DNA of 64,000 nt. Source: an uncultured Latescibacterota bacterium. Lineage in GTDB: Bacteria > Latescibacterota > UBA2968. Positions 1 to 64,000 of the stretch are shown piece after piece. The stretch covers positions 6,067,107-6,131,106 of the forward strand of contig OX638329.1 of assembly GCA_951812755.1 (NCBI GenBank). The letters are read 5' to 3'. Every line of letters begins with the position of its first letter. The stretch's first letter is position 1. Made by a program: the position numbers and the translations under genes. The notes beneath the pieces were generated by a model. The model did not search any database. It worked only from the letters and a program-made list of their open reading frames with translations, and had not been told where the DNA came from.

Positions 1-511
1 AGTCACTCAGCGTTCCAATTTTATCGCTTGATTTTCCACCATCATCATATCCTGGTTGCCAAACAACATCAGTACCTCTGGTTGCACTATTTAAATTTGC
101 CATTACATGGTTACAACTGAGGATGAATTTTTCGTTTTGTTCGTTTTTTACTAAGCAGCCAAAAGTTCCAGTGGGTGGATTACTATCAAGACTTAAAGAA
201 TCTCCACCTTTTGCAGGTCGAGCAGCAGGAATGATACGACCGGTCTTCCGTACGTTGATTTTAGGAAAGTTTTTTCCAACTACTTCTAAAAGAGACTGTA
301 TAGCTCCGACTTCGACATCTATCGATTCTATCGATATCAAACACTCCAATATCAATTCTTCACCTTTCATGCTGTAACCAAAACCTACAATGGGATACTC
401 TTTTCCCTCTTTTTCGGCTACTGATATTAGTTTTTCGTGTTGTTCACTTACAGGTTTTGAGAACGTAAAATGACGAAGAAGAACTGCCGGTAAGTAGGGG
501 ATTTGTTCCAT
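1..511 (-). CDS. Nal1-like trypsin-fold serine peptidase, 3' part cut by the window edge
   Basis: The minus strand is open from an ATG at 511 to base 1 (170 codons, no stop), so the gene continues beyond the window. About 110 residues of an unrecognised alpha/beta-looking N-terminal region are followed by GTFGCLVKN, then ILSCNHVMA (His135) and a GTDVVWQPG segment. This order matches the start of Nal1-type trypsin-like peptidases, where the motif is usually SNNHVLA and its His is catalytic. The Asp and Ser would lie outside the window. There is a weak AGGA-type ribosome site upstream. No signal peptide is visible, so it is probably cytoplasmic. Family assignment rests on motifs only. Confidence 0.65.
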   Translation of the reverse strand, partial: MEQIPYLPAVLLRHFTFSKPVSEQHEKLISVAEKEGKEYPIVGFGYSMKGEELILECLISIESIDVEVGAIQSLLEVVGKNFPKINVRKTGRIIPAARPAKGGDSLSLDSNPPTGTFGCLVKNEQNEKFILSCNHVMANLNSATRGTDVVWQPGYDDGGKSSDKIGTLSD

Positions 512-623
512 TTGTATAGTTTTTCCTTTTTTTGTAGAGAAATATGCGTGCAGCAATAGCATCCCGCTGATCTGCTGGCAGTTTCTGGATTTCTGAGACG
601 GCCTGTTGAAGTAAATCAGCCAT
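444..623 (-). pseudogene. Short ORF resembling the N-terminus of a small antitoxin-like protein
   Basis: The ORF is 59 codons from an ATG at 623 with AAGGAG nearby. It begins MADLLQQAVSEIQKLPADQR and continues DAIAARI, which resembles the start of the small acidic proteins often encoded beside toxins or proteases. After about 27 residues it turns basic and low in complexity, and it overlaps the start of the peptidase at 511 in another frame. I read it as the surviving 5' part of a small gene joined to the peptidase by deletion. A functional leader ORF translationally coupled to the peptidase is also possible. Confidence 0.3.
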
Positions 624-871
624 TTCTGTGGCTCCTTACTTGTTAAAATACCCTGCTTATTGAAAATATAGCCCTAAAGGTAATATTAGCCAAATAGATT
701 TCTTGCCTCAGGCCCCTGAAAAATTTAGACAAACCCGCCTTCACTACAATTTTGATCGCATCGTTTGTATATTTTTGTAAATTTTCTTGTCACAGGCCAT
801 AATTTGCGTAATTTATATAGTCAAACGCATAATTGGTATAAGTATAAATCGCAAAGGAAAAGGAGCCACTC

Positions 872-2143
872 ATGAAATCACTGAACCGGCGTACGTTTCT
901 CAGAAGTGCAGGTGTTTGTCTGGCATTGCCGTTTTTAGACGCCATGATCCCCGTGGGGCGAACTGCGAGTCAGGCATTTGCGCTTGCCCGCGCACAGGCC
1001 GCAAAGCGGTTGGTATGTATTGGCAATCCCTTCGGAATGATCCCCGAGCGATTCTTCCCAACGGGAAGCGGCGCAAATTACACACTCCCCCAACTCCTGC
1101 AACCACTATCAGCGCACCAGCGAGATTTTACGATCTTCTCCAACCTGGACCACGGCGTAACCGGCGGACATCGCACCGCGCATACATTCTTGAGCGGCAT
1201 CCGAATCAAAGACGCCAAAATGATGCCCGAAGGCAACATCAGCATCGATCAAAAAGCCGCGGAATTTGTGGGCGTCAACACGCGGTTCCCCTCGTTGAAT
1301 GTAAGCATCAATGGCCACTGCGAAATGAGCTGGACGCGCACGGGCGTGCGGGTGCCGCCAATTAACAATCCCCAAAAAGTATTCCAAGCACTATTTGTAG
1401 ATACGACCGCAAAAGAAAAAGAACAGCGTGCAATCGCACTCGAACAACACGGCAGCATCTTAGACGCCGTAATGGGAGAAGCGCGATCCTTTGAGCGCAA
1501 ACTGGGCCAACGAGACCGGGAAAAACTGGAAGAATATCTGACCTCTGTACGCACAGTCGAGAAAAAGCTGGGCATGTCCAAGGCGTGGCTGGACAAACCC
1601 AAACCCCAAGTCAGCATGGACATGCCGGAAAACGGCCCCTTTGTCGAAACCCTGCCCTTGATGTACGACCTCATTGCCCTATCACTGCAAACGGACTCCA
1701 CGCGGATTGCAACCCTGGAAGTGGGCATGGGGATCAAAACCACGGACCTGGGCCTGAACACGAATTACCACAAATACTCGCACCACGGCAAATTGCCCGA
1801 ACTCATGGAAGGCCTGACAATAATTGAAAGATATCAGATGAAACACCTGGGCCTGTTCTTTGACAAGCTCAAAGCCATTGAAGACCCCGCTGGCGGAACC
1901 CTGTTTGACAACACCATGGTATTATCCGGCAGTGGCATGGGCAACGGCAGTTCGCACTCCAACAAAAACCTGCCCATATTGCTCGCAGGCGGAGGATTTA
2001 AACACGGGCAACACATAGTATTTCCAGAAGCAAAGCCCAAGCGCGTACCGCTGAGCAACTTGTACCTATCGATGTTGCAGAATTTTGGACTGGAAATCGA
2101 TCACTTCGGTCAGAGCACTGGCACGCTAAAAGGATTCGAATAA
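872..2143 (+). CDS. DUF1552 family protein with Tat-like signal
   Basis: This 423-residue protein starts at an ATG behind AAAGGAG. The N-terminus carries a twin-arginine-type signal (NRRTFLRSAG, residues 5-14) followed by a hydrophobic stretch ending near residue 26, so export by Tat is likely. The body has the look of DUF1552 (many Gly/His/Asn loops such as GHRTAHTFLSG and the NLPILLAGGG segment near the C-terminus), a family known mainly from Planctomycetes and related marine lineages. The next gene begins 2 nt after the stop and encodes the DUF1592-type partner that usually accompanies it. Function is unknown; a periplasmic oxidoreductase-like role is only suggested by the cytochrome-like partner. 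The 360 bases between 512 and 871 hold only the short ORF above and an AT-rich leader. Confidence 0.85.
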   Translation: MKSLNRRTFLRSAGVCLALPFLDAMIPVGRTASQAFALARAQAAKRLVCIGNPFGMIPERFFPTGSGANYTLPQLLQPLSAHQRDFTIFSNLDHGVTGGHRTAHTFLSGIRIKDAKMMPEGNISIDQKAAEFVGVNTRFPSLNVSINGHCEMSWTRTGVRVPPINNPQKVFQALFVDTTAKEKEQRAIALEQHGSILDAVMGEARSFERKLGQRDREKLEEYLTSVRTVEKKLGMSKAWLDKPKPQVSMDMPENGPFVETLPLMYDLIALSLQTDSTRIATLEVGMGIKTTDLGLNTNYHKYSHHGKLPELMEGLTIIERYQMKHLGLFFDKLKAIEDPAGGTLFDNTMVLSGSGMGNGSSHSNKNLPILLAGGGFKHGQHIVFPEAKPKRVPLSNLYLSMLQNFGLEIDHFGQSTGTLKGFE

Positions 2144-2145
2144 AA

Positions 2146-4611
2146 ATGAAAAAATGCGTTCTATTCCTCCTGATTGGCATTTTATCCTCAACGACTGCAT
2201 GGGCAGAAGGGGATGCCACATACAAAAATACCGTGCGGACATTTTTGGCGCAGCGATGTTATAAATGCCACGGCGCAGAGCTTCAAAAAGCAGATCTGCG
2301 GTTTGACACCCTCACGTTGGATTTTCACAATGAAGATGTATTACTAACGTGGCAAAATATCGCCGACATGTTAAATCTCGGCTTAATGCCACCTTATGAA
2401 GAGCCGCAGCCCGAACTGGCGGAAATGAAGCCCGTGATCGATTGGATTACCGGCGCGCTAAAAGCGCATCACGAAACAGAAGAAAGCACGGGCGGACAAA
2501 CCGTATTGCGCCGCTTGAATCGGAAGGAATACCGCAATACCATTAGGGACCTATTGCATCTGGACATGACCATGTTCGATCCCACAGATGCATTTCCCCA
2601 GGACGATGAAGAACACGGATTCGACAACATCGGCAAAACACTCGTCATGTCGGATTTTCTGGTCGAAAAATATCTCGACGCAGCCGATCAAATCGTAGAG
2701 CGCGCCGTATTGCCCGCCCCCCAGCCAGAAGTAAAAACACACGAATTTACCTTTCCCATCATGCGCGGAGGCGGTGGATTTTTGACACCGGCGAGCCGCC
2801 GCTTGAAACAGGGATACGACGAGCTATTCCGCCGCCCCGATGACCGCTGGGGATACATGTCCATCGACAGATTCCGAAAAGGCGTGCCGCATTCGGGGAT
2901 ATATCGCGTTCGCGTTCGCGCATCCGCACACAACCAGCAACACCCCTATGACAAAGCCCTGCGAACAGATGAAAATGAACCCATACGCCTGGGCATCGTC
3001 GCCGCATCCGGGCATTATGGCGACCTGCGGCAAAGCAACACATCGGATGTGCCATTGGCCGAATTTGAAATGATCGCAGATGGACAACCCCGCCATTATG
3101 AACGCGAACTCTGGCTGGATGAATCCTATGTACCGCGCGTCACATATCCAAACGGACCCATCACACTTTATTGGCGGAGCATTCTGAGGCGTTACCATCC
3201 CCAACTCTACGACAAAACAGACCGGCGCAAACTGCCTCAAAAAGAAGACCAGCAACTCGTACATCGGCAAACCGAAGTCGCAGTCATGAATTATCTGGGA
3301 CCGAGCATTCGCATATACAAAGTCGAAATCGAAGGTCCCCTGTACGAACAGTGGCCCCCGCCTTCGCACACGAGCGTTTTTGGCAAGCGCGATCTCAACA
3401 AAGTCAAACCGCGCGATGTCCTGACGCGCTTTGCAACACGCGCGTATCGCCGCCCGGTCAAACACAGTGAAATCGCGCACATCCTGCAACTGGTCGAACA
3501 CCACGAACAAGCCGGTGCCTCGCGCATTCAAGCCATCAAAATGGGTTTAAAAGCCATCTTGTGTTCGCCCAATTTCCTCTATCTATACGAAAACGAAGGG
3601 CAATTAGACGACTACGCCCTCGCGTCCAAACTCTCGTATTTTCTCTGGTCATCCATGCCCGATGAAGAATTGTTTGTGCTGGCCAAAAAGAAGCGATTGC
3701 ACAAACCAGACGTTTTGCGCACGCAAATTGAACGCATGTTACAAGATGAAAAAGCACAGGCATTTGTAGAGAACTTCACAGAACGCTGGTTAGCCCTGTA
3801 CAAAATTGGCGAAATGCCGCCCGACCCGCGCAATTTCCGCCTGTACTATCAGGCGCATCTCGAAGACGCGATCAAAAAAGAGACCCACGCCTTCTTCCAG
3901 CACATCCTCGACAAAAACATGAGCATCGCACATTTCATCGACTCGGACTTCACCTTCGTCAACCGCGACCTGAGCTTGTTATACCGCATAGAAGGCGTAG
4001 AAGGCCGGGAATTTCGCAAAGTAAAACTCAACGATCCCAAACGCGGCGGCCTGTTGGGACACGCCAGTGTATTGACGGCAACATCGAATGGAATCGAAAC
4101 ATCGCCCGTGGTGCGCGGAGTATGGGTATTAGAAAATCTATTGGGCATAACACCCCCACCACCCCTGCCCGATATCGAACCGATCGAACCCGACATTCGG
4201 GGATCGACGACAATCCGACAGCAACTTGCAAAACACCGCAATATCGCCACCTGTAACGAATGCCATCGCCACATCGATCCATTGGGCTTTGCACTGGAAA
4301 ATTACAACCCCATAGGTGCGTGGCGCTATGGTTACGGTCCCAAAAAACCAAAAATAGATGCATCGGATGTCCTATCTGACGGCAGCAAATTCGACGACCT
4401 TGTGGGCTTTAAAAAGATCCTCATGCAAAAGAAAGATCAATTTGCCCAATGCCTGACCGAAAAGATGCTCACCTACGCAACCGGACGCACATTGGAAGCC
4501 ACCGACCGCCCCGAAGTGGATCGCATCGTACACAATTTGAAAACACAGGGCTATGGCTTGAAAGACCTGGTCATGCTCGTGGCGACGAGTGAGCCATTCT
4601 TGACCAAATAA
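2146..4611 (+). CDS. Planctomycete-type cytochrome c-like protein (DUF1587/1592/1588/1585 architecture)
   Basis: This 821-residue protein has a Sec signal peptide (residues 1-20, ending AWA). A haem-binding-type motif C38-Y-K-C41-H42 lies in the N-terminal cytochrome-like region, and a second CxxCH (C703-N-E-C-H707) lies in the C-terminal segment that reads HRHIDPLGFALENYN, typical of the DUF1588 domain. The order fits the large exported PSD-type proteins paired with DUF1552. It starts 2 nt after the DUF1552 stop, so the two are cotranscribed and probably act together in the periplasm. The substrate is unknown. The family is often inferred to act in electron transfer or oxidative polymer breakdown, but nothing here shows that directly. 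Confidence 0.85.
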   Translation: MKKCVLFLLIGILSSTTAWAEGDATYKNTVRTFLAQRCYKCHGAELQKADLRFDTLTLDFHNEDVLLTWQNIADMLNLGLMPPYEEPQPELAEMKPVIDWITGALKAHHETEESTGGQTVLRRLNRKEYRNTIRDLLHLDMTMFDPTDAFPQDDEEHGFDNIGKTLVMSDFLVEKYLDAADQIVERAVLPAPQPEVKTHEFTFPIMRGGGGFLTPASRRLKQGYDELFRRPDDRWGYMSIDRFRKGVPHSGIYRVRVRASAHNQQHPYDKALRTDENEPIRLGIVAASGHYGDLRQSNTSDVPLAEFEMIADGQPRHYERELWLDESYVPRVTYPNGPITLYWRSILRRYHPQLYDKTDRRKLPQKEDQQLVHRQTEVAVMNYLGPSIRIYKVEIEGPLYEQWPPPSHTSVFGKRDLNKVKPRDVLTRFATRAYRRPVKHSEIAHILQLVEHHEQAGASRIQAIKMGLKAILCSPNFLYLYENEGQLDDYALASKLSYFLWSSMPDEELFVLAKKKRLHKPDVLRTQIERMLQDEKAQAFVENFTERWLALYKIGEMPPDPRNFRLYYQAHLEDAIKKETHAFFQHILDKNMSIAHFIDSDFTFVNRDLSLLYRIEGVEGREFRKVKLNDPKRGGLLGHASVLTATSNGIETSPVVRGVWVLENLLGITPPPPLPDIEPIEPDIRGSTTIRQQLAKHRNIATCNECHRHIDPLGFALENYNPIGAWRYGYGPKKPKIDASDVLSDGSKFDDLVGFKKILMQKKDQFAQCLTEKMLTYATGRTLEATDRPEVDRIVHNLKTQGYGLKDLVMLVATSEPFLTK

Positions 4612-4635
4612 GTCGCCAACTCTGCAAGAGAAAAC

Positions 4636-4672
4636 AAAAACGCTCTGGTATTATTGCCAGGGCGTTTTTGTT
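4636..4672 (+). terminator. Rho-independent terminator after the DUF1592 gene
   Basis: A 13-bp stem (4636-4648 with 4657-4669, one G-T pair) with an 8-nt loop is followed by a T-rich stretch. It separates the DUF1552/DUF1592 pair from the envelope operon. Confidence 0.85.
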
Positions 4673-4879
4673 TATAAAAATAGATTTAAACCGCCACCGT
4701 TTTTTATTGACCTACCTTAATTTGAATATTAATATAATTTAAATATTAACTCGATTTAAAAACAAAATGAGTCATTTTAATCGCCATCACAATTCACCCG
4801 CGGTCCGAAAGGAGTTGTGCCTATAGATTAAAAACAGATGTGTTTTTCAAATGCATTAAATCGCAGAGGAGGAGTGCGT

Positions 4880-5593
4880 ATGAAATATGGAAAAGTTAGT
4901 TTTTTGTGTCTGACGCTGTTGTTTTTCACACCGGGTACAGGTCAGTCGGAAGTTGACGGCACATGGGGAATGGGTATTGTGGCCAATTACGAGGTGCCAC
5001 TATTCGCGCTGAATAGCTGGTTTCCTTCCGGCGGGATCAACGTGGGGGCGTCCATTGTAAACGCCAAGAACGCCACCTGGACGTTTGAACTGGACGGTCA
5101 ATACACCAAATATAATTCCGGAGATTTAGAGAACAGGAGCTTTCTTTTTGGAGGCGATGGACAAAGCTACAACAGCCCAAATGCCAACTCAGAGATGGTG
5201 TGGGCAAGCCTATCAGCGAACTTTCTTTATCACTTCAACAGAGGTGGTGAGAAGTTGGAATCGGGTGGGGGCGCACCGTATCTCCTCATTGGCGCGGGCT
5301 TCTACCACTTTAAAAACAAGATGAGTGGGCTGATCTATCCGGGGCAAAGTGGCACATCCATTGATCCGAACGTTTTGTTGCGACCCGCAGAAGATGTCCG
5401 CACAGAACCCGGCGTGAGTTTGGGATTCGGTATCGAGTATTTTGCCTCACAGTCCGTCGCTATCGATATTCGCGGACAATACCATATTATCTGGGGAGAG
5501 ACGCGATCCATGGAAGCCTGGGGGCTGGAAAAAGCATACCCCTTTCACAAGTTTAACGGCGGCGCGCGGATCAAGTTCTATTTCGCCAATTGA
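4880..5593 (+). CDS. Small outer-membrane beta-barrel protein
   Basis: A 237-residue protein. The ATG at 4880 is preferred over one at 4838 because it has GAGGAGG just upstream and begins a clear signal peptide (MKYGKVSFLCLTLLFF...). The mature part alternates hydrophobic and polar residues with many Gly, Tyr and Phe, contains a LLIGAGFYHF strand, and ends KFYFAN, an aromatic-rich terminal strand as in outer-membrane barrels. It overlaps the leader of the TonB receptor gene and is the first gene of a four-gene envelope operon. No specific family is recognisable; it resembles small OmpA-barrel or opacity-type proteins. Confidence 0.65.
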   Translation: MKYGKVSFLCLTLLFFTPGTGQSEVDGTWGMGIVANYEVPLFALNSWFPSGGINVGASIVNAKNATWTFELDGQYTKYNSGDLENRSFLFGGDGQSYNSPNANSEMVWASLSANFLYHFNRGGEKLESGGGAPYLLIGAGFYHFKNKMSGLIYPGQSGTSIDPNVLLRPAEDVRTEPGVSLGFGIEYFASQSVAIDIRGQYHIIWGETRSMEAWGLEKAYPFHKFNGGARIKFYFAN

Positions 5594-5610
5594 GGAAAGG
5601 AGATCGAGAT

Positions 5611-8600
5611 ATGAGGTACAAATTACGTCTGGCCTGTGTTCTGCTGGCACTATTTGGTTTCTGGCCCTCAGAGGGCATGGCCGGTACAGTAGGTAAAATC
5701 AACGGCACGGTCACAGACGCCTCGGGCGAGTCGCTACCGGGCGCCAACGTGCTGATAAAAGGCACGCAACGCGGCGCAACAGCCGACTCAGAAGGCTATT
5801 TTCTGATCCTGTCAGTCGAGCCAGGCCTGTACGAGCTGGAAGCGTCTCTGGTGGGATACAATGCAGAGATTTTGCAAAATATTGCGGTGCGAGCGGACCT
5901 GACGACCACCGTGGAGTTCAGACTTCAGGAAGCCGCTGTCGAACTGGGTGAATTGGTGGTGGTGGCCGAGCGCCCTCCCGTAGAAGTAGATAAGACCGTG
6001 ACGCGGTACGTGGTGGGCATTGAGGATGTGGAGAATGTGCCACTGGCGCGCTCTACAGCCGAAGTCATTATGCTCCAACCCGGTGTCTCGCTGGACGGCA
6101 ACCTGCGGATTCGCGCGAGCCGAGTCGGTGGACGGCGTGGCAACAACGAAGTCATGGTCGAAATCGATGGCATTCGGCTGGCAAATAACGACGGTCTGGA
6201 TAATGTCACGATGTCGCAGGTCAACAGCGTATCTCGGGGCGCCATACAGGAAGTGTCGGTCTATAATGGCGGCATGAATGCCGAATATGGGAATGCACAG
6301 GGCGGTGTCATCAGCCTGGTAAGCCGCGAAAATAAAGACCGGTATTCCGGATTGGGCGAGTACCGCTTGACCCTGCCGGGGCGAAAGCACTGGGGTAGCA
6401 ATGTCTATGACAGCCCCTTGCTAGAAGGCCGCGCCGATTACAGCGGCATTCATTCCGGGAAGCGCACTGATTACGACAAAAAGTTGGGGCATCTCTTCGA
6501 AGCCAATATCTCGGGACCGATCACACCGAACATCGGATTTTTCACGGGCGGCACCACCTCCCGAAGATCGCCCGTATATCCCAATCCAACCGATTCAGAG
6601 CCGAAAAATTTCAATTCCTCGGCCAATATCACATATCGCCCTTCGGGCAATATGAAGTTCAAGGCAGGTGGAACATGGGTCTATAGAGACATCTTCCACG
6701 ATGGCGGTCGGGACATTAACACCGGCTTTGAAACCGCCGACACACCGGCTGGCGGCATTCGCGGCATTGGGCAAACTGGCAATAATTTGTTCCTATCCGG
6801 CAATGGTGCGGGCAAAAACCCCAGGACCGACCAGGTTGTGTACGGAGTACTCACACACACGCTTTCGTCGAAAACATTTTACGATGTTCGGATTTCCTAT
6901 CAGCGAACAGCGCAAGATACGTCCGATGTGCCGGCAGCGACCGAAGATGTGACGCGGGACGCGCAGGGATTTTTTGTCGATAGGAATATCCACGCATTTC
7001 AGTACGCCCGCCGAACCCGCATGCTTTTGAAGGCCGACCTGAGCAGCCAGTTGCACAAAGGGCATTTCGCAAAAGCGGGATTTGAAATTATTCGCTACGA
7101 CATCTACCAGCACGAAGAGCTTTTCGAAACCTCCCGCAACCGCGAAATCCGTCTGGTGGGCAAGGGCGATCCCATTATCGGGATGGAAGGCTTCAACCCG
7201 ATCACCTACGCGGCATACATTCAGGACAAAATGGAATTTGAGGGCCTGGTAGTCAACCTGGGTTTCCGAGCGGACCTCCTCGATCCGGGCGATTCTTTTG
7301 GCCGCGCGATGGACCACCCGCTCTGGTTCCATTATAACTCGCTGACGCGCTGGCGAAATGTGCCCATCGTGGATTCACCCACTCAGAAGGCGTTCAGCCC
7401 CCGCATCGGAATTTCTCATCCGATTACAGACCGTTCGTTCATCCGGTTTTTCACAGGACAATTCCACCAGTTTTTTGACATGCAGAACCTCTACACGCGG
7501 TTGTTCTCGGCCTCGGGGCCAGACCGGGATGTGGATGGCGACGGGGTGATTGAACAGAATGAAATCATGAACGCGCTGACCTATCCGCTGGCCGCAGATT
7601 TTGGCAATGTCGATGTAAAGCCCGAAAAGACGACACAGTTTGAAGTGGGTTTCGAGTGGAACTTTGCCGGACCGTACGTCATAGCCCTCACGTCTTTCTA
7701 CAAAGATCAGGAGGGGAGGCAGGGCGACTCGGACAATTACGTCCACGATCCGTTTAGGGGGAAAAACTCGGCGTATGACCACGGCCAGTGGAACCGGCGG
7801 TTTTCCACCTCGCGCGGGTTCGAGTTGTCGTTCTCGAAAAAGTTCAAAGATATGATCGCGTTCAACGTGGCCTACAATTTGAACTGGGCCAAGTCGCACC
7901 AGGGCGGCAGACGCGCTCAGGACTGGACTTATGTGGCGACGGGCGAGTTTGTGAAAAGCGATCTATACTTTGCCGGTGTGACATTTGATAACACCGGGCA
8001 GGAATTTCCCCGCGCACCCACTGCCGAAGAACGGGCATCGCTGGCCGCGTTGGCGGACGACATTGCCCGGGGCTACAAAAAATTGGCGGATGATAAAGTA
8101 CCCAAGTTCAGCGGGTTCTGGGAACAGCCAGTGGTGATTGTGCCCGGACTCTATGCTTTCAATGTCGGCTCCTACAGCATTCCGAGCCTGGATGGCGGCC
8201 TGGACCGGCGCAATTTTGCCAGCATTCAACTCCTCTTTTCTTCGCCGCCAGATTACCACATTGTGCCACTGGCCGGCCTTCGGGCAACATTGGTCTGGCA
8301 GATGCAGACCGGAAGCCCCTGGAACTACTCGCCGCCAATTGGACCCGCGCAGCGTCGAAACAGGCCGGTGACCACTGTGACCGATGTGAGTGCAGAAAAG
8401 GATTTCAACATCGGCGAGACCGCATTGGCAACCGCCTTTGTCGAAGTGAGAAATTTCTTCGGACAACGGGATGACCTATCGACCGGTTTTCGCACGATTC
8501 AGTACGGACTGAGCCTACCGCCGCCGGGCGATGGTAAGTTCGATCAATTTGGCGATATAGCTGAACTAACGCGGTACAACGACGGTTTGGGACGTCCCCG

Positions 8601-8634
8601 GTCAATTGTGCTGGGTGCGCGATTCAAGTTCTAG
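5611..8634 (+). CDS. TonB-dependent outer-membrane receptor with carboxypeptidase-regulatory-like domain
   Basis: A 1007-residue protein. The ATG at 5611 lies behind AGGAAAGGAGA and is preferred to an upstream TTG at 5590. Order: signal peptide (about 1-24), carboxypeptidase-regulatory-like beta-sandwich (about 25-105, GTVTDASGESLPGANVLIKG), plug domain (about 120-240, with ALIQEVSVYNGG-like and AEYGNAQGGV motifs), then a large barrel ending ARFKF with a terminal aromatic as in outer-membrane proteins. This SusC-like layout is typical of FCB bacteria. A DxDGDG-type loop (DVDGDGVIE) in the barrel may bind Ca2+. The substrate is unknown. No SusD-like lipoprotein follows; the next genes encode a large secreted protein and a PorV-like protein. 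Confidence 0.9.
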   Translation: MRYKLRLACVLLALFGFWPSEGMAGTVGKINGTVTDASGESLPGANVLIKGTQRGATADSEGYFLILSVEPGLYELEASLVGYNAEILQNIAVRADLTTTVEFRLQEAAVELGELVVVAERPPVEVDKTVTRYVVGIEDVENVPLARSTAEVIMLQPGVSLDGNLRIRASRVGGRRGNNEVMVEIDGIRLANNDGLDNVTMSQVNSVSRGAIQEVSVYNGGMNAEYGNAQGGVISLVSRENKDRYSGLGEYRLTLPGRKHWGSNVYDSPLLEGRADYSGIHSGKRTDYDKKLGHLFEANISGPITPNIGFFTGGTTSRRSPVYPNPTDSEPKNFNSSANITYRPSGNMKFKAGGTWVYRDIFHDGGRDINTGFETADTPAGGIRGIGQTGNNLFLSGNGAGKNPRTDQVVYGVLTHTLSSKTFYDVRISYQRTAQDTSDVPAATEDVTRDAQGFFVDRNIHAFQYARRTRMLLKADLSSQLHKGHFAKAGFEIIRYDIYQHEELFETSRNREIRLVGKGDPIIGMEGFNPITYAAYIQDKMEFEGLVVNLGFRADLLDPGDSFGRAMDHPLWFHYNSLTRWRNVPIVDSPTQKAFSPRIGISHPITDRSFIRFFTGQFHQFFDMQNLYTRLFSASGPDRDVDGDGVIEQNEIMNALTYPLAADFGNVDVKPEKTTQFEVGFEWNFAGPYVIALTSFYKDQEGRQGDSDNYVHDPFRGKNSAYDHGQWNRRFSTSRGFELSFSKKFKDMIAFNVAYNLNWAKSHQGGRRAQDWTYVATGEFVKSDLYFAGVTFDNTGQEFPRAPTAEERASLAALADDIARGYKKLADDKVPKFSGFWEQPVVIVPGLYAFNVGSYSIPSLDGGLDRRNFASIQLLFSSPPDYHIVPLAGLRATLVWQMQTGSPWNYSPPIGPAQRRNRPVTTVTDVSAEKDFNIGETALATAFVEVRNFFGQRDDLSTGFRTIQYGLSLPPPGDGKFDQFGDIAELTRYNDGLGRPRSIVLGARFKF

Positions 8635-8649
8635 TCACACTTAGTCGAT

Positions 8650-8682
8650 GGCATGGCCGCACACATATTGCGCGGTCATGCC
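8650..8682 (+). other. Intercistronic hairpin between receptor and secreted-protein genes
   Basis: An 11-bp inverted repeat (8650-8660 with 8672-8682, one G-T pair) lies 15 nt after the receptor stop. It has no T-tract, so it more likely stabilises or processes the transcript than ends it. Confidence 0.5.
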
Positions 8683-8705
8683 AACAATCAGGAGGAGTAT
8701 TCTCC

Positions 8706-11057
8706 ATGTACAGTGATCACGTAAAAAAATGGATGTGCCTGGGGCTGCTAACGGTGGGGCTGGTGCTTGCCAGCGCGTTGCAATCCACGGCACAAGTTCC
8801 CTACTCAACAGCGCGACACATGACCCGCTCCCTGGTTTGGCTCTCGTTTACAAACTGGGGTACCTCGGGCATGCATTACCATGTAACGCCGGGTCGCGTG
8901 ATGATGCGGATGTCCTACCCGGGCAATACGTATGCCCTGTATGCCCTGCTGGGGACAGAGGAGTTCGAGGAATACTGGGGCAGCAAGGGCTGGGGACACG
9001 CCGAGCAGAAAACAGAATCGAACATGCACTCGGCCGGAGAAGGCGTGCTGGTGTTGACCAATGTTGACGGCGAAAAATTTGTCTCGGTAACAGGCCCGCG
9101 CACACCCACCGAAGATGTCGAACCGCAAATTTACGACATTCAGAACCAGAAAGAGGCGGCCTGGGGCGTCCAGACCGTCGTGCCCGACCGGGGTGTGAAT
9201 CCCGGCATGGTGAAGTCCAACTGGTGGGATGGCGCATCGCCCCAAAGTGTGGATCGCACACAGAGCCGCCCCTACGAGATTCACAACTTCGATTACAGCA
9301 TTTATCCACCCGTGCAGACGGCGGGAGAAGAGATCCACATTTCGCAGTGGTCAACCAGGCACGATGTGTGGGTCACGCGAAAAGCGCATTCCTATAGCCA
9401 TCAGGATTTTGACGATTTCTTTATCCTCGAACTCGAGTTCGAAAATCGCGGGAACAAGCAGTTGAACGATACGTATTTCGGGGTGATGAATACATTTTAT
9501 GTCAACAACCACGGCACATCGTATCGCTGGGGACACGAAGGCGGGTTGGTGCGGTATCGGCGTGCGCCGGGAGGAATGGACGACTGGTACAAATACACCG
9601 AGTCGCCCAATTTTATGCCAAACCCCCTCAGTGGACTGTCTGCCTCTCAGTTCCAGGGAAAATTCATCAACTACCAGTGGGATGGAAATACCAACGCCAG
9701 CTTTGAGGAAGATACGGGCGACCCGTATTACAGAGACCTCGAAAACGGCGGCGGCGACTTTCCAAATAGCACGGCACGGCCCGAAGGAACGCCGATCGCG
9801 CTGGCCTACCAGTTTATGGCTCCGCTGGCATTCCGCAACGCAGGGCCGAGTCACACCTTCAACGCAGCAGACGCAGCAGAGGGATTTGTAGATCCGCAAG
9901 GCGATCCGCTTTCGCATTGGTACACCGCACACGCGCGGCGCAATATCGACGATCCAACGCGCGGATCGGTGAGTATGGCAGATCAATACGACATCTTCAC
10001 AGGGCCTAACACACCCGATCCGCCGTCGGAACAGATGCAGTGGAGCGACCAGATCTGGGGACCTTATAACCTCGCGCCCGGCGATAAGGCCAAAGTGGTG
10101 GTAGTCTATGGATTCGGTTCAGCCGCAGATATGGCTTCAAATACGGAAACCGGCTATCCACACGATATGATTCAATGGTCGTTCAACTTTGGAAACGTGG
10201 GCGATGATGAAAGAAAACAGAGACTGGCCCGGGGCGAAGAAGCCATGCTTCGGCACCTCGATCACGCTCAATTTGTGTATAACGCCGGGTTCGATGTTCC
10301 CGATTCCCCACCGGATGTGGAATTCTTCCAGACCAGCAACGCGCAGGCGAAGATCGTTCTGGAGTGGCCCAATACCGCTGATCAGGCGATCCATCCCGAC
10401 TACGGCATGGCAGATGTTGCGGGATATCGGGTTTACCGATCTATATGGCAAGAGACCGGGCCGTGGATCCTCAAAGCCGATATTCCAAAAGGGTCTGACA
10501 GCGGAGGAAAATACACCTGGGTAGATGAAGAATCTCTGGCTGGATTTTCGTTTGGTTATAGCGTGAGAGCTTATACCACACCCAAGACCAACTGGTCCAA
10601 TTCTACCGGAATGACCATCAACGATCTGCCCCCAACAGTTCGGGAGCATCTGGAGAATGGGCTGGAGGGCGGTTGGTCCGCCGCCGAGCAGCGCATGGTT
10701 GTGCCGGGAACCCCAATTTTGGCGGCAAATGACGATGCAGATGCGCTGTCCAACCCCGTAACAGTGGTGCCCAATCCGTTTGATCTGAGTCTGGAGGAAG
10801 CCAACTATCAGGGATCGAAAAAGCTGCGTTTCCTGGGCGTCCCCCGCAAATCGCGGATTTCCATTTTTACCGTATCCGGCGACCTGATTCAGGTGATTGA
10901 CCACGACGATCCCAACGCTGGCGAGGCGGCCTGGCTGCTAAAAGATAGGTTTCTGACCGGCGAGGCGACCTCGGCCCTTTATTTCTTCGTGGTCGAGTCT
11001 CTAATGCCAGCCAGCATGGGCAAAAAATCCAAAGGCGCATTTGTGATTCACCGATAG
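8706..11057 (+). CDS. Large secreted protein with FnIII-like and C-terminal beta-sandwich segments
   Basis: A 783-residue protein starting behind GGAGGAG. A signal peptide (about 1-30, ending STAQ) is followed by a long Trp/Tyr/Asn-rich region without clear domains. Around residues 530-640 there is a fibronectin-III-like segment (KIVLEWPNTADQ..., VAGYRVYRS). Near the C-terminus VVPNPFD introduces a beta-sandwich of the kind seen in FCB secreted proteins (SRISIFTVSGDLIQV...), similar to the region preceding type IX sorting signals, although it does not end exactly like one. It sits between the TonB receptor and the PorV-like gene. A cell-surface or secreted partner of the receptor is plausible; no enzyme motif was found. 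Confidence 0.6.
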   Translation: MYSDHVKKWMCLGLLTVGLVLASALQSTAQVPYSTARHMTRSLVWLSFTNWGTSGMHYHVTPGRVMMRMSYPGNTYALYALLGTEEFEEYWGSKGWGHAEQKTESNMHSAGEGVLVLTNVDGEKFVSVTGPRTPTEDVEPQIYDIQNQKEAAWGVQTVVPDRGVNPGMVKSNWWDGASPQSVDRTQSRPYEIHNFDYSIYPPVQTAGEEIHISQWSTRHDVWVTRKAHSYSHQDFDDFFILELEFENRGNKQLNDTYFGVMNTFYVNNHGTSYRWGHEGGLVRYRRAPGGMDDWYKYTESPNFMPNPLSGLSASQFQGKFINYQWDGNTNASFEEDTGDPYYRDLENGGGDFPNSTARPEGTPIALAYQFMAPLAFRNAGPSHTFNAADAAEGFVDPQGDPLSHWYTAHARRNIDDPTRGSVSMADQYDIFTGPNTPDPPSEQMQWSDQIWGPYNLAPGDKAKVVVVYGFGSAADMASNTETGYPHDMIQWSFNFGNVGDDERKQRLARGEEAMLRHLDHAQFVYNAGFDVPDSPPDVEFFQTSNAQAKIVLEWPNTADQAIHPDYGMADVAGYRVYRSIWQETGPWILKADIPKGSDSGGKYTWVDEESLAGFSFGYSVRAYTTPKTNWSNSTGMTINDLPPTVREHLENGLEGGWSAAEQRMVVPGTPILAANDDADALSNPVTVVPNPFDLSLEEANYQGSKKLRFLGVPRKSRISIFTVSGDLIQVIDHDDPNAGEAAWLLKDRFLTGEATSALYFFVVESLMPASMGKKSKGAFVIHR

Positions 11058-11090
11058 TGGTTTTGGACCTTAAAAAAAGGATACACAGCT

Positions 11091-12092
11091 ATGAAACGGA
11101 TGTTGTTAAACCTCTGTACACCGCTTCTCGCAATCGCGTTTTTGGCGGTCTGCACAGCGCAACCAGCAATCGGTCAGTCCCTATTTCCCAATGCAGAGGA
11201 TGACTTTTTGACCCTGGATGGTCGAAACAAGATCAAGCCATCGACATTCCAATTCTTAAAAGTCTCTACAAATGCCCGCGTGTCGGGCATGGGAGATGCG
11301 TTTACGGCCGTAGCCGACGGCATGGACGGCATTGTTTGGAATCCGGCCGGGACCACGAAAATCAACAAGTTCGGTTATGCATTTGGTTACGCAAAATGGC
11401 TGGTTGATTCCGCGTTTTACTCGGGTGCTGTTGTGTATAATACCGGCAGTTGGGGCGTGGTGGGCCTCTCTCTCGTGAACTTCCAACCGCCCACATTTAT
11501 GGAAACCACCACAATGCAGCCCGATGGCACGGGGCGAAACGTGACCGTAGGCGATATGGCCATTGGTGCGACATATGCCTACCAGTTGACAGATAAGCTA
11601 TCAGCCGGCGGCACCATTCGGTATATCCAGTCCAAACTGGCGGACGTTACGCTCAAGGCGGTTTCCATCAACGTGAACTCGCTGATGTACACCGGATTTC
11701 GGAGCCTGCGCTTGGGAATGAATCTGAAAAACCTGGGCGGCGAGCAGGAAATCGTGAGTGAGAAATCGGAGATGCCCCTCACCTTCCACCTTGGCATGGC
11801 GATGGAGTTATACGGCAACCTGGGCGACCCGACTTCATTGACCGTGGCATTTGAAGGGGCGTATTTCACCGACCGATTGCAACGCTGGAACCTGGGCGGC
11901 GAATTTTGGCTCGCCAACATGGTCGCGCTGCGGGCCGGGTATAAATTTAAATACGACAACGAATCCTGGAGCGTTGGCGCTGGTCTGAGAGGGAATTTTT
12001 CAGGGCGCAACATCGGCCTGGATATTTCCTACAGCGACTTCGGCGACTTGTTCGACCCGCCTTTGCGCATCAGCTTTTCGGGTTCATTTTAG
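11091..12092 (+). CDS. PorV/PorQ family outer-membrane protein
   Basis: A 333-residue protein starting behind AAGGA. The signal peptide ends near residue 29 (AIGQ). The hallmark SGMGDAFTAVADGMDGIVWNPAG (about residues 63-86) is characteristic of PorV/PorQ and UPF0164-type FadL-like barrels, and the C-terminus LRISFSGSF is a barrel end. In type IX secretion PorV shuttles cargo to the attachment complex. Here it follows a secreted protein with a T9SS-like C-terminal fold, which would fit a cargo-porin pair. Other T9SS genes are not in the window. It closes the operon started at 4880. Confidence 0.8.
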   Translation: MKRMLLNLCTPLLAIAFLAVCTAQPAIGQSLFPNAEDDFLTLDGRNKIKPSTFQFLKVSTNARVSGMGDAFTAVADGMDGIVWNPAGTTKINKFGYAFGYAKWLVDSAFYSGAVVYNTGSWGVVGLSLVNFQPPTFMETTTMQPDGTGRNVTVGDMAIGATYAYQLTDKLSAGGTIRYIQSKLADVTLKAVSINVNSLMYTGFRSLRLGMNLKNLGGEQEIVSEKSEMPLTFHLGMAMELYGNLGDPTSLTVAFEGAYFTDRLQRWNLGGEFWLANMVALRAGYKFKYDNESWSVGAGLRGNFSGRNIGLDISYSDFGDLFDPPLRISFSGSF

Positions 12093-12133
12093 GAGGACTT
12101 GAGCCGGACCGAACGCCAGCTTGCTGAATATAC

Positions 12134-12187
12134 GACTCCGCTCGAAACGGATGCCCGTCCGGCTTCGGGCGGAGTCTCATTTTTTGA
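12134..12187 (+). terminator. Terminator after the PorV-like gene
   Basis: An outer stem GACTCCGC/GCGGAGTC encloses further pairing (CGGA/TCCG, CGAA/TTCG) and is followed by a run of six T. It ends just before the ATG of the next gene at 12200. Confidence 0.7.
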
Positions 12188-12199
12188 CGTGGATTGGAA

Positions 12200-14182
12200 A
12201 TGATGCGTTCAGATAAGAAAACCACAACGCCCGCACCGGCAGAACGCGGTCTCACATTCCGCTCGGTGGGGTTGGGACTCGGGATCGTGGTTTTCATCAA
12301 TTTGTGGGTAACGTATGCGGAAACGGTCGTGCATTCCTCCCGCCTGAATCTGAGTTATTTCCAACTCACGCTCATGGCCGTGTTTCTCATTCTGGTGGCT
12401 ATCGCCAACCCTTTCCTCAAAATGTACAGCCCTCGGGTTGCATTTTCCCCCTCCGAGTTGCTGGCAATCGTCGCCATTGGCATGGTCGGTTGCGTAGTGC
12501 CCGCCTCTGGCATCACGGGCTTTTTAATCGGGGTGATTGCAACCCCGATCTATTTTTCCACGCCGGAAAATCGGTGGGCGGAATTTTATCATCCGCATCT
12601 AAATTCATGGGTGGTGCCAACAGAACCCGAAGCCCTCCGCACATTCTTTGAAGGGCTGCCCCTGGGCGCGTCAATTCCCTGGGGCGTTTGGGTCGCGCCA
12701 TTGGCGTGGTGGGCAACTTTTATTCTCGCGGTCTTCGCCCTGTCGGCCAGCACGATGGTGATCCTCCGCAAACAGTGGTCAGACAATGAGAAACTGGTCT
12801 ATCCCCTTGTTGCGGTTCCACTCGAAATGGCTCGAGATGCCGGGGCGAAAAAATTGATCCCCGAGTTCATGCGGGGAAAATTGTTCTGGATCCCGGCAAT
12901 CATTGCTTTCGCATTGTTCTTTTGGAATACGGTATCGTGGTCTTTCCCCCTTGTTCCGGCACTGAACATTTTTCCCAATGCGGGTGACTTTAGATTCACG
13001 CGGTATTCCCCCCAGGTCGTCCTGGAGCCTCTCAATCTATTCACCATCGGATTTGCGTATTTTGCCAACACTCAGGTGTTGTTTTCAGTCTGGTTCTTTT
13101 TTTTATTACACGTCGTAGAAGGGGGCATTTTCAACCGCCTGGGGTATCAGATCGAGAGATCAACCGATTCCTTCAGCGCGGATCCACCCACAGAGGCATG
13201 GCAATGTTTCGGGGCGTTGGCGGCCATGGTAATATGGCGGCTGTGGGTGGCACGCCACCATTTGCGGGATGTATTTGCGAGAGCCTTTTCTTCCCAACAT
13301 CGCGTGAATGACAGTGGAGAGGTACTCTCCTACCGAACTTCCGTCTTCGCGCTTCTGTGTAGCCTGACCTACATAATTTTCTGGCTTCATCAGGTTGGGA
13401 TGGACCTCGCCACAGCAACAATCTATCTCGCGGCCGCCGGTGTCATTTATATCGGCCTGGCAAGGGTGGTTTGTGAAGCGGGAATCGTCTATTCCGGGGC
13501 AACCATCACGCCACAAGCATTTGTGATGGATATGCGGGGTACCTATGCCATTTCAAATGCGAGCCTGGCCGCAATCGCACTGTCCTATTCGCTGGTTGAT
13601 TACATGCGCGGCCTGTTCGCGCCGGGCGTTGCCCATTCCGTGAAATTGGGCGATCTAATTCGCGGCAACCGGCGTGCGCTACTCGTCTGGGTTGGCATTG
13701 GCGTACTGCTCGGCCTGGTCGCATCGGTGCTTTACACACTCTATCTGGGCTATTCGCACGGGGCATACAATTTTCCCAGATTTCCATTTTTTAGCGGCGA
13801 TCCGAAGAGGGTGTTTGCCTCTACGCTATCACAAATGAGAACCCCCAAGGCGCCGGACCCGGCGAGAATGGTTTTCTTTGGCATTGGCGCCGCGTTGATG
13901 GCATTGTTGACATTCCTCAGATATCGTTTTCGCTGGTGGCAGATACACCCCATAGGATTGGCCCTCTCTTCGGCGGATAACACGGCCCACTATGTGATGC
14001 CAATTTTTATCGCCTGGGGGTGCAAGACCATCATCATGGCTGTCGGCGGTGTTCAGCTTTACCGCAAAGCAACACCCGTCTTTCTCGGGCTGCTTGTCGG
14101 CTATACGGCAGGGGTTGTATGGTCTTTTATCGTCGATGCAACCCTGTGGTCGGGACAGGGACACGAAGTTCATAACTGGTGA
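12200..14182 (+). CDS. Polytopic membrane protein, DUF6785/OPT-like (copy 1)
   Basis: About 660 residues with roughly a dozen hydrophobic segments. Starts at ATG 12200 or 12203 after GGATTGGA are possible; a TTG at 12194 is less likely. Two segments stand out: ELLAIVAIGMVGCVVPASGITGFLIG in the first third and KLVYPLVAVPLEMA after the fifth helix. These recall the membrane proteins of uncharacterised families DUF6784/DUF6785 and, more distantly, oligopeptide (OPT) transporters; this is recognition by memory. A close paralogue lies at 16710. The TPR/GWxTD gene follows 38 nt later, so the pair is a module. Transport substrate unknown. Confidence 0.6.
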   Translation: MMRSDKKTTTPAPAERGLTFRSVGLGLGIVVFINLWVTYAETVVHSSRLNLSYFQLTLMAVFLILVAIANPFLKMYSPRVAFSPSELLAIVAIGMVGCVVPASGITGFLIGVIATPIYFSTPENRWAEFYHPHLNSWVVPTEPEALRTFFEGLPLGASIPWGVWVAPLAWWATFILAVFALSASTMVILRKQWSDNEKLVYPLVAVPLEMARDAGAKKLIPEFMRGKLFWIPAIIAFALFFWNTVSWSFPLVPALNIFPNAGDFRFTRYSPQVVLEPLNLFTIGFAYFANTQVLFSVWFFFLLHVVEGGIFNRLGYQIERSTDSFSADPPTEAWQCFGALAAMVIWRLWVARHHLRDVFARAFSSQHRVNDSGEVLSYRTSVFALLCSLTYIIFWLHQVGMDLATATIYLAAAGVIYIGLARVVCEAGIVYSGATITPQAFVMDMRGTYAISNASLAAIALSYSLVDYMRGLFAPGVAHSVKLGDLIRGNRRALLVWVGIGVLLGLVASVLYTLYLGYSHGAYNFPRFPFFSGDPKRVFASTLSQMRTPKAPDPARMVFFGIGAALMALLTFLRYRFRWWQIHPIGLALSSADNTAHYVMPIFIAWGCKTIIMAVGGVQLYRKATPVFLGLLVGYTAGVVWSFIVDATLWSGQGHEVHNW

Positions 14183-14220
14183 GAAAAGCACTCACTTTCA
14201 AACCATGACAGGTGATCATC

Positions 14221-16668
14221 ATGAGACTCCAAAATCTGCGTCTCTTTGCAATCATTGGTATTGTATTCATGGCTTCCCCATCTGAAGGAACTGATCCACC
14301 CGTATCGCTCACGGACGCCGAGAGAGATTCGCTTGTGGCCCTCGGTGAGGAAAAAATTTTAAACCGGGAACTCGATCTCGCTATCGAGATCTTCACGAGA
14401 CTCACGCAATCCTATCCCAAAGATGCCTATTTGAGAACCCGATTGGGCTATGCACATCTATCCAATGCCAATTACGACGCCGCTGAGGCCGCCTATGAGA
14501 AAGCCAAAGAACTCAACCCGGATCTCCCCGAAGCCTACGTCGGTGTTGGGTTGACCTATGCCGAACGCCCTGCCAGGGGAATGGGCGCGCTGCAAAACTT
14601 CCGCAAAGCACTGGGCGAGGCCAAACGCGCGACTAAAATTGATTCCACATACCCACCCGCATATCGACTTCTGGGCGAAATCTATGAGCGATTCCGCGAC
14701 GATCACGAAAAGGCGATCAAGTACTACCTGCAATACGTTGAAAAGGAACCCGACAATCCAGACGGACTTTATTATTTCGGGCTTGCGTGCATCCAGGCCA
14801 AACGATTTGATCTCATTGAACAGTACCTCGCGCCCTATCTGGCGCGACATCCGGGGGAAACGAGATTGATTTCACAAGTGGCTCAAGGATTCTTTTATCT
14901 GGAGAAATACGAACGTGCTCTGGCCCTGTTCGAGCGACACCTTCTCAAACTGGACGAAACGGAAAGGGCGCATTATACGGATATCTCCCTCGTGGCTTCG
15001 GAAAAGGAACGACATGCTTTTGCGTTGCTCGAAAAAGAAGAGGAACGACTCGCCTATCTGCACCAGTTCTGGAGACGTAGAGATCCCGATATTCTAACCG
15101 CGATCAACGAGCGCATTATCGAGCATTATCGCCGCGTCTGGTTCGCCCGGACCTTCTTCTCTACGAAGGTATATCCCTGGGACCGCCGGGGCGAAGTGTA
15201 TATTCGCTTTGGCGAACCGGATTACCGCTCCCGTTCCGACAACCGCGAATTTATCATAAGCCCGGAAGTGGAAGCCGTGCGAACGCAAATGGCTGTAGAT
15301 CTGTACGGACCACAGGCTGCGTATTTGACATTCATCGGCCCCGTCTTTCCCATTCGCACCCGGCGCGACCCATTCAGCACAACGGACAATCCGCCCGAGG
15401 TGAACCGCGGCGATATCGCCAGACTGGGAACCAGCGACGCAAATGAGGAAGACATCGAACTGGATGCACTGGATCCCATCGACGCCACGCCCGGCGCGAC
15501 ATCTCGGCGGGATCAGAGCATTACAGATCGCTCTGGAAATCCGATACCAAAAATGGCGTTCGACAGCTATGCGCCCGTCACTCTGGATGGCCCGCAGGAA
15601 TCCGTGCCATGGGAAACCTGGACCTATACAAAACTCCAGAATGGCGTGGAATTTACATTTACAGATGAGGTGGGACGCGGCGATTTTGATTTCGCGCCCT
15701 TGCCCCCCAGAGCGGCCGGAGACGACAAGCTCAAGAAGGCCGTGCAACTAATTCGCTACACACCCGGCGTGATTTACCAGAAGGCAGTTGCACAAACACC
15801 CGACTTTTATCGCCCAGACATCCGTGCAGACGCGCTGGGCTTTTACTACGATCTCGCGGACTTTCGCGGCGAGAACGGCCAGACCCAACTCGAAGTCTAT
15901 TACGGCGTACCCCCCGCAGAAGTGAAAATCTCCCAGACGCAGAAAGATCACCTGATCCATGTACAGGGAACACTGGCTCTTGCAGACGAGGATCATACCC
16001 ACATTTATCGCACAGAGGATGTATTCACCTATCAAAAAAGCGACGGGTTTGATGAGCGAAAAGGGGCATTTGTGCCGGATCTGCTCAAACTGGAAGTTCC
16101 CCCCGGCAAATACCAACTTCAAGTTCAGTTAAAAGATGTGATCTCTGGGCGCATAGGCGTTTACAAACAAGATGTGGATATTCACGACTACAGTTCCGAC
16201 CAACTTAAAGTGAGCGGCATCCAGCTCGCCCTGGCCATAGAAAATGATGGCAAAAACGACCGCCTTCGGAAAGACGATGTGTGGGTGATCCCCCATCCAT
16301 CCAGAACTTACGGAAGCGGCAAACAGGTATTCGCCTATTTCGAAATCTACAATCTGAAACGCGACAAATTCGGCCAGACGCGCTACAAGGTGCAATACCA
16401 GATCAAGTTCAGTTCCCAATTCTCCTCAGGAGTCGCCAGCGCGATCTCATCGGGACTTCGCGCACTCTTGCAAAGAAAAAGACCGGAAGTATCTATCGCT
16501 TACGATCAAGTCGGCTCCAATCCTGTGGAAAAAGAATACGTAGAACTAAATTTGCAAAAAGCCAAACCGGGTGTAAATATTTTGCAAGTGACCATAACAG
16601 ACGAAATCAGCAAACAGAAGGACACCCGCGAGGTTATGTTTGTCTATGGTGCAACACCTGAAGAGTGA
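14221..16668 (+). CDS. TPR and GWxTD domain protein (full length)
   Basis: An 815-residue secreted protein. The ATG at 14221 has AGGTG upstream; a GTG at 14212 is less likely. Signal peptide about 1-22. TPR-like helices cover about 25-250 (NPDLPEAYVGVGLTYAERP, NPDGLYYFG). The GWxTD-type segment follows at about 280-350 (YLHQFWRRRDPD..., RGEVYIRFGEPD). A long beta-rich C-terminal half ends with KAKPGVNILQVTITDEIS. GWxTD proteins are common in FCB bacteria but have no defined biochemical role. It is coupled to the membrane protein upstream, and a second membrane-protein copy follows, so it belongs to a duplicated cassette. Confidence 0.75.
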   Translation: MRLQNLRLFAIIGIVFMASPSEGTDPPVSLTDAERDSLVALGEEKILNRELDLAIEIFTRLTQSYPKDAYLRTRLGYAHLSNANYDAAEAAYEKAKELNPDLPEAYVGVGLTYAERPARGMGALQNFRKALGEAKRATKIDSTYPPAYRLLGEIYERFRDDHEKAIKYYLQYVEKEPDNPDGLYYFGLACIQAKRFDLIEQYLAPYLARHPGETRLISQVAQGFFYLEKYERALALFERHLLKLDETERAHYTDISLVASEKERHAFALLEKEEERLAYLHQFWRRRDPDILTAINERIIEHYRRVWFARTFFSTKVYPWDRRGEVYIRFGEPDYRSRSDNREFIISPEVEAVRTQMAVDLYGPQAAYLTFIGPVFPIRTRRDPFSTTDNPPEVNRGDIARLGTSDANEEDIELDALDPIDATPGATSRRDQSITDRSGNPIPKMAFDSYAPVTLDGPQESVPWETWTYTKLQNGVEFTFTDEVGRGDFDFAPLPPRAAGDDKLKKAVQLIRYTPGVIYQKAVAQTPDFYRPDIRADALGFYYDLADFRGENGQTQLEVYYGVPPAEVKISQTQKDHLIHVQGTLALADEDHTHIYRTEDVFTYQKSDGFDERKGAFVPDLLKLEVPPGKYQLQVQLKDVISGRIGVYKQDVDIHDYSSDQLKVSGIQLALAIENDGKNDRLRKDDVWVIPHPSRTYGSGKQVFAYFEIYNLKRDKFGQTRYKVQYQIKFSSQFSSGVASAISSGLRALLQRKRPEVSIAYDQVGSNPVEKEYVELNLQKAKPGVNILQVTITDEISKQKDTREVMFVYGATPEE

Positions 16669-16709
16669 GAGCTTGGGGTTCCGGTCAGTAATTCCGAGAG
16701 GCAAAACGC

Positions 16710-18695
16710 GTGGCAATACAAACAGAATTTGCACATGAAACCGATCCCCTACAGGAAAAGGGACTGACAGTCCGCTCGGTGGGGATTGCGCTGGGCGCGG
16801 TGGTATTTATCAACCTTTGGGTGACGTATGCCGAAACCGTGGTGCATGCATCCAGACTGAACCTGAGCTTTTTTCAGCTCACATTGATGGCCGTATTCGT
16901 TTTGCTGGTCGCAGCCGTCAACCCGATTTTGAAAATCATGGGATCACACCGCGCATTTTCGCCCTCAGAACTGCTGGCAATTGCCGCCATCGGCATGGTG
17001 GGCTGCGTGGTGCCCGCTTCGGGCGTAACCGGATTCCTCATCGGCGTCATTTCCACGCCGATCTACTTTGCCACACCCGAAAATCGGTGGGGCGAATTTT
17101 ATCATCCCAACTTCGATTCGTGGGTCGTACCCATAGACCCCGAAGCCCTTCGCATGTTCTACGAAGGCTTGCCACCCGGCGCGTCCATGCCCTGGGAAGT
17201 ATGGCTGATGCCCCTGCTGTGGTGGGCGAGCTTTATCGTCGCAGTATTCGCGCTCTCAGCCAGCATGATGGTCATCTTGCGCAAACAATGGGCAGAACAC
17301 GAAAAACTGGTCTATCCCCTCGTAGCCGTGCCTCTGGAAATGGCGCAAGATTCGCGGTCAAAACAATTTTTACCGGGTTTTATGCGGGGCAAACTATTCT
17401 GGATCATGGCCGCAATACCATTTCTGTTATTCTTGTGGAATTCCCTATCCTGGTTTTATCCGCTCATGCCCGGAATCGGGATCTTTCCCCATGCAGGGAA
17501 GTTTAATTTTACGCGGTACTCTCCCCACGTCTATCTGGAACCCCTGAACCTGTTTACCATCGGCTTTGCGTACTTTGCCAACACACAGGTACTATTTTCG
17601 GTCTGGTTCTTCTTTTTGCTCCATGTGGTAGAAGGCGGCATTTTCAATCGCCTGGGATATCAGATCGAGAGTTCAACGGATTCGTTCAGTGCCGATCCGC
17701 CCACCGAAGCCTATCAGTGCTTTGGCGCGCTGGCATGTCTGGTGGTGTGGCGATTGTGGGTGGCGCGGCGGCATTTGCGAGACGTCTTTCTGAAAGCGTT
17801 TAAAAGGGCATATCCCGCCGATGATTCTCAAGAAGTACTGGCCTACCGCACTGTGGTCTTTGTATTTTTAGTGAGTCTATCTTTCGTCCTCTTCTGGCTC
17901 TGCCACATCGGCATGGATATAACGACGGCACTGGTTTTCCTCGGCGCACTATCCATAATTTATATCGGTCTGGCGCGGGTCGTATCAGAAGCAGGGATGG
18001 TGTATTCAGGCGCCACAGTAACCCCGCAGGCATTTGTCATGGACATGCGCGGTACAGAAGTCATGTCTGCGAGTAGCCTGACAGGCATTGCCCTATCGTA
18101 TTCCATTGTCGATTATATGCGGGGCCTATTTACGCCCGGCGTGGCACAATCGATCAAAATGGGTGAGCTCATCCAGGGCAACCGCCGCGCATTGTTATTC
18201 TGGGCTGGCGTGAGCGTTTTGCTGGGACTGGGCGCATCCGTATTTTACACCCTGCACCTGGGCTATTCTCACGGCGCGTACAATTTCCCGCGCTTCCCCT
18301 TTTTCAGCGGCGATCCAAAGGGAATTTACGGATCGACGTTAGTCATGATGCACACGCCCAAAGCACCCGACGGCGAGCGCATGGTCTTCTTTGCAATCGG
18401 AGCGGGCCTGATGGCATTGTTGACCTTCTTGCGCTACCGGTTCCCGGGCTGGCCCCTGCATCCCATCGGACTCACCCTATCGGCAGCCGACAATACCGCC
18501 CACCTCGTCATGCCCGTCTTCATCGCCTGGGCGTGCAAATCTATCATCATGGCCGTCGGCGGTGTAAACCTCTACCGCCGCTCCAAACCCGCGTTTCTCG
18601 GCCTTCTCGTGGGCTATACAGCCGGCGTGGTACTGTCTTTCCTCATCGACGCACTGTGGTGGCCGGGAGAAGGGCATCTCGTGCATTATTGGTAG
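16710..18695 (+). CDS. Polytopic membrane protein, DUF6785/OPT-like (copy 2)
   Basis: A 661-residue paralogue of the 12200 gene. The two align from FRSVG/VRSVG to the C-terminus with the same hydrophobic profile and long shared blocks (TPENRW, EAGIVYSGAT/EAGMVYSGAT, YSHGAYNFPRFPFFSGDPK). It starts at GTG 16710 after GAGAGG. The third positions differ widely, so the duplication is old. The TPR/GWxTD partner that follows copy 1 is absent directly downstream here; instead come repeats and foreign-looking genes, and a truncated partner appears at 22062. Confidence 0.6.
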   Translation: MAIQTEFAHETDPLQEKGLTVRSVGIALGAVVFINLWVTYAETVVHASRLNLSFFQLTLMAVFVLLVAAVNPILKIMGSHRAFSPSELLAIAAIGMVGCVVPASGVTGFLIGVISTPIYFATPENRWGEFYHPNFDSWVVPIDPEALRMFYEGLPPGASMPWEVWLMPLLWWASFIVAVFALSASMMVILRKQWAEHEKLVYPLVAVPLEMAQDSRSKQFLPGFMRGKLFWIMAAIPFLLFLWNSLSWFYPLMPGIGIFPHAGKFNFTRYSPHVYLEPLNLFTIGFAYFANTQVLFSVWFFFLLHVVEGGIFNRLGYQIESSTDSFSADPPTEAYQCFGALACLVVWRLWVARRHLRDVFLKAFKRAYPADDSQEVLAYRTVVFVFLVSLSFVLFWLCHIGMDITTALVFLGALSIIYIGLARVVSEAGMVYSGATVTPQAFVMDMRGTEVMSASSLTGIALSYSIVDYMRGLFTPGVAQSIKMGELIQGNRRALLFWAGVSVLLGLGASVFYTLHLGYSHGAYNFPRFPFFSGDPKGIYGSTLVMMHTPKAPDGERMVFFAIGAGLMALLTFLRYRFPGWPLHPIGLTLSAADNTAHLVMPVFIAWACKSIIMAVGGVNLYRRSKPAFLGLLVGYTAGVVLSFLIDALWWPGEGHLVHYW

Positions 18696-18718
18696 AAAAA
18701 GTGAGATGTGAGAGGGCC

Positions 18719-18751
18719 TCACACAAAGACACAAAGACACAAAGATACAAG
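18719..18751 (+). repeat. 8-nt-period tandem repeat (ACACAAAG)n
   Basis: About four units of ACACAAAG, the last one degenerate, directly behind the membrane-protein gene. The same sequence type recurs on the opposite strand inside an ABC ATPase gene at 32554-32585. Confidence 0.8.
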
Positions 18752-18859
18752 CAGCGGGAAATGAAAGGTGAGAAGTGGGATGAGTAAATCTCAGGGCGAT
18801 TCTGAGTTCGGGTCTTCAGATGAGACATCAGGCGGCATAGATTTCTTTTCCTTCTTCTA

Positions 18860-19045
18860 AGAAGCTGTTTTAAAACTCATTTTGCCCCTTCTCAGCTATG
18901 CGCTATTGCCCTGTCATTCTGAGCGGAGCGCAGCGGAGTCGAAGAATCTCTTACCAACTCAGGTGGAAAAGATGCTTCGGCTACGCTCAGCATGACAAAA
19001 CGCCGGACATGCGTAACATCAGGTATTAATTTTAAAACAGTCTCT
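18860..19045 (+). mobile_element. MITE-like element, copy 1 (186 bp), inserted in the nucleotidyltransferase gene
   Basis: The ends are AGAAGCTGTTTTAAAA and TTTTAAAACAGTCTCT, imperfect inverted repeats. TTAG flanks the element on both sides (read on the minus strand, just outside AGACTG and CAGCTTC), consistent with a 4-bp target duplication. The interior holds a smaller inverted repeat around TGTCATxCTGAGCG/CGCTCAGCATGACA. It encodes no transposase. Removing the element and one TTAG restores an intact gene 3' end (see findings). Confidence 0.8.
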
Positions 19046-19332
19046 AAGATGCGATAATAGATTAATCCGATATTATTTTTGTGTCTCTCAAGGTCTTCAG
19101 GTGTTGCAACCAGAATATCAATGGGCAGAGGAATACCCCTCATTTCAATATGAAGATGCTGCGCTGTTCTTCGCCTGTGAACACCATCGGGCATGACAAC
19201 GAGTACATCCACATCGCTATCCGGTCCCATCTCGCCTCGCGCAGCCGAGCCAAAGAGGATAATCTTGAGCGGGTTGACAACTTCAACAATTCGCTCTACG
19301 AGTTGATCAATGACATTCGTATCGGGTTGCAT
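18892..19332 (-). CDS. MNT-type nucleotidyltransferase with element-derived C-terminal tail
   Basis: A 146-residue protein starting at an ATG behind GGAG. Residues 22-45 give LKIILFGSAARGEMG and PDSDVDVLV: the GSxxRG motif plus the catalytic Asp pair (D40, D42) of minimal nucleotidyltransferases (MntA/KNTase-like), which transfer nucleotides to partner proteins and are often paired with HEPN toxins. No HEPN gene is adjacent. Residues from about 98 onward are encoded by the MITE-like element, replacing a native end that can be reconstructed as EGKEIYAA. The catalytic core is intact, so the protein may still work. It is probably an orphan antitoxin-type gene. Confidence 0.8.
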   Translation of the reverse strand: MQPDTNVIDQLVERIVEVVNPLKIILFGSAARGEMGPDSDVDVLVVMPDGVHRRRTAQHLHIEMRGIPLPIDILVATPEDLERHKNNIGLIYYRILETVLKLIPDVTHVRRFVMLSVAEASFPPELVRDSSTPLRSAQNDRAIAHS

Positions 19333-19581
19333 GCGTCAATCTCCAAAAAGCAGAATCCATCTCTGCTGAAACATAGCTTGATAGGCATTAAAAGTCAATG
19401 CGATCGACGATTTCTCAGGATACTATAAAATGAAATTCACCTGGAGTGCTTAACACTTTTGTCAAGGAGGATGGATTAGTTTTTGTTCGACAAGGCCATC
19501 CGAGTTCTCTATATTTTGATGTTGTTGTCGAATTCCGAATACTGTTCTCGATTGGAGAGATGGCACAATGGAACTGGCAAT

Positions 19582-21900
19582 ATGGACACCATAAACAGAA
19601 ACGAACATCAAGAGCGAGCAACGTCGCAAGTGCTGGAATCTGAAAAAGGCGGTTCTGGGTCCACCTTGAAAATAGGATTGCTGTTAATTATCTCATTTGC
19701 AATTGCAATGCCGGGCGAAGCATCACTTGGCCCCGGTGATGGTGACCTCGACGCCCTGCTCAATGGTGTCGCCGAGATCGCGGCCCCTGGTGTCCCGAGT
19801 TCCTTCTTCGTCTATGGCCCTGAGAGCTTTCCGGTGATCGTGGGTGCCCCGCGCAATGCCGCGGATGCCGTGCGCGCCCCGGTCGTCTCGGCAGGCCGTT
19901 GGCAGGCAGGCCGCATCGTCGCTCTGGGGCACAAAGGCTACTTTAATAGCTCCACACTTGAGAAGGCGGACACCGCACGCCTGATGGCGAACGCGTTCGC
20001 CTGGGTCTCGGAGGGCGGAGCTTCAGCCAGCCCCCGCATTGGCGTCGTCGGCAACGCACAGCTACGCACCTGGCTGACCAGGACCGGTCACGATGTGGTC
20101 GAAGCTGCCCTGACACCGAAATCACTGGGAGCGGTGGATGTCGTGGCCGTAGGCATGGGGAATCAGAGCGCGCCAGAGCTCGAAGCACTGTCGGCGTTCG
20201 TGCGCGCCGGAGGTGGTCTGGTGACGGCTGCCAACGGTTGGGGCTGGGCGAGTCTTCACCCAAAACTGGATATCATCAATGACTTCGCTGGTAACCGCCT
20301 GCTCGCGCCCATCGGCATCCAGTGGTTAAACAGCTCCCTCAAACGCACATCGCCAGCGGGCTATGCCGTTGCCGAACCACCGTCTGAACTGACCCACGCT
20401 GGCAAGGCATTCAATGCGGTCGAGGCCCACATCGCAGGCAGGCGTAAGCTCACCCAGCCGGAGGTTGACCAAACTCTGTACACCCTGGCAAGAACCATCC
20501 GCGCTCTGCCTCCGAACGACGTGCTGTTCGCGCCGGACCTGCAGGTTTTTTTTTCGAACTACGAAGGGACCCGCTGGCCCTCGGCGAAGCACCCGGTGGA
20601 TGAATCTGATGTAGTCGCCCGCATGGTCGCTACGCTCTTCGTGTCTGAGCATCACCGCACCCCACCCCAATCCGTACGCGCTCATCCTGCGGCCACAGAT
20701 TTTCCCGGTTCCGTCCCGACCGACGCCCCACGCCTGACACGTAGCCTTATCATCGACACCACCGTGCCTCGCTGGCACTCAACCGGCCTCTACGCCGCGC
20801 CGGGCGATCTGGTCACAGTAACGGTACCGACCCGCGTCGCCAACGGCGGCTTCTTCGTACGCATTGGCGCCCACAGCGACCAAATTTGGAGACGGCCCAA
20901 ATGGAAGCGCATGCCCAAAATCAGCTACCGTTTCCCCATCTCCGCTTCCAGGACCCGCGTCGCCAATGCCTTCGGGGGCCTGATCTACATCGAAGTTCCA
21001 AAGAAGAACCCCGGTTTCGGACGCATCACCGTCGAGGTCGAGGGCGCAGTGGCGGCACCGCTCTTCGTGCTTGGCGAGACAGACCCGGCCGTCTGGCGTG
21101 CGGAGATCCGCCATGCACCGGCGCCCTGGGCGGAGATCGCCGGGCGGAATATGATCGTCACGACCCGCTCTTCCGAAGTGCGCGAACTCGACGACCCGAC
21201 CGCCGTGGCTGAGACCTGGGATCGCGTGCTGGACCTGGCCGCAGAACTGGCCGCCTGGCCGCCCAATGCACGCTCGAGCCCGGAGCGATTCGTCGTGGAC
21301 CGCCAGATTTCGGTAGGCTACCTGCATTCCGGCTATCCCCTGATGGGCCATTTGGCCCATCAATCCAAACTGGTGGATGCCGAGCACATTCGCTCGGAGG
21401 GCAACTGGGGCTTCTTCCACGAGGTGGGCCACAACCACCAGCACAAAGACTGGACATTCGCTGGCACGACCGAGGTGACCGTCAACCTGTTCTCGCTCTA
21501 CATCTATGAGTTTCTGTGCGGGATCCCAACGGTTGGCGGAGAGTTTCCCGGCAGAAAAAGATCATGGGCCACTCTAATGGCATCCCACTACTTTGATAAT
21601 CCTACCTTCGAACACTGGAAGAAAAACCCGTTCCTTGCCCTGATCATGTACGCGCAGATGCAGCAGGCGTTTGGCTGGGACGCCTATCGGCAGGTGTTCG
21701 CCACATACCGCGCCCTGCCCAACGACGAGCGCCCGAAGAACGACGACGAGAAGCGCGACCAGTGGCTGGTGCGCTTCTCGCGCACGGTGGGTCGCAACCT
21801 CGGCCCGTTCTTCGAGGCCTGGGGTATACCGACATCGAAGGCCGCGCGGGACTCCATCGCCGACCTGCCAGTGTGGATGCCTCCCAACTTCCCGCCCTAG
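19582..21900 (+). CDS. Secreted peptidase M60 (enhancin-like) family protein
   Basis: A 772-residue protein if it starts at ATG 19582; a TTG at 19483 would add 33 residues. A hydrophobic signal or anchor (LKIGLLLIISFAIAMPG) lies near residues 28-46. The N-terminal third resembles a Rossmann-like segment (IGVVGNAQL..., FVRAGGGLVTAANGWGW). The gluzincin motif H613-E-V-G-H617 with E631 (TTE) fits M60, a zinc peptidase family that cleaves mucins and other glycoproteins; a conserved YPLMGH-type segment precedes it. It is distinctly richer in G and C at third positions than its neighbours, suggesting acquisition. It lies alone, followed by its own terminator. Confidence 0.8.
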   Translation: MDTINRNEHQERATSQVLESEKGGSGSTLKIGLLLIISFAIAMPGEASLGPGDGDLDALLNGVAEIAAPGVPSSFFVYGPESFPVIVGAPRNAADAVRAPVVSAGRWQAGRIVALGHKGYFNSSTLEKADTARLMANAFAWVSEGGASASPRIGVVGNAQLRTWLTRTGHDVVEAALTPKSLGAVDVVAVGMGNQSAPELEALSAFVRAGGGLVTAANGWGWASLHPKLDIINDFAGNRLLAPIGIQWLNSSLKRTSPAGYAVAEPPSELTHAGKAFNAVEAHIAGRRKLTQPEVDQTLYTLARTIRALPPNDVLFAPDLQVFFSNYEGTRWPSAKHPVDESDVVARMVATLFVSEHHRTPPQSVRAHPAATDFPGSVPTDAPRLTRSLIIDTTVPRWHSTGLYAAPGDLVTVTVPTRVANGGFFVRIGAHSDQIWRRPKWKRMPKISYRFPISASRTRVANAFGGLIYIEVPKKNPGFGRITVEVEGAVAAPLFVLGETDPAVWRAEIRHAPAPWAEIAGRNMIVTTRSSEVRELDDPTAVAETWDRVLDLAAELAAWPPNARSSPERFVVDRQISVGYLHSGYPLMGHLAHQSKLVDAEHIRSEGNWGFFHEVGHNHQHKDWTFAGTTEVTVNLFSLYIYEFLCGIPTVGGEFPGRKRSWATLMASHYFDNPTFEHWKKNPFLALIMYAQMQQAFGWDAYRQVFATYRALPNDERPKNDDEKRDQWLVRFSRTVGRNLGPFFEAWGIPTSKAARDSIADLPVWMPPNFPP

Positions 21901-21993
21901 CTTCGGTTTTCAATTATAGATTATGAGAGACAATAACAGGTCAGACCTTGAATGATGAAAAGACCATATATTTACCTGATCTTATCCTATGAA

Positions 21994-22026
21994 GAGGCGT
22001 CTTGAATGCATTCAAAGACGCCTTTT
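21994..22026 (+). terminator. Terminator after the M60 peptidase gene
   Basis: The stem AGGCGTCTT/AAGACGCCT encloses the further palindrome GAATGCATTC and is followed by TTTT. Because it lies upstream of 22062, it argues against a TTG start at 22002 for the next gene. Confidence 0.7.
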
Positions 22027-22061
22027 ACCTGCTTAACACCGCACGGTCGGAGGATTTTCTA

Positions 22062-22826
22062 ATGGGACGATCTCAAATTTATGTTTTTTGCGCGGCTCTC
22101 TGTATCCTATCCCTGGATCAGGCGGCAGCAGACCAGCGGGACTCCCTGTTGACCCTGGGGCAACAGCACCTTCGGGAAGGGCGAGCAGAAGCCGCCGTTG
22201 CGACATTCTCGAACTTAACCAAAACCTTCCCCAAAGACGCACACATCCAATCTCGCCTGGGCTATGCGTACTTAAAAAACCGCGACTTTGAAAAAGCAGA
22301 AGCCGCTTTCAAAACAGCCAAAAAACTGGATCAAAACCTGGCAGAAGCGTATGTGGGCCTGGGACTCGTCTATGCCGAACGCCCGGCCTCGGGCCTATCG
22401 GCTTATAGCAACTTCCGCAAAGCCGTAGGCGAAGCCAAACGCGCGACCAAACTCGACTCGACCTATGGGCCTGCATACCGCCTACTGGGCGAATTGTACG
22501 AACGCTTTCAAGAAGACCACCAGAAAGCCGTAGAATACTATCTAAAATACATCCAGGTAGAATCGGACAACCCCGACGGTCTGTACTATTTTGGCCTCGC
22601 AGGCGTCATCACCTCGGGAATCCGCGCACTTCTGCGGCAGCAAAAACCCCAGATATCCGTAACCTATGAACAGGTAGGCACCGACGAAGAAGAACGCGAA
22701 TACGTAGAACTCGATCTAAAAAAAGCCAAACCGGGGGTAAATGTGGTAGAAATCACCGTACAGGACAAAGTAAGCGGAGAAAAAGCAACGCGAGAAGTCG
22801 TATTTTTTTACGGCGGATCGGGATGA
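22062..22826 (+). CDS. TPR/GWxTD paralogue with large in-frame internal deletion
   Basis: A 254-residue protein; ATG 22062 has GGAGG upstream. Residues 1-185 align with the TPR part of the 14221 protein (PEAYVGVGLTYAERP versus AEAYVGLGLVYAERP) up to DNPDGLYYFGLA. The sequence then jumps directly to the last 70 residues of the long protein (ITSGIRALL..., KAKPGVNVVEITVQDK). The whole middle, about 545 codons including the GWxTD segment, is missing without a frameshift. Start, signal peptide and stop are preserved, so it may still be made. A PhyH gene follows 13 nt after the stop. Confidence 0.75.
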   Translation: MGRSQIYVFCAALCILSLDQAAADQRDSLLTLGQQHLREGRAEAAVATFSNLTKTFPKDAHIQSRLGYAYLKNRDFEKAEAAFKTAKKLDQNLAEAYVGLGLVYAERPASGLSAYSNFRKAVGEAKRATKLDSTYGPAYRLLGELYERFQEDHQKAVEYYLKYIQVESDNPDGLYYFGLAGVITSGIRALLRQQKPQISVTYEQVGTDEEEREYVELDLKKAKPGVNVVEITVQDKVSGEKATREVVFFYGGSG

Positions 22827-22839
22827 AAAAGGAGACCCC

Positions 22840-23667
22840 ATGCCCATAACCGATGCCCTTCCCGACATGAAGCGGGAACTGAAATTTTATCCTGCAAAAA
22901 CTGACGCACCCAAAAAACTGACGCGGGCGCAAATCCAGCAATTCAACGAAAAGGGATATATCTTCCCCCTCGACGTCTTCACAAAAAAAGAAACCGAAGC
23001 CAATCGCGCGTACTTTGACAAACTCATGAACAAAGCGCAGGCAGCGGGCAAAAACAGCTACTCAATCAACGGATGGCACCGCAGTTGCAAAGGCATCTAC
23101 GACCTGCTCGTCGATGACCGCATCCTCGACTATGTCGAAGACCTGCTCGGACCCAACCTCGTCTCGCGCATGACCCACTACTTCAGCAAAATGCCCGGAG
23201 ACGGCAAAAAAGTAGCCTTTCACCAGGACGCATCCTACTGGCCCCTCACACCCTCTAAAACCGTAACCGTCTGGCTCGCCATTGACGATGTTGACCTCGC
23301 AAACGCCCCCATGGAAGTCATACCCGGCTCGCATCTCCACGGACAAATACCCTTTGAACGCAGCAAATTAGAAGAAAATAACGTCCTCGGACAATCTGTT
23401 CACCACGCCGAAAAATTTGGCGCCCCCGTGCCCTTAATCATGAAAGCCGGGCAAATCTCCATCCACTCCGACTTATTGCTACACGGCTCCAGACCCAACA
23501 CCTCGCAACGGCGTCGCTGCGGCCTCACCCTGCGCTACATGCCCCCCGAAGTCCGCACCCGAGAAACCGACCAAGCACCCGCGGTCTTATGCCGCGGCAT
23601 TGATCCTTCGGGCTACTGGCAACACGTCCCCCGTCCCGATGGCGATGATATCCCGGAAAGAAAGTGA
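22840..23667 (+). CDS. Phytanoyl-CoA dioxygenase (PhyH) family protein
   Basis: A 275-residue Fe(II)/2-oxoglutarate oxygenase. It starts at an ATG behind AAAGGAGA, 13 nt after the truncated TPR gene. Iron ligands are visible as H128-Q-D130 (AFHQDASYWP) and the distal His215 (LLLHGS), with an Arg-rich strand after it (RRRCGLTLRYMPP) for 2-oxoglutarate. The length is normal for bacterial PhyH proteins, which hydroxylate diverse small molecules; the substrate cannot be told from sequence. It is separated from the PhyH cluster at 50-56 kb and most resembles the 50182 member (HQDxSYWPL). Confidence 0.85.
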   Translation: MPITDALPDMKRELKFYPAKTDAPKKLTRAQIQQFNEKGYIFPLDVFTKKETEANRAYFDKLMNKAQAAGKNSYSINGWHRSCKGIYDLLVDDRILDYVEDLLGPNLVSRMTHYFSKMPGDGKKVAFHQDASYWPLTPSKTVTVWLAIDDVDLANAPMEVIPGSHLHGQIPFERSKLEENNVLGQSVHHAEKFGAPVPLIMKAGQISIHSDLLLHGSRPNTSQRRRCGLTLRYMPPEVRTRETDQAPAVLCRGIDPSGYWQHVPRPDGDDIPERK

Positions 23668-23713
23668 CAAAAAACCAGACCTGCGTAGCATCAATTCCTA
23701 ATTCCTAATTCCC

Positions 23714-25096
23714 TCAAATCACCGTCCTTTTCCATCTACCCTTTAGATAGGACGCCCAGACCAGAACGCCCTGGATAATGCCGCCAATCAGCCAGGCAAT
23801 CCAGATGCCGAGGGTATCCATCCCAAACAGAAAAGCCAGAATATAGGACAACGGCAACATAACCACCCATTGCGCCAAAATCGTGTAATAGAGCGGAGGC
23901 CTGGTCTCACCGCCACCTGCCAGGATACCTGCGGACACGATGGACAACGCGGAAAAAACCTGTGCAATCGTAAAAAACCAGAGCATCACATAGCCCATAT
24001 CAATGACGGCCACCGAATCGGTGAACAGATCGACGATTTCACGGGCGAAGGCACAAATGATAATGGCGCAAACAACGATAAACACCATACAGAGGCGGAT
24101 CGTGCTTGCCCCAAAGCGTTCCGCTTGCGGTATTTGCTTTGCGCCCAATCGCTGACCAACCAGTGCGGTTGCCGCTACGCCAAAAGCCAGAGCCGGCATA
24201 ATGCCGATCATCCGCATCTGCAGGCCAATCGTCAGCGCGGCGACCGCAGTCGTGGGCTGCGAGGTCCAACTCGCCACCCGATAAAACAGGATGCGCGCCC
24301 CATTGCGGAAAAATCCCTGAATTCCCGCTGGCACCCCGATTCGCATCATCCGCCCGATAATATCGCGGTTAAAAGACAGACGCCAGGACCAGCGCATCTG
24401 CACACGCGAGCGCCCGGAAGTAAGCAGATAGAAACCGACAATACAACCCACAGCCCGCGACGCGAGCGTACCAACTGCAGCACCACAAACCCCCATCTGC
24501 GGTAGTCCCCAGGCACCAAAGATCAAGCCATAGGTGAGGGGAAGCTTCAAAATTATAATAAGACACGAAATCTTCAACGGCGTTCGGGTATCGCCGGCAC
24601 CGCCAAAAATCGCACTGATGAGATAATTGAGCATCATGAAGATGACGCCGCCAAAGTAGATCTGCAGGAAGGGCACGGCATGGCCGAGCACCTCGGGCTG
24701 TGCTCCCAACAAGATCAACGTAGGGCGGGCGATCAAGCCCCCGAGCAAGGCCATGACAACGGCCAGCAGTGCCCCCATCAGAATCGCCTGTTGCGCCGTA
24801 TGACTCAGGTCTTCGTGGCGCTCGGCTCCGTAAAATTGGGCAACCAGAGTACGCGACCCGGTACTGATCGCCATCGCCATGACCATCGTCAGAAACAAAA
24901 TTTGCCGACTGAGTCCCACCGCTGAAATCGCAGCCGGACCCAGCTGCCCGACCATGGAGATATCGATGAGGCCCTCCATGGCATCGAGCATCGAAGCAGC
25001 CACCACTGGCCAGGCAATAGCCCAGACCTGGGGCAGGACAGAAGTTTGATCTATGGAATTTGCAGGAGTGCGGGAAGCCGATCTGGTTTGGGGCAT
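23714..25096 (-). CDS. MATE family efflux transporter
   Basis: A 460-residue protein with 12 hydrophobic segments in two similar halves and the MATE-type beginning (WAIAWPVVAASMLDAMEGLIDISMVGQLG). These transporters export cationic or drug-like compounds with Na+ or H+. Start ATG 25096 lies 8 nt downstream of the CocE-type hydrolase stop, so it is the last gene of a three-gene minus-strand operon (MBL-fold hydrolase, CocE/NonD hydrolase, MATE). A role in exporting or detoxifying a compound processed by the hydrolases is an inference. Confidence 0.85.
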   Translation of the reverse strand: MPQTRSASRTPANSIDQTSVLPQVWAIAWPVVAASMLDAMEGLIDISMVGQLGPAAISAVGLSRQILFLTMVMAMAISTGSRTLVAQFYGAERHEDLSHTAQQAILMGALLAVVMALLGGLIARPTLILLGAQPEVLGHAVPFLQIYFGGVIFMMLNYLISAIFGGAGDTRTPLKISCLIIILKLPLTYGLIFGAWGLPQMGVCGAAVGTLASRAVGCIVGFYLLTSGRSRVQMRWSWRLSFNRDIIGRMMRIGVPAGIQGFFRNGARILFYRVASWTSQPTTAVAALTIGLQMRMIGIMPALAFGVAATALVGQRLGAKQIPQAERFGASTIRLCMVFIVVCAIIICAFAREIVDLFTDSVAVIDMGYVMLWFFTIAQVFSALSIVSAGILAGGGETRPPLYYTILAQWVVMLPLSYILAFLFGMDTLGIWIAWLIGGIIQGVLVWASYLKGRWKRTVI

Positions 25097-25104
25097 GGGG
25101 GTGC

Positions 25105-26823
25105 TCAGTCGGCAGTTGGGTGGGAAGCGACGGGGAGCACGAGCCGCGAAGGATGGGCTGCCGAGTGATGTACGGCATTCGTCGCCCTCACCAGTTCGGT
25201 ATCTGCCAGATCGTTCCTTCCCGTGTTGTGATTGCGGTCGTGGTTGGGGAAATCGCTGGATGTGATCTCCAGACGAATGCGATGGCCCGGTTCAAAACAG
25301 CAGGCCGTTGGTCCAAGTTGGATGCGCAATTCCACCACCGCCCCCAATTCCAACAGCTCTTCACTATCGAGGCCGTTGCGGTGACGCGCACACACCATGC
25401 CATAGCACACCTCCAGCGCGGGAGCCTGGTCCCCGTCTGTGGGCGGGTATTCGTCAACCAGACGCGCAAAAAAGTCCGTGTCTGGCGCTGACGAACTGAC
25501 AAAGAGAACCGCTTCTGGATAGCCGGCAATCTCCACGGCTTCAGTCAGGGGCGCGGAGCGGTAGCAGAGGATATCATCGCGATCCTCCAGCAGGCGCCGG
25601 TCCGACGGACCCGTAAACAACTCCTTCGTCCACAAGGTCGGCACCGGGTTGTGAGGGTCGTAGTCGAAGCGATCGACACCGTCATTTCCACCGTCGGCTG
25701 AGAGCCGCCCGGATCCACCAAATCCGGCATTGCCGTCGCTGCTCAACAAATACGCACAGGGTGTCGTATTCGGCGGCGGCCAGGTATCGGCCTCGCGCCA
25801 ATATCCTCCCTGCCCTGCCATAGCGAAATAGCGCACAGCCGGCTCGCGATCAATACCATTGTCGGCTTCTTTGAGCCAGTAGTCGAACCAGCGGATGATC
25901 ATGCCCGGCAGATCGAGTTCGGCCTGCGGGCCAAAGTCAAACCCGGCCACCTGCCGGCTACCGAGACTCGGATGGTTCCACGGACCGGCGACCAGCTTTG
26001 TCTGCGACCGCGCCTGCTCGGTGCGACCGTTGCGCTGCATCAGTTGCAGATGCCGCATCGAGCCATTGCAGTGATCGTACCAGCCGCTGAAATCGAGATT
26101 TGGCACCGCGACTTCCCCGTGTACCTCGTCGAACCTCCATGCCCGTCGGTTTGGATGCTCCAGCCAGTCTCTCGCGTACTCTGCCAGCCCCGGCGGCAGG
26201 TGGCGCGGGAAATCGAGCCACGGCAGGTAGTCGAGCCATTGTTTTTCGACATCCTCGTTCCATTCCAGCAGCACCTCCGCTGGCGTGTGCGGCGGCGGCA
26301 ATCCCTGGCGTCGCCGAAGATCCGGTGCCATAGAAGTGAGCCACCACTTGATGCGCCGTCCCGGCCGGAACCCGCCTGGCCAATCCACCTCTGTTAATTC
26401 CAGTGGAATGGTGTACGCACACATCGCCACCAGATGCGGCGGGCGCAATTTGGCCAACTGCCACTGCATCCAGGCATTATAAGAAGCTCCCAGAGTCCCC
26501 ACCCTTCCATTGCACCAGGGCTGCGCCGCCAGCCACTCCACAGAATCGTAGCCATCTTCGGCATCCCCCGTATGCGCCTCGGTAAACGGTACCCAGTTGC
26601 CCTCAGATCCGTAGCGCCCGCGCGAATCCATACTCACCACGGCGTAACCGGCGCGCACATAACGCTCAAATCCGGACTTCGGACGGCCGTATGGCGTGCG
26701 CAGCAAAATTCCAGGGAAGCGTCCCTCCACATCGGGGCGGAACACATGCGCCGCCATCCGCACGCCGTCGCGCATCGGCACCCAGACATCAGTCTCAGTA
26801 AGAATATCCATAGCATTATTCAT
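25105..26823 (-). CDS. CocE/NonD family alpha/beta hydrolase
   Basis: A 572-residue protein. The N-terminal MRDGVRMAAHVFRPD and TPYGR motifs and the nucleophile in GTLGAS114YNAW identify an X-Pro dipeptidyl-peptidase/cocaine-esterase fold, with a C-terminal jelly-roll (FEPGHRIRLEITSSDFPNHDRN). Such enzymes hydrolyse esters or amides of small molecules or peptides. No signal peptide. The ATG overlaps the stop of the upstream MBL gene by 4 nt (ATGA), so the two are translationally coupled. Substrate unknown. Confidence 0.9.
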   Translation of the reverse strand: MNNAMDILTETDVWVPMRDGVRMAAHVFRPDVEGRFPGILLRTPYGRPKSGFERYVRAGYAVVSMDSRGRYGSEGNWVPFTEAHTGDAEDGYDSVEWLAAQPWCNGRVGTLGASYNAWMQWQLAKLRPPHLVAMCAYTIPLELTEVDWPGGFRPGRRIKWWLTSMAPDLRRRQGLPPPHTPAEVLLEWNEDVEKQWLDYLPWLDFPRHLPPGLAEYARDWLEHPNRRAWRFDEVHGEVAVPNLDFSGWYDHCNGSMRHLQLMQRNGRTEQARSQTKLVAGPWNHPSLGSRQVAGFDFGPQAELDLPGMIIRWFDYWLKEADNGIDREPAVRYFAMAGQGGYWREADTWPPPNTTPCAYLLSSDGNAGFGGSGRLSADGGNDGVDRFDYDPHNPVPTLWTKELFTGPSDRRLLEDRDDILCYRSAPLTEAVEIAGYPEAVLFVSSSAPDTDFFARLVDEYPPTDGDQAPALEVCYGMVCARHRNGLDSEELLELGAVVELRIQLGPTACCFEPGHRIRLEITSSDFPNHDRNHNTGRNDLADTELVRATNAVHHSAAHPSRLVLPVASHPTAD

Positions 26824-27707
26824 CGCACCGGCTCCGTATCAATAGTACCCATCGGTACCTCCAGCAAATCCTCTCCAAGAATCACCTGACCGTCGAAAAC
26901 CTCTCCCACCTCGTGCAGCACCCGCTCCCGCACGCCGGGCGTTTCCAATTGCTCCGTCAGATGAACGAGAACCAGTGTCTCGACGCCGGCATCCCGCGCT
27001 GTAGCCGCCGCATCGAGGTGACCAGAACAGCAACTTGTCAGGCGTTCATCATCGACCGCGCCATTGATGAAGTGGCACATGTGCAGCAGCACATCCGCAC
27101 CTCTTGCCAGATCCGTGAGCCGATCTACTGGCGCTGTATCGCCGCCAAAGACAATGGTACCATCAGGTGTGGTCAAACGATATGCCAGACAAGTGAGTTG
27201 GGGCTGCACGTGTACCACCTCTGCCACATCGACCTGCCAGTTATCGGTCTCGATCCGATCTCCGGAACCGACCTCGCGCACCTGTGGATCGGGCCTCTTC
27301 CGCGGCATAGTCCCGCCGCGCGCCTCGTACACGAAATGACTGCCCGGATGCAAGGTGCGGGCAGCCAGATCCGGGCCAAAGGCACCATCGGCAGAAAACA
27401 ACCGGTGCGCCATATGCGCTGTTGGCGACGGACCGTACACCTGCAACTCCGGGACCTGGCCGACGCCCTGATCCCAGCGCGTCAGCACCAGGTAGGCAAA
27501 ATCGATGCAGTGGTCGTAGTGCAGATGGGTGAGGAACAAATGATCAATTGAGGGCAGTGCAAGGCCCGCTTCGAGCATGCGCCGCACCGATGCCGGACCG
27601 CAATCGAAGATCAGGGTCTCGTCACCCGTCTGGACGAGATAGCTGGAGCCGCCGCGGTGCGCGAGCGGGGCAGGAGTGCCAGTGCAGAGAAGCTGAAGTC
27701 GCGTCAT
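26820..27707 (-). CDS. MBL-fold metallo-hydrolase (RNase Z-like)
   Basis: A 295-residue protein. ATG 27707 begins MTRLQLLCTGTPAP, a natural start for this fold; upstream codons extend the frame but look non-coding. The motif T-H61-L-H63-Y-D65-H66 binds zinc, and further conserved pieces are GGDTAP (about 210) and HLTEQ near the C-terminus. The RNase Z-type sub-fold is suggested, though related enzymes act on small esters or lactones. First gene of the operon with the CocE-type hydrolase and MATE exporter. Confidence 0.85.
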   Translation of the reverse strand: MTRLQLLCTGTPAPLAHRGGSSYLVQTGDETLIFDCGPASVRRMLEAGLALPSIDHLFLTHLHYDHCIDFAYLVLTRWDQGVGQVPELQVYGPSPTAHMAHRLFSADGAFGPDLAARTLHPGSHFVYEARGGTMPRKRPDPQVREVGSGDRIETDNWQVDVAEVVHVQPQLTCLAYRLTTPDGTIVFGGDTAPVDRLTDLARGADVLLHMCHFINGAVDDERLTSCCSGHLDAAATARDAGVETLVLVHLTEQLETPGVRERVLHEVGEVFDGQVILGEDLLEVPMGTIDTEPVR

Positions 27708-27778
27708 CTCTTTTGTCCTATCTTGCAGTTCATACGCGCAATATCCGACAAATCTCACCAAAGCGCAATGGCAACTCT

Positions 27779-28825
27779 TCATCCTCTGTACAACCTTCCC
27801 AAAACCTTCTGAGCCACGTCCATATTGAACTGATGCCCCCCGTCGAACCGATCCACAAACAGATCCTCTATAGCACCTGCAGCCCGGTACGCCTTCCGAA
27901 TCCGCGCCAGACCGCGCTCTGCCCAATCGTGTGGGATAAGCCGGTCCTGCGTCCCAATTTCAATAACCATAGGCCGGGGCGCGATCAAAGAGAAAATCTC
28001 CGGCGTATCGCCGTAGCGGAGCAGACCGGGAATCAACTGCGCGCCGCACTGACTCAGAGCCTGATAGCGTTCCTGATACAAATTCATACACCCGGACGGA
28101 ACCGCGATCTTAATCCGGGAATCAAATGCCGAAATCATCATCGTCATCCGCCCCCCCAGCGACAGCCCCGCGCATCCCAGCCGGTCCCCATCGACAAAAT
28201 CGAGCCCCTGTAAAACATCCAGAGCAGCCTCCAGATCGCAGAGATGGAGCGCCACCACAGTAGTACCCAGCAAAGTGGCACACATATAATTCCGGGGACA
28301 AAAATCAGTCCGGGGACCGGGATAGCCGGGTCTGCGCTCTCCAAACCCCCGAAGATCCGGAGCGAGAACCACATAGCCCTGTTCTGCAAACCCGTGCCCG
28401 AAATCGTAACTACACTTATCGATCTCAGCCTGTCGTTCGGGCGTATCATTAAGCCCCACCACGCTATCCTTCCCAAAATGCCCGTGCCCGTGGATACAGA
28501 GAAGACCCGGCACTTTTTCTCCCTGCGCCAGACCCTTTGGCATTAGGAGATAAGCTGGCACAAAAACCCCGGACTCCGTCTGGTAAGAAATCCGCCTGCG
28601 CACGTACACACCACAATCGATCTCCGCCTCAAACTCAAGACAAAGCGCAGCCCGTTCGGGCCGCGGGCCAATCAGCCCGGTCAGCACATCTCGAAACTCC
28701 TCCTGCCAGGCGCAAAAATCCTCCTGAGTCGCACCCTCAAACAGAAGAGACGGCTGCGCCTGATCGATCAAACGAGAAAGATCGTCTTCAAAAGATACAG
28801 GTCGCAAAAAATCCTCCTTTTCCAT
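27779..28825 (-). CDS. Alpha/beta hydrolase, acetyl-xylan-esterase or dienelactone-hydrolase-like
   Basis: A 348-residue protein. The ATG at 28825 follows the upstream stop by 2 nt and is preferred to a start at 28882 inside that gene. The IHGHGHFGKD oxyanion region (about 111-120), nucleophile G-L-S222-L-G-G, Asp in IGTQDRLI and His in GGHQF form a complete triad. This fits the large esterases annotated as abhydrolase_7 or acetyl xylan esterase in Poribacteria and Latescibacteria. No signal peptide, so cytoplasmic. Cotranscribed with the preceding unknown protein. Confidence 0.8.
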   Translation of the reverse strand: MEKEDFLRPVSFEDDLSRLIDQAQPSLLFEGATQEDFCAWQEEFRDVLTGLIGPRPERAALCLEFEAEIDCGVYVRRRISYQTESGVFVPAYLLMPKGLAQGEKVPGLLCIHGHGHFGKDSVVGLNDTPERQAEIDKCSYDFGHGFAEQGYVVLAPDLRGFGERRPGYPGPRTDFCPRNYMCATLLGTTVVALHLCDLEAALDVLQGLDFVDGDRLGCAGLSLGGRMTMMISAFDSRIKIAVPSGCMNLYQERYQALSQCGAQLIPGLLRYGDTPEIFSLIAPRPMVIEIGTQDRLIPHDWAERGLARIRKAYRAAGAIEDLFVDRFDGGHQFNMDVAQKVLGRLYRG

Positions 28826-28827
28826 GC

Positions 28828-29724
28828 TCAATCGCGCGCTCCCCGGATAGGATGAATCTCTCGAAACTTCTGGAACTCCCAATAGGCGTGGTCTGCCGCG
28901 TACCCGTTTGGAACCTCCTCTGTCTTATCCAGCCGCTTGTACGCCACACGCACATGGAGCACTTGCGGTTCATCTACGGGAAGCGCGTTCACCTGCCAGT
29001 TAAAATCCCACGCGGGACTACTCTGCCCCGGAACAATTGACCCGCCAGCACCCGAAGGGGAAAGATAGAACCGGAAACCCGGATAATCGTCCGCCATAAT
29101 CAAAAACATCATACTGCGAATAATGCCAAAATAAAAGGGATAATCAAAAGTATGTCCCGAATCCGAATGGCTGAAGTTCCGCTTCCCATCCAGGAATGCC
29201 GTAGCTGCATCCCGCCCCCAGGGTTCGCGTTCATCCACCGGCAGATCGGTCGGAAAAATCATCGCCCCCTGTCCGTGGATCGGATTGTAATAATAAGCCC
29301 ACAACCCCTTCTCGATAAAGTGGATACCACCATCCAGCGGAGAGTTGACATAGCAACACCAGCCAAAAGAATAGTCTTCCTGCAACCTGTGACCCTTTCG
29401 AGCCGTGGCAGTCATCTCATAGTCGATATAGTGGGGTGAAACCAGTCGATAGACCCCCCGCGTCTCCACAAAATTATTGGCCTCTGACGCCTCCTTAAAC
29501 AATTCCACCGCGGTCTCATCTACCCGCCGCACCGCGGGCCGTTTTCCCCGATGGTGGCCGAAAAGCAACACCCCGTTTCCCCGCGACACAGCGGTATGAC
29601 CGTCTTTGATCGAAGTCAAAAACCAGACCCCGCTGTGCTGATCCTGACCAGCGCCGTGATCGGTATCGTCTCCAATAATAGCGCGCAATTCGCCAGCAGA
29701 GATAAAATAACATGGCTCAGACAT
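28828..29724 (-). CDS. Conserved protein of unknown function, beta-rich, upstream of the esterase
   Basis: A 298-residue protein starting at an ATG behind AAGGAGA. I do not recognise a named family with certainty. It is rich in Trp, Tyr, His and short beta-type segments (HSGVWFLTSI, DYEMTATARKGHRL, GIHFIEKGLW), like the sugar-binding or mutarotase-like folds often encoded beside carbohydrate esterases. No signal peptide. It forms a tight pair with the esterase gene. Its ribosome site directly abuts the MITE-like element at 29739, so its transcription probably begins within or beyond that element. Confidence 0.5.
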   Translation of the reverse strand: MSEPCYFISAGELRAIIGDDTDHGAGQDQHSGVWFLTSIKDGHTAVSRGNGVLLFGHHRGKRPAVRRVDETAVELFKEASEANNFVETRGVYRLVSPHYIDYEMTATARKGHRLQEDYSFGWCCYVNSPLDGGIHFIEKGLWAYYYNPIHGQGAMIFPTDLPVDEREPWGRDAATAFLDGKRNFSHSDSGHTFDYPFYFGIIRSMMFLIMADDYPGFRFYLSPSGAGGSIVPGQSSPAWDFNWQVNALPVDEPQVLHVRVAYKRLDKTEEVPNGYAADHAYWEFQKFREIHPIRGARD

Positions 29725-29738
29725 AGGTATTTCTCCTT

Positions 29739-30017
29739 AGAAGCTGTTTTAAAATTAATACCTGATGTTACGGATGTCCGGCGTTTTGTCATGCTGAGCG
29801 TAGCCGAAGCATCTTTTCCACCTATTTTAGTATTAGATGAACTGGCCTGAGGATGGTGTACAACGAGCCGCTTTTCAGGCTCGTTCACCGGCCAGTTGTA
29901 CCCCGCTCCTTCGACTTCGCTGCGCGGAGTTTATCTTGAGCGAAGCCGAAAGGCTCAGAATGACAGGGCAATAGCGCATCGCCGAGAAGGGGCAAAATGA
30001 GTTTTAAAACAGTCTCT
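29739..30017 (-). mobile_element. MITE-like element, copy 2 (279 bp), inverted orientation, upstream of the 29724 gene
   Basis: Same ends as copy 1 but turned round, and longer because of about 90 extra internal bases containing their own hairpin (AACGAGCC...GGCTCGTT). Flanks are TGAG and TAAG on the minus strand, an imperfect duplication. The TAAG is the first part of the TAAGGAGA ribosome site of the downstream gene. Confidence 0.75.
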
Positions 30018-30066
30018 CAGATTTGATACTCACAGTAAAGTCGTATCTCAGACTCGTTTAAGAAAA

Positions 30067-31053
30067 TCACATCTGCTCTTCCAGCCGACGCTTATCTTCA
30101 ATGCGTACATTCAGTTTTTTGATAGCATTTCGATATTTTGCTTCAGACTTTCTGGCATAGGCTTCTTCTAATGCAGTTCGCGCTTGGTCGAACTGATCCG
30201 TGTACATATAGCTCAGACCAAGATTGTAATATGCCTTATGGGCTAAAGGGGAATTGGGATAGGTTTCGGTTACCCTTTGAAAGATGTCAAGCGCAGCATC
30301 CCAATTGCCCAGCTTGATCATTCTAAAGCCATGTTCCAATTCTGGCATTTCTTTGTCGGTTTCAAATGAGACATACACACGCTCGGTATAAGGCACAATC
30401 ATCCGCATGAAAGAGCGAATAATTTGCGTTCGGCATACCTCAAAAAGGCGCGAGCGATCAATACGGGACGGCTTTGAATTCTTCCTTGATTCCTTTGCGC
30501 TCTCAGATTTGTCAAACTTCCTGGTTGCCAAAATTTTTGATGTGCTCAAATCCACAATACGCAGGCTGACACTTACCTTCGCGGTCCCTTTGCGGTAGTA
30601 TGTTCGCGTGGTATCGACTTTACCCGTCTTTTTATCTTTTTTTTCAGCATCTTTGTGGGTTAAATCCTCGCTGTAGTTGTATTCTGAAATAGTGCCAGAG
30701 ATGAGGGCGATGTTTCCGGTAAAATTGTTCTGGCTAAAACCCATCTTCAGGCTCTCGTGATCGAGTACTTCAAATCGTTCAGATTCAAAGAGGACCTGTG
30801 TCAATTCAGAGGAGAATTTATGGCTCCCTGAGTCTTTGGTTTCCCCACCTCCTACAACCTGGACAAGGTCGCTGAGTGCCGATAAGATTCCGCTTCCCGA
30901 ACCTTTAATTTCTCCAACCGCAATCTTGTCAAAATCTTTTAGATTAACTTCAGCTGGCTGTGTTACCGTAACATAGAGTCCTGTACTGCCACAACCCATA
31001 AACAGGCCCGAGATCAACAAGAGGGTGAGATTGAACAAATGTATTTTTTTCAT
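30067..31053 (-). CDS. Outer-membrane-type lipoprotein with CsgG-like and TPR segments
   Basis: A 328-residue protein. The signal peptide ends in a lipobox (LFMG-C21). Residues 35-200 form an alpha/beta region resembling CsgG or FlgO-type lipoproteins (KIAVGEIKGSG, VLDHESLKMGF, LRIVDLSTSKILATRKF). Two to three TPR-like repeats follow (about 225-310: LGNWDAALDIFQRVTETYPNSPLAHKAYYNLGLSYMYTDQFDQA). Probably periplasmic-facing and involved in envelope assembly; no partner gene is near. It lies between two repeat or terminator regions and appears monocistronic. Confidence 0.65.
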   Translation of the reverse strand: MKKIHLFNLTLLLISGLFMGCGSTGLYVTVTQPAEVNLKDFDKIAVGEIKGSGSGILSALSDLVQVVGGGETKDSGSHKFSSELTQVLFESERFEVLDHESLKMGFSQNNFTGNIALISGTISEYNYSEDLTHKDAEKKDKKTGKVDTTRTYYRKGTAKVSVSLRIVDLSTSKILATRKFDKSESAKESRKNSKPSRIDRSRLFEVCRTQIIRSFMRMIVPYTERVYVSFETDKEMPELEHGFRMIKLGNWDAALDIFQRVTETYPNSPLAHKAYYNLGLSYMYTDQFDQARTALEEAYARKSEAKYRNAIKKLNVRIEDKRRLEEQM

Positions 31054-31103
31054 AACGAACCTCTATATGTCTGGATACATTCTTGCACTGCTCAGTATAA
31101 AAT

Positions 31104-31140
31104 AAGAAGGTTCTTCCAGCAAGCCTGAAAGAACCTTCTT
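31104..31140 (-). terminator. Terminator of the ABC importer operon
   Basis: A perfect 12-bp stem AAGAAGGTTCTT/AAGAACCTTCTT with a 13-nt loop and, on the minus strand, a following ATTTTAT tract. It lies 110 nt beyond the last ABC gene and just upstream of the lipoprotein gene. Confidence 0.75.
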
Positions 31141-31249
31141 TAAATCTTCAATATAATGAGCCATGGGGCGGATTTCGAGATCTACCTCCAAATTGCGTTT
31201 TTTGAAATATACCTATTTATGGTATCCTTTAATCAGGACCTACGGGTTT

Positions 31250-32302
31250 TCATCCCTGTTCATCGGTGGTTCTCCACACCAAAACGCGGTCCGGATCAAT
31301 AGACGGGTATATTTCATCTCCGACGCGCCACTGTTGCTCACCAGAAGTCAAAATCTGGATGGGTTGACCCGCCCAGTTGGCGAGCAAGATGGTCGATGCG
31401 CCGAGGTCTTCGATGACTTCGATGGTCGCGGAAATTTCGCCTCCCTGGGGAGAAATATCTTCCCCGCGGATACCGAGGGTCGCGTTTGAAGGGACGTTGT
31501 GGTCTGCGGCCATGATGGCATGGTTTGAGGCTGTGAACCATTGGTTTTGCCGCTTTTGGACGTCTATTGTATTGATGGGGGGATAGCCGAGTTGACGGGC
31601 GACGGTCGGAGAATTGGGCTGTTGGTAGATTTCTTCGGGGGAACCGATTTGCAGGATTTTTCCTTCGGATAATACGGCGATTCGGTCGCCCATTGAGAGG
31701 GCTTCAACCCGGTCGTGGGTAACGTAAATCATGGGTGTGCGCAGGTTCCGCTGGAGGCGGATGAGTTCGACGCGCAATACTTCGCGCAATTTTGCATCCA
31801 GGTTGGTGAGGGGTTCGTCCAGGAGAAAGAGTTGGGGTTGGCGCACGATGGCGCGTCCGATTGCAACGCGCTGCATTTCGCCGCCGGATAAATGCGTGGC
31901 GGGTCGGTGTAGGAGCGGGGTTATGCGAAGCAGGTCGGCGGTGTGAGAGATTCTGTTTGCTATGTCTGTTTTGGAGAGGTTGCGCCCGGGTGCTTGTAGT
32001 GGAAATTCGAGGTTCTGGCGCACGGTTTTGTTGGGATAGAGTGAGAAGTTCTGAAAGACGAGGGCGACATCGCGTTCTGCAGGTAGCTGATGGGTTATGT
32101 CTGTGCCATTGACGGTTATACGCCCGGTATCCGCTGCTTCGAGGCCCGCGATGATGCGCAAGAGCGTTGTTTTGCCCGCACCTGTTGGTCCCAGGATGAC
32201 GAGGAGTTCTTCGGCGTAGAGAGATAGTGAGATCTCCGAGAGTGCCTGTGTCTCGCCATAATTTTTGGACAGGTTATCGATTTTGAGAAATGGGTTGTTC
32301 AT
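31250..32302 (-). CDS. ABC sugar importer ATPase, MalK/UgpC type (second)
   Basis: A 350-residue protein with Walker A GPTGAGKT (about 38-45), signature LSGGE (about 140), Walker B LFLLDEP, switch His (VTHD) and a C-terminal OB-fold-like region (GIRGEDI) as in MalK-type ATPases. It starts in a 4-nt ATGA overlap with the first ATPase gene. Two different ATPases, two permeases and no binding protein form the operon, matching the arrangement seen for glycerol-3-phosphate or polyol importers with paired ATPases. Confidence 0.9.
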   Translation of the reverse strand: MNNPFLKIDNLSKNYGETQALSEISLSLYAEELLVILGPTGAGKTTLLRIIAGLEAADTGRITVNGTDITHQLPAERDVALVFQNFSLYPNKTVRQNLEFPLQAPGRNLSKTDIANRISHTADLLRITPLLHRPATHLSGGEMQRVAIGRAIVRQPQLFLLDEPLTNLDAKLREVLRVELIRLQRNLRTPMIYVTHDRVEALSMGDRIAVLSEGKILQIGSPEEIYQQPNSPTVARQLGYPPINTIDVQKRQNQWFTASNHAIMAADHNVPSNATLGIRGEDISPQGGEISATIEVIEDLGASTILLANWAGQPIQILTSGEQQWRVGDEIYPSIDPDRVLVWRTTDEQG

Positions 32303-33417
32303 GCGAGGGCTGTTCCCGTATCTGGATCGAACAGGCGAATATGTGTCTCATTCAGGTGCAGGTGGATTTTTTCTCCGATGGCAAAGCGGTCCGTTGAACG
32401 CATGACCAGTTCGCCTATTGGCGTATCTATATGTACGTAACCGTGACTACCCTGGTATTCGCTGAGGATGACGTCGCCCGGGATGCCGCGATTGGCGGGG
32501 CGGATAAATTCCGGGCGCATGCCCAGCACAACCTGTTTGGAGGCCATGCTTGATTGTGTCTTCGTGTCTTCGTGTCTTTGTGTGAGAACACTCCGCATGG
32601 GCGCGATGTTCGCGTGGATGGGGATGTGAATGTCTGAATCCGGACGGGTAAAAGTTAGACTGTCCCCGTGTTGCACAAGTTGTCCGTTTAATAGATTCAT
32701 GCCCGGGCTGCCGACAAAATTTGCGACAAAGAGATCCGCGGGATGATTGTAGATTTCTGATGGGGACCCGATTTGTCTGATTTTGCCGCCGTCCATGACC
32801 ACAATGCGATCTGCCAGGCTCATGGCTTCTTCCTGGTCGTGTGTGACGTAAATAGCGGTTATGGAAAGTGATAGTTGTTGACGGCGTATAAATGCTCTGA
32901 GTTCCAACCGATGTTCTGCGTCGAGTGTGCCCAGGGGTTCATCCATGAGATAGATATCCGGGGTGCGTACCATTGCCCGCGCGAGAGAGACGCGCTGTTG
33001 ATCGCCGCCTGAAAGTTGTCTGGGATACTGGTCGAGCAATGCCTCTACGCCCAGAGCGCGTGCAACGCGATTGAGCGCCGCTTCGATATCTGCGGGGGAT
33101 GTGCCGATGTTCTCAAGGGGAAACGCGATGTTTTTTTGGACGGTCATGTGCGGGTAGAGCGCGTAAAACTGAAAGACAAATCCTATGTCGCGCTGAGATG
33201 GCGGCAGGTGCGTGACGTTCTGATTGTCGAGTGTGATCTGTCCGCCGGTTGGATCCTCCAGCCCCGCGATCATCCGCAATGTGGTTGTTTTTCCACATCC
33301 CGAGGGACCCAAGAGGACGATAAATTCCCCTTTGTCAACTTGCAGGTCAATACCCCTGACTGCCCGCGTGCCATCGGGATAGGTTTTCTGGAGATTTTGA
33401 AGTTCGAGAAATGGCAT
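32299..33417 (-). CDS. ABC sugar importer ATPase, MalK/UgpC type (first), with repeat-derived insert
   Basis: A 372-residue protein with Walker A GPSGCGKT (about 37-44), Q-loop, signature LSGGDQQR, Walker B IYLMDEP and H-loop VTHDQEE, then a TOBE-type C-terminal part. Between the OB strands the reading frame carries the unusual stretch VLTQRHEDTKTQSSMA encoded by an 8-nt-period repeat (32554-32585); it lies in a loop before VLGMRPEFI, so the enzyme could tolerate it. It begins 3 nt after the permease stop. Confidence 0.9.
   Translation of the reverse strand: MPFLELQNLQKTYPDGTRAVRGIDLQVDKGEFIVLLGPSGCGKTTTLRMIAGLEDPTGGQITLDNQNVTHLPPSQRDIGFVFQFYALYPHMTVQKNIAFPLENIGTSPADIEAALNRVARALGVEALLDQYPRQLSGGDQQRVSLARAMVRTPDIYLMDEPLGTLDAEHRLELRAFIRRQQLSLSITAIYVTHDQEEAMSLADRIVVMDGGKIRQIGSPSEIYNHPADLFVANFVGSPGMNLLNGQLVQHGDSLTFTRPDSDIHIPIHANIAPMRSVLTQRHEDTKTQSSMASKQVVLGMRPEFIRPANRGIPGDVILSEYQGSHGYVHIDTPIGELVMRSTDRFAIGEKIHLHLNETHIRLFDPDTGTALA
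32554..32585 (-). repeat. 8-nt-period repeat inside an ABC ATPase gene
   Basis: On the minus strand four units ACACAAAG, ACACGAAG, ACACGAAG, ACACAATC preceded by TC, matching the intergenic repeat at 18719-18751. The frame stays open across it. Confidence 0.8.
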
Positions 33418-33420
33418 GGG

Positions 33421-34284
33421 TCACTGTTTAATCGTTCCAAATGTCACACCCCGCAGCAGATGGTTGCGGACGAGTACTGTGAAGACCGCAATTGGCACGA
33501 CAAAGATGAGAACGCCCGCAGCAATTTGCGGCCAGGGTATGCCCTGAATATTGCCCTGAAGCCCGGCAAAATACACGGGTACGGTTACGGCTTCGGCGTT
33601 GTTGAGCGCGAGCGCGAAACCGTATTCATTCCAGGCGGATATGAGACAGAAAACAGCAGTTACTGCCATGCCGGTTGCAGAGTGGGGCAAGATGATTTTG
33701 TAAAATGCTTGAAGTGGGCTATATCCATCAACGAGGGCGGCTTCTTCATACGCCCGGGGTATTTCGTCTATGAATCCCTTCATCAGCCAGACCGCGAGCG
33801 AGAGATTAAATGCCGTGTAGAGGAGGATGAGGCCCAGGTGTGTATTGGGCAGGTTAAAGACGCGGTACATCATCAATACGGGAACTACGACGGCAAGCGG
33901 GGGCAGGAAGCGGGTCGAAAGGATGAAGAATAGCCAGTCTCGGGCGCCTGCAATGCGAAATCGGCTAAATCCATACGCGCAGCCCGTTCCGAGGACGACA
34001 GATGTCAGGGTGCTGAGCAGGCCGATGATGACGCTGTTGAGGAGGTAGTGAAAAAATGCGTGTGCTTTGCCCGTATGTGGTGTTGCCAGTTTGCGATAGG
34101 CGTCCAATGTGACCGAAAAACTCAGGTCTCCGGGGGCGAGGTTCTCAGCGGTGGTTGGAATGAGAGAGGCTGTGGAACTGATCGCTGCTTCCTGGGTTTT
34201 CAGGGAGGTGAGAAGTAGCCAGCACAGGGGCAGTGTGGCGAGAAAAAAATACGGGATGATAACGAGCCATCTCGAGTATTTCAC
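33421..34284 (-). CDS. ABC sugar importer permease, MalG type
   Basis: A 287-residue protein with six transmembrane segments and the ATPase-contact loop EAALVDGYSPLQAFYKIILP. The start overlaps the MalF-type permease stop by 4 nt. It forms the inner-membrane channel with the 34281 product. Confidence 0.9.
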   Translation of the reverse strand: MKYSRWLVIIPYFFLATLPLCWLLLTSLKTQEAAISSTASLIPTTAENLAPGDLSFSVTLDAYRKLATPHTGKAHAFFHYLLNSVIIGLLSTLTSVVLGTGCAYGFSRFRIAGARDWLFFILSTRFLPPLAVVVPVLMMYRVFNLPNTHLGLILLYTAFNLSLAVWLMKGFIDEIPRAYEEAALVDGYSPLQAFYKIILPHSATGMAVTAVFCLISAWNEYGFALALNNAEAVTVPVYFAGLQGNIQGIPWPQIAAGVLIFVVPIAVFTVLVRNHLLRGVTFGTIKQ

Positions 34285-35165
34285 GCGCTTTCCCTCCCCT
34301 GTTTTGCCTGGATGCTGGCGATGTATCGGATAAATATACTTGCGAGCGCGATGACGATGAGAAGAATGACGATGCTATAAGAACTGCCCAGTCCAATTTT
34401 ATATCCGCGAAACATGACCTGGTAGAGCAGGGCACTCAATGTTTGGGTCGCGCGGTCATTGGGACCTGTAACAGCCATGACGAGGTCAAATTGCTTGAGG
34501 GCATCTGTGGTGCGCAGCAGGACTGCGAGAAAGAGGAGGGGTGAGCACAGGGGAAGGGTGATGCGCCGAAAGATGGTCCAACGGGATGCCCGATCAATGG
34601 CTGCGGCTTCGTAGAGGTGATTGGGGATGGCGTTGAGACCGGCGAGTGCGATGAGCATCATAAACGGCGTCCACATCCAGATGTCGATCATCAGGATGGA
34701 GAAAAGTTTCAAGTCGGGGTCGGTTAGCCATTGCGGTTGGAAGAGACCAAAGACAGATAGTGCTTGATTGACGACGCCGTAATGTCCATTGAGAATAAAG
34801 TTCCAGTACAGGCCCATAACTGCGGGGGATAACATCATGGGCACCAGGAGAATGGTGGTGATGACGGGTTTGCCCCAGAAGGGTTTTTGAAGGGCGAGTG
34901 CGAGGGCAAAGCCGAGAATGAGTTCAGTCGCAACTGCCAGAACTACGAATAGGCCGGTTGTGCGAAGGGCGGTGCTGTAGCGCGTGTCGTCAAAGATGAC
35001 GCCGTAGTTGCGCCCCCCTATGAGCTGTGTAGCACCGCCACTGAGTTCGGCATCGGTAAAGCTGAGGTAGATGTTGTAAAAGAGGGGAAAGATGTTGAAC
35101 GCGATCAGAAAGATCAGTGCGGGACCCACAAAGCCGTATTTCAAAACGCCGTCTTTCACGCGCAT
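34281..35165 (-). CDS. ABC sugar importer permease, MalF/UgpA type
   Basis: A 294-residue protein with six transmembrane segments and the loop EAAAIDRASRWTIFRRITLP. It starts 43 nt after the small protein gene and overlaps the next permease gene by 4 nt. The binding protein that should deliver substrate is not encoded in the operon. Confidence 0.9.
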   Translation of the reverse strand: MRVKDGVLKYGFVGPALIFLIAFNIFPLFYNIYLSFTDAELSGGATQLIGGRNYGVIFDDTRYSTALRTTGLFVVLAVATELILGFALALALQKPFWGKPVITTILLVPMMLSPAVMGLYWNFILNGHYGVVNQALSVFGLFQPQWLTDPDLKLFSILMIDIWMWTPFMMLIALAGLNAIPNHLYEAAAIDRASRWTIFRRITLPLCSPLLFLAVLLRTTDALKQFDLVMAVTGPNDRATQTLSALLYQVMFRGYKIGLGSSYSIVILLIVIALASIFIRYIASIQAKQGRESA

Positions 35166-35208
35166 TTCTCGAAGGGGGTGGAGGGATGGAAACCGCGATG
35201 GGCGCCGC

Positions 35209-35493
35209 TTACTGTTCCCGTTTTCTGCGAAGCGCCAATACTTGTTTAAATATTTCTGAAATATTTAAACCATTGCGGGAGTGCAATAGCATCTGCTCTT
35301 TTGACATGACCATCATGGTGTCTTCTTTTGGGTCGGGATAACGGCAAAAGCTCGATTTCACCGCTTCGCCCGTGATGCAGCAATGCTTTTCCACCGGGAT
35401 TTCTTGTTCGGTATCAAACTTACTGGTCGTAGGCTCCAGGTCTTTGTTCGCTTCTTCGTATTCGGTGAATATTTCTGAGATTTTGGCGGCCAT
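35209..35493 (-). CDS. Small Cys-containing protein heading the ABC operon
   Basis: A 94-residue acidic-to-basic protein starting at an ATG behind AGGAGA. It contains CC and C residues (EKHCCITGEAVKSSFCRYPDP) and a duplicated motif: KISEIFTEYEEA at the N-terminus and NISEIFKQVLAL near the C-terminus. I recognise no family. The 43-nt gap to the first permease gene suggests cotranscription. No signal peptide or membrane segment. A regulator or metal-binding accessory is conceivable but unproven. Confidence 0.55.
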   Translation of the reverse strand: MAAKISEIFTEYEEANKDLEPTTSKFDTEQEIPVEKHCCITGEAVKSSFCRYPDPKEDTMMVMSKEQMLLHSRNGLNISEIFKQVLALRRKREQ

Positions 35494-35686
35494 AATGCGA
35501 TCTCCTGTTGTGGTGAATCAGTTCTTTGTAGAGCGAGAAATAATATGCAAAAAGAGTCTATATGTAAAGAAAATAACACTAAAGAGCTTTTGTAGATTCA
35601 CCTTTAATGCGAATTACGAGTTAAAAGCACCCCTCATCCTGGACGCCTGCTTCAGACATGCAGGCGTGACGACAGGAATAGCCCCC

Positions 35687-35930
35687 GTCATTGCGGCAGG
35701 GTTTTAGCCGCAATCCAGTTTATTTTTTGTTTATTGTTAGACTAGTTCATCGCGGCAAAAGAGACTACCCATATCAATCTTACTTGCGATTGTCATTGCG
35801 GCAGGGTTTTAGCCGCAATCCAGTTTATTTTTTGTTTATTGTTAGACTAGTTCATCGCGGCAAAAGAGACTACCCATATCAATCTTACTTGCGATTGTCA
35901 TTGCGGCAGGGTTTTAGCCGCAATCCAGAA
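35687..35930 (+). repeat. 105-bp tandem repeat, two full units and a partial third
   Basis: Units start at 35687, 35792 and 35897, essentially identical, each beginning with the hairpin ATTGCGGC-9 nt-GCCGCAAT. The third unit stops after the hairpin and continues into unique DNA. The 105-nt period keeps a frame open, but that ORF looks like an artefact. Between the small ABC-operon gene (starts at 35493) and the element at 35998 no gene is visible; a short hairpin GCCTGC/GCAGGC lies at about 35646-35666. Confidence 0.9.
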
Positions 35931-35997
35931 GGTTTTGCTGTTCATGTCTATATGGGGCATGACTTACGCCGATGCACTAGAACACCCATGACTACTT

Positions 35998-36231
35998 AGA
36001 AGCTGTTTTAAAACTCATTTTGCCCCTTCCTCGGCTATGCGCTATTGCCCTGTCATGCTGAGCGGAGCGCAGCGGAGTCGAAGGAGCGGGGTATGAAGGC
36101 GAGTAAATCGAGCATGACTGCGTAGCAGTTCATCTCTTACCAACTCAGGTGGAAAAGATGCTTCGGCTCCGCTCAGCATGACAAAACGCCGGACATGCGT
36201 AACATCAGGTATTAATTTTAAAACAGCTTCT
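35998..36231 (+). mobile_element. MITE-like element, copy 3 (234 bp), forming the 3' end of a membrane-protein gene
   Basis: Both ends are the perfect inverted repeat AGAAGCTGTTTTAAAA/TTTTAAAACAGCTTCT. The internal inverted repeat TGTCATGCTGAGCG/CGCTCAGCATGACA lies at 36051-36064 and 36170-36183. No clear target duplication. No transposase. Confidence 0.8.
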
Positions 36232-36503
36232 GAGGGTTCAAAAAGACAAATTACTCCCATATTTTCAATAGTTTTTGCCAAGATCAATTTGGGCAATATA
36301 TTTTGCGCTCTTTGATAATATTGGTAAGCTATCCGACCTGAAAATGCTAAAAGTATCAACAAAAGAGCCAATACAGATAAGGCCAATTTTAGAGATATGC
36401 TGTCATCAGGAGAAAAAATCCATAAGGCCAAAGGTAACCCTATAGTAAGGACACAACGCAAAATAAAGTACAGATCGATTAAGTTACGCCATTTTCCGGT
36501 CAT
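36042..36503 (-). CDS. Small two-helix membrane protein with element-derived C-terminal tail
   Basis: A 153-residue protein starting at an ATG behind AGGA. Two hydrophobic segments lie at about 9-31 and 38-58. Residues 92-153 are translated from the MITE-like element and match the tail of the nucleotidyltransferase at 18892 (VLKLIPDVTHVRRFVMLS then AEASFPPELVRD). Without the insertion the frame would have ended within a few codons (flank reads TCTAAGTAG after joining). Function unknown; no partner gene. Confidence 0.5.
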   Translation of the reverse strand: MTGKWRNLIDLYFILRCVLTIGLPLALWIFSPDDSISLKLALSVLALLLILLAFSGRIAYQYYQRAQNILPKLILAKTIENMGVICLFEPSEAVLKLIPDVTHVRRFVMLSGAEASFPPELVRDELLRSHARFTRLHTPLLRLRCAPLSMTGQ

Positions 36504-36574
36504 TATTTTTCCTGCTGAGGATCAAGTAGTATTTACACACCAGTAATATCCCATAAATTTGATACAAAGACAAA

Positions 36575-37615
36575 TTAAACTTTGAATAAAAAATGGATTA
36601 CATCGCCATCAAAAATCTCTGCATCCTTTCCTTTGACCATGAGCTTGCCCGCTGCTTTTACCTTTTGCTCGTCTCCCAGTGCTATTAAGTCTTCATAGCG
36701 CATGACTTCAGCCCGGATGAATCCCCGCTCGATGTCTCCGTGGACTGCACCGCCCGCTTGCGGTGATAGGGTGCCTTTTGGAATGGTCCATGCGTGTACT
36801 TCGTCATTGACTACAGTGAAGAATGAAATCAATCCGAGGGTTTCATAACACAACAGGGTCAACCGATCCAGCGCGGGTTGTTCTATGCCGAGGTCGGCGA
36901 GAAACTCCTCGCGTGTTTCGTCGTCGAGCAACGAGATTTCTTCTTCGATCTGTGCGGATATTGCGATCCATTCAAAATTACAGTCGGCAAAATCAGCGGC
37001 TATTTCGTCTATGATTGCATCGTCGCCGATCTGGTCTTCGTCTGTGTTCAGCACTACGATCACTGCTTTGGTGGTTAAGAAGGGATAGCTGGATGTCAGT
37101 TTTATTTCTTCTGCTGTGCGCGCAAATTGACGCAGGGGCTTTCCGGCTTCCAGATGCGCCTGCATGCGCGTCATCAGGTCCTTTTCTTGCTCTATTCGCA
37201 GCCTGTCTTTTGCGTGCCGGTCTTGTGCTATTCGCTCCAGTCGCTTTTCTACAAAGATCAGGTCGGCGAGCAATAATTCTTCCCAAAAAGTCCGTATGTC
37301 GCGTTTGGCATCTACGTCGCCTGCAATGTGAAAGACAGTGTCGTTTTCAAATACCCGGGCGAGGAAGCAGATCACATCTACCCGCTCGAGATCCTGAAAA
37401 ACAGGTATGTTGCGATCGGCCTGTGTGTCCAGGTCGGGCAATAGCACAAATGCCATTTCCGCAGGTACTTCGCGTGCGGGTTTATACATTTCCACGAGCC
37501 GATCAAACCGCACATCTCGTACCTTTGCCTGCCCCATTTCACCTGTGTGCCCGGTTAGCAAGCGGAAGAGCGTTTTTTTACCGACCTGCGGCAATCCTAT
37601 AAGCCCGAGTCTCAT
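36575..37615 (-). CDS. YchF-like (OBG family) GTPase/ATPase, divergent
   Basis: A 346-residue protein with P-loop GLPQVGKKT (7-15), a nucleotide-specificity motif of the YchF type (NTDE instead of NKxD), a helical insert at about 130-175, and a C-terminal TGS-like domain ending GKDAEIFDGDVIHFLFKV. YchF proteins bind ATP and ribosomes. The G3 motif is not canonical (LPDLD in place of DxPG), so this looks like the divergent YchF-related group rather than YchF proper. Divergent from the aldo/keto reductase gene. Confidence 0.8.
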   Translation of the reverse strand: MRLGLIGLPQVGKKTLFRLLTGHTGEMGQAKVRDVRFDRLVEMYKPAREVPAEMAFVLLPDLDTQADRNIPVFQDLERVDVICFLARVFENDTVFHIAGDVDAKRDIRTFWEELLLADLIFVEKRLERIAQDRHAKDRLRIEQEKDLMTRMQAHLEAGKPLRQFARTAEEIKLTSSYPFLTTKAVIVVLNTDEDQIGDDAIIDEIAADFADCNFEWIAISAQIEEEISLLDDETREEFLADLGIEQPALDRLTLLCYETLGLISFFTVVNDEVHAWTIPKGTLSPQAGGAVHGDIERGFIRAEVMRYEDLIALGDEQKVKAAGKLMVKGKDAEIFDGDVIHFLFKV

Positions 37616-37737
37616 GGTGGTAATATTCCTTCCTTCCCAAGAGGAGAGGGACCAAAATCCATTGACGGATGCAAAACTGTGCTTTAATATACTAAAAATT
37701 GTAGGAGAAAATACAGAAGATAGGAAAGGAGTTTACC

Positions 37738-38502
37738 GTGAAAACCGTCGAACTCGGCACTACTGGTATATTGGTCTCGCAACTCAGTTTTGGCACTGGC
37801 ACCAATGGCTGGGGCGGGCGTTCCAACCAGACGGATCTGGGGACGCGCGCGCTTACTGACTTGCTCATCTATGGCTTTGAACGAGGCATTACATTTTGGG
37901 ATAGTGCCGATCAATACGGCAGTCATGCCCATCTTGCAGGCGCGTTGGAGCATATCGATCGAGAGTGGGTTGTGATTACATCCAAAATCCGCGCGACAAC
38001 AGCTTATGAGGCCGAGCGCGATATGGATCGCATTTTGAGCGAGATAGATACGGATTATATCGATATCGTTCTCATGCACTGCCTGACAGATGTGAACTGG
38101 CCGTTCTCCTATCGGGGTGTTATGGATGTCCTGTCCGATAAAAAGCAAAAAGGCATCATTCGCGCACACGGTGTTTCCTGCCACGATATCGATGCCTTCG
38201 AGCAAGCAGCTATTAGCCCATGGGTGGATGTTGTTTTGGCGCGTATCAATTACGCCGGGAAGAATATGGATGGTCCCCCCGAACGCGTCGTTCCCATTCT
38301 AGAAGAAATGGAAACCAACGATATCGGTGTTTACGGCATGAAAGTCGTGGGCCGAGGCGACCTGCCCGCACGCGATGCGATTCACTATGTTCTCGATATC
38401 CCGGCTATTGACGCTATTACCATTGGGATGATGAACCGCCGCGAAATCGATGAAAATATCGGCCATGTCGAAGCGCACAGCACTGTGTTGCAACCTGTTT
38501 AG
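37738..38502 (+). CDS. Aldo/keto reductase
   Basis: A 254-residue protein starting at GTG with AAAGGAG upstream. The tetrad is visible as D55 and Y60 (FWDSADQYG), K83 (TSKI) and H114 (LMHC). At 254 residues it is short for the family, lacking part of the C-terminal NADPH-binding end (usual about 280-330), but ends with IGMMNRREIDENI as in family members. Probably an NAD(P)H-dependent sugar or carbonyl reductase in the cytoplasm. Convergent with the nuclease gene, 3 nt between stops. Confidence 0.85.
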   Translation: MKTVELGTTGILVSQLSFGTGTNGWGGRSNQTDLGTRALTDLLIYGFERGITFWDSADQYGSHAHLAGALEHIDREWVVITSKIRATTAYEAERDMDRILSEIDTDYIDIVLMHCLTDVNWPFSYRGVMDVLSDKKQKGIIRAHGVSCHDIDAFEQAAISPWVDVVLARINYAGKNMDGPPERVVPILEEMETNDIGVYGMKVVGRGDLPARDAIHYVLDIPAIDAITIGMMNRREIDENIGHVEAHSTVLQPV

Positions 38503-38505
38503 GTC

Positions 38506-39162
38506 TCACTTCTCACTTTTCTCTTCTATCCGCTCGATTTCATCTCGAATCATTCCCGCGTCTTCGTAGCGCTCTTCCTTAACCGCTTTATTCATCTGCT
38601 CTTTCAAAATTTCCAGCAATTCATCTGGATCGATATCTTGTCCCCGCGGATCAATACCTTCTATTGGCCGCTCGGTTGCCTGCGCGATGTCCAAAACAGG
38701 TTCTTCATAAACATCGGGTTCCTGGGGTGGATTTAATTGCTTGAGTTCATAACCATATTCGGTGCGGTTTACTTTGAATCCCACTTGCTGAATGATTTTG
38801 GCATCCATATAAATGGGTGCATCAAATTTGAGTGCCAGCACGATACTATCACTGGGGCGGGCATCTAAACGCACTTGTTCACCCCGGGCAAAGAGGATGA
38901 GTTCAGCATAGAAAATCTGATCTTTTAGATCGACAATCTGTACCTGTTCAACTTCGGCATCAAAATGTGCCAATACTGTAAACATCAAATCGTACGCAAG
39001 AGGTCGCGGCATAGATTCACCTGCCAGTTCTGCGCGGATAGATCGATATTCGGTTTGGCCAATTTCAATGGGTACCATTACACTACCCTCAACACTTTGC
39101 AGCCAGACCACGTTCTGTTGCGAATGTTCTTGACGTAAATCCACAACCTGCATTTCAATCAT
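38506..39162 (-). CDS. Bifunctional nuclease (DUF151/BFN) with C-terminal UVR motif
   Basis: A 218-residue protein. Residues 1-140 are the BFN domain (LDARPSDSIVLALKFDAPIYMD is the hallmark). A Pro/Glu linker follows, and residues about 175-215 form a UvrB/UvrC-type helix pair (LLEILKEQMNKAVKEERYEDAGMIRDEIERIE). BFN proteins cleave RNA and DNA in plants; the bacterial role is unclear. Divergent from the isomerase gene. Confidence 0.9.
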   Translation of the reverse strand: MIEMQVVDLRQEHSQQNVVWLQSVEGSVMVPIEIGQTEYRSIRAELAGESMPRPLAYDLMFTVLAHFDAEVEQVQIVDLKDQIFYAELILFARGEQVRLDARPSDSIVLALKFDAPIYMDAKIIQQVGFKVNRTEYGYELKQLNPPQEPDVYEEPVLDIAQATERPIEGIDPRGQDIDPDELLEILKEQMNKAVKEERYEDAGMIRDEIERIEEKSEK

Positions 39163-39269
39163 GACGTCCGCCTTCCGTCGCAGTGAAAAATATGTGTAGC
39201 CGTAAGGATAGTTAAAAATTCATCTGATGCAAGTTGAAATTTTTACCTCGTACTTGTTTGGAGATCGCA

Positions 39270-40094
39270 ATGCAACTTTCTCTCTCTGTTCGCGTGGCCG
39301 AAAGCTTTCGCAATAAACGCAATTTGACAATTGCCCTTCCCGAACTCGCGGAGATTGCCCAAAATGCGGGTTATAAAGCACTTTGTATGCGTGCATCGGG
39401 CGTGGGTACGCACAGCCCGCCCGAACGCATTGTTGAAGTGCAACATATTTTGGAGAAACACAATCTCGCGGTTTCAATGGCAACCGGCGATTTTGCCATA
39501 CCCGAGAATGGCACCAATGGACCGGAGAGCTTGCGGAATATTACCCCGCATCTCGATCTGGCTGACGCGCTTGGTTGCAATTTGCTGCGCATCTGTATCA
39601 AGACCAATGCAGATATCGCGCACGCTCAGCGCGCAGCCGACGAAGCAGCCGAACGAGATATACGCCTATCACATCAATCGCATACCCAGAGCCTTTTTGA
39701 AACTGTTGCGGGATCGCTCGAGACACTTCAGAGCATTGACCGACCGAATTTTGGCATTATTTACGAGCCGGCGAATTTGGCTTTGTGCGGTGAAGACTAC
39801 GGTTCCGATACCCTCAAACGCTTTGCACCTTATCTGTTTAATGTCTATCTTCAAAATCACGTCCCGGATCCCAATGGCGATATGCCTATGACCACCTATG
39901 TGCGCGGCACGGTTTATTCCACTTTGCGCCCGCTCGATGAATCTGGTGGGATAAATTTTCAAAAAGTTTTTGATGGGTTGCACAGCATCAATTACCGCGG
40001 TTATGTAACGCTACATCACGCCTTTGGCGGGGATTTACCACCCGATGAAGCCGCGATCCGATCGGCGAATTTCTTGAGGTCTTTAATGAAGTAG
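39270..40094 (+). CDS. Sugar phosphate isomerase/epimerase (TIM barrel, AP-endonuclease-2 fold)
   Basis: A 274-residue protein. ATG 39270 lies behind TTGGAGATCGCA and starts MQLSLSVRVAESF; an upstream ATG at 39234 lacks a site. Barrel strands with FGIIYEPANLAL (metal-binding Glu), NVYLQNHV (His) and GYVTLHHAFGGD match the xylose-isomerase-like epimerases that act on keto-sugars. Its stop codon lies in the shared hairpin at 40091. Confidence 0.8.
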   Translation: MQLSLSVRVAESFRNKRNLTIALPELAEIAQNAGYKALCMRASGVGTHSPPERIVEVQHILEKHNLAVSMATGDFAIPENGTNGPESLRNITPHLDLADALGCNLLRICIKTNADIAHAQRAADEAAERDIRLSHQSHTQSLFETVAGSLETLQSIDRPNFGIIYEPANLALCGEDYGSDTLKRFAPYLFNVYLQNHVPDPNGDMPMTTYVRGTVYSTLRPLDESGGINFQKVFDGLHSINYRGYVTLHHAFGGDLPPDEAAIRSANFLRSLMK

Positions 40095-40118
40095 GGGCGA
40101 AAAATCTTTCGCCCCTAC
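40091..40118 (+). terminator. Bidirectional hairpin holding the stop codons of both convergent genes
   Basis: A 12-bp perfect stem (40091-40102 with 40107-40118, 4-nt loop AATC). The plus gene's TAG (40092-40094) and the minus gene's TAG (40115-40117) are symmetric parts of the stem. Confidence 0.7.
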
Positions 40119-42028
40119 CTCACAAATATCTGCTCGTGAAACACCGGCCGGCTCCAGCCCAGAAAGGCGTTGTCGGCCACGTTTTGATATGGAATATTGC
40201 CCAGGCGACTGCTGGCACCCCAAACGTGGTACGCGGAACCGATGGTGATGATGGGGACGTTTTCCGTGTGGAGGTCGCGCACGCGGGTCATGTAAGTGCG
40301 GAGTTTTGCGGTATCGACAGTGGTCATTGCCAATCGGACGTATTTGGTGGCTTCGCGCAGCCAGTCCGGGCCTTCGTCCCAAGCTTTCTGATGCCAATAG
40401 GGTACGTTTTTAGCCAGAATGGCCCAGCCAATGGGATATGTTAAGGGGGCGTTCGGTCCTTCGAGGCCCCAGTAGTGAACATCGTATTCGCAGTTGTAGC
40501 GGCGAGGGACAATGATGTCGCGCAGGCCGCCGTTGAGGTTGACTTTGATCCCTATGGCTCGCCAGTGATCGGCAACCAGTTCAGAGACGGGTTGGCCGTT
40601 GAACATGCCGCCGGGATGCACGAAGTCGATGGTGAGCTCAAAGCGTGAGCCGTTTCGGAATTCACGGATGCCATCGCCATCGGTATCGATATAGCCTTCG
40701 CGGTCGAGGAGGCGTCTGGCTTTGTCGGGGTCGTACTCGGCGTATTTTTTGTAGGCTTCAGGAGAAAAATAGGGGCTTATAGGTCCAAAGGAATAGCCCG
40801 AGGGATCGAGGAGGCCGTGGAAGACAATTTCGTCAATTTCTTCGCGATTTACAGCGTGGGAGAGCGCGATGCGGACGTTTTTGTTGCGAAAAGCTTCTCG
40901 CAAGGCGGGGTTGGGCGCGTCCCAGTTGAGGTGGTAGGCAGGACCTCTGTTGGGTCCGGTGATTCGGAGATTGAATTTCCCGGTTTTCTCTTTTACTTTG
41001 AGGGTGGGGAACATGTCGATGCGCGTATAACGCCCGATTAAGTCGAGTTCGCCGTTGATGAATTTTAGCAGGATTACCTGGGGGTCCTGGATGACATTAA
41101 AAATGATGCGGTCGGCATAGGGAAGCTGATTGCCCGCTGTATCTACTTTCCAGTAGTAGGGATTGCGTTCATAGATGATGCGCTGACCCCGAATCCATTC
41201 GACGGGAATCCAGGCGGAGATGCGAGGGATGCCGGGCTGCATGAGCAATTGCGCGCTGGTGGTGGCTTCGCGAAAGGCGTTGTAATCGGTTTTGGGATTG
41301 TATTTGGGGTGCAGGGGCGACAGGACGTGTTTTGGCGCGGCGACGAGGGCGCGGCTGAGTTCGTGGAGTACGCGACCCAGGGGTTTGGGCGAGGAGATTT
41401 CGAGGGTGTGTGGGTCGATCTTTTTGAGCCGCATGGGGTTGCCATCTACCATCCATCCCGCTGGTGGAAAGGGGTTTTGGCGGGCGTCGTCGTCAAAGGT
41501 CATGTCGTAATACCAGAAGAGGATGTCGTCAACGGTGAATGGGTGGCCGTCGGACCATTTGACGCCTTTGCGGATTTTGAAAATTGCGACTTTGCCACTG
41601 TCTTCATAAGTAAAGTGCTCGGCCAGGTTGTATTGGATGCTATTTGGAAAGGGGCGTTCATAGCCCATGAGGTTTTCGTTGAGGGTTTTGTTGGGACCTG
41701 GGGTTTGTACGATGTCGCCGGTGAGGGCGCGCCTGAGTGTGCCGCCGTAGGTGCCGATTTCTTCGAGGGGCACGATGGCGAGGGGATTTTCGGGCAGGCG
41801 CTCAGAGACGGGTGGGAGTTTGCCCTCGTTGACCTGTTCGGTGAACATGGGGGCTTCATTAAAGGTGCGGTTCTGGAGTATGGCGGGTTCGATTTTGAGG
41901 GGGGCGCGGGTCTGAGGTGCTTGTTTTTGAGCGTTGGATGCGGATTGGGTGGGCATGTTCCGACCAGGGTCGGGAGCGAGGCATCCGAGGAAGAATAATA
42001 GATAGATGCAAGGTAAATGATGGTTCAT
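40115..42028 (-). CDS. Peptide/nickel-type ABC substrate-binding lipoprotein (SBP family 5)
   Basis: A 637-residue protein. ATG 42028 begins a lipoprotein signal (LLFFLG-C16); a GTG at 42049 is possible but adds nothing. Family 5 features: RRALTGDIV near the front, FKIRKGVKWSDGHPFTVDDILFWYYDMTFD, YERNPYYWKVD, LSHAVNREEIDE. Binds oligopeptides or other ligands for an ABC importer, but no dpp/opp permeases are adjacent. Divergent from the 2OG oxygenase gene with only 22 nt between start codons. Confidence 0.9.
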   Translation of the reverse strand: MNHHLPCIYLLFFLGCLAPDPGRNMPTQSASNAQKQAPQTRAPLKIEPAILQNRTFNEAPMFTEQVNEGKLPPVSERLPENPLAIVPLEEIGTYGGTLRRALTGDIVQTPGPNKTLNENLMGYERPFPNSIQYNLAEHFTYEDSGKVAIFKIRKGVKWSDGHPFTVDDILFWYYDMTFDDDARQNPFPPAGWMVDGNPMRLKKIDPHTLEISSPKPLGRVLHELSRALVAAPKHVLSPLHPKYNPKTDYNAFREATTSAQLLMQPGIPRISAWIPVEWIRGQRIIYERNPYYWKVDTAGNQLPYADRIIFNVIQDPQVILLKFINGELDLIGRYTRIDMFPTLKVKEKTGKFNLRITGPNRGPAYHLNWDAPNPALREAFRNKNVRIALSHAVNREEIDEIVFHGLLDPSGYSFGPISPYFSPEAYKKYAEYDPDKARRLLDREGYIDTDGDGIREFRNGSRFELTIDFVHPGGMFNGQPVSELVADHWRAIGIKVNLNGGLRDIIVPRRYNCEYDVHYWGLEGPNAPLTYPIGWAILAKNVPYWHQKAWDEGPDWLREATKYVRLAMTTVDTAKLRTYMTRVRDLHTENVPIITIGSAYHVWGASSRLGNIPYQNVADNAFLGWSRPVFHEQIFVR

Positions 42029-42050
42029 GTTAAATTCCAAGAGGCTCACT

Positions 42051-42986
42051 ATGAGTATCCTGAACCGGGGCGAACGCGCTCCCGATTTTGTTCTTCCGAC
42101 AATAGACGGTCCGCAAACGCGCTTTTATTCCCGCGCAGGCGGTCGTCCGACACTTTTGATTTTTACCGGGGAAGAGCAGGTTTTAGAAGGTTTAGAGGTT
42201 TCGGGAGAGGTAGATGTTTTTGTTATTAGTGTATCGGAACTCGCGAAGGCGAGAGTTACCGTATTTATCGACGGCGAAAACGCGGTTGGCAAAGCTTATG
42301 GTGTCGAGGGAGAGTTTGCCGCGTTCGCACTGGATGCCAATCTGCGCGTTCTGTCGGGGATTGAGGATCCGAATGCGTTTGATCAGATTTATCGCGCGTT
42401 TAAGAGCCTGCCTTCTCACATGGCTCTCGATATCGATGTCCAGGCGCCGGTTCTCCTTATTCCCAATGTTTTGACCCCGGATATCTGTCGGGCGCTTATC
42501 AATGTATGGGCGACAAAGGGCAATACCGAGACCGGTGTTGAAAGCTCCAAATCTGGCGTACGGCGCGATGTGATTGACTACGAGAACAAAAAGCGGCGAG
42601 ACCACGAGGTTACCGATGCCCGGCTTTTGCGATTGCTTACTTCCACGGTGGGGCGCCGGGTTATGCCCGAGGTACAACGCGCTTTCCACTACCGGGCAAC
42701 GCGTTTCGAGGGTTTTAAGATCGCGTGTTATGATTCGGAAAGTGGCGGTTTTTTTCGCGCCCACCGCGACAATCTCAGTCCTTCAACTGCCCACCGCCGC
42801 TTTGCGCTCACGCTCAATCTCAATGACGATTATACAGGTGGGCATTTGATTTTTCCCGAGTTTGGCCCCCACCGCTATCGCCCTCTCGCGGGTGATGCTA
42901 TCGCGTTTTCCAGTTCTTTTCTCCACGAAGTCCAGCCGGTGACTCAAGGCCGCCGTTTTACGCTACTGTCGTTTCTCTTCAATTAA
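42051..42986 (+). CDS. Redoxin-like/2OG-Fe(II) prolyl-hydroxylase fusion
   Basis: A 311-residue protein starting behind GAGG. Residues 1-125 have an AhpC/Prx-like pattern (LNRGERAPDFVLPTIDG, PTLLIFTG) but contain no cysteine at all, so the peroxidatic residue is missing. Residues 130-311 are a P4H-type oxygenase: H238-R-D240, H292 and the 2-oxoglutarate Arg302 (RRFTLLSFLF). The oxygenase half is complete; the redoxin half is probably structural or a ligand-binding module. Substrate unknown. Confidence 0.8.
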   Translation: MSILNRGERAPDFVLPTIDGPQTRFYSRAGGRPTLLIFTGEEQVLEGLEVSGEVDVFVISVSELAKARVTVFIDGENAVGKAYGVEGEFAAFALDANLRVLSGIEDPNAFDQIYRAFKSLPSHMALDIDVQAPVLLIPNVLTPDICRALINVWATKGNTETGVESSKSGVRRDVIDYENKKRRDHEVTDARLLRLLTSTVGRRVMPEVQRAFHYRATRFEGFKIACYDSESGGFFRAHRDNLSPSTAHRRFALTLNLNDDYTGGHLIFPEFGPHRYRPLAGDAIAFSSSFLHEVQPVTQGRRFTLLSFLFN

Positions 42987-43154
42987 GAATTAGGAATTAA
43001 GAATTAGGAATTAAAAAACGGTGTACAGCAACGTTATCCCGTAATGCTTTAATACGGGATGCGTAGCAGTTTATTGGGAGCAGAGGCAGGCTGACCGCTG
43101 ACTGCTTGGGGGCTGGTTGTGTCAATTTTTAATTCTCAATTTTTAATTTTTAAT
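42983..43154. repeat. AT-rich short repeats (TTAAGAATTAGGAA type) between convergent genes
   Basis: The segment 42983-43013 repeats AATTAAGAATTAGGAA twice, and 43121-43154 has TTTTTAATT repeats. A related run lies at 23690-23714 between another convergent pair, so it is a dispersed intergenic motif rather than coding DNA. Between them is a short palindrome ATCCCGTA/TACGGGAT around 43036-43061. Confidence 0.6.
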
Positions 43155-44204
43155 TCACACCATATCCCAGTCCGTGCGATGGCCTTCTTCGAGGAAGGCG
43201 GCCAGTAGTTGAATGGTGGCTTCGATATCGTCTTTGTCCGCCAGTTCGATTGATGTGTGTACGTAGCGCGTGGGGATGGACAAGGTGATTACGGGTACGC
43301 CGGCTCGAATCCGCTGTATTCCGCCTGCGTCTGTGCCGCCCCGAGGCAAGATTTCCATCTGGTATTTGATGTCGCGCTCTTTTGCGAGGGTTTTCATGTG
43401 TGCGACCAATCCCGGATGTGAAATCGAACTGGAATCCTGAATTTTTATCGCTGCGCCATCTCCCAGGCGCGTGACCTGTTCATATTCGGGGATGCCCGGT
43501 ATGTCGGCTGCCAGTGTGATGTCCAGAGCCACGCCTACGTCTGGGTTCACGCCAAAGGCACTCGCGGTTGCGCCTCGCAGGCCAATTTCTTCCTGTACCG
43601 TGGCTACGGGATATGTTTCAAAGGCATAAGATTCGGCCCGTTTTACGGCTTCGATCATGACATATACGGCGAGCCGATTGTCCATTGCTTTGCAACTTAC
43701 GCCATTGCCGATTTCGGCGAAGTCGCGTTGTAGTGTGACCATTGCGCCGATTTCGATTTCTTCTTTGACTTCATCTGCGGACATATAGAGATCGACGACA
43801 AAGTCGCTGACATCCAGTTTTTTGTTGCGGTCGGCTTCTGTCTGGATATGCGGGGGTTTTACGCCGGGATAGAGCAGACCCGTGTAGTCTTTTTCGGTGC
43901 CGGCGACGGTTACTCGTTGTGCGACCATGTTGCGGGGATCGTGTCCGCCCAGAGGTACGAGGCGCAAGAGTCCCTGTTTGTCGATGTGGGATACGACAAA
44001 GCCTATTTCGTCCATGTGCGCGGCCAGCATCAGTTTTTTGGGGTTTTCTTCCGCGCTTGCGTTCTTTTTGATAATTAAGTTGCCCATTCCATCTACGCGA
44101 AGTTCATCTGCAATAGGCTCCAACTCTCGCCGCACTATTTCGCGCAATCGCTCTTCGCGCCCAGGTACTCCCGAACATTCACACAATTCTTTTAATAGCT
44201 CCAT
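43155..44204 (-). CDS. M42 family metallopeptidase (glutamyl-aminopeptidase type)
   Basis: A 349-residue protein. The first metal ligands are in AAH63MD65EIGF, followed by KAMDNRL (bridging Asp), ATVQEEIGLRGA (catalytic Glu), VALDIT and ISIPTRYVHTSIE at the C-terminus: all M42 landmarks in order. Cytoplasmic tetrahedral-complex aminopeptidase or related deblocking enzyme. Normal length. Confidence 0.93.
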   Translation of the reverse strand: MELLKELCECSGVPGREERLREIVRRELEPIADELRVDGMGNLIIKKNASAEENPKKLMLAAHMDEIGFVVSHIDKQGLLRLVPLGGHDPRNMVAQRVTVAGTEKDYTGLLYPGVKPPHIQTEADRNKKLDVSDFVVDLYMSADEVKEEIEIGAMVTLQRDFAEIGNGVSCKAMDNRLAVYVMIEAVKRAESYAFETYPVATVQEEIGLRGATASAFGVNPDVGVALDITLAADIPGIPEYEQVTRLGDGAAIKIQDSSSISHPGLVAHMKTLAKERDIKYQMEILPRGGTDAGGIQRIRAGVPVITLSIPTRYVHTSIELADKDDIEATIQLLAAFLEEGHRTDWDMV

Positions 44205-44393
44205 ACTAACCTCCGAAAATGATACGTTGATCAGGCAATGAATAGCAGGATCAGGAATATAGCAGGTTAATATGGTCTGGCAAAGGGGCTTTTCACACTG
44301 ACCGCCAGATTATTCTTGTCTCTCTGAGTGAAATCTGATAATATATTACCTATAAGGTAACGAAAAAAATGATTAATAGGAGCCGGGGTATTG

Positions 44394-44456
44394 GACATCA
44401 CCTTCCGAACAAGAGTGAATGCAATCACGATCATTGAAGTGATCGACTACCACTGA
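44394..44456 (+). pseudogene. Remnant of a HigB/RelE-like toxin C-terminus
   Basis: In the frame ending at TGA 44454-44456 the codons read DITFRTRVNAITIIEVIDYH, which resembles the terminal strand of HigB-type toxins (ending with VDYH). The sequence loses similarity upstream of about 44394 and no start is present. It directly precedes the HigA-like fragment in the order toxin-antitoxin normal for higBA. Confidence 0.35.
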
Positions 44457-44470
44457 ACAAGGAGCGAGAA

Positions 44471-44617
44471 ATGGCAGCAGTTCATGAGTATCGTCCGGAC
44501 TATGCGGTCCCGCCGGGTTGGGTTTTGGAGGAGCGTTTGGAAGCGCAAGGTGAGAGCCTGCGGTTGAAAAACGGCTGTTTGTGGCCTGAATTCAAGCTCT
44601 GTAAGCCCTATGTTTAG
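44471..44617 (+). pseudogene. Truncated HigA-like antitoxin
   Basis: The 48-codon frame starts at an ATG behind AAGGAG, 14 nt after the toxin-like stop. It begins MAAVHEYRPDYAVPPGWVLE and continues ERLEAQGES, the standard N-terminus of XRE-type HigA antitoxins, then runs into unrelated residues before the HTH domain. The cassette is therefore decayed. Confidence 0.5.
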
Positions 44618-44678
44618 TTGCATCGAGACAGAATTCGGAATTCGGCAGCAGCATCCAAAATGGGTTAAGGCCACTCCA

Positions 44679-44713
44679 AAAAACCCGCGCTCTCAATTAG
44701 AGCGCGGGTTTTT
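44679..44713. terminator. Strong bidirectional terminator
   Basis: A perfect 15-bp stem (44679-44693 with 44699-44713) with a 5-nt loop, flanked by A-runs and T-runs. It separates the decayed HigBA fragment from the minus-strand genes at 44743. Confidence 0.85.
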
Positions 44714-44742
44714 ATTGTGTGTTTCCTTGCGGATTGATAGCG

Positions 44743-45357
44743 TCATTCATCGCATATCGGTCTATCCTGGTAGTTTGGCGGCTGTTGAACGCCCCCAAGA
44801 ATTACTGGACATTCCGGTAAAGATTCATCTGCTTGAAGTCCGCTAATCCTCTCTCGACAACTCTCCTCAGACGTATTGTCGCACGGGGAGATTCTTAACG
44901 GTTCTCCAGATGTACGTAAAATCCAGTACCATCGACTTTCGTGATCATAATGGTGAATTGCGATAAATTGTGAAGTAGGAATACTCACCTCATTCTCTGA
45001 CTGATTTTTCAATTTTACCGCTTTGTAAAGATCACGCCAAAAGAGAGCTGTTGGGCACGATCCAAAAAGCCAAGCAATAGAGAAAGAAATAAAACCGACG
45101 TAGTCATATATTGAACACGATGTTTGACGTAATATGTAACTAAATCCTAAAAGAATCCCCCAAAAGGTAGTAAACCAAAAAAGAGCGGATATGATCATAG
45201 TCCACCCAATTACTACCGTGATACTTTTATAATTCTCAAAATAACGTATGTAAGCTGAAAATACCGATGCAAAAGCAAAGAAACCAAAAAACCCCACAAT
45301 AGCTTGGCTTGGAATTGTGGACCATACCGTCGGCTCCGTCATCCTACCCTTCCCCAT
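44743..45357 (-). CDS. Unknown membrane protein with three helices and polar C-terminal part
   Basis: A 204-residue protein. Hydrophobic segments lie at about 18-38, 46-72 and 85-105, followed by a polar C-terminal part with HHYDHESRWYWI and several Cys. ATG 45357 or 45342 are both possible. It begins just after the stop of the 45957 gene, so the two form a pair. AT-rich relative to the surrounding genome. No family recognised. Confidence 0.5.
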   Translation of the reverse strand: MGKGRMTEPTVWSTIPSQAIVGFFGFFAFASVFSAYIRYFENYKSITVVIGWTMIISALFWFTTFWGILLGFSYILRQTSCSIYDYVGFISFSIAWLFGSCPTALFWRDLYKAVKLKNQSENEVSIPTSQFIAIHHYDHESRWYWILRTSGEPLRISPCDNTSEESCRERISGLQADESLPECPVILGGVQQPPNYQDRPICDE

Positions 45358-45360
45358 TTA

Positions 45361-45957
45361 TTAGTTAATGGCTGCAGATTGTGAAAATGTGAGTTTTATA
45401 TCCTCAAGATATTTACCAATATGTTCTTGAATTACATCTGCTTGTCCTGGCCACGGACGCCGTCTCACTTTTGAAAAGTCGTAACGTTGGACATTTCGTT
45501 TCTGAGATCCCGGATTATGCCACGATAGATAAGCCTTTTTACCGTCGTCAATAATTTTGTAATGTGCGGAATCAGAAAACGGCGACTGTCTTATCCTAAT
45601 ATCTACCTGTGGATGATTCTCAAATGTTTTTCTAAATTTATTCTCGTCACTGCTACTAAAACTGCATTCCATCTTAAAATCTGGGTTTCTCTTTAATTTC
45701 TCATCCACGAGCTTAATTACATACTTATCTTGATATATAGATTCGTCCATTATGTTGCCCTCATCAAAAGTACTCATTTTATACTCGGCTTCGTACAATA
45801 GCCCAATAAAACTATCAATGGCAAGCCGGTTGTTGTTTGACGTTCCTATGCTATCCATGCAAAAATAAGGCCACTCTCGGTAGACAATTAAAACGGCGAA
45901 AATGAATAATACACCGCCTACTATCCCTATTATAACTACAATAGTATTGATCATCAT
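45361..45957 (-). CDS. Membrane-anchored protein with a possible single PLD-like half-site
   Basis: A 198-residue protein starting at an ATG behind GAGGTC. One N-terminal transmembrane anchor (4-26). Near residue 130 the sequence SAHYKIIDDGKKAYLSWHNPG resembles the HxKxxxxD part of phospholipase D-type sites (H-Y-K-I-I-D-D). Only one half-site is present, so an active enzyme would need dimerisation. AT-rich. The pairing with a membrane protein in an accessory island is compatible with a defence or toxin role, but there is no direct evidence. Confidence 0.45.
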   Translation of the reverse strand: MMINTIVVIIGIVGGVLFIFAVLIVYREWPYFCMDSIGTSNNNRLAIDSFIGLLYEAEYKMSTFDEGNIMDESIYQDKYVIKLVDEKLKRNPDFKMECSFSSSDENKFRKTFENHPQVDIRIRQSPFSDSAHYKIIDDGKKAYLSWHNPGSQKRNVQRYDFSKVRRRPWPGQADVIQEHIGKYLEDIKLTFSQSAAIN

Positions 45958-46804
45958 TTTGACCTCCTCAGTGCCTACTCCATTGTGCAGTAGTTGTACC
46001 CTTCTTTTTTATATTAAAGGACGAATAGATAAAAAACGGGAAACTCGTTTTCACGCTCGTCGTGACGAGTTCCCCATAGGGAGATTTCTATTTTATGCTA
46101 CCTTGCTCAGACCGATGTATTATCATATATTAAAAAGTAACAACAGAAAAATGCGCCGGGCATACAAATATCCACCGCAATAAGACCGAGTTTAAGTTTC
46201 AAATCAACTACTTATGATTCATTTTAGCCGATAACTCTGGAGGGCAGGGCAATGAGCCTCGGTCAACAAGCCATTATCTCTTCTACCTTGTGGCGTATAA
46301 TTGCAATTATTCAGATATACTTAGAGAAATTCTATTCCATGAAGTAATAAATAATATAAGTATCAGACGTAACCGCCTACGGCAAATTACAGTGTTGATA
46401 TTAGAAAGTCAAGGATTTTTTAGCAATCTATTAATCTCTCAATTAACATCCCGCATATACCTAACAGGAAGAATTAGCAAAAAGGGAATACCGTGCAAAA
46501 CGCGAATATAGCTAAACCCGTCAGTTTCGGCAATAAGGTATATAGTTCCCAAAATTAAGGTCTAATATCGTCGTCCTATGGCTACGTCCAAGTGGTGATG
46601 GCGACGATGTGCGGACAGTTCCTGCCGGTCTGCTTGTCTATACTCCAGCATGTGTCTCAGCTATGACTGTTGTCGTGCCACTGTCTCGTTATGACTGTAG
46701 ATTTGTCTCTATGGAGGTGGTTCGCATCCCAACTACCTCCATCCCGTCGCACTCCGATGTTACTTTCGTATATAATTACCCAATAACACATGGAGGAAGA
46801 TGAG
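45958..46804. other. Gene-free AT-rich stretch with possible transposon remnants
   Basis: No convincing complete gene. A hairpin (GGGAAACTCGT/ACGAGTTCCCC with one mismatch) lies at about 46037-46074. At 46151 a ten-codon frame MRRAYKYPPQ resembles a TnpB start. At about 46590-46680 one frame carries PSGDGDDVRTVPAGLL, similar in style to TnpB C-terminal tails. The rest is unrecognised. Confidence 0.4.
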
Positions 46805-47248
46805 ATGGCCAAAGCCAGTGTATTTGTCAGTTCGGTTCTCGACGCATCAGTAGATGCTGTGTGGGAAAAAATTCGCGATTTTAATGCGTTGCCCGAATGG
46901 CATCCCGCGATTGCAGATAGCCGTATTGAAGGTGGTGAACCCAGCGATAGCGTGGGCTGTATTCGCAATTTTAATTTGAAAGATGGCGGCAATATTCGCG
47001 AACAGTTGCTCACGTTGAGCGATGTTACTTTTACGTGTACGTATTCTATTCTCGAATCGCCTATGCCGGTTGAAGACTATGTGGCAACATTGAGTTTGAC
47101 ACCTATTACAGATGGCAATCGAACGTATATTCAGTGGACCGCGGAATTTGGCTGTCCAGCAGATGAAGAAGAAGAACTGGTCGATTTTGTAGGCAATGGC
47201 GTCTTTCAAGGCGGTTTTGATTCGCTGAAGGGTATTCTCGCGGGATAG
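46805..47248 (+). CDS. SRPBCC (START-like) family protein
   Basis: A 147-residue protein. ATG 46805 has GGAGGAAGATGAG upstream. The pattern VFVSSVLDASVDAVWEKIRDFNALPEWHPAI and the late FQGGFDSLKGIL helix match polyketide-cyclase/dehydratase-like START proteins, which bind hydrophobic ligands in a deep cavity. Ligand unknown. It stands alone, convergent with the gene at 47372. Confidence 0.85.
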   Translation: MAKASVFVSSVLDASVDAVWEKIRDFNALPEWHPAIADSRIEGGEPSDSVGCIRNFNLKDGGNIREQLLTLSDVTFTCTYSILESPMPVEDYVATLSLTPITDGNRTYIQWTAEFGCPADEEEELVDFVGNGVFQGGFDSLKGILAG

Positions 47249-47267
47249 ATCTACATCGATGCTTCAT

Positions 47268-47285
47268 AACGCAGTACTGCGTTTT
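47268..47285 (+). terminator. Weak terminator after the SRPBCC gene
   Basis: A short inverted repeat AACGCAG/CTGCGTT followed by TTT, 19 nt beyond the stop. Confidence 0.4.
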
Positions 47286-47371
47286 ACACCTTGACAGTAG
47301 CTCTTCTTTTATCTGTGTCTATCTGCGTCCATCCCTGCTTACTTCCGCAGGGACATGCCTGCGGATACTTT

Positions 47372-48154
47372 TTACCGATTCTTCAACGCCATCATATCCA
47401 CGGGATCTGGACTTTCGAATACCGAAGCGGGTAATGTATCAAAAACGGCAATCTCCGTATGCTTGCGTTCGCCCCTGCGCGTTGATCCGCGTCCGTCGGA
47501 GAGCAGGATGTTGCCGTGTTTTGTCCAGTTTGTCCACGGGTTGCGGAATCGCGGCTCTGCGTCCGATGCTTTGCGATAAAAAGCCCATTCTGTGACCAGG
47601 TTGTGCTCTTGATCTATCCATACGTGGTATTTGTTTTGCGGCGTGACACCGGTGTCTTGAAAGGTGAGGGTCAATTTGTATGCGGGGCGGTCATTCAGGG
47701 TTTTGTCTTCGCCGCTGTATTTTAAGGTGACGCCCGTGTCTTTCAATTTATAGGGCATGACCAGCCAGTAAGAGTCGTTGATCCATCGCCTGTATCCCTG
47801 GTTTGTATATTTTTTTACAGAGTCGGGGTTTGTTTGCTCTGTTCCGCCAAACCACACGCGGCCTTTTTTGGTGTTTATATTCATCGTGATGAGCATGTCC
47901 CCGTCTTCATGCCGCAGGTTGCCCGTCCATTTGTCCCATACATGCATACGCCGTCCAAAGAAACGCCATGTGATGTAACGGGTCTGATTCCAATTTTCCC
48001 ATCCGCCCATTTTTTTCATTACGGCATCGGCAATTTCAATTGCTTTTGCATCTGATCCCGACTGGTTGAATCCTTCGGCCGGGGGATTGGTTTCCGCCAT
48101 GGCTTTTGGGGCCAGGGTCAGCAATAATGCGAGAATCGTCAATCGAGTAATCAT
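47372..48154 (-). CDS. Secreted LolA-like protein of unknown function
   Basis: A 260-residue protein with a signal peptide (1-20, ending AMA). The mature part is beta-rich with repeated Trp/Tyr strands (ITWRFFGRRMHVWDKWTGNLRHE..., DRPAYKLTLTFQDTG, YHVWIDQEHNLVTEWAFY), the pattern of LolA/LolB-type half-barrels; it also recalls DUF6503. Periplasmic carrier or lipoprotein-like factor is plausible. The ribosome site TAAGGAG directly abuts MITE-like element copy 4. Confidence 0.6.
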   Translation of the reverse strand: MITRLTILALLLTLAPKAMAETNPPAEGFNQSGSDAKAIEIADAVMKKMGGWENWNQTRYITWRFFGRRMHVWDKWTGNLRHEDGDMLITMNINTKKGRVWFGGTEQTNPDSVKKYTNQGYRRWINDSYWLVMPYKLKDTGVTLKYSGEDKTLNDRPAYKLTLTFQDTGVTPQNKYHVWIDQEHNLVTEWAFYRKASDAEPRFRNPWTNWTKHGNILLSDGRGSTRRGERKHTEIAVFDTLPASVFESPDPVDMMALKNR

Positions 48155-48165
48155 ATATTCTCCTT

Positions 48166-48378
48166 AGAAGCTGTTTTAAAACTCATTTTGCCCCTTCCTC
48201 GGCTATGCGCTATTGCCCTGTCATGCTGAGCGGAGCGCAGCGGAGTCGAAGGAGCGGGGTACAACTGCGTAGCAGTTCATCTCTTACCAACTCAGGTGGA
48301 AAAGATGCTTCGGCTACGCTCAGCATGACAAAACGCCTGACATGCGTAACATCAGATATTAATTTTAAAACAGTCTCT
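48166..48378 (+). mobile_element. MITE-like element, copy 4 (213 bp), upstream of the 48154 gene
   Basis: Same ends as the other copies. On the minus strand TAAG flanks both sides (outside AGACTG and CAGCTTC), a 4-bp target duplication. The downstream TAAG is part of the TAAGGAG ribosome site of the gene starting at 48154; removing the element leaves a normal leader. Confidence 0.8.
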
Positions 48379-48509
48379 TAGTACAATGAGTGTGGCAAGT
48401 ATTTCCGCTTGCTTGCGGTTTGAATAACGCCCTATATTGGCGAACTAATGTACACAACGAGGTACAATTGCGCCAGTAGTTAAACGAATCAACGAATCAA
48501 CGAGCCGTC

Positions 48510-48534
48510 ATTGCGGCATGGTGTTAGCCGCAAT
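48510..48534. repeat. Dispersed hairpin repeat (ATTGCGGC/GCCGCAAT)
   Basis: Fourth copy of the hairpin seen in the 105-bp tandem repeat, here with loop ATGGTGTTA, 65 nt upstream of the sulfatase start. Confidence 0.75.
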
Positions 48535-48598
48535 CCAGAGGTTTTGGGGGGTTGGGCGGGGTTCGTCTATTCGTCTATTCAGAAAGGATTTAAAAAAT

Positions 48599-50056
48599 AT
48601 GAAGGATTCGGCAACGCATCCCAATATTGTTGTGATGTACGCGGATGATCTCGGTTTTGGAGATGTCAGTTGTTATGGTGCTACGGCACTCGATACACCC
48701 AATATTGATCGTTTGGCTTCTGAGGGTGTCGTATTTTACCACGGGTATGCCACGGCGGCGACGTGTACGCCCTCGCGCTATAGCCTGCTTACGGGTTCTT
48801 ATTCCTGGCGCAATGAACGCGCACATATTTTACCCGGTGATGCTCCGCTTATTATAGATCCCGATACTTCTACGTTGCCTTCCGTGCTCGAGGAGGCGGG
48901 TTATAAAACGGGTGTTGTTGGCAAGTGGCATCTGGGTATTGGCGAGGGAAATCAGAATTGGAATGAGCCGCTTCCGCTAACACCTCTGGATATTGGGTTT
49001 GACTATTCTTATATCATGGCTGCGACCAATGATCGCGTGCCGTGTGTGTATCTGGATGGGAGAGATGTGGTGGATCTCGATCCGTCCGATCCGATTGAGG
49101 TGGAGTACGATAAGAATAAGCCGTTTTCGGGGCTGCCGACCGGGAAAGACAATCCCGAGTTGCTGAAGATGAAGTTCCACCACGGGCACGATATGAGTAT
49201 TGTCAATGGCGTGAGTCGAATCGGGTATATGAGGGGGGGCGAGGCAGCGCTTTGGGTGGATGAAGATATGGCCGATGTGTTTTTGGAAAAGGCCGTATCA
49301 TTTGTCGAGAAGAACAAGGATAATCCCTTTTTCCTGTATTACGCTTTTCACCAGCCCCATGTTCCGCGGTTGCCGCATCCCCGATTTGTGGGCAGTACTG
49401 GATTGGGTCCGCGCGGCGATGCGATTGCCGAGATGGATTGGTGTGTTGGCGAGATGCTCGATGCGCTTGATCGGTGTGGCTTGAAAGATGATACGATTGT
49501 GGTTTTTTCCAGCGATAATGGTCCGGTGCTGAATGATGGTTATTACGACGAGGCGGTTGAGCTGTGTGGCGATCACCGGCCAGCAGGTCCGTTACGCGGG
49601 GGAAAATACAGTATGTACGATGGGGGTACCCGCGTGCCTTTTATTGTTTCCTGGCCCGGTAATGTGGAAGCTGGCGAATCCGATGCGCTGGTCAGTCAGG
49701 TCGATTTTCTCGCGTCTTTTGCTGCTCTTGCAGGTGTGTCGCTGGATGCGGATGCGGGTCCCGATAGCGTGGATGTGCTCGATGCGCTGCTGGGGCAAAG
49801 CGATGAGGGCCGCGCGGAGATTGTTCTGGAGGGTGTTCAGGCAAAGACGGTTTTGCGGCAGGGGGATTGGGTGTTTATTCCGCCACATCAGGGTCCGCCT
49901 GTGAATACGAATGTGAATATTGAGACTGGCAATTCCTCAGTTCCGCAACTCTACTATCTTGCGGATGATATCGGGCAGATTGAGAATATGGCATCGATCC
50001 ATCCCGATGTTGCCGAGCGAATGGCGGATCGGTTGCGAGAGATCAGATCAGGATAA
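48599..50056 (+). CDS. Sulfatase (arylsulfatase family)
   Basis: A 485-residue protein. ATG 48599 with AAAGGA upstream is preferred; codons before it derive from the hairpin repeat. Motifs: YAD16DLGFGD (metal-binding Asp pair) and C56-T-P-S-R60, the CxPxR site whose Cys becomes formylglycine; later HQPHVPRLPHP and FSSDNGP. No signal peptide is visible, unusual because most such sulfatases are exported. The maturase is not in the window. A PhyH gene follows, consistent with a sulfated-compound catabolism region, but the substrate is unknown. Confidence 0.9.
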   Translation: MKDSATHPNIVVMYADDLGFGDVSCYGATALDTPNIDRLASEGVVFYHGYATAATCTPSRYSLLTGSYSWRNERAHILPGDAPLIIDPDTSTLPSVLEEAGYKTGVVGKWHLGIGEGNQNWNEPLPLTPLDIGFDYSYIMAATNDRVPCVYLDGRDVVDLDPSDPIEVEYDKNKPFSGLPTGKDNPELLKMKFHHGHDMSIVNGVSRIGYMRGGEAALWVDEDMADVFLEKAVSFVEKNKDNPFFLYYAFHQPHVPRLPHPRFVGSTGLGPRGDAIAEMDWCVGEMLDALDRCGLKDDTIVVFSSDNGPVLNDGYYDEAVELCGDHRPAGPLRGGKYSMYDGGTRVPFIVSWPGNVEAGESDALVSQVDFLASFAALAGVSLDADAGPDSVDVLDALLGQSDEGRAEIVLEGVQAKTVLRQGDWVFIPPHQGPPVNTNVNIETGNSSVPQLYYLADDIGQIENMASIHPDVAERMADRLREIRSG

Positions 50057-50181
50057 TCAGAGCCTGCACTGGAACGCTTCTATCCAGTGATTAAAGGATG
50101 ATCAGGATGGTAAGCGGTAGTAAGAAACGTATGTATGTAGGGGCGGTGCCCCTGTGCCCGCCCGTGTCCTGAAAGCGTATT

Positions 50182-50961
50182 ATGACAAATTTGCGATGTG
50201 AATACGATCAAAATGGCTATGTTATCGCGCGTAAGGCTATTGATGCGGCGCTTGCAGAAGAGACGGTGCAACACGTCCACTGGCTTATCGAGAGGAATCC
50301 CGGCGTGCGCCCAGAGCGTTTGCATCACAATTTGCTCGCCCGCGATCCATTTATGCACCGGCTCGTGGGGGATGAACGTCTGGTAGATATTGCGGAGCAA
50401 TTTCTCGGTCCCAATATCGCGATGTTTGCCGCACATTATATCGCCAAGCCCCCGGGCGATGGTCAGGCTGTGCAGTGGCATCAAGACGGGTCTTATTGGC
50501 CCCTCGTGCCAATGGAAGTGACCACTTTGTGGGTTGCGGGGACGCCTTCGACGGTTGAAAATGGCTGTATGCGGGTGTTGCCGGGTACGCATAATAAGCA
50601 TTTGCTCAAGCGCCGCGATCTCATTGATCTGGATCGGGAAAAGTACGTGCTCGGCGTGGGGATTCATCCCGATCAGATCGACGATTCCGATGCGGTTGAT
50701 CTCGAGCTTGATGCGGGCGATGTCTCGATCCACAATCCGAATATTATCCACGGCTCCAATGCCAATACATCGAATCAGTGGCGCGTTGGTCTCACTTTGA
50801 GGTATATTCCGACGACGACATGGGTGAATAGAGAAGATCACGAAAATATTCTCGTGCGGGGCAAAGCCAGTCCCGGTGTTGCGAATGTGTATGCGGCGCG
50901 TCCGCGATATGTCCAGGGTGAGACTATGCCGTTTGGCGGCTGCGAGGTGTGGAATCAATAG
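50182..50961 (+). CDS. PhyH family dioxygenase
   Basis: A 259-residue protein. Iron ligands H100-Q-D102 (WHQDGSYWPL) and H190 (IIHGSNAN) with RVGLTLRY after it. Normal length. It is followed after 8 nt by another PhyH gene with its own AGGAG site, so both are cotranscribed. Between the sulfatase stop and this gene (50057-50181) there is a weak 7-bp hairpin and a GGGCGG/CCGCCC inverted repeat. Confidence 0.88.
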   Translation: MTNLRCEYDQNGYVIARKAIDAALAEETVQHVHWLIERNPGVRPERLHHNLLARDPFMHRLVGDERLVDIAEQFLGPNIAMFAAHYIAKPPGDGQAVQWHQDGSYWPLVPMEVTTLWVAGTPSTVENGCMRVLPGTHNKHLLKRRDLIDLDREKYVLGVGIHPDQIDDSDAVDLELDAGDVSIHNPNIIHGSNANTSNQWRVGLTLRYIPTTTWVNREDHENILVRGKASPGVANVYAARPRYVQGETMPFGGCEVWNQ

Positions 50962-50969
50962 GAGATACC

Positions 50970-51815
50970 ATGGCTGGCTTGACCGATGAGCAGATTGCTT
51001 ATTACAAGGATGAGGGGTATTTGTTGCTGGATGAGTGTTTGCCCCCAGAGGCGTATCAGCCACTTGTAGATGAGTTTAATGCGGTGATTGGACAAAAGGC
51101 GAGAGAAGCTTATGCTCTGGGTCAATTGGAGAGTCTTTTTGAAGATGCGCCTTTTGAGCGGCGATTGGCGTATTTGTGCGAGGCTATGGGGACGGATAAG
51201 CGTTTTGTAGCTGAGATTTTGGGCAAGGCTCACAAGACTGCGGGTTTGTTCTTTTTCCTGACGCATCCGGCTATTCTAAATGTGGTCGAGTCGATTATTG
51301 GGCCGGAAATTCTGGTGCATCCGCAGTTTAATATCCGCGCAAAGATGCCCGGCGAAGCAGAGGTGTTGTGGCACCAGGATATCGCGTTTCTGGATCCGGA
51401 GGTGGAGAAGACGTTTATGATCAATTTCTGGGTGCCGCTGGTGGATACGGATGTGGAGAATGGCTGTCTGGAGATTTTGGCGGGGAGTCACAAGCACGGT
51501 ATTATTCCACACGATCCGGCGGATTCAGAAAAGGAAATCCCCGAGGACCGGCTGCCGCCGGGTGGTCGCGTTTTGTCCGTGCTGCCAGCCGGGGGTGCCG
51601 CGTTGATTCAGCATAAGACCATACATCGCTCTTTTCCCAATCAGTCCGACCATATTCGCTGGAGTCTGGATATTCGATATAGCGATTACAGGTTGCCGAC
51701 CGGGCGCGAGGAGGTGCCCGGTTTTGTTGCGAGAAGTGAGATAGACCCGGGTCGGGTGGCAAGCGGTCATGAGGATTGGCTGCGGTTGATGGAGGATGAG
51801 CGTTTAAATTTTTAA
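50970..51815 (+). CDS. PhyH family dioxygenase
   Basis: A 281-residue protein. ATG 50970 lies behind AGGAG. H135-Q-D137 (LWHQDIAFLDP) and H219 (KTIHRSFPNQS) supply the iron site; WSLDIRYSDY follows for 2-oxoglutarate. The pattern NGCLEILAGSHKHG is typical of bacterial PhyH. Cotranscribed with the 50182 gene and probably with the GWxTD gene at 51832 (16 nt gap). Confidence 0.88.
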   Translation: MAGLTDEQIAYYKDEGYLLLDECLPPEAYQPLVDEFNAVIGQKAREAYALGQLESLFEDAPFERRLAYLCEAMGTDKRFVAEILGKAHKTAGLFFFLTHPAILNVVESIIGPEILVHPQFNIRAKMPGEAEVLWHQDIAFLDPEVEKTFMINFWVPLVDTDVENGCLEILAGSHKHGIIPHDPADSEKEIPEDRLPPGGRVLSVLPAGGAALIQHKTIHRSFPNQSDHIRWSLDIRYSDYRLPTGREEVPGFVARSEIDPGRVASGHEDWLRLMEDERLNF

Positions 51816-51831
51816 TTGTGAAAGATACGCC

Positions 51832-53154
51832 ATGAGATGGATACGTTGTGTCGCGGTGCTGCTCATCTGGTCGCATGCGGGTGGCATAGGAGCGCAGGAT
51901 TTGCCTTTGACGAGTACGGGCAACCTGCGTTTTTTTGTTGATTTGTCGGCTTTTCGAGGTCCTGAGGGATATACCCGTCAGGAAGTGGCACTGTTGCTGG
52001 ATGCGAGTCAGCTCGCGCTCCGGGAACAGGCGGGGGAGTCGGTTGGGAAGATTTCTCTGGTCGCTGTTGTGCTGGATACGCTGGACAATCGGGTGGTGCA
52101 TCGGACATGGGTGCAGCAGGTCGCTGTTCCAGAGCTGGATGTGGGGATCGGGGCGCCGTTTAAGGATGCTATTTATTTTGATTTGAAGCCGGGTGATTAT
52201 CGGCTGGTTGTGCAGATTAAGGATATCCATGCGGAGGAGAGTGGGCGTTGTACTGTGCCGCTTCAGATACCGGATTACGAACGTGTGGGGCTGGTGTTCA
52301 GCGATCTACAATTGGCTTCTCATGTGGCGCGAAGCGGGGAGGCTCATCGGTTTGTCAAGCAAGGCTGGAAGGTCGTGCCGAATATTACCCGAAATTATGT
52401 TATCGGAGAGCCGCTGCAGATTTATTTTGAGGTGTATAATCTGTCGTCGTCGGGAGAGAGTTTTATTATGGGGTATCGTCTAATCGATGCGGAGGGGGTG
52501 GTTGTGCGCACTTATCCGGCAAAGCGGTTCTTAAAGCCGGGAGAGAGTTGTGTGAGGGCGGAGGTTCTGGATACAGAGGGTTTGCGGGAGGGGACTTATG
52601 ATCTTCAGGTGGAGGCGTTTGATGGGAGTAGCCGGCAGTATTTTCAGACGAGACGTCCCATTTTTCTGGTTTCAAAAGATTTGCCCGAGGGGCTTACTCA
52701 GGTGCAAAAGGATTTGATCGGGTATTATGCAGATATCCGGTATGTCGCTGATGAGAAGACGCGGCGGACTTATGACGCGCTGGAGAGCTGGCCTGCCAGG
52801 CTGGCGTTTTTGAAGGTTTTCTGGAAGCAGTTGGACGATGTGCCGGATACGCTGACGAATGAGCGTCTGCTGCAGCATTTGATGCGCCTGCATTATGTGG
52901 AGACGCATTTTGGGGCTGGCGTAAGGGGATCGGATACGGACCGGGGACGGGTGTATATTCAATATGGACCGCCCGATGATATTGATTATCGGACGTCTGC
53001 TGCGGGTCAGAAACCGTCTGAGGTGTGGTTTTACGAGACCCATCGGCGCTACGAATTTGTATTTAGAGATCGGCGGGGTACGGGATTTTACGAATTGGTT
53101 CATTCCACTTATCCGGGGGAGATGTCCAATCCGTACTGGTGGCGAGAGTTTTAG
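51832..53154 (+). CDS. Secreted GWxTD-domain protein
   Basis: A 440-residue protein with a signal peptide (1-21, ending IGAQ). Beta-rich repeats occupy most of the protein (FDLKPGDYRLVVQIKDIHAEE, KPGESCVRAEVLDTEGLREGTYDL), and the GWxTD-type segment is at about 330-380 (FLKVFWKQLDDVPD..., RGRVYIQYGPPDDID). It shares the C-terminal logic of the long TPR/GWxTD protein at 14221 but has no TPRs. The stop is one base from the stop of the convergent PhyH gene. Confidence 0.75.
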   Translation: MRWIRCVAVLLIWSHAGGIGAQDLPLTSTGNLRFFVDLSAFRGPEGYTRQEVALLLDASQLALREQAGESVGKISLVAVVLDTLDNRVVHRTWVQQVAVPELDVGIGAPFKDAIYFDLKPGDYRLVVQIKDIHAEESGRCTVPLQIPDYERVGLVFSDLQLASHVARSGEAHRFVKQGWKVVPNITRNYVIGEPLQIYFEVYNLSSSGESFIMGYRLIDAEGVVVRTYPAKRFLKPGESCVRAEVLDTEGLREGTYDLQVEAFDGSSRQYFQTRRPIFLVSKDLPEGLTQVQKDLIGYYADIRYVADEKTRRTYDALESWPARLAFLKVFWKQLDDVPDTLTNERLLQHLMRLHYVETHFGAGVRGSDTDRGRVYIQYGPPDDIDYRTSAAGQKPSEVWFYETHRRYEFVFRDRRGTGFYELVHSTYPGEMSNPYWWREF

Positions 53155-53155
53155 T

Positions 53156-53932
53156 TTACACCCGCGATGGCAGGTCGGGTGGAGGGTCACCGACTGTGGA
53201 TTTGCCATTGCGGAGGAAGGGTTCGGCGTTGCCCCAGAGTTTGCTGCCGTCGTGCGATAGGATGGGTTCGCAGGAGTATTGGCCCAGGTATGCGCGGCGC
53301 AGTTTTGGGGTGGTGTTGGTGCTGCTGCTGTGGAAGACGATGCTGGAGAAGGCAACGATGCTTCCTGCGGGAACTTCTGCAATGAGGCCGGGGTCACTGC
53401 CAAAGTAGCCGACTTTGTCGTTGCTGCCTTCTTCGACGATGTGGTGTACCCACGAGCGAATGCCGCTGCGCGAATAGGGTAGGAGGTGGATGGTGCCGTT
53501 TTCTTCGTTCATATCATCGAGCGCACACCAGCAGGTGAGATACGGTTTGTGGTCGGGATAGCCGACATAGCCCGAGTCCTGATGCCATGAGAATTTCATG
53601 CCAGTTTCCGCGCCTTTGACGACGTATTGTTCCCAGAAGAGGTACGCGTTGTCACCGAGGGTGGCGCGGCATATTTCGGCCATGAGATCGCTGAAGAGGA
53701 AGGTGCGAAGTTTGGGTTGCTGGCGAAAGCAGTTGGAGACGAAGTAGCGTTTGTTGCGGTGGTTGATGCCGATGGTGTCCGTGCCCTGTTCATCCATGCG
53801 CGCGTGCATGGTGTCGATGAAGGTCTGGCATTCGTCGCGCAGGAGTTCGAGGTGGTGTTCGGGTATGACGGCTTCGAGGATGAAATAGCCTTCGTCTTTG
53901 TATTGTTGTTTTTGGGCTTCGGTGATGGTCAT
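53156..53932 (-). CDS. PhyH family dioxygenase
   Basis: A 258-residue protein; ATG 53932 (after AGGTTGACC) starts 2 nt after the stop of the next gene upstream, so it is coupled to it. H117-Q-D119 (SWHQDSGYVGYP) and H201 (IVFHSSSTN) are the iron ligands. The C-terminus adds a segment (LWGNAEPFLRNGKST) found in some family members. Confidence 0.88.
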   Translation of the reverse strand: MTITEAQKQQYKDEGYFILEAVIPEHHLELLRDECQTFIDTMHARMDEQGTDTIGINHRNKRYFVSNCFRQQPKLRTFLFSDLMAEICRATLGDNAYLFWEQYVVKGAETGMKFSWHQDSGYVGYPDHKPYLTCWCALDDMNEENGTIHLLPYSRSGIRSWVHHIVEEGSNDKVGYFGSDPGLIAEVPAGSIVAFSSIVFHSSSTNTTPKLRRAYLGQYSCEPILSHDGSKLWGNAEPFLRNGKSTVGDPPPDLPSRV

Positions 53933-53934
53933 GG

Positions 53935-54708
53935 TCAACCTGATAGGACATCGCGCACACCAGACCACTCACGCCAGATGTTCGTGTACGCGTCTTTGCC
54001 GATTTCGTCGGCATGTTTGTGCTTGAGGCGGGTGATGGTGGCGAGGCGCACGTTGGGCGATGCGTTGAGACAGGCTCCGTGAACGACCTGGTGATGTGCG
54101 AGAATGAGGTCTCCGGCGTTGCCGGTGATCATTATCGGGTCTTTGGGCAGGTCGGGCCGGGGCATGCCGTTGGCGAGTACTTCGTGACCGTGTTTTGTGA
54201 AGTAGTCGGCAAAGAAGCGATGGGATTGGGGCCAGACGGTGAAGTTGCCGCTATAGGGTTCGGGTACATCGACGAGATAAACGACGGCAAAGGCCGTGAA
54301 TGAGCGTTTGTAATCGCCTTTGGCCGTGCCGTTGGTGCCGCTGCCAATGCCGTCGATGTGTCCGCGCGGTGGCGATGGTTCTTGTCCGAGGGGGAGGGGA
54401 AATCGCGGATAGGTCTTGGCGCGTTCAACGGGGAGGACATTGCCTTTGCCCATGAGCGATTCGGCAATTTGCATGACCGGGGTTTTGTTGTACATGTCGA
54501 GGATGAAGGGCGCGTTGAGGAGCTCGGCGCAAAAGAATCCCGAGCGATGTCTGGAGGGATCTTCGCCGCCAATGCCGACGTTGCCGATGGAATAGTTGAC
54601 AGCGCGGAGAGACGTTTCGATCATGTTTTTGGGTACAGCCCCTGGGATTTTGAGATAGCCCTCTTTGGCGAATTGGCGTTTTTGTGCGTCAGTAATGGTC
54701 ATAGACAT
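53935..54708 (-). CDS. PhyH family dioxygenase (tandem duplicate A)
   Basis: A 257-residue protein starting behind AGAGG. H117-I-D119 (RGHIDGIG) and H210 (QVVHGAC) replace the usual HQD by HID. A long block TNGTAKGDYKRSFTAFAVVY and PEPYSGNFTVWPQSHRFF is shared with the neighbour at 54811, showing a local duplication. The first gene of this pair with 53156. Confidence 0.85.
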   Translation of the reverse strand: MSMTITDAQKRQFAKEGYLKIPGAVPKNMIETSLRAVNYSIGNVGIGGEDPSRHRSGFFCAELLNAPFILDMYNKTPVMQIAESLMGKGNVLPVERAKTYPRFPLPLGQEPSPPRGHIDGIGSGTNGTAKGDYKRSFTAFAVVYLVDVPEPYSGNFTVWPQSHRFFADYFTKHGHEVLANGMPRPDLPKDPIMITGNAGDLILAHHQVVHGACLNASPNVRLATITRLKHKHADEIGKDAYTNIWREWSGVRDVLSG

Positions 54709-54810
54709 GGTAAACCTCTGTCAGTTGTTAGTTGTCAGTCCCCCAACCCGCCAGACTCTATTCCCCATCGCCTCTCGTCTTTTATCTGTGGTTGCTTTTC
54801 GCTTTTGACT

Positions 54811-55581
54811 TTACGCCGCGATGGCTTCGCGCACGCAGGGAAATTCGCGCCAGATGTCCAGGAAGCAGTCGTTGCCGTTTTTGTCGCAGTCGATGTGGCG
54901 GAGACGCGCGATGGCGGCGTAGCGTATGTTGGGCGAGGCATTGGGGCCACCGGTGTGGATCATCTGATGGTGTGCGATGATGAGGTCGCCGGCGTTTCCA
55001 GTGACCATGTCCGGGCCTTCGGGCAGGTCGATACGCGGGGTGCCGTTGGCGAGTGTTTCGAGGCCCTCGCGTTTGAAGTAGTTTTCAAAGAAGCGATGGG
55101 AACCCGGCCAGACGGTGAAGTTGCCGCTGTAGGGTTCGGGCACGTCGGCCAGGTAGATGACGGCGAAGGCCGTGAATCCGCGGCGGTACACGCCTTTTGG
55201 CATGCCGTTTGTGCCGGTGCCCATGCCGTCGAGATGCCCGCGCGGTTCGGGTGGGACATTGCCGATTACTGTGGGAAATCGCGGGGCGACTTGCGCGCCT
55301 CTGATGGGTTTTTGCAAGTTGCCTTCTCCCATGAGGGATTCGGCGAGGGAGATGACCGGGCTGGCGTTGAAGAGGTCCATGATAACCGGGGCGCCGTTCA
55401 AGTCGCGGCAGAATTGCGCTGCGCGATGTTTGGACATGTCTTCGCCATTTGGCCCCAGGGTGCCGATGGAGTGGTTGACGGCCTGACGCGCGGTATCGAC
55501 CATGGCTTTTGATATGGCTCCGGGTATTTTGACGTAACCGCGGTCGTAAAATTCGCGTATTTGTTCGGGTGTGAGTTGCAT
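54811..55581 (-). CDS. PhyH family dioxygenase (tandem duplicate B)
   Basis: A 256-residue protein with AAGGAG upstream. H116-L-D118 (RGHLDGMG) and H209 (QMIHTGG). Closely related to the 53935 product: TNGMPKGVYRRGFTAFAVIY and PEPYSGNFTVWPGSHRFF align directly. It ends with IWREFPCVREAIAA versus IWREWSGVRDVLSG, so similarity runs to the last residues. 102 nt lie between the two genes. Confidence 0.85.
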   Translation of the reverse strand: MQLTPEQIREFYDRGYVKIPGAISKAMVDTARQAVNHSIGTLGPNGEDMSKHRAAQFCRDLNGAPVIMDLFNASPVISLAESLMGEGNLQKPIRGAQVAPRFPTVIGNVPPEPRGHLDGMGTGTNGMPKGVYRRGFTAFAVIYLADVPEPYSGNFTVWPGSHRFFENYFKREGLETLANGTPRIDLPEGPDMVTGNAGDLIIAHHQMIHTGGPNASPNIRYAAIARLRHIDCDKNGNDCFLDIWREFPCVREAIAA

Positions 55582-55679
55582 AGCGTGGCTCCTTAAAGTG
55601 TGGAATTTGTATAATTATTGCTAAATTTAAGAAGAGTAAAATTCAAAGACAACTGTTATATGCCGCGTCCATAACGTGT

Positions 55680-56498
55680 TTATGTCGCAGATGCAAGGCG
55701 TTTGGTGGCTGTTTCTCTTCTTTCAACGCGTTCGTTAATGTGTTGGGAATATTCAGGTGTGCCGCAGAAGTCGTGGATGGTGGCGCGTTTGCGATACGGC
55801 ACATAATTGCCAATATGCCAGGCGCTGGAGCGGTAGAGGGCGAAGTCGCCCGCGTTGAGGCGCAGTTGAACAGCACCGGGCATGTTGCGCGTGTAGTCGA
55901 GGCAGTCGCGTTCTTGTTGTTCGCTGGATACGGGTCTCTGGTTGCGGAATTTGTCGCGGTCATAAGCGTTTTTGGCGGCGATTTCACCGGGGAGGTTGCG
56001 CTGGCGATAGTGACTGCCGGGTACGATCCAGGTGGCGGGGTCTTCGTATAGGGCGCAATTGACCTGGTTCTGGTAGTCAATGTGGTATGATTGCCATTGC
56101 CATTCTTCGCGAAATTCGGATTCAAATACTTCCCGGGGCATGTGGTCGCGCCAGTCGCGGTGCCAGTCCGTACACCAGGGGTATTCGGCGGGTTCGAGCA
56201 GGATGCCGGTGCGGTCGAGGTCGGCGTGGTAGTGATGTGGGGTGAGTACCTGGTGGATGGCGTCGTTGAGTTCTGGCAATTCGCCGTAGTTTTTGAAGGG
56301 TTGCTGGTCGAGGTCGTATCTGGCGATGGGCTGGAGACGCTGCGCCTGTGGACCGGTGACTTTGCGCGCTATTTCTCTGGCTTTGTCAGTGACGCGGCGA
56401 AGGTCTGTGAGTAAGGATGTGGGTATGATATTCTGGAAGATCGTGTAGCCGAGTGTGTGGTAATCGGCGATGTGTTTTTCTGTGAATTGGAAGGGCAT
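55680..56498 (-). CDS. PhyH-like dioxygenase, divergent type
   Basis: A 272-residue protein starting behind AGGTCC. The iron site is H113-R-D115 (TDWHRDWRDH) with distal H228 (SAWHIGNYVPYRKRATIHDF). The spacing and the Trp-rich surroundings differ from the other members here, so it belongs to another PhyH subgroup. It is transcribed in the same direction as the two duplicates with a 98-nt gap. Confidence 0.8.
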   Translation of the reverse strand: MPFQFTEKHIADYHTLGYTIFQNIIPTSLLTDLRRVTDKAREIARKVTGPQAQRLQPIARYDLDQQPFKNYGELPELNDAIHQVLTPHHYHADLDRTGILLEPAEYPWCTDWHRDWRDHMPREVFESEFREEWQWQSYHIDYQNQVNCALYEDPATWIVPGSHYRQRNLPGEIAAKNAYDRDKFRNQRPVSSEQQERDCLDYTRNMPGAVQLRLNAGDFALYRSSAWHIGNYVPYRKRATIHDFCGTPEYSQHINERVERRETATKRLASAT

Positions 56499-56586
56499 GG
56501 TAGGACCTGTCTTTTAGGTAGTGTGAAGTAGGAAGTGAGAAGTGTGAAAATGCATCAACCTTATAAACCCTGTCAACAAAGCCGTC

Positions 56587-56611
56587 ATCGCGGCATGGTG
56601 TTAGCCGCGAT
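56587..56611. repeat. Dispersed hairpin repeat with compensated stem (ATCGCGGC/GCCGCGAT)
   Basis: Fifth copy of the hairpin. T to C and A to G changes at matching positions keep the stem paired. It lies in the 271-bp stretch between the PhyH gene and the 56770 gene, which otherwise shows nothing. Confidence 0.75.
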
Positions 56612-56769
56612 CCAGAAGGTTTTTGCTGTATTTTACCATAATGCTTTGAAAAAGAACATGCCAGAAAATCTTGAACTGCCCGGAGATGTGATGTAGCATC
56701 TGAACGGGAATATGCGAGATGTAAAGTGAGGTGGGTTTTGCTCCAGGATGAAATTAAGGAGGGTGTACG

Positions 56770-57546
56770 GTGAGAATAATTTTCTATATTTTTATAGGGT
56801 GCGCGATTACTTCAAATGCGTTTGGGGAAGATCCCATACAACAACGACTCGATCAGCTTTATGCGGAATACGAGGCTATAATTGCAAATCCGACGGTTAA
56901 AAAGTACGTCGAGTTAGATGGGAAATTGAGAGCGTTCATCTCAGAGGAGTTGCCGAAATTTGACGATCTCTTCAAAATTGAAAAGCGTGAAGATTACTAC
57001 AAATACGATAATGATCGCACGCGGGCGTTGGGAATAGAAACATCCAAATATGCTGGGGGAACATATAGTCAGGCGTTAGTGTATTCCGAAAAATTTCTCG
57101 TTCAAGCCCATAAAATGAATCCCTATTCCAAATATCGGGAATATACTCTTTTTTCACAGATTATGGGCATTCGCCCCGAGGGAGGACTGGGGGAAATGCC
57201 AAATATAAAGGTCGCCTACCAATATGCAAAGGCGTTTCCCAAAGGGCCTTTTATTGCAGACGTTTATCGGATTATTGCAAGTTTTCACAAAGATCTTTTT
57301 ATGGTGGTACGAGGGCTGAGTCAGGGAGAGGATATGTCTTACAAGTATGATTGCTATAAACCCTATGTGGAACGCCATCCGTATAAAGAACAGATGGTGC
57401 AGAATAGGAGAATCGCGCTTAGATACTATGCCAAATTCAAGAAAGAATTGGATGCAGGTGCTAAACGCCCACGATGGTTCAGCGATAGCATCATTGATAA
57501 ACTTAAGGCGGGTACAGTTGAGGCTTGGAGTTTTTGCGCCGATTAG
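56770..57546 (+). CDS. Secreted protein of unknown function
   Basis: A 258-residue protein starting at GTG behind AAGGAGG. Signal peptide 1-19 (ending NAFG). The rest is helical-looking with many Lys, Tyr and Glu (RLDQLYAEYEAIIANPTVKKYVELDGKLRAF, YRIIASFHKDLF), suggesting alpha-helical repeats. No family recognised. AT-rich codon use. Its stop overlaps the stop of the convergent methylase gene. Confidence 0.55.
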   Translation: MRIIFYIFIGCAITSNAFGEDPIQQRLDQLYAEYEAIIANPTVKKYVELDGKLRAFISEELPKFDDLFKIEKREDYYKYDNDRTRALGIETSKYAGGTYSQALVYSEKFLVQAHKMNPYSKYREYTLFSQIMGIRPEGGLGEMPNIKVAYQYAKAFPKGPFIADVYRIIASFHKDLFMVVRGLSQGEDMSYKYDCYKPYVERHPYKEQMVQNRRIALRYYAKFKKELDAGAKRPRWFSDSIIDKLKAGTVEAWSFCAD

Positions 57547-58397
57547 AAAACAAAAGTCGCTGGAGACATGACGAGAGCCTCTTCCATCGCATTGCGAAGC
57601 GATTCTTTTGAGCCGATATGATAGAAATGCGCCTTTGTCGCTGTGGGAAAATCAGAGAAATGCTTTGTCAGGTGATCATTTGTACGGTATTTATTTTGCT
57701 TCCAGGTAGAGTAAGCAAAAGGAGCCTTTAACTCTTTGACTGCTTGTGCCAACCCGTCTGTATCACTGTCGCGCCACTGGTTGTAATAATCTGTGTGTCT
57801 GTCATTGTAAGGCGGGTCGAGATATACAAAATCTGAATCTTCAATTTGACTCAAGGTATCGCGCCAATCCTGAACTGCGAAATGCCAATCTTTACCCTTT
57901 ATTCTTTCAAGTGCCCAGGCGACTTGATTGCATATTTTAGTAATATAAGCCTGAGCAAATCTTTCGGGCTTTCTGCAAAAAGGCACGTTAAATCTGCCCT
58001 TTGAGTTGAATCTCATCATGCCATTAAAACACGCGCGATTCAAAAAGAGAAAGTCAAAGGGCGAATGATGTGCATTAAAACGTTCACGCAGTTCATAGTA
58101 GTGGTCCTGGCCTTTTTCTTTTAGCTCACTCCCTTCTCGTTCTAAAAAGCAGCGCAAATCATAGGGATTCATTTCGCCAGTTTGTATTGCGCGATAGAAG
58201 TGAATGATGTGTTCATTCGTGTCTGCGAGCAAAGCTCTCTCTGGGTTGACGTTCAGTACCACAACGCCCGACCCTAAGAAGGGTTCAACCCATCGCCCCT
58301 GTCCATCCCATTTCACATTGTACATGATAAATGAAACGAGTTTTGTTTTAATGCCCTGAATTTTAAGGGGCGGTGCTTTTACGCTACTTGTAGTCAT
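57543..58397 (-). CDS. Dam-type (D12 class) DNA N6-adenine methyltransferase
   Basis: A 284-residue protein starting behind GAGGTGACAA. Motif I appears as EPFLGSG (38-44) and motif IV as D194-P-P-Y197 (VYLDPPYNDR), with FNGMMRFNSKGRFNVPF between them, as in M.DpnII/Dam-like enzymes that methylate adenine in short palindromes. No restriction enzyme gene is adjacent, so it is an orphan or phage-type methylase. Target site cannot be read from sequence. Confidence 0.88.
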   Translation of the reverse strand: MTTSSVKAPPLKIQGIKTKLVSFIMYNVKWDGQGRWVEPFLGSGVVVLNVNPERALLADTNEHIIHFYRAIQTGEMNPYDLRCFLEREGSELKEKGQDHYYELRERFNAHHSPFDFLFLNRACFNGMMRFNSKGRFNVPFCRKPERFAQAYITKICNQVAWALERIKGKDWHFAVQDWRDTLSQIEDSDFVYLDPPYNDRHTDYYNQWRDSDTDGLAQAVKELKAPFAYSTWKQNKYRTNDHLTKHFSDFPTATKAHFYHIGSKESLRNAMEEALVMSPATFVF

Positions 58398-58431
58398 TTG
58401 TCACCTCGACGTGCCTCCCCGATACTGTTCT

Positions 58432-58750
58432 CTACTTCAAAACGTGGCTGACAACAGCACCGGCAACGCCACCACAGGCCGCCAGCACTGCAAGCCCAAT
58501 GCCAATAATCCACCTCGCGCCGACTACCATGCCTTTGTGTTCGGCATGGCTTCTTTCGAGTGCTCTCAGGCTTTCTTCAATATTTTTTAATTTTTCTGGC
58601 ATGGATTCAACCAATGTCTCAAGCCGAGTCAATTGGGTGCCGCGTTCAAGCCGAAGTTGCCCGATTTCCTCTTTCAAGCTGCGTCAGCTTATTACCGTGT
58701 TCAAGCCTAAGTTGTCCAATATCCTCTTTGACATCTTCAAGTGTTGCCAT
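58432..58750 (-). pseudogene. Coiled-coil/transmembrane (holin- or MltA-like) gene broken by a duplicated 55-bp unit
   Basis: ATG 58750 (behind GGAAGG) gives MATLEDVKEDIGQLRLE, and the second frame downstream gives EEIGQLRLERGTQL followed by a coiled coil and a C-terminal membrane helix (WIIGIGLAVLAACGGVAGAVVSHVL). The two copies of the IGQLRLE unit are 55 bp apart, one base more than a multiple of three, so the frame breaks after the first. A short form starting at TTG 58677 could still be made. Confidence 0.6.
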
Positions 58751-58787
58751 GACGACCTTCCTTTCTACTTTATCAGGTCTATCCCGT

Positions 58788-58976
58788 TCACTCGTCGGAA
58801 TTATCTGATGCACCACCCGTCTTGTATTCGACAACAGATTCACGCACGACCAGCCAATCTCTGCCAAATTTCGTTGCTTCAATTTGTCCACGACGTATCA
58901 ACAGGCGTGTGTGCTGAATTGTATATCCAAGATTTTCAGCCGCCTCTCGTGTCGTAATTAATTCTTGCGTGTTCAT
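58788..58976 (-). CDS. Excisionase-like helix-turn-helix protein
   Basis: A 62-residue protein starting behind AGGAG. LITTREAAENLGYTIQHTRLLIRRGQI is the MerR/excisionase-type HTH pattern and RDWLVVRESVVEY the wing. These proteins regulate or direct recombination of mobile elements. It is transcribed toward the broken coiled-coil gene and the methylase, and a palindrome lies just upstream. Confidence 0.85.
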   Translation of the reverse strand: MNTQELITTREAAENLGYTIQHTRLLIRRGQIEATKFGRDWLVVRESVVEYKTGGASDNSDE

Positions 58977-59003
58977 GGAACTTCTCCTGGAGAGATTAAC
59001 AAG

Positions 59004-59025
59004 CTATATTCCCCAGGGAATATAG
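59004..59025. promoter_or_regulatory. Palindromic operator upstream of the HTH gene
   Basis: A perfect 10-bp inverted repeat CTATATTCCC-CA-GGGAATATAG, 28 nt upstream of the HTH start and 18 nt downstream of the gcvPB stop. It is a likely binding site for the HTH protein (autoregulation), by position. Confidence 0.65.
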
Positions 59026-59042
59026 TTAGATATTTGAATCTG

Positions 59043-60491
59043 TCAAGGGTTATTGGTCTTGAATCGCAGGATGGGTTTTCGCGCGGCGGTTGCTTCGTCC
59101 AGTCTTCGCACGGGCGTTGCGTGGGGTGCTTCTTTGAGGAGGTCGGGATTTTCTTCGGCTTCTTTTGCAATTTGAATCATGGCTTCGACAAAGTCGTCAA
59201 CCTGTTCGAGGCTCTCGGTCTCGGTCGGTTCGATTAGCATGGTTTCGGGCGCGACATTGGGCAGGGGAAAGTAAATCGTGGGCGGATGGACGCCGTAATC
59301 GATCAGCCGTTTGGCAATATCGGTTGCGGTGATCCCGTTCGCCTTTTTTTGTCGCGATGCCGAGAATACCATTTCGTGCATGGGTTGTGCATTTTTTGGG
59401 CGGTCGTAGTGGGGGTCGAGTTTTGCCGCGATATAATTGGCATTCAAAACAGCCATTTCGCTGGTGCGGCGCATGCCTTCTGCGCCGAGCATTTTGGCAT
59501 AGACCAGTGCGCGTATTACCATCCCAAAATTTCCGTAGAACGAACTCACTTTGCCGATGGACTCTGGGCGGTCAAAGTCGAGCTTGAATGCATTGCCTTC
59601 TTTCAGGACTACGGGCAGGGGCAAAAATGGCAAGAGTGCCTGCTTTACACCTACGGGACCAGAGCCAGGTCCCCCGCCTCCGTGGGGCGTGGTAAATGTT
59701 TTGTGCAGGTTGATGTGTACGACGTCAAAGCCCATGTCGCCGGGCCGGCACTGCCCCAGAAAGGCATTCAGGTTTGCGCCGTCGTAATACAACAGGCCAC
59801 CCGCGTCGTGTACCAACGCGGCGATGTCTTCAATCTCGTCTTCAAATACGCCAAATGTGTTGGGATTGGTCAACATCAAACCGGCTACTTCTTCGGTCAA
59901 ATGCGCTTTGAGGTCCTCCACGTCAACAGTGCCGCGTTCTGTTGATTTTATCGCCTGTACTGCATATCCACAGATTGCCGCGGTTGCCGGATTTGTTCCA
60001 TGCGCTGAGTCGGGAATCAGTACTACTTTTTTAGCATTGCCCTGTGCCCTGTGATAGGCGGCGATCAGTGAGATTCCCACGAATTCGCCCTGTGCCCCGG
60101 CTGTGGGTTGAAAGGTAAATCCATCCATTCCGCTGACGGCTTTGAGCACTTGCTCCATTTCCCATAAGATTTGCAGTGCGGGTTGGGCGTTTTCAGATAG
60201 GGGATGCAATCCCGCGATCTGTGGGATACGCGCAGCTTTCTCATGTACTCTGGGATTGTATTTCATGGTACAGGACCCCAGAGGATAAAAATGCGTATCG
60301 ATGCTGAAATTCATCTGTGAAAGCGCGGTGTAGTGGCGCACGAGTTCCAGTTCGCTGACTTCGGGGAGATTTGGTGGCACATCGCGGCGCATGGTTTCGG
60401 GTATCGCTGTTCCTGAATCCACCGCAGCGGGAAATGCGACACAGCGCCTGCCCGACGCGCCGCGTTCAAAAATTAACTTATCGCGGTTCAT
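59043..60491 (-). CDS. gcvPB: Glycine dehydrogenase (decarboxylating) subunit 2
   Basis: A 482-residue P-protein half. ATG 60491 overlaps the gcvPA stop (TAATG) and has GGAGG upstream. The PLP lysine is K264 in NLHKTFTTPHGGGGPG. Together with GcvPA it decarboxylates glycine in the glycine cleavage system. The gcvT and gcvH genes are not in the window. Last gene of the hflC-to-gcvPB operon. Confidence 0.97.
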   Translation of the reverse strand: MNRDKLIFERGASGRRCVAFPAAVDSGTAIPETMRRDVPPNLPEVSELELVRHYTALSQMNFSIDTHFYPLGSCTMKYNPRVHEKAARIPQIAGLHPLSENAQPALQILWEMEQVLKAVSGMDGFTFQPTAGAQGEFVGISLIAAYHRAQGNAKKVVLIPDSAHGTNPATAAICGYAVQAIKSTERGTVDVEDLKAHLTEEVAGLMLTNPNTFGVFEDEIEDIAALVHDAGGLLYYDGANLNAFLGQCRPGDMGFDVVHINLHKTFTTPHGGGGPGSGPVGVKQALLPFLPLPVVLKEGNAFKLDFDRPESIGKVSSFYGNFGMVIRALVYAKMLGAEGMRRTSEMAVLNANYIAAKLDPHYDRPKNAQPMHEMVFSASRQKKANGITATDIAKRLIDYGVHPPTIYFPLPNVAPETMLIEPTETESLEQVDDFVEAMIQIAKEAEENPDLLKEAPHATPVRRLDEATAARKPILRFKTNNP

Positions 60492-61816
60492 TACAATGCC
60501 CTCCACGCATCGATCAGGCGATCAATATCGGCGTCTGTGCGTTTTTCTGTGACACATGTGAGAATACAATTTTCGAGTGTGGGATAAAATCGGCCCAGAT
60601 CTATGCCGGCTTCGATGCCCCGATGTTGCAAAGCCGTTAGAACATCCGATGCTTTGCGGTCTATTTCCAGAACAAATTCGTTAAATATTGGACCGGAGAA
60701 TTTCTGGCGTACACCGTCTAATGCGGTCAATGCCTGCAAAGCGCGATGGCTTTGGTGCCAGTTCAATTCGCCAACTTCGCGGAAGCCTTGCGGTCCGATC
60801 GAGGAAAGGTACACGGTTGCTGCGGTTGCACAGAGTGTCTGGTTGGTGCAGATGTTCGATGTGGCGCGTTCGCGTCGAATGTGTTGCTCGCGCGTTTGCA
60901 ATGTCAGTACAAAACCGCGCTTGCCATCTACATCGGTGGTCTCGCCGCAGATACGACCGGGCATTTTTCGCACATGGGCGTCCCGCGAGGCAAAAAAGCC
61001 GACATAAGGTCCCCCATAAGACAGGGGCAGACCCAATGGCTGCCCGTCGCCTATGACAATATCGGCGCCGAAGTCGCCCGGTGGGCGAATCGCGCTCAGG
61101 GATATGGGGTTGACGCAGGCTATAAAAGCCGTTCTGGTATTGTTGACGAGATCGCCAATTTCGTCTAAGGATTCGAGCACGCCCAAAAAATTTGGATTTT
61201 GTACGACCACAGCGGCGGTATTGTCGGTCAATTCGCGCTTCAAAATGGCGATATCCAATGTGCCGGAGTCGGACCAGGGGATATCCACCAGTTCCAGATC
61301 TATCCCCCGCACATAAGTCGCCACTACCCGGCGGTAAAACGGATGCAGACTGCGCGGCAATAAGACGCGTGTATGGTTGTTCAGCCGGACAGCCATCAAC
61401 ACGGCTTCGGCCAGTGCAGAAGCGCCGTCGTACATGGAGGCATTGGCGACTTCCATGTTGGTCAGTTCACAAATCATGGATTGAAATTCAAAAATAGCCC
61501 GAAGGGTTCCCTGGCTCACCTCGGGCTGATAGGGCGTGTAGGCCGTAAAAAATTCGCCTCGTGAAATGATGGCATCGACCACGCTGGGCGAAAAATGATC
61601 GTAAGCACCTCCGCCTAAAAACGATAGGGATGTCTCGCGGTCGGTCAGCGAATGCACAAAAGCCGTCGCCTCCATTTCACTGATTCCAGGGGGCAAGTTG
61701 AGCGCGTTCAGACGCAGGGATTCTGGAACGGGTGCAAACAATTCATCAGTGGATGCGACTCCGATTGCGTTGAGCATGTGCTGAATATCGCGTTCTGTAT
61801 GCGGCGTGTAATTCAT
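60491..61816 (-). CDS. gcvPA: Glycine dehydrogenase (decarboxylating) subunit 1
   Basis: A 441-residue protein with the split P-protein N-terminal half: YTPHTERDIQHMLNAIGV at the start, FLGGGAYDHFSPSVVDAI and FFTAYTPYQPEVSQGTLRAIFE. Its start overlaps the coaE stop by 4 nt (ATGA). Subunit partner of the following gene. Confidence 0.97.
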   Translation of the reverse strand: MNYTPHTERDIQHMLNAIGVASTDELFAPVPESLRLNALNLPPGISEMEATAFVHSLTDRETSLSFLGGGAYDHFSPSVVDAIISRGEFFTAYTPYQPEVSQGTLRAIFEFQSMICELTNMEVANASMYDGASALAEAVLMAVRLNNHTRVLLPRSLHPFYRRVVATYVRGIDLELVDIPWSDSGTLDIAILKRELTDNTAAVVVQNPNFLGVLESLDEIGDLVNNTRTAFIACVNPISLSAIRPPGDFGADIVIGDGQPLGLPLSYGGPYVGFFASRDAHVRKMPGRICGETTDVDGKRGFVLTLQTREQHIRRERATSNICTNQTLCATAATVYLSSIGPQGFREVGELNWHQSHRALQALTALDGVRQKFSGPIFNEFVLEIDRKASDVLTALQHRGIEAGIDLGRFYPTLENCILTCVTEKRTDADIDRLIDAWRAL

Positions 61817-62415
61817 TGTTCCTCACATTGCAATTTGTTCCAAACAGCCCGCGCGCGCTGGTGACACACGGCGGGGGTTTTATCATTGACTATGACAAAA
61901 TCTGCAACTGCGACTTTGTCCTCTTCGGGCAATTGCGCGGATAGTCGTGCCACAACTTCGGCTCTGGAGATGCCCAATCGCGCCATTGTCCGCTGAATCC
62001 GCAAAGCTTTGGGGGCAGTTACCACGACGAGTACATCGACAATTTTTTTCGGATCGCCGCGCTCGACGAGCAGGGCGGCATCCACAACTACGGGCCGCGC
62101 GGATTCTCTATCCAGAGCCGCGTGAATTTTGTCCAGCAATAACTGCCGAAGCGGTTGCCATACGATGGCGTTGAGTTTTTCGCGGTTTTTGTCAGATACA
62201 AATGCCCGTTTGCCCAATTCCCGGCGTGCGATCTGCCCGTCGGGATCCAGGATCTCCCGCCCAAACACATCGGCCAGGTTGCGAATCACGATGGGATCGC
62301 GGAGTACTTCGTGACCTACTGCATCGGCATCAATTACGCGCGCGCCGGCTTCTTCAAAGACTTCGCATACGGTACTCTTGCCCGCGCCAATGCCTCCTGT
62401 TACGCCTATGATCAC
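61813..62415 (-). CDS. coaE: Dephospho-CoA kinase
   Basis: A 200-residue enzyme, normal length, from GTG 62415 in a GTGA overlap with the upstream gene; earlier codons are not needed. Walker A TGGIGAGKST at the start, then DADAVGHEVL and the conserved RRELGKRAF. It performs the last step of CoA synthesis. Confidence 0.96.
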   Translation of the reverse strand: MIIGVTGGIGAGKSTVCEVFEEAGARVIDADAVGHEVLRDPIVIRNLADVFGREILDPDGQIARRELGKRAFVSDKNREKLNAIVWQPLRQLLLDKIHAALDRESARPVVVDAALLVERGDPKKIVDVLVVVTAPKALRIQRTMARLGISRAEVVARLSAQLPEEDKVAVADFVIVNDKTPAVCHQRARAVWNKLQCEEQ

Positions 62416-63344
62416 TGCTCGTCCTCTCGGCGATATACGCGCAATTGCAGGGTTAATTCCTCGGCTGCGTCTTCGGCTTCCCACCGCCGCAAGGTCGCGC
62501 GATTACGCAGTCTCACGCATATATAGGCGAGCAGCAAGAGCAAGGTGAGATACAGCCAGATCAAATCGGGCGAAAAGAGTAGGGTCATCAGACTGAATCG
62601 TCCCTGCACATCATCGCGCCATCGCCGTTCAAATTCGCGGGGCGTTTCGCCAGTTACGCGAAATAGTGCGACTTCAAAGGGCGCGTCTGCTTCCAGTTCG
62701 GAAAGCATGACGACCACGGCGTTGGGACCGCCTAAACGGATCAAAAACGAGACTGCCAGCAAACTTTCCGTGTAGGCCAGATCGGCTTTTGCCGACGGGA
62801 ACGATAGGACTTCATCAATTTCGGAAAGAGGGATTAAGCTTTCGGAAAAGACCGCGTAAAACACAGCCGCGCTTTGTCGCAAGCGCCACTCGTGCGACGC
62901 CCACATTGCCACGCCCTCGTGAAACCAGACGGGCACGCGCGATGGTGCGATGGCGTGCAAAAATATGTGGGCAAATTCGTGCCGTGCAACCTGTAGCAAA
63001 TTGTCGGCGCTGGCTTGCAGAACAATGGTGCGCGATTCGAGAAATGCAACCCCCGCACTCCAATGCGGCAAGCGCCCGTGTGTCAATTCTCGAAAAATAG
63101 CTTCGCTCGGTGCGAGATAAACCTCTATCGGTATTTCGGGCGCGCCGCCCAGTTTGCGCCGGATTTCATTGCGCCCAATCAGGAGCGCGTTCAACAATTC
63201 CTGTGCCCGAACCGCATCGTTATACGCGAGGTATAAGGCGAGGTTATCGCGTTCAAATCTGTGCCATTCGGTCGCGTTTGCTGCGGAAAAAGAGAAGAGG
63301 AGGAGAATGCAGAGATACGAGATTTTCGTTGAACGGGCGGACAT
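62412..63344 (-). CDS. Peptidase MA-like membrane-anchored zinc metallopeptidase
   Basis: A 310-residue protein; ATG 63344 has GAGG upstream and starts a signal peptide (residues 1-25); an ATG at 63389 lies in a hairpin. H122-E-F-A-H126 followed by WFHEGVAMW matches gluzincin-type peptidase MA. A C-terminal membrane helix (about 256-280) anchors it, with a short charged tail. Probably periplasmic. Between hflC and coaE in the same operon. Confidence 0.85.
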   Translation of the reverse strand: MSARSTKISYLCILLLFSFSAANATEWHRFERDNLALYLAYNDAVRAQELLNALLIGRNEIRRKLGGAPEIPIEVYLAPSEAIFRELTHGRLPHWSAGVAFLESRTIVLQASADNLLQVARHEFAHIFLHAIAPSRVPVWFHEGVAMWASHEWRLRQSAAVFYAVFSESLIPLSEIDEVLSFPSAKADLAYTESLLAVSFLIRLGGPNAVVVMLSELEADAPFEVALFRVTGETPREFERRWRDDVQGRFSLMTLLFSPDLIWLYLTLLLLLAYICVRLRNRATLRRWEAEDAAEELTLQLRVYRREDEQ

Positions 63345-63363
63345 GGGGTTGCCTCGTTGAGGC

Positions 63364-63393
63364 GCAGGTGCGGGTTTAAAAATCCGCACCTGC
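63364..63393 (-). other. Hairpin between hflC and the peptidase gene
   Basis: A 10-bp stem GCAGGTGCGG/CCGCACCTGC with a 10-nt loop; no T-tract after it in the operon direction, so probably an mRNA processing or stability element. Confidence 0.45.
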
Positions 63394-63402
63394 GGTCCAT
63401 CC

Positions 63403-64000
63403 CTACCGCGGACGCTTTTGGGTCAGGTATTTGAAGAAATCGCTGGTGGGTGGCATCACGATGGTCGTTCCTTCGCTCAGAGTTTTTTCATAGGCTTCGA
63501 GGGTGCGCCAAAATTGAAAAAAGCGAGGGTCTTGTTCAAAGGCATCGGCATAGATACGCAATGCCTCGGCATCGCCTTCGCCGCGGATCAACTGCGATTT
63601 TTGAAAGGCGTCAGATGTGAGGCGCGTTACTTCGAGGTCGGTTTCCGCGCGAATTTTCAGGGCCATTTCCTCGCCTTCAGCCCGGTATTCTTTGGCTTGC
63701 CGCGTGCGTTCGGCGCGCATGCGTTCAAACACGTTATTTTTGTTTTCTCGCGGCAAATCTGCGCGCTTAATCCGCACATCGAGGATATCAATGCCCAGTC
63801 CGAGTGCTGAATCGTGGGAGCGCTCTGTCACTTTTTCCATGATTTCTTCGCGGTGCGACGCTACTATCTCGACCAGCGTGCGTTGGCCGAGTTCTTCTCG
63901 AACAGCAGAAAAAATGATGTCGTCCAGGCGCGATTGTGCGTAAGAAACATTTTGCACAGATACCAAAAATTTGAGTGGATCTGTGATGCGCCAGCGGGCG
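63403..64000 (-). CDS. hflC: HflC, SPFH-domain FtsH modulator (5' end beyond the window)
   Basis: The frame is open to the window edge. The visible part reads RWRITDPLKF at the edge, then the long helical SPFH part (LGIDILDVRIKRADLPRENKNNVFERMRAERTRQAKEYRAEGEE) and IRGEGDAEALRIYADAFEQDP. These are HflC hallmarks; the HflK/HflC complex controls FtsH in the inner membrane. First visible gene of the operon. Confidence 0.93.
   Translation of the reverse strand, partial: ARWRITDPLKFLVSVQNVSYAQSRLDDIIFSAVREELGQRTLVEIVASHREEIMEKVTERSHDSALGLGIDILDVRIKRADLPRENKNNVFERMRAERTRQAKEYRAEGEEMALKIRAETDLEVTRLTSDAFQKSQLIRGEGDAEALRIYADAFEQDPRFFQFWRTLEAYEKTLSEGTTIVMPPTSDFFKYLTQKRPR

Follow-up and report, generated by a model that had tools for sequence, protein, structure and literature searches.

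A MITE insertion with an identifiable empty site in a probably decaying class II HEPN/MNT gene pair of a Latescibacterota genome

Overview

A miniature inverted-repeat element lies near the 3' end of a minimal nucleotidyltransferase (MNT) gene within the 64,000-nucleotide stretch of Latescibacterota DNA analysed here (the window). The locus is probably best read as a class II HEPN/MNT pair in decay that a MITE has recently entered, and not as a functional new protein end. The sequence shows that a non-autonomous IS5-type element has jumped, not long ago, into a leucine codon (TTA) close to the MNT 3' end and made a 3-bp TNA duplication. The reading frame of the gene happens to meet the long open frame of the element, so that translation would, as read from the sequence, run 50 codons into it and end at an internal TGA. 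The HEPN gene of the overlapping pair has also been deleted, leaving a 15-codon stub. The pair is most likely non-functional, and the MNT chimera an orphan remnant with a functionless tail. The occupied site, the empty site, the duplication, a near-consensus element and a candidate autonomous insertion sequence (IS) could all be identified, giving a clean natural before-and-after case. The features of the locus are as follows, each with the evidence that defines it.

18858–18860, no strand: left target-site duplication TAA (TTA on the minus strand); TNA agreement among copies
18861–19044, minus strand: MITE of 184 bp; boundaries and consensus from genome copies, repeat families
19045–19047, no strand: right target-site duplication TAA (TTA, the Leu96 codon of the MNT gene); TNA agreement among copies
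18892–19332, minus strand: chimeric MNT open reading frame of 146 aa; ORF list, PF01909 and comparison with 36 relatives
18828–18857, minus strand: stranded native MNT 3' end (codes for EEGKEIYAA, then a stop); the L032 gene ends identically
18791–18838, minus strand: stub of the deleted HEPN gene, in-frame MPPDVSSEDPNSESP and stop, ∼129 codons missing relative to L033; alignment with L032–L035

The empty site and the target-site duplication

When the flanks were joined by script with a single TAA, a 105-aa frame ending in YYRILEEGKEIYAA and a stop was obtained. A natural empty site was found in another genome of Ca. Latescibacterota (L006/L032, contig C29 of G002, JAJDYX010000056.1), where the 105-aa MNT has one change in residues 1–97 and an end identical to the predicted one. 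Synteny with this locus holds on both sides, at 92.1% over 2007 bp on the DUF6785 side and 94.7% over 3323 bp on the M60 peptidase side, and the alignment with the window breaks at the element. The 105-aa form is also present in three other genomes of the genus (L007–L009). More widely, 36 of 36 element-free relatives, which their record titles place in several phyla, carry a short EGKEIYAA-like end, so that the insertion is the derived state; G99 and Y103, which lie in the replaced C-terminus, are invariant in all of them.

The first-pass annotation had proposed a MITE insertion whose empty site can be reconstructed, with removal of the element and one duplication copy restoring a 105-residue protein, and both the joined flanks and L006/L032 bear this out. 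It had named related genomes as the place to seek the 105-residue version and element-free flanks, which L006/L032 supplies with its two-sided synteny, and it had staked the reading on element-free relatives having an EGKEIYAA-like end, as all 36 do. We give almost no credence to the reverse history, in which the 146-aa form is ancestral and the short form arose by precise excision. In principle such an excision would be indistinguishable from an empty site, but the short form with its conserved end is found in 36 of 36 relatives, and the element, which has ∼85 other intact copies with duplications here, is nearly identical to its consensus and so is young.

Among copies with both exact ends, 44 of 46 end pairs agree in a TNA target-site duplication, compared with a mean of 16 and a maximum of 27 for the same 46 pairs in a shuffled control. 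The duplication thus has a constant length, here 3 bp, as expected of a MITE. A 4-bp TTAG duplication was considered and rejected, as other copies (L093, for example) share TNA only; since 44 of 46 copies agree on 3 bp, the fourth base of TTAG is a chance match. The earlier claim of a TTAG target duplication therefore stands as to the existence of a duplication but not as to its length, which is 3 bp (TAA/TTA) instead of 4. The TNA target covers the stop codons TAA and TGA, and some copies (L123 at ∼1997, L110 at ∼2006) lie at or beside a gene's stop codon, where the duplication preserves the stop.

The element and its copies

The window element has the features of a MITE: it is 184 bp long, has imperfect terminal inverted repeats (GAAGCTGTTTTAAAA / GAGACTGTTTTAAAA), lacks a transposase ORF, and is present in multiple copies with a natural empty site at L006/L032. 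Its exact end motifs occur 171 times in the genome (G000; 84 forward, 87 reverse), whereas the reversed motif, used as a control, gave 0 matches, so the repeat is far beyond chance. From these ends, ∼85 intact copies were estimated. Copies of the 184-bp class are 0–11 positions off the consensus. Set against a consensus built from 41 copies, the window copy has a single internal difference and differs in both end dinucleotides; because it is nearly identical to the consensus, the insertion appears to be young, indeed very recent. Most copies have the end dinucleotides (GAAGC versus GAGAC) the other way round from the element at 18861–19044, which looks like an inversion of the core between the ends. 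An Rfam search of the locus matched no RNA family.

A candidate parent insertion sequence

An intact autonomous IS with ends matching those of the window MITE was found in a sister genome (G004, contig C44). It is 928 bp long, has TTA on both sides and encodes a transposase of ∼266 aa with PF13340 (DUF4096) and PF01609 (DDE) domains, which matches NF033580, ‘IS5 family transposase’ (IS5_3), with E=5.9e-74. The MITE thus shares its ends with an autonomous IS5 element, and many contigs of the same sister genome break inside a repeat with these ends. On this sequence evidence, the shared ends link the MITE, as a putative non-autonomous member, to an IS5-type (DUF4096 and DDE) family.

A search of the element's own genome for the G004-type transposase or DUF4096, which sought only similar transposases, gave no match. 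Presence of the same transposase in the host of a non-autonomous element is usual but not strictly required. Since no matching transposase was found there, the MITE copies in this genome look stranded; the probable source of their transposase is an IS that the sister genome has and that this one no longer contains. The DDE_Tnp_1 and DDE_Tnp_4 transposases of the own genome were rejected as parents; none carries the element ends, except one that adjoins a MITE. A search for literature on IS5-family MITEs with a TNA duplication found nothing.

In sister genomes the same terminal repeats flank several unrelated interiors (at G001 and G004 contig ends, e.g. L152–L156), and the ends are hence common to several types of element. 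Another sister genome, assembled as a single contig (G008), has 87 matches to the IS5-type transposase, by far the most in the genus.

The chimeric MNT protein

The chimeric ORF matches the PF01909 nucleotidyltransferase family with E=2.7e-14. Residues 1–96 are native MNT and residues 97–146 are encoded by the element, with the TGA stop codon inside it. As residue 97 (E) is the same with or without the element, there are 49 new residues and 8 lost ones, and the 49 element-encoded residues previously described at the end of the protein were correctly counted. The insertion adds 187 bp, which truncates the native MNT end and shifts the frame; the remnant at 18828–18857 is no longer read with the MNT gene.

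The catalytic core is intact. The reading frame is unbroken and the GSX10DXD motif is intact (G28 S29 ... D40 x D42), as is D72, so that the protein has the PF01909 domain and motif of a class II MNT. On the window branch, codons 1–97 show 6 synonymous and 1 non-synonymous changes, a pattern as expected for purifying selection, although most of the time concerned may predate the insertion and these changes cannot separate the time before it from the time after.

The tail is the longest open frame of the element itself. Entered in the same frame, the consensus element encodes the same 50 residues except one, while entry in any other frame yields 3 to 44. Because it equals the consensus element frame, the tail was not shaped in the MNT gene, and selection for an open tail was rejected as its origin, the consensus element having the same open frame. 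In an AlphaFold2 model of the chimera the core is folded and residues 104–146 have a pLDDT of about 33–43, so the MITE-derived tail is predicted to be disordered. The native MNT sequence had no match in a search of PDB sequences. Annotators should treat the 50-residue tail as repeat sequence, not as a protein family.

Loss of the HEPN partner

Relatives carry a HEPN gene (∼143 aa, PF05168) that starts within the final codons of the MNT gene, so that the two overlap; PF05168 HEPN genes are present in L032, L033 and L045. The adjacent HEPN gene that marks a class II pair is deleted in the window. Relative to L033, ∼387 bp have been lost with the frame kept, and a stub of 15 codons remains in which the first five codons are fused to the last ten. 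The stub is in frame when read from the ATG at which the overlapping gene of the relatives starts. This second lesion is absent from the first-pass annotation.

The deletion joins a left side resembling L032 to a right side resembling L033, and recombination between alleles is therefore a possible cause, judging from the aligned sequences. Mosaic ancestry is also visible across 16699–18860, where the DUF6785 side, the intergenic stretch and the HEPN tail resemble L033 (96%), and the MNT gene is closer to that of L032, with one replacement in 97 residues.

A repeat of ∼85 copies is a classic place for misassembly, and the junction or the HEPN deletion might be an artefact of assembling a repeat-rich genome. 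We consider this very unlikely, as the genome is a single contig, the 3-bp duplication matches, the unique flanks are syntenic with L032 on both sides, and the HEPN deletion falls within sequence that is not repeated, its outer part matching L033 at 96%.

Class I HepT/MntA modules have a PF01934 or PF08780 HEPN with an RX4HXY motif; here the HEPN of the relatives belongs to PF05168, and the MntA model NF047752 scored 30.1 bits against a cut-off of 60. Class II HEPNs are described as being without the RX4HXY RNase motif, and class II modules as not yet studied biochemically (PMC7641770), so that the toxin/antitoxin label for this pair is one that we infer.

With the HEPN gone, the expected job of such an MNT is also gone. 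It is nonetheless conceivable that the chimera is a working protein with a tolerated or useful new C-terminus, the HEPN loss having freed the MNT for another role. Its ORF and catalytic motif are intact, residues 1–97 show strong past constraint and the core is predicted to be folded. In longer MNT proteins a C-terminal helix matters for HEPN control, and a short Legionella MNT works without this helix (PMC11586414), so catalysis might well survive without the eight residues. Against a working chimera, the partner gene has been deleted, the lost G99 and Y103 are conserved without exception in relatives, the tail is a consensus element frame with predicted disorder, and the insertion, with one internal change, appears very recent; we regard this alternative as improbable. 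All but the last of these points also speak against the earlier description of a ‘new protein end’, which suggests a retained protein. A more specific version would have the MITE-tailed MNT as an expressed, functional orphan nucleotidyltransferase that its tail redirects to a new partner after HEPN loss. The same genome has many other MNT genes, and the orphan might for this reason act on another HEPN, yet from the sequence we hold such redirection to be highly improbable. A functional reading of the new end is thus unlikely, and decay of the HEPN/MNT pair is the simplest account. Since the gene pair here appears to be decaying, other repeat-made ‘new protein ends’ need to be checked for partner loss.

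Other copies at gene ends

At other gene ends, copies of the element show passive capture of 4–20 or more residues, depending on the frame. The last residues of a citrate synthase (L124 2161–3273; G000:C1 at ∼5.787 Mb) have been replaced by the element and now read ELRIKKLF; in 9 of 10 relatives this end is EDRG, EERG or EDRS. A second copy in the window (35999–36230) gives a long tail to the ORF at 36042–36503 (minus strand), with 91 native and 62 element residues. A Pfam search of this ORF gave no match, and a search for its empty site found none, the only long match (G002) starting beyond the site. Copies also truncate, at the 3' end, a PemK/MazF-family gene (L115 1681–2028), a DNA methylase (L107 1363–2184) and an unassigned, PIN-like-looking gene (L119 1292–1804); in this small sample, toxin–antitoxin type genes seem frequent among genic targets.

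Two further repeats were seen in the window. Tandem copies of ∼105 bp, two of them identical, adjoin a MITE copy at 35687–35999. The stretches 12248–12739 and 16761–17252, the second within the DUF6785 gene, are 72–76% alike in DNA, which suggests duplicated DUF6785-type genes.

Comparison with known systems

The locus resembles the class II HEPN/MNT modules (PF05168/PF01909; PMC7641770) in its GSX10DXD MNT and, in relatives, the overlapping PF05168 HEPN; it differs in having lost the HEPN gene and in carrying a replaced MNT end. With the IS5 family (NF033580, IS5_3) the element has in common the terminal repeats GAAGYTGTTTTAAAA and the 3-bp TNA duplication (G004 copy), whereas it cannot encode a transposase and its interior is unrelated.

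In Coxiella burnetii, QMITE2 supplies 33 aa of the C-terminus of EnhC, and QMITE1/2 also lie at gene 3' ends (PMC5896051). The likeness is that of a MITE at a gene 3' end supplying C-terminal residues; here, in contrast, the element family is different, a natural empty site was found and a partner gene is deleted. The palindromic elements of Rickettsia (reviewed in PMC10969869) similarly fuse repeat-derived peptides to unrelated proteins. They are, however, described as inserted in frame within metabolic genes, whereas the present element cuts off the native end and causes a frameshift. As MITE-made C-termini in Coxiella and repeat fusions in Rickettsia are already known, the locus is a new case of a known phenomenon, to which it adds an unusually complete example.
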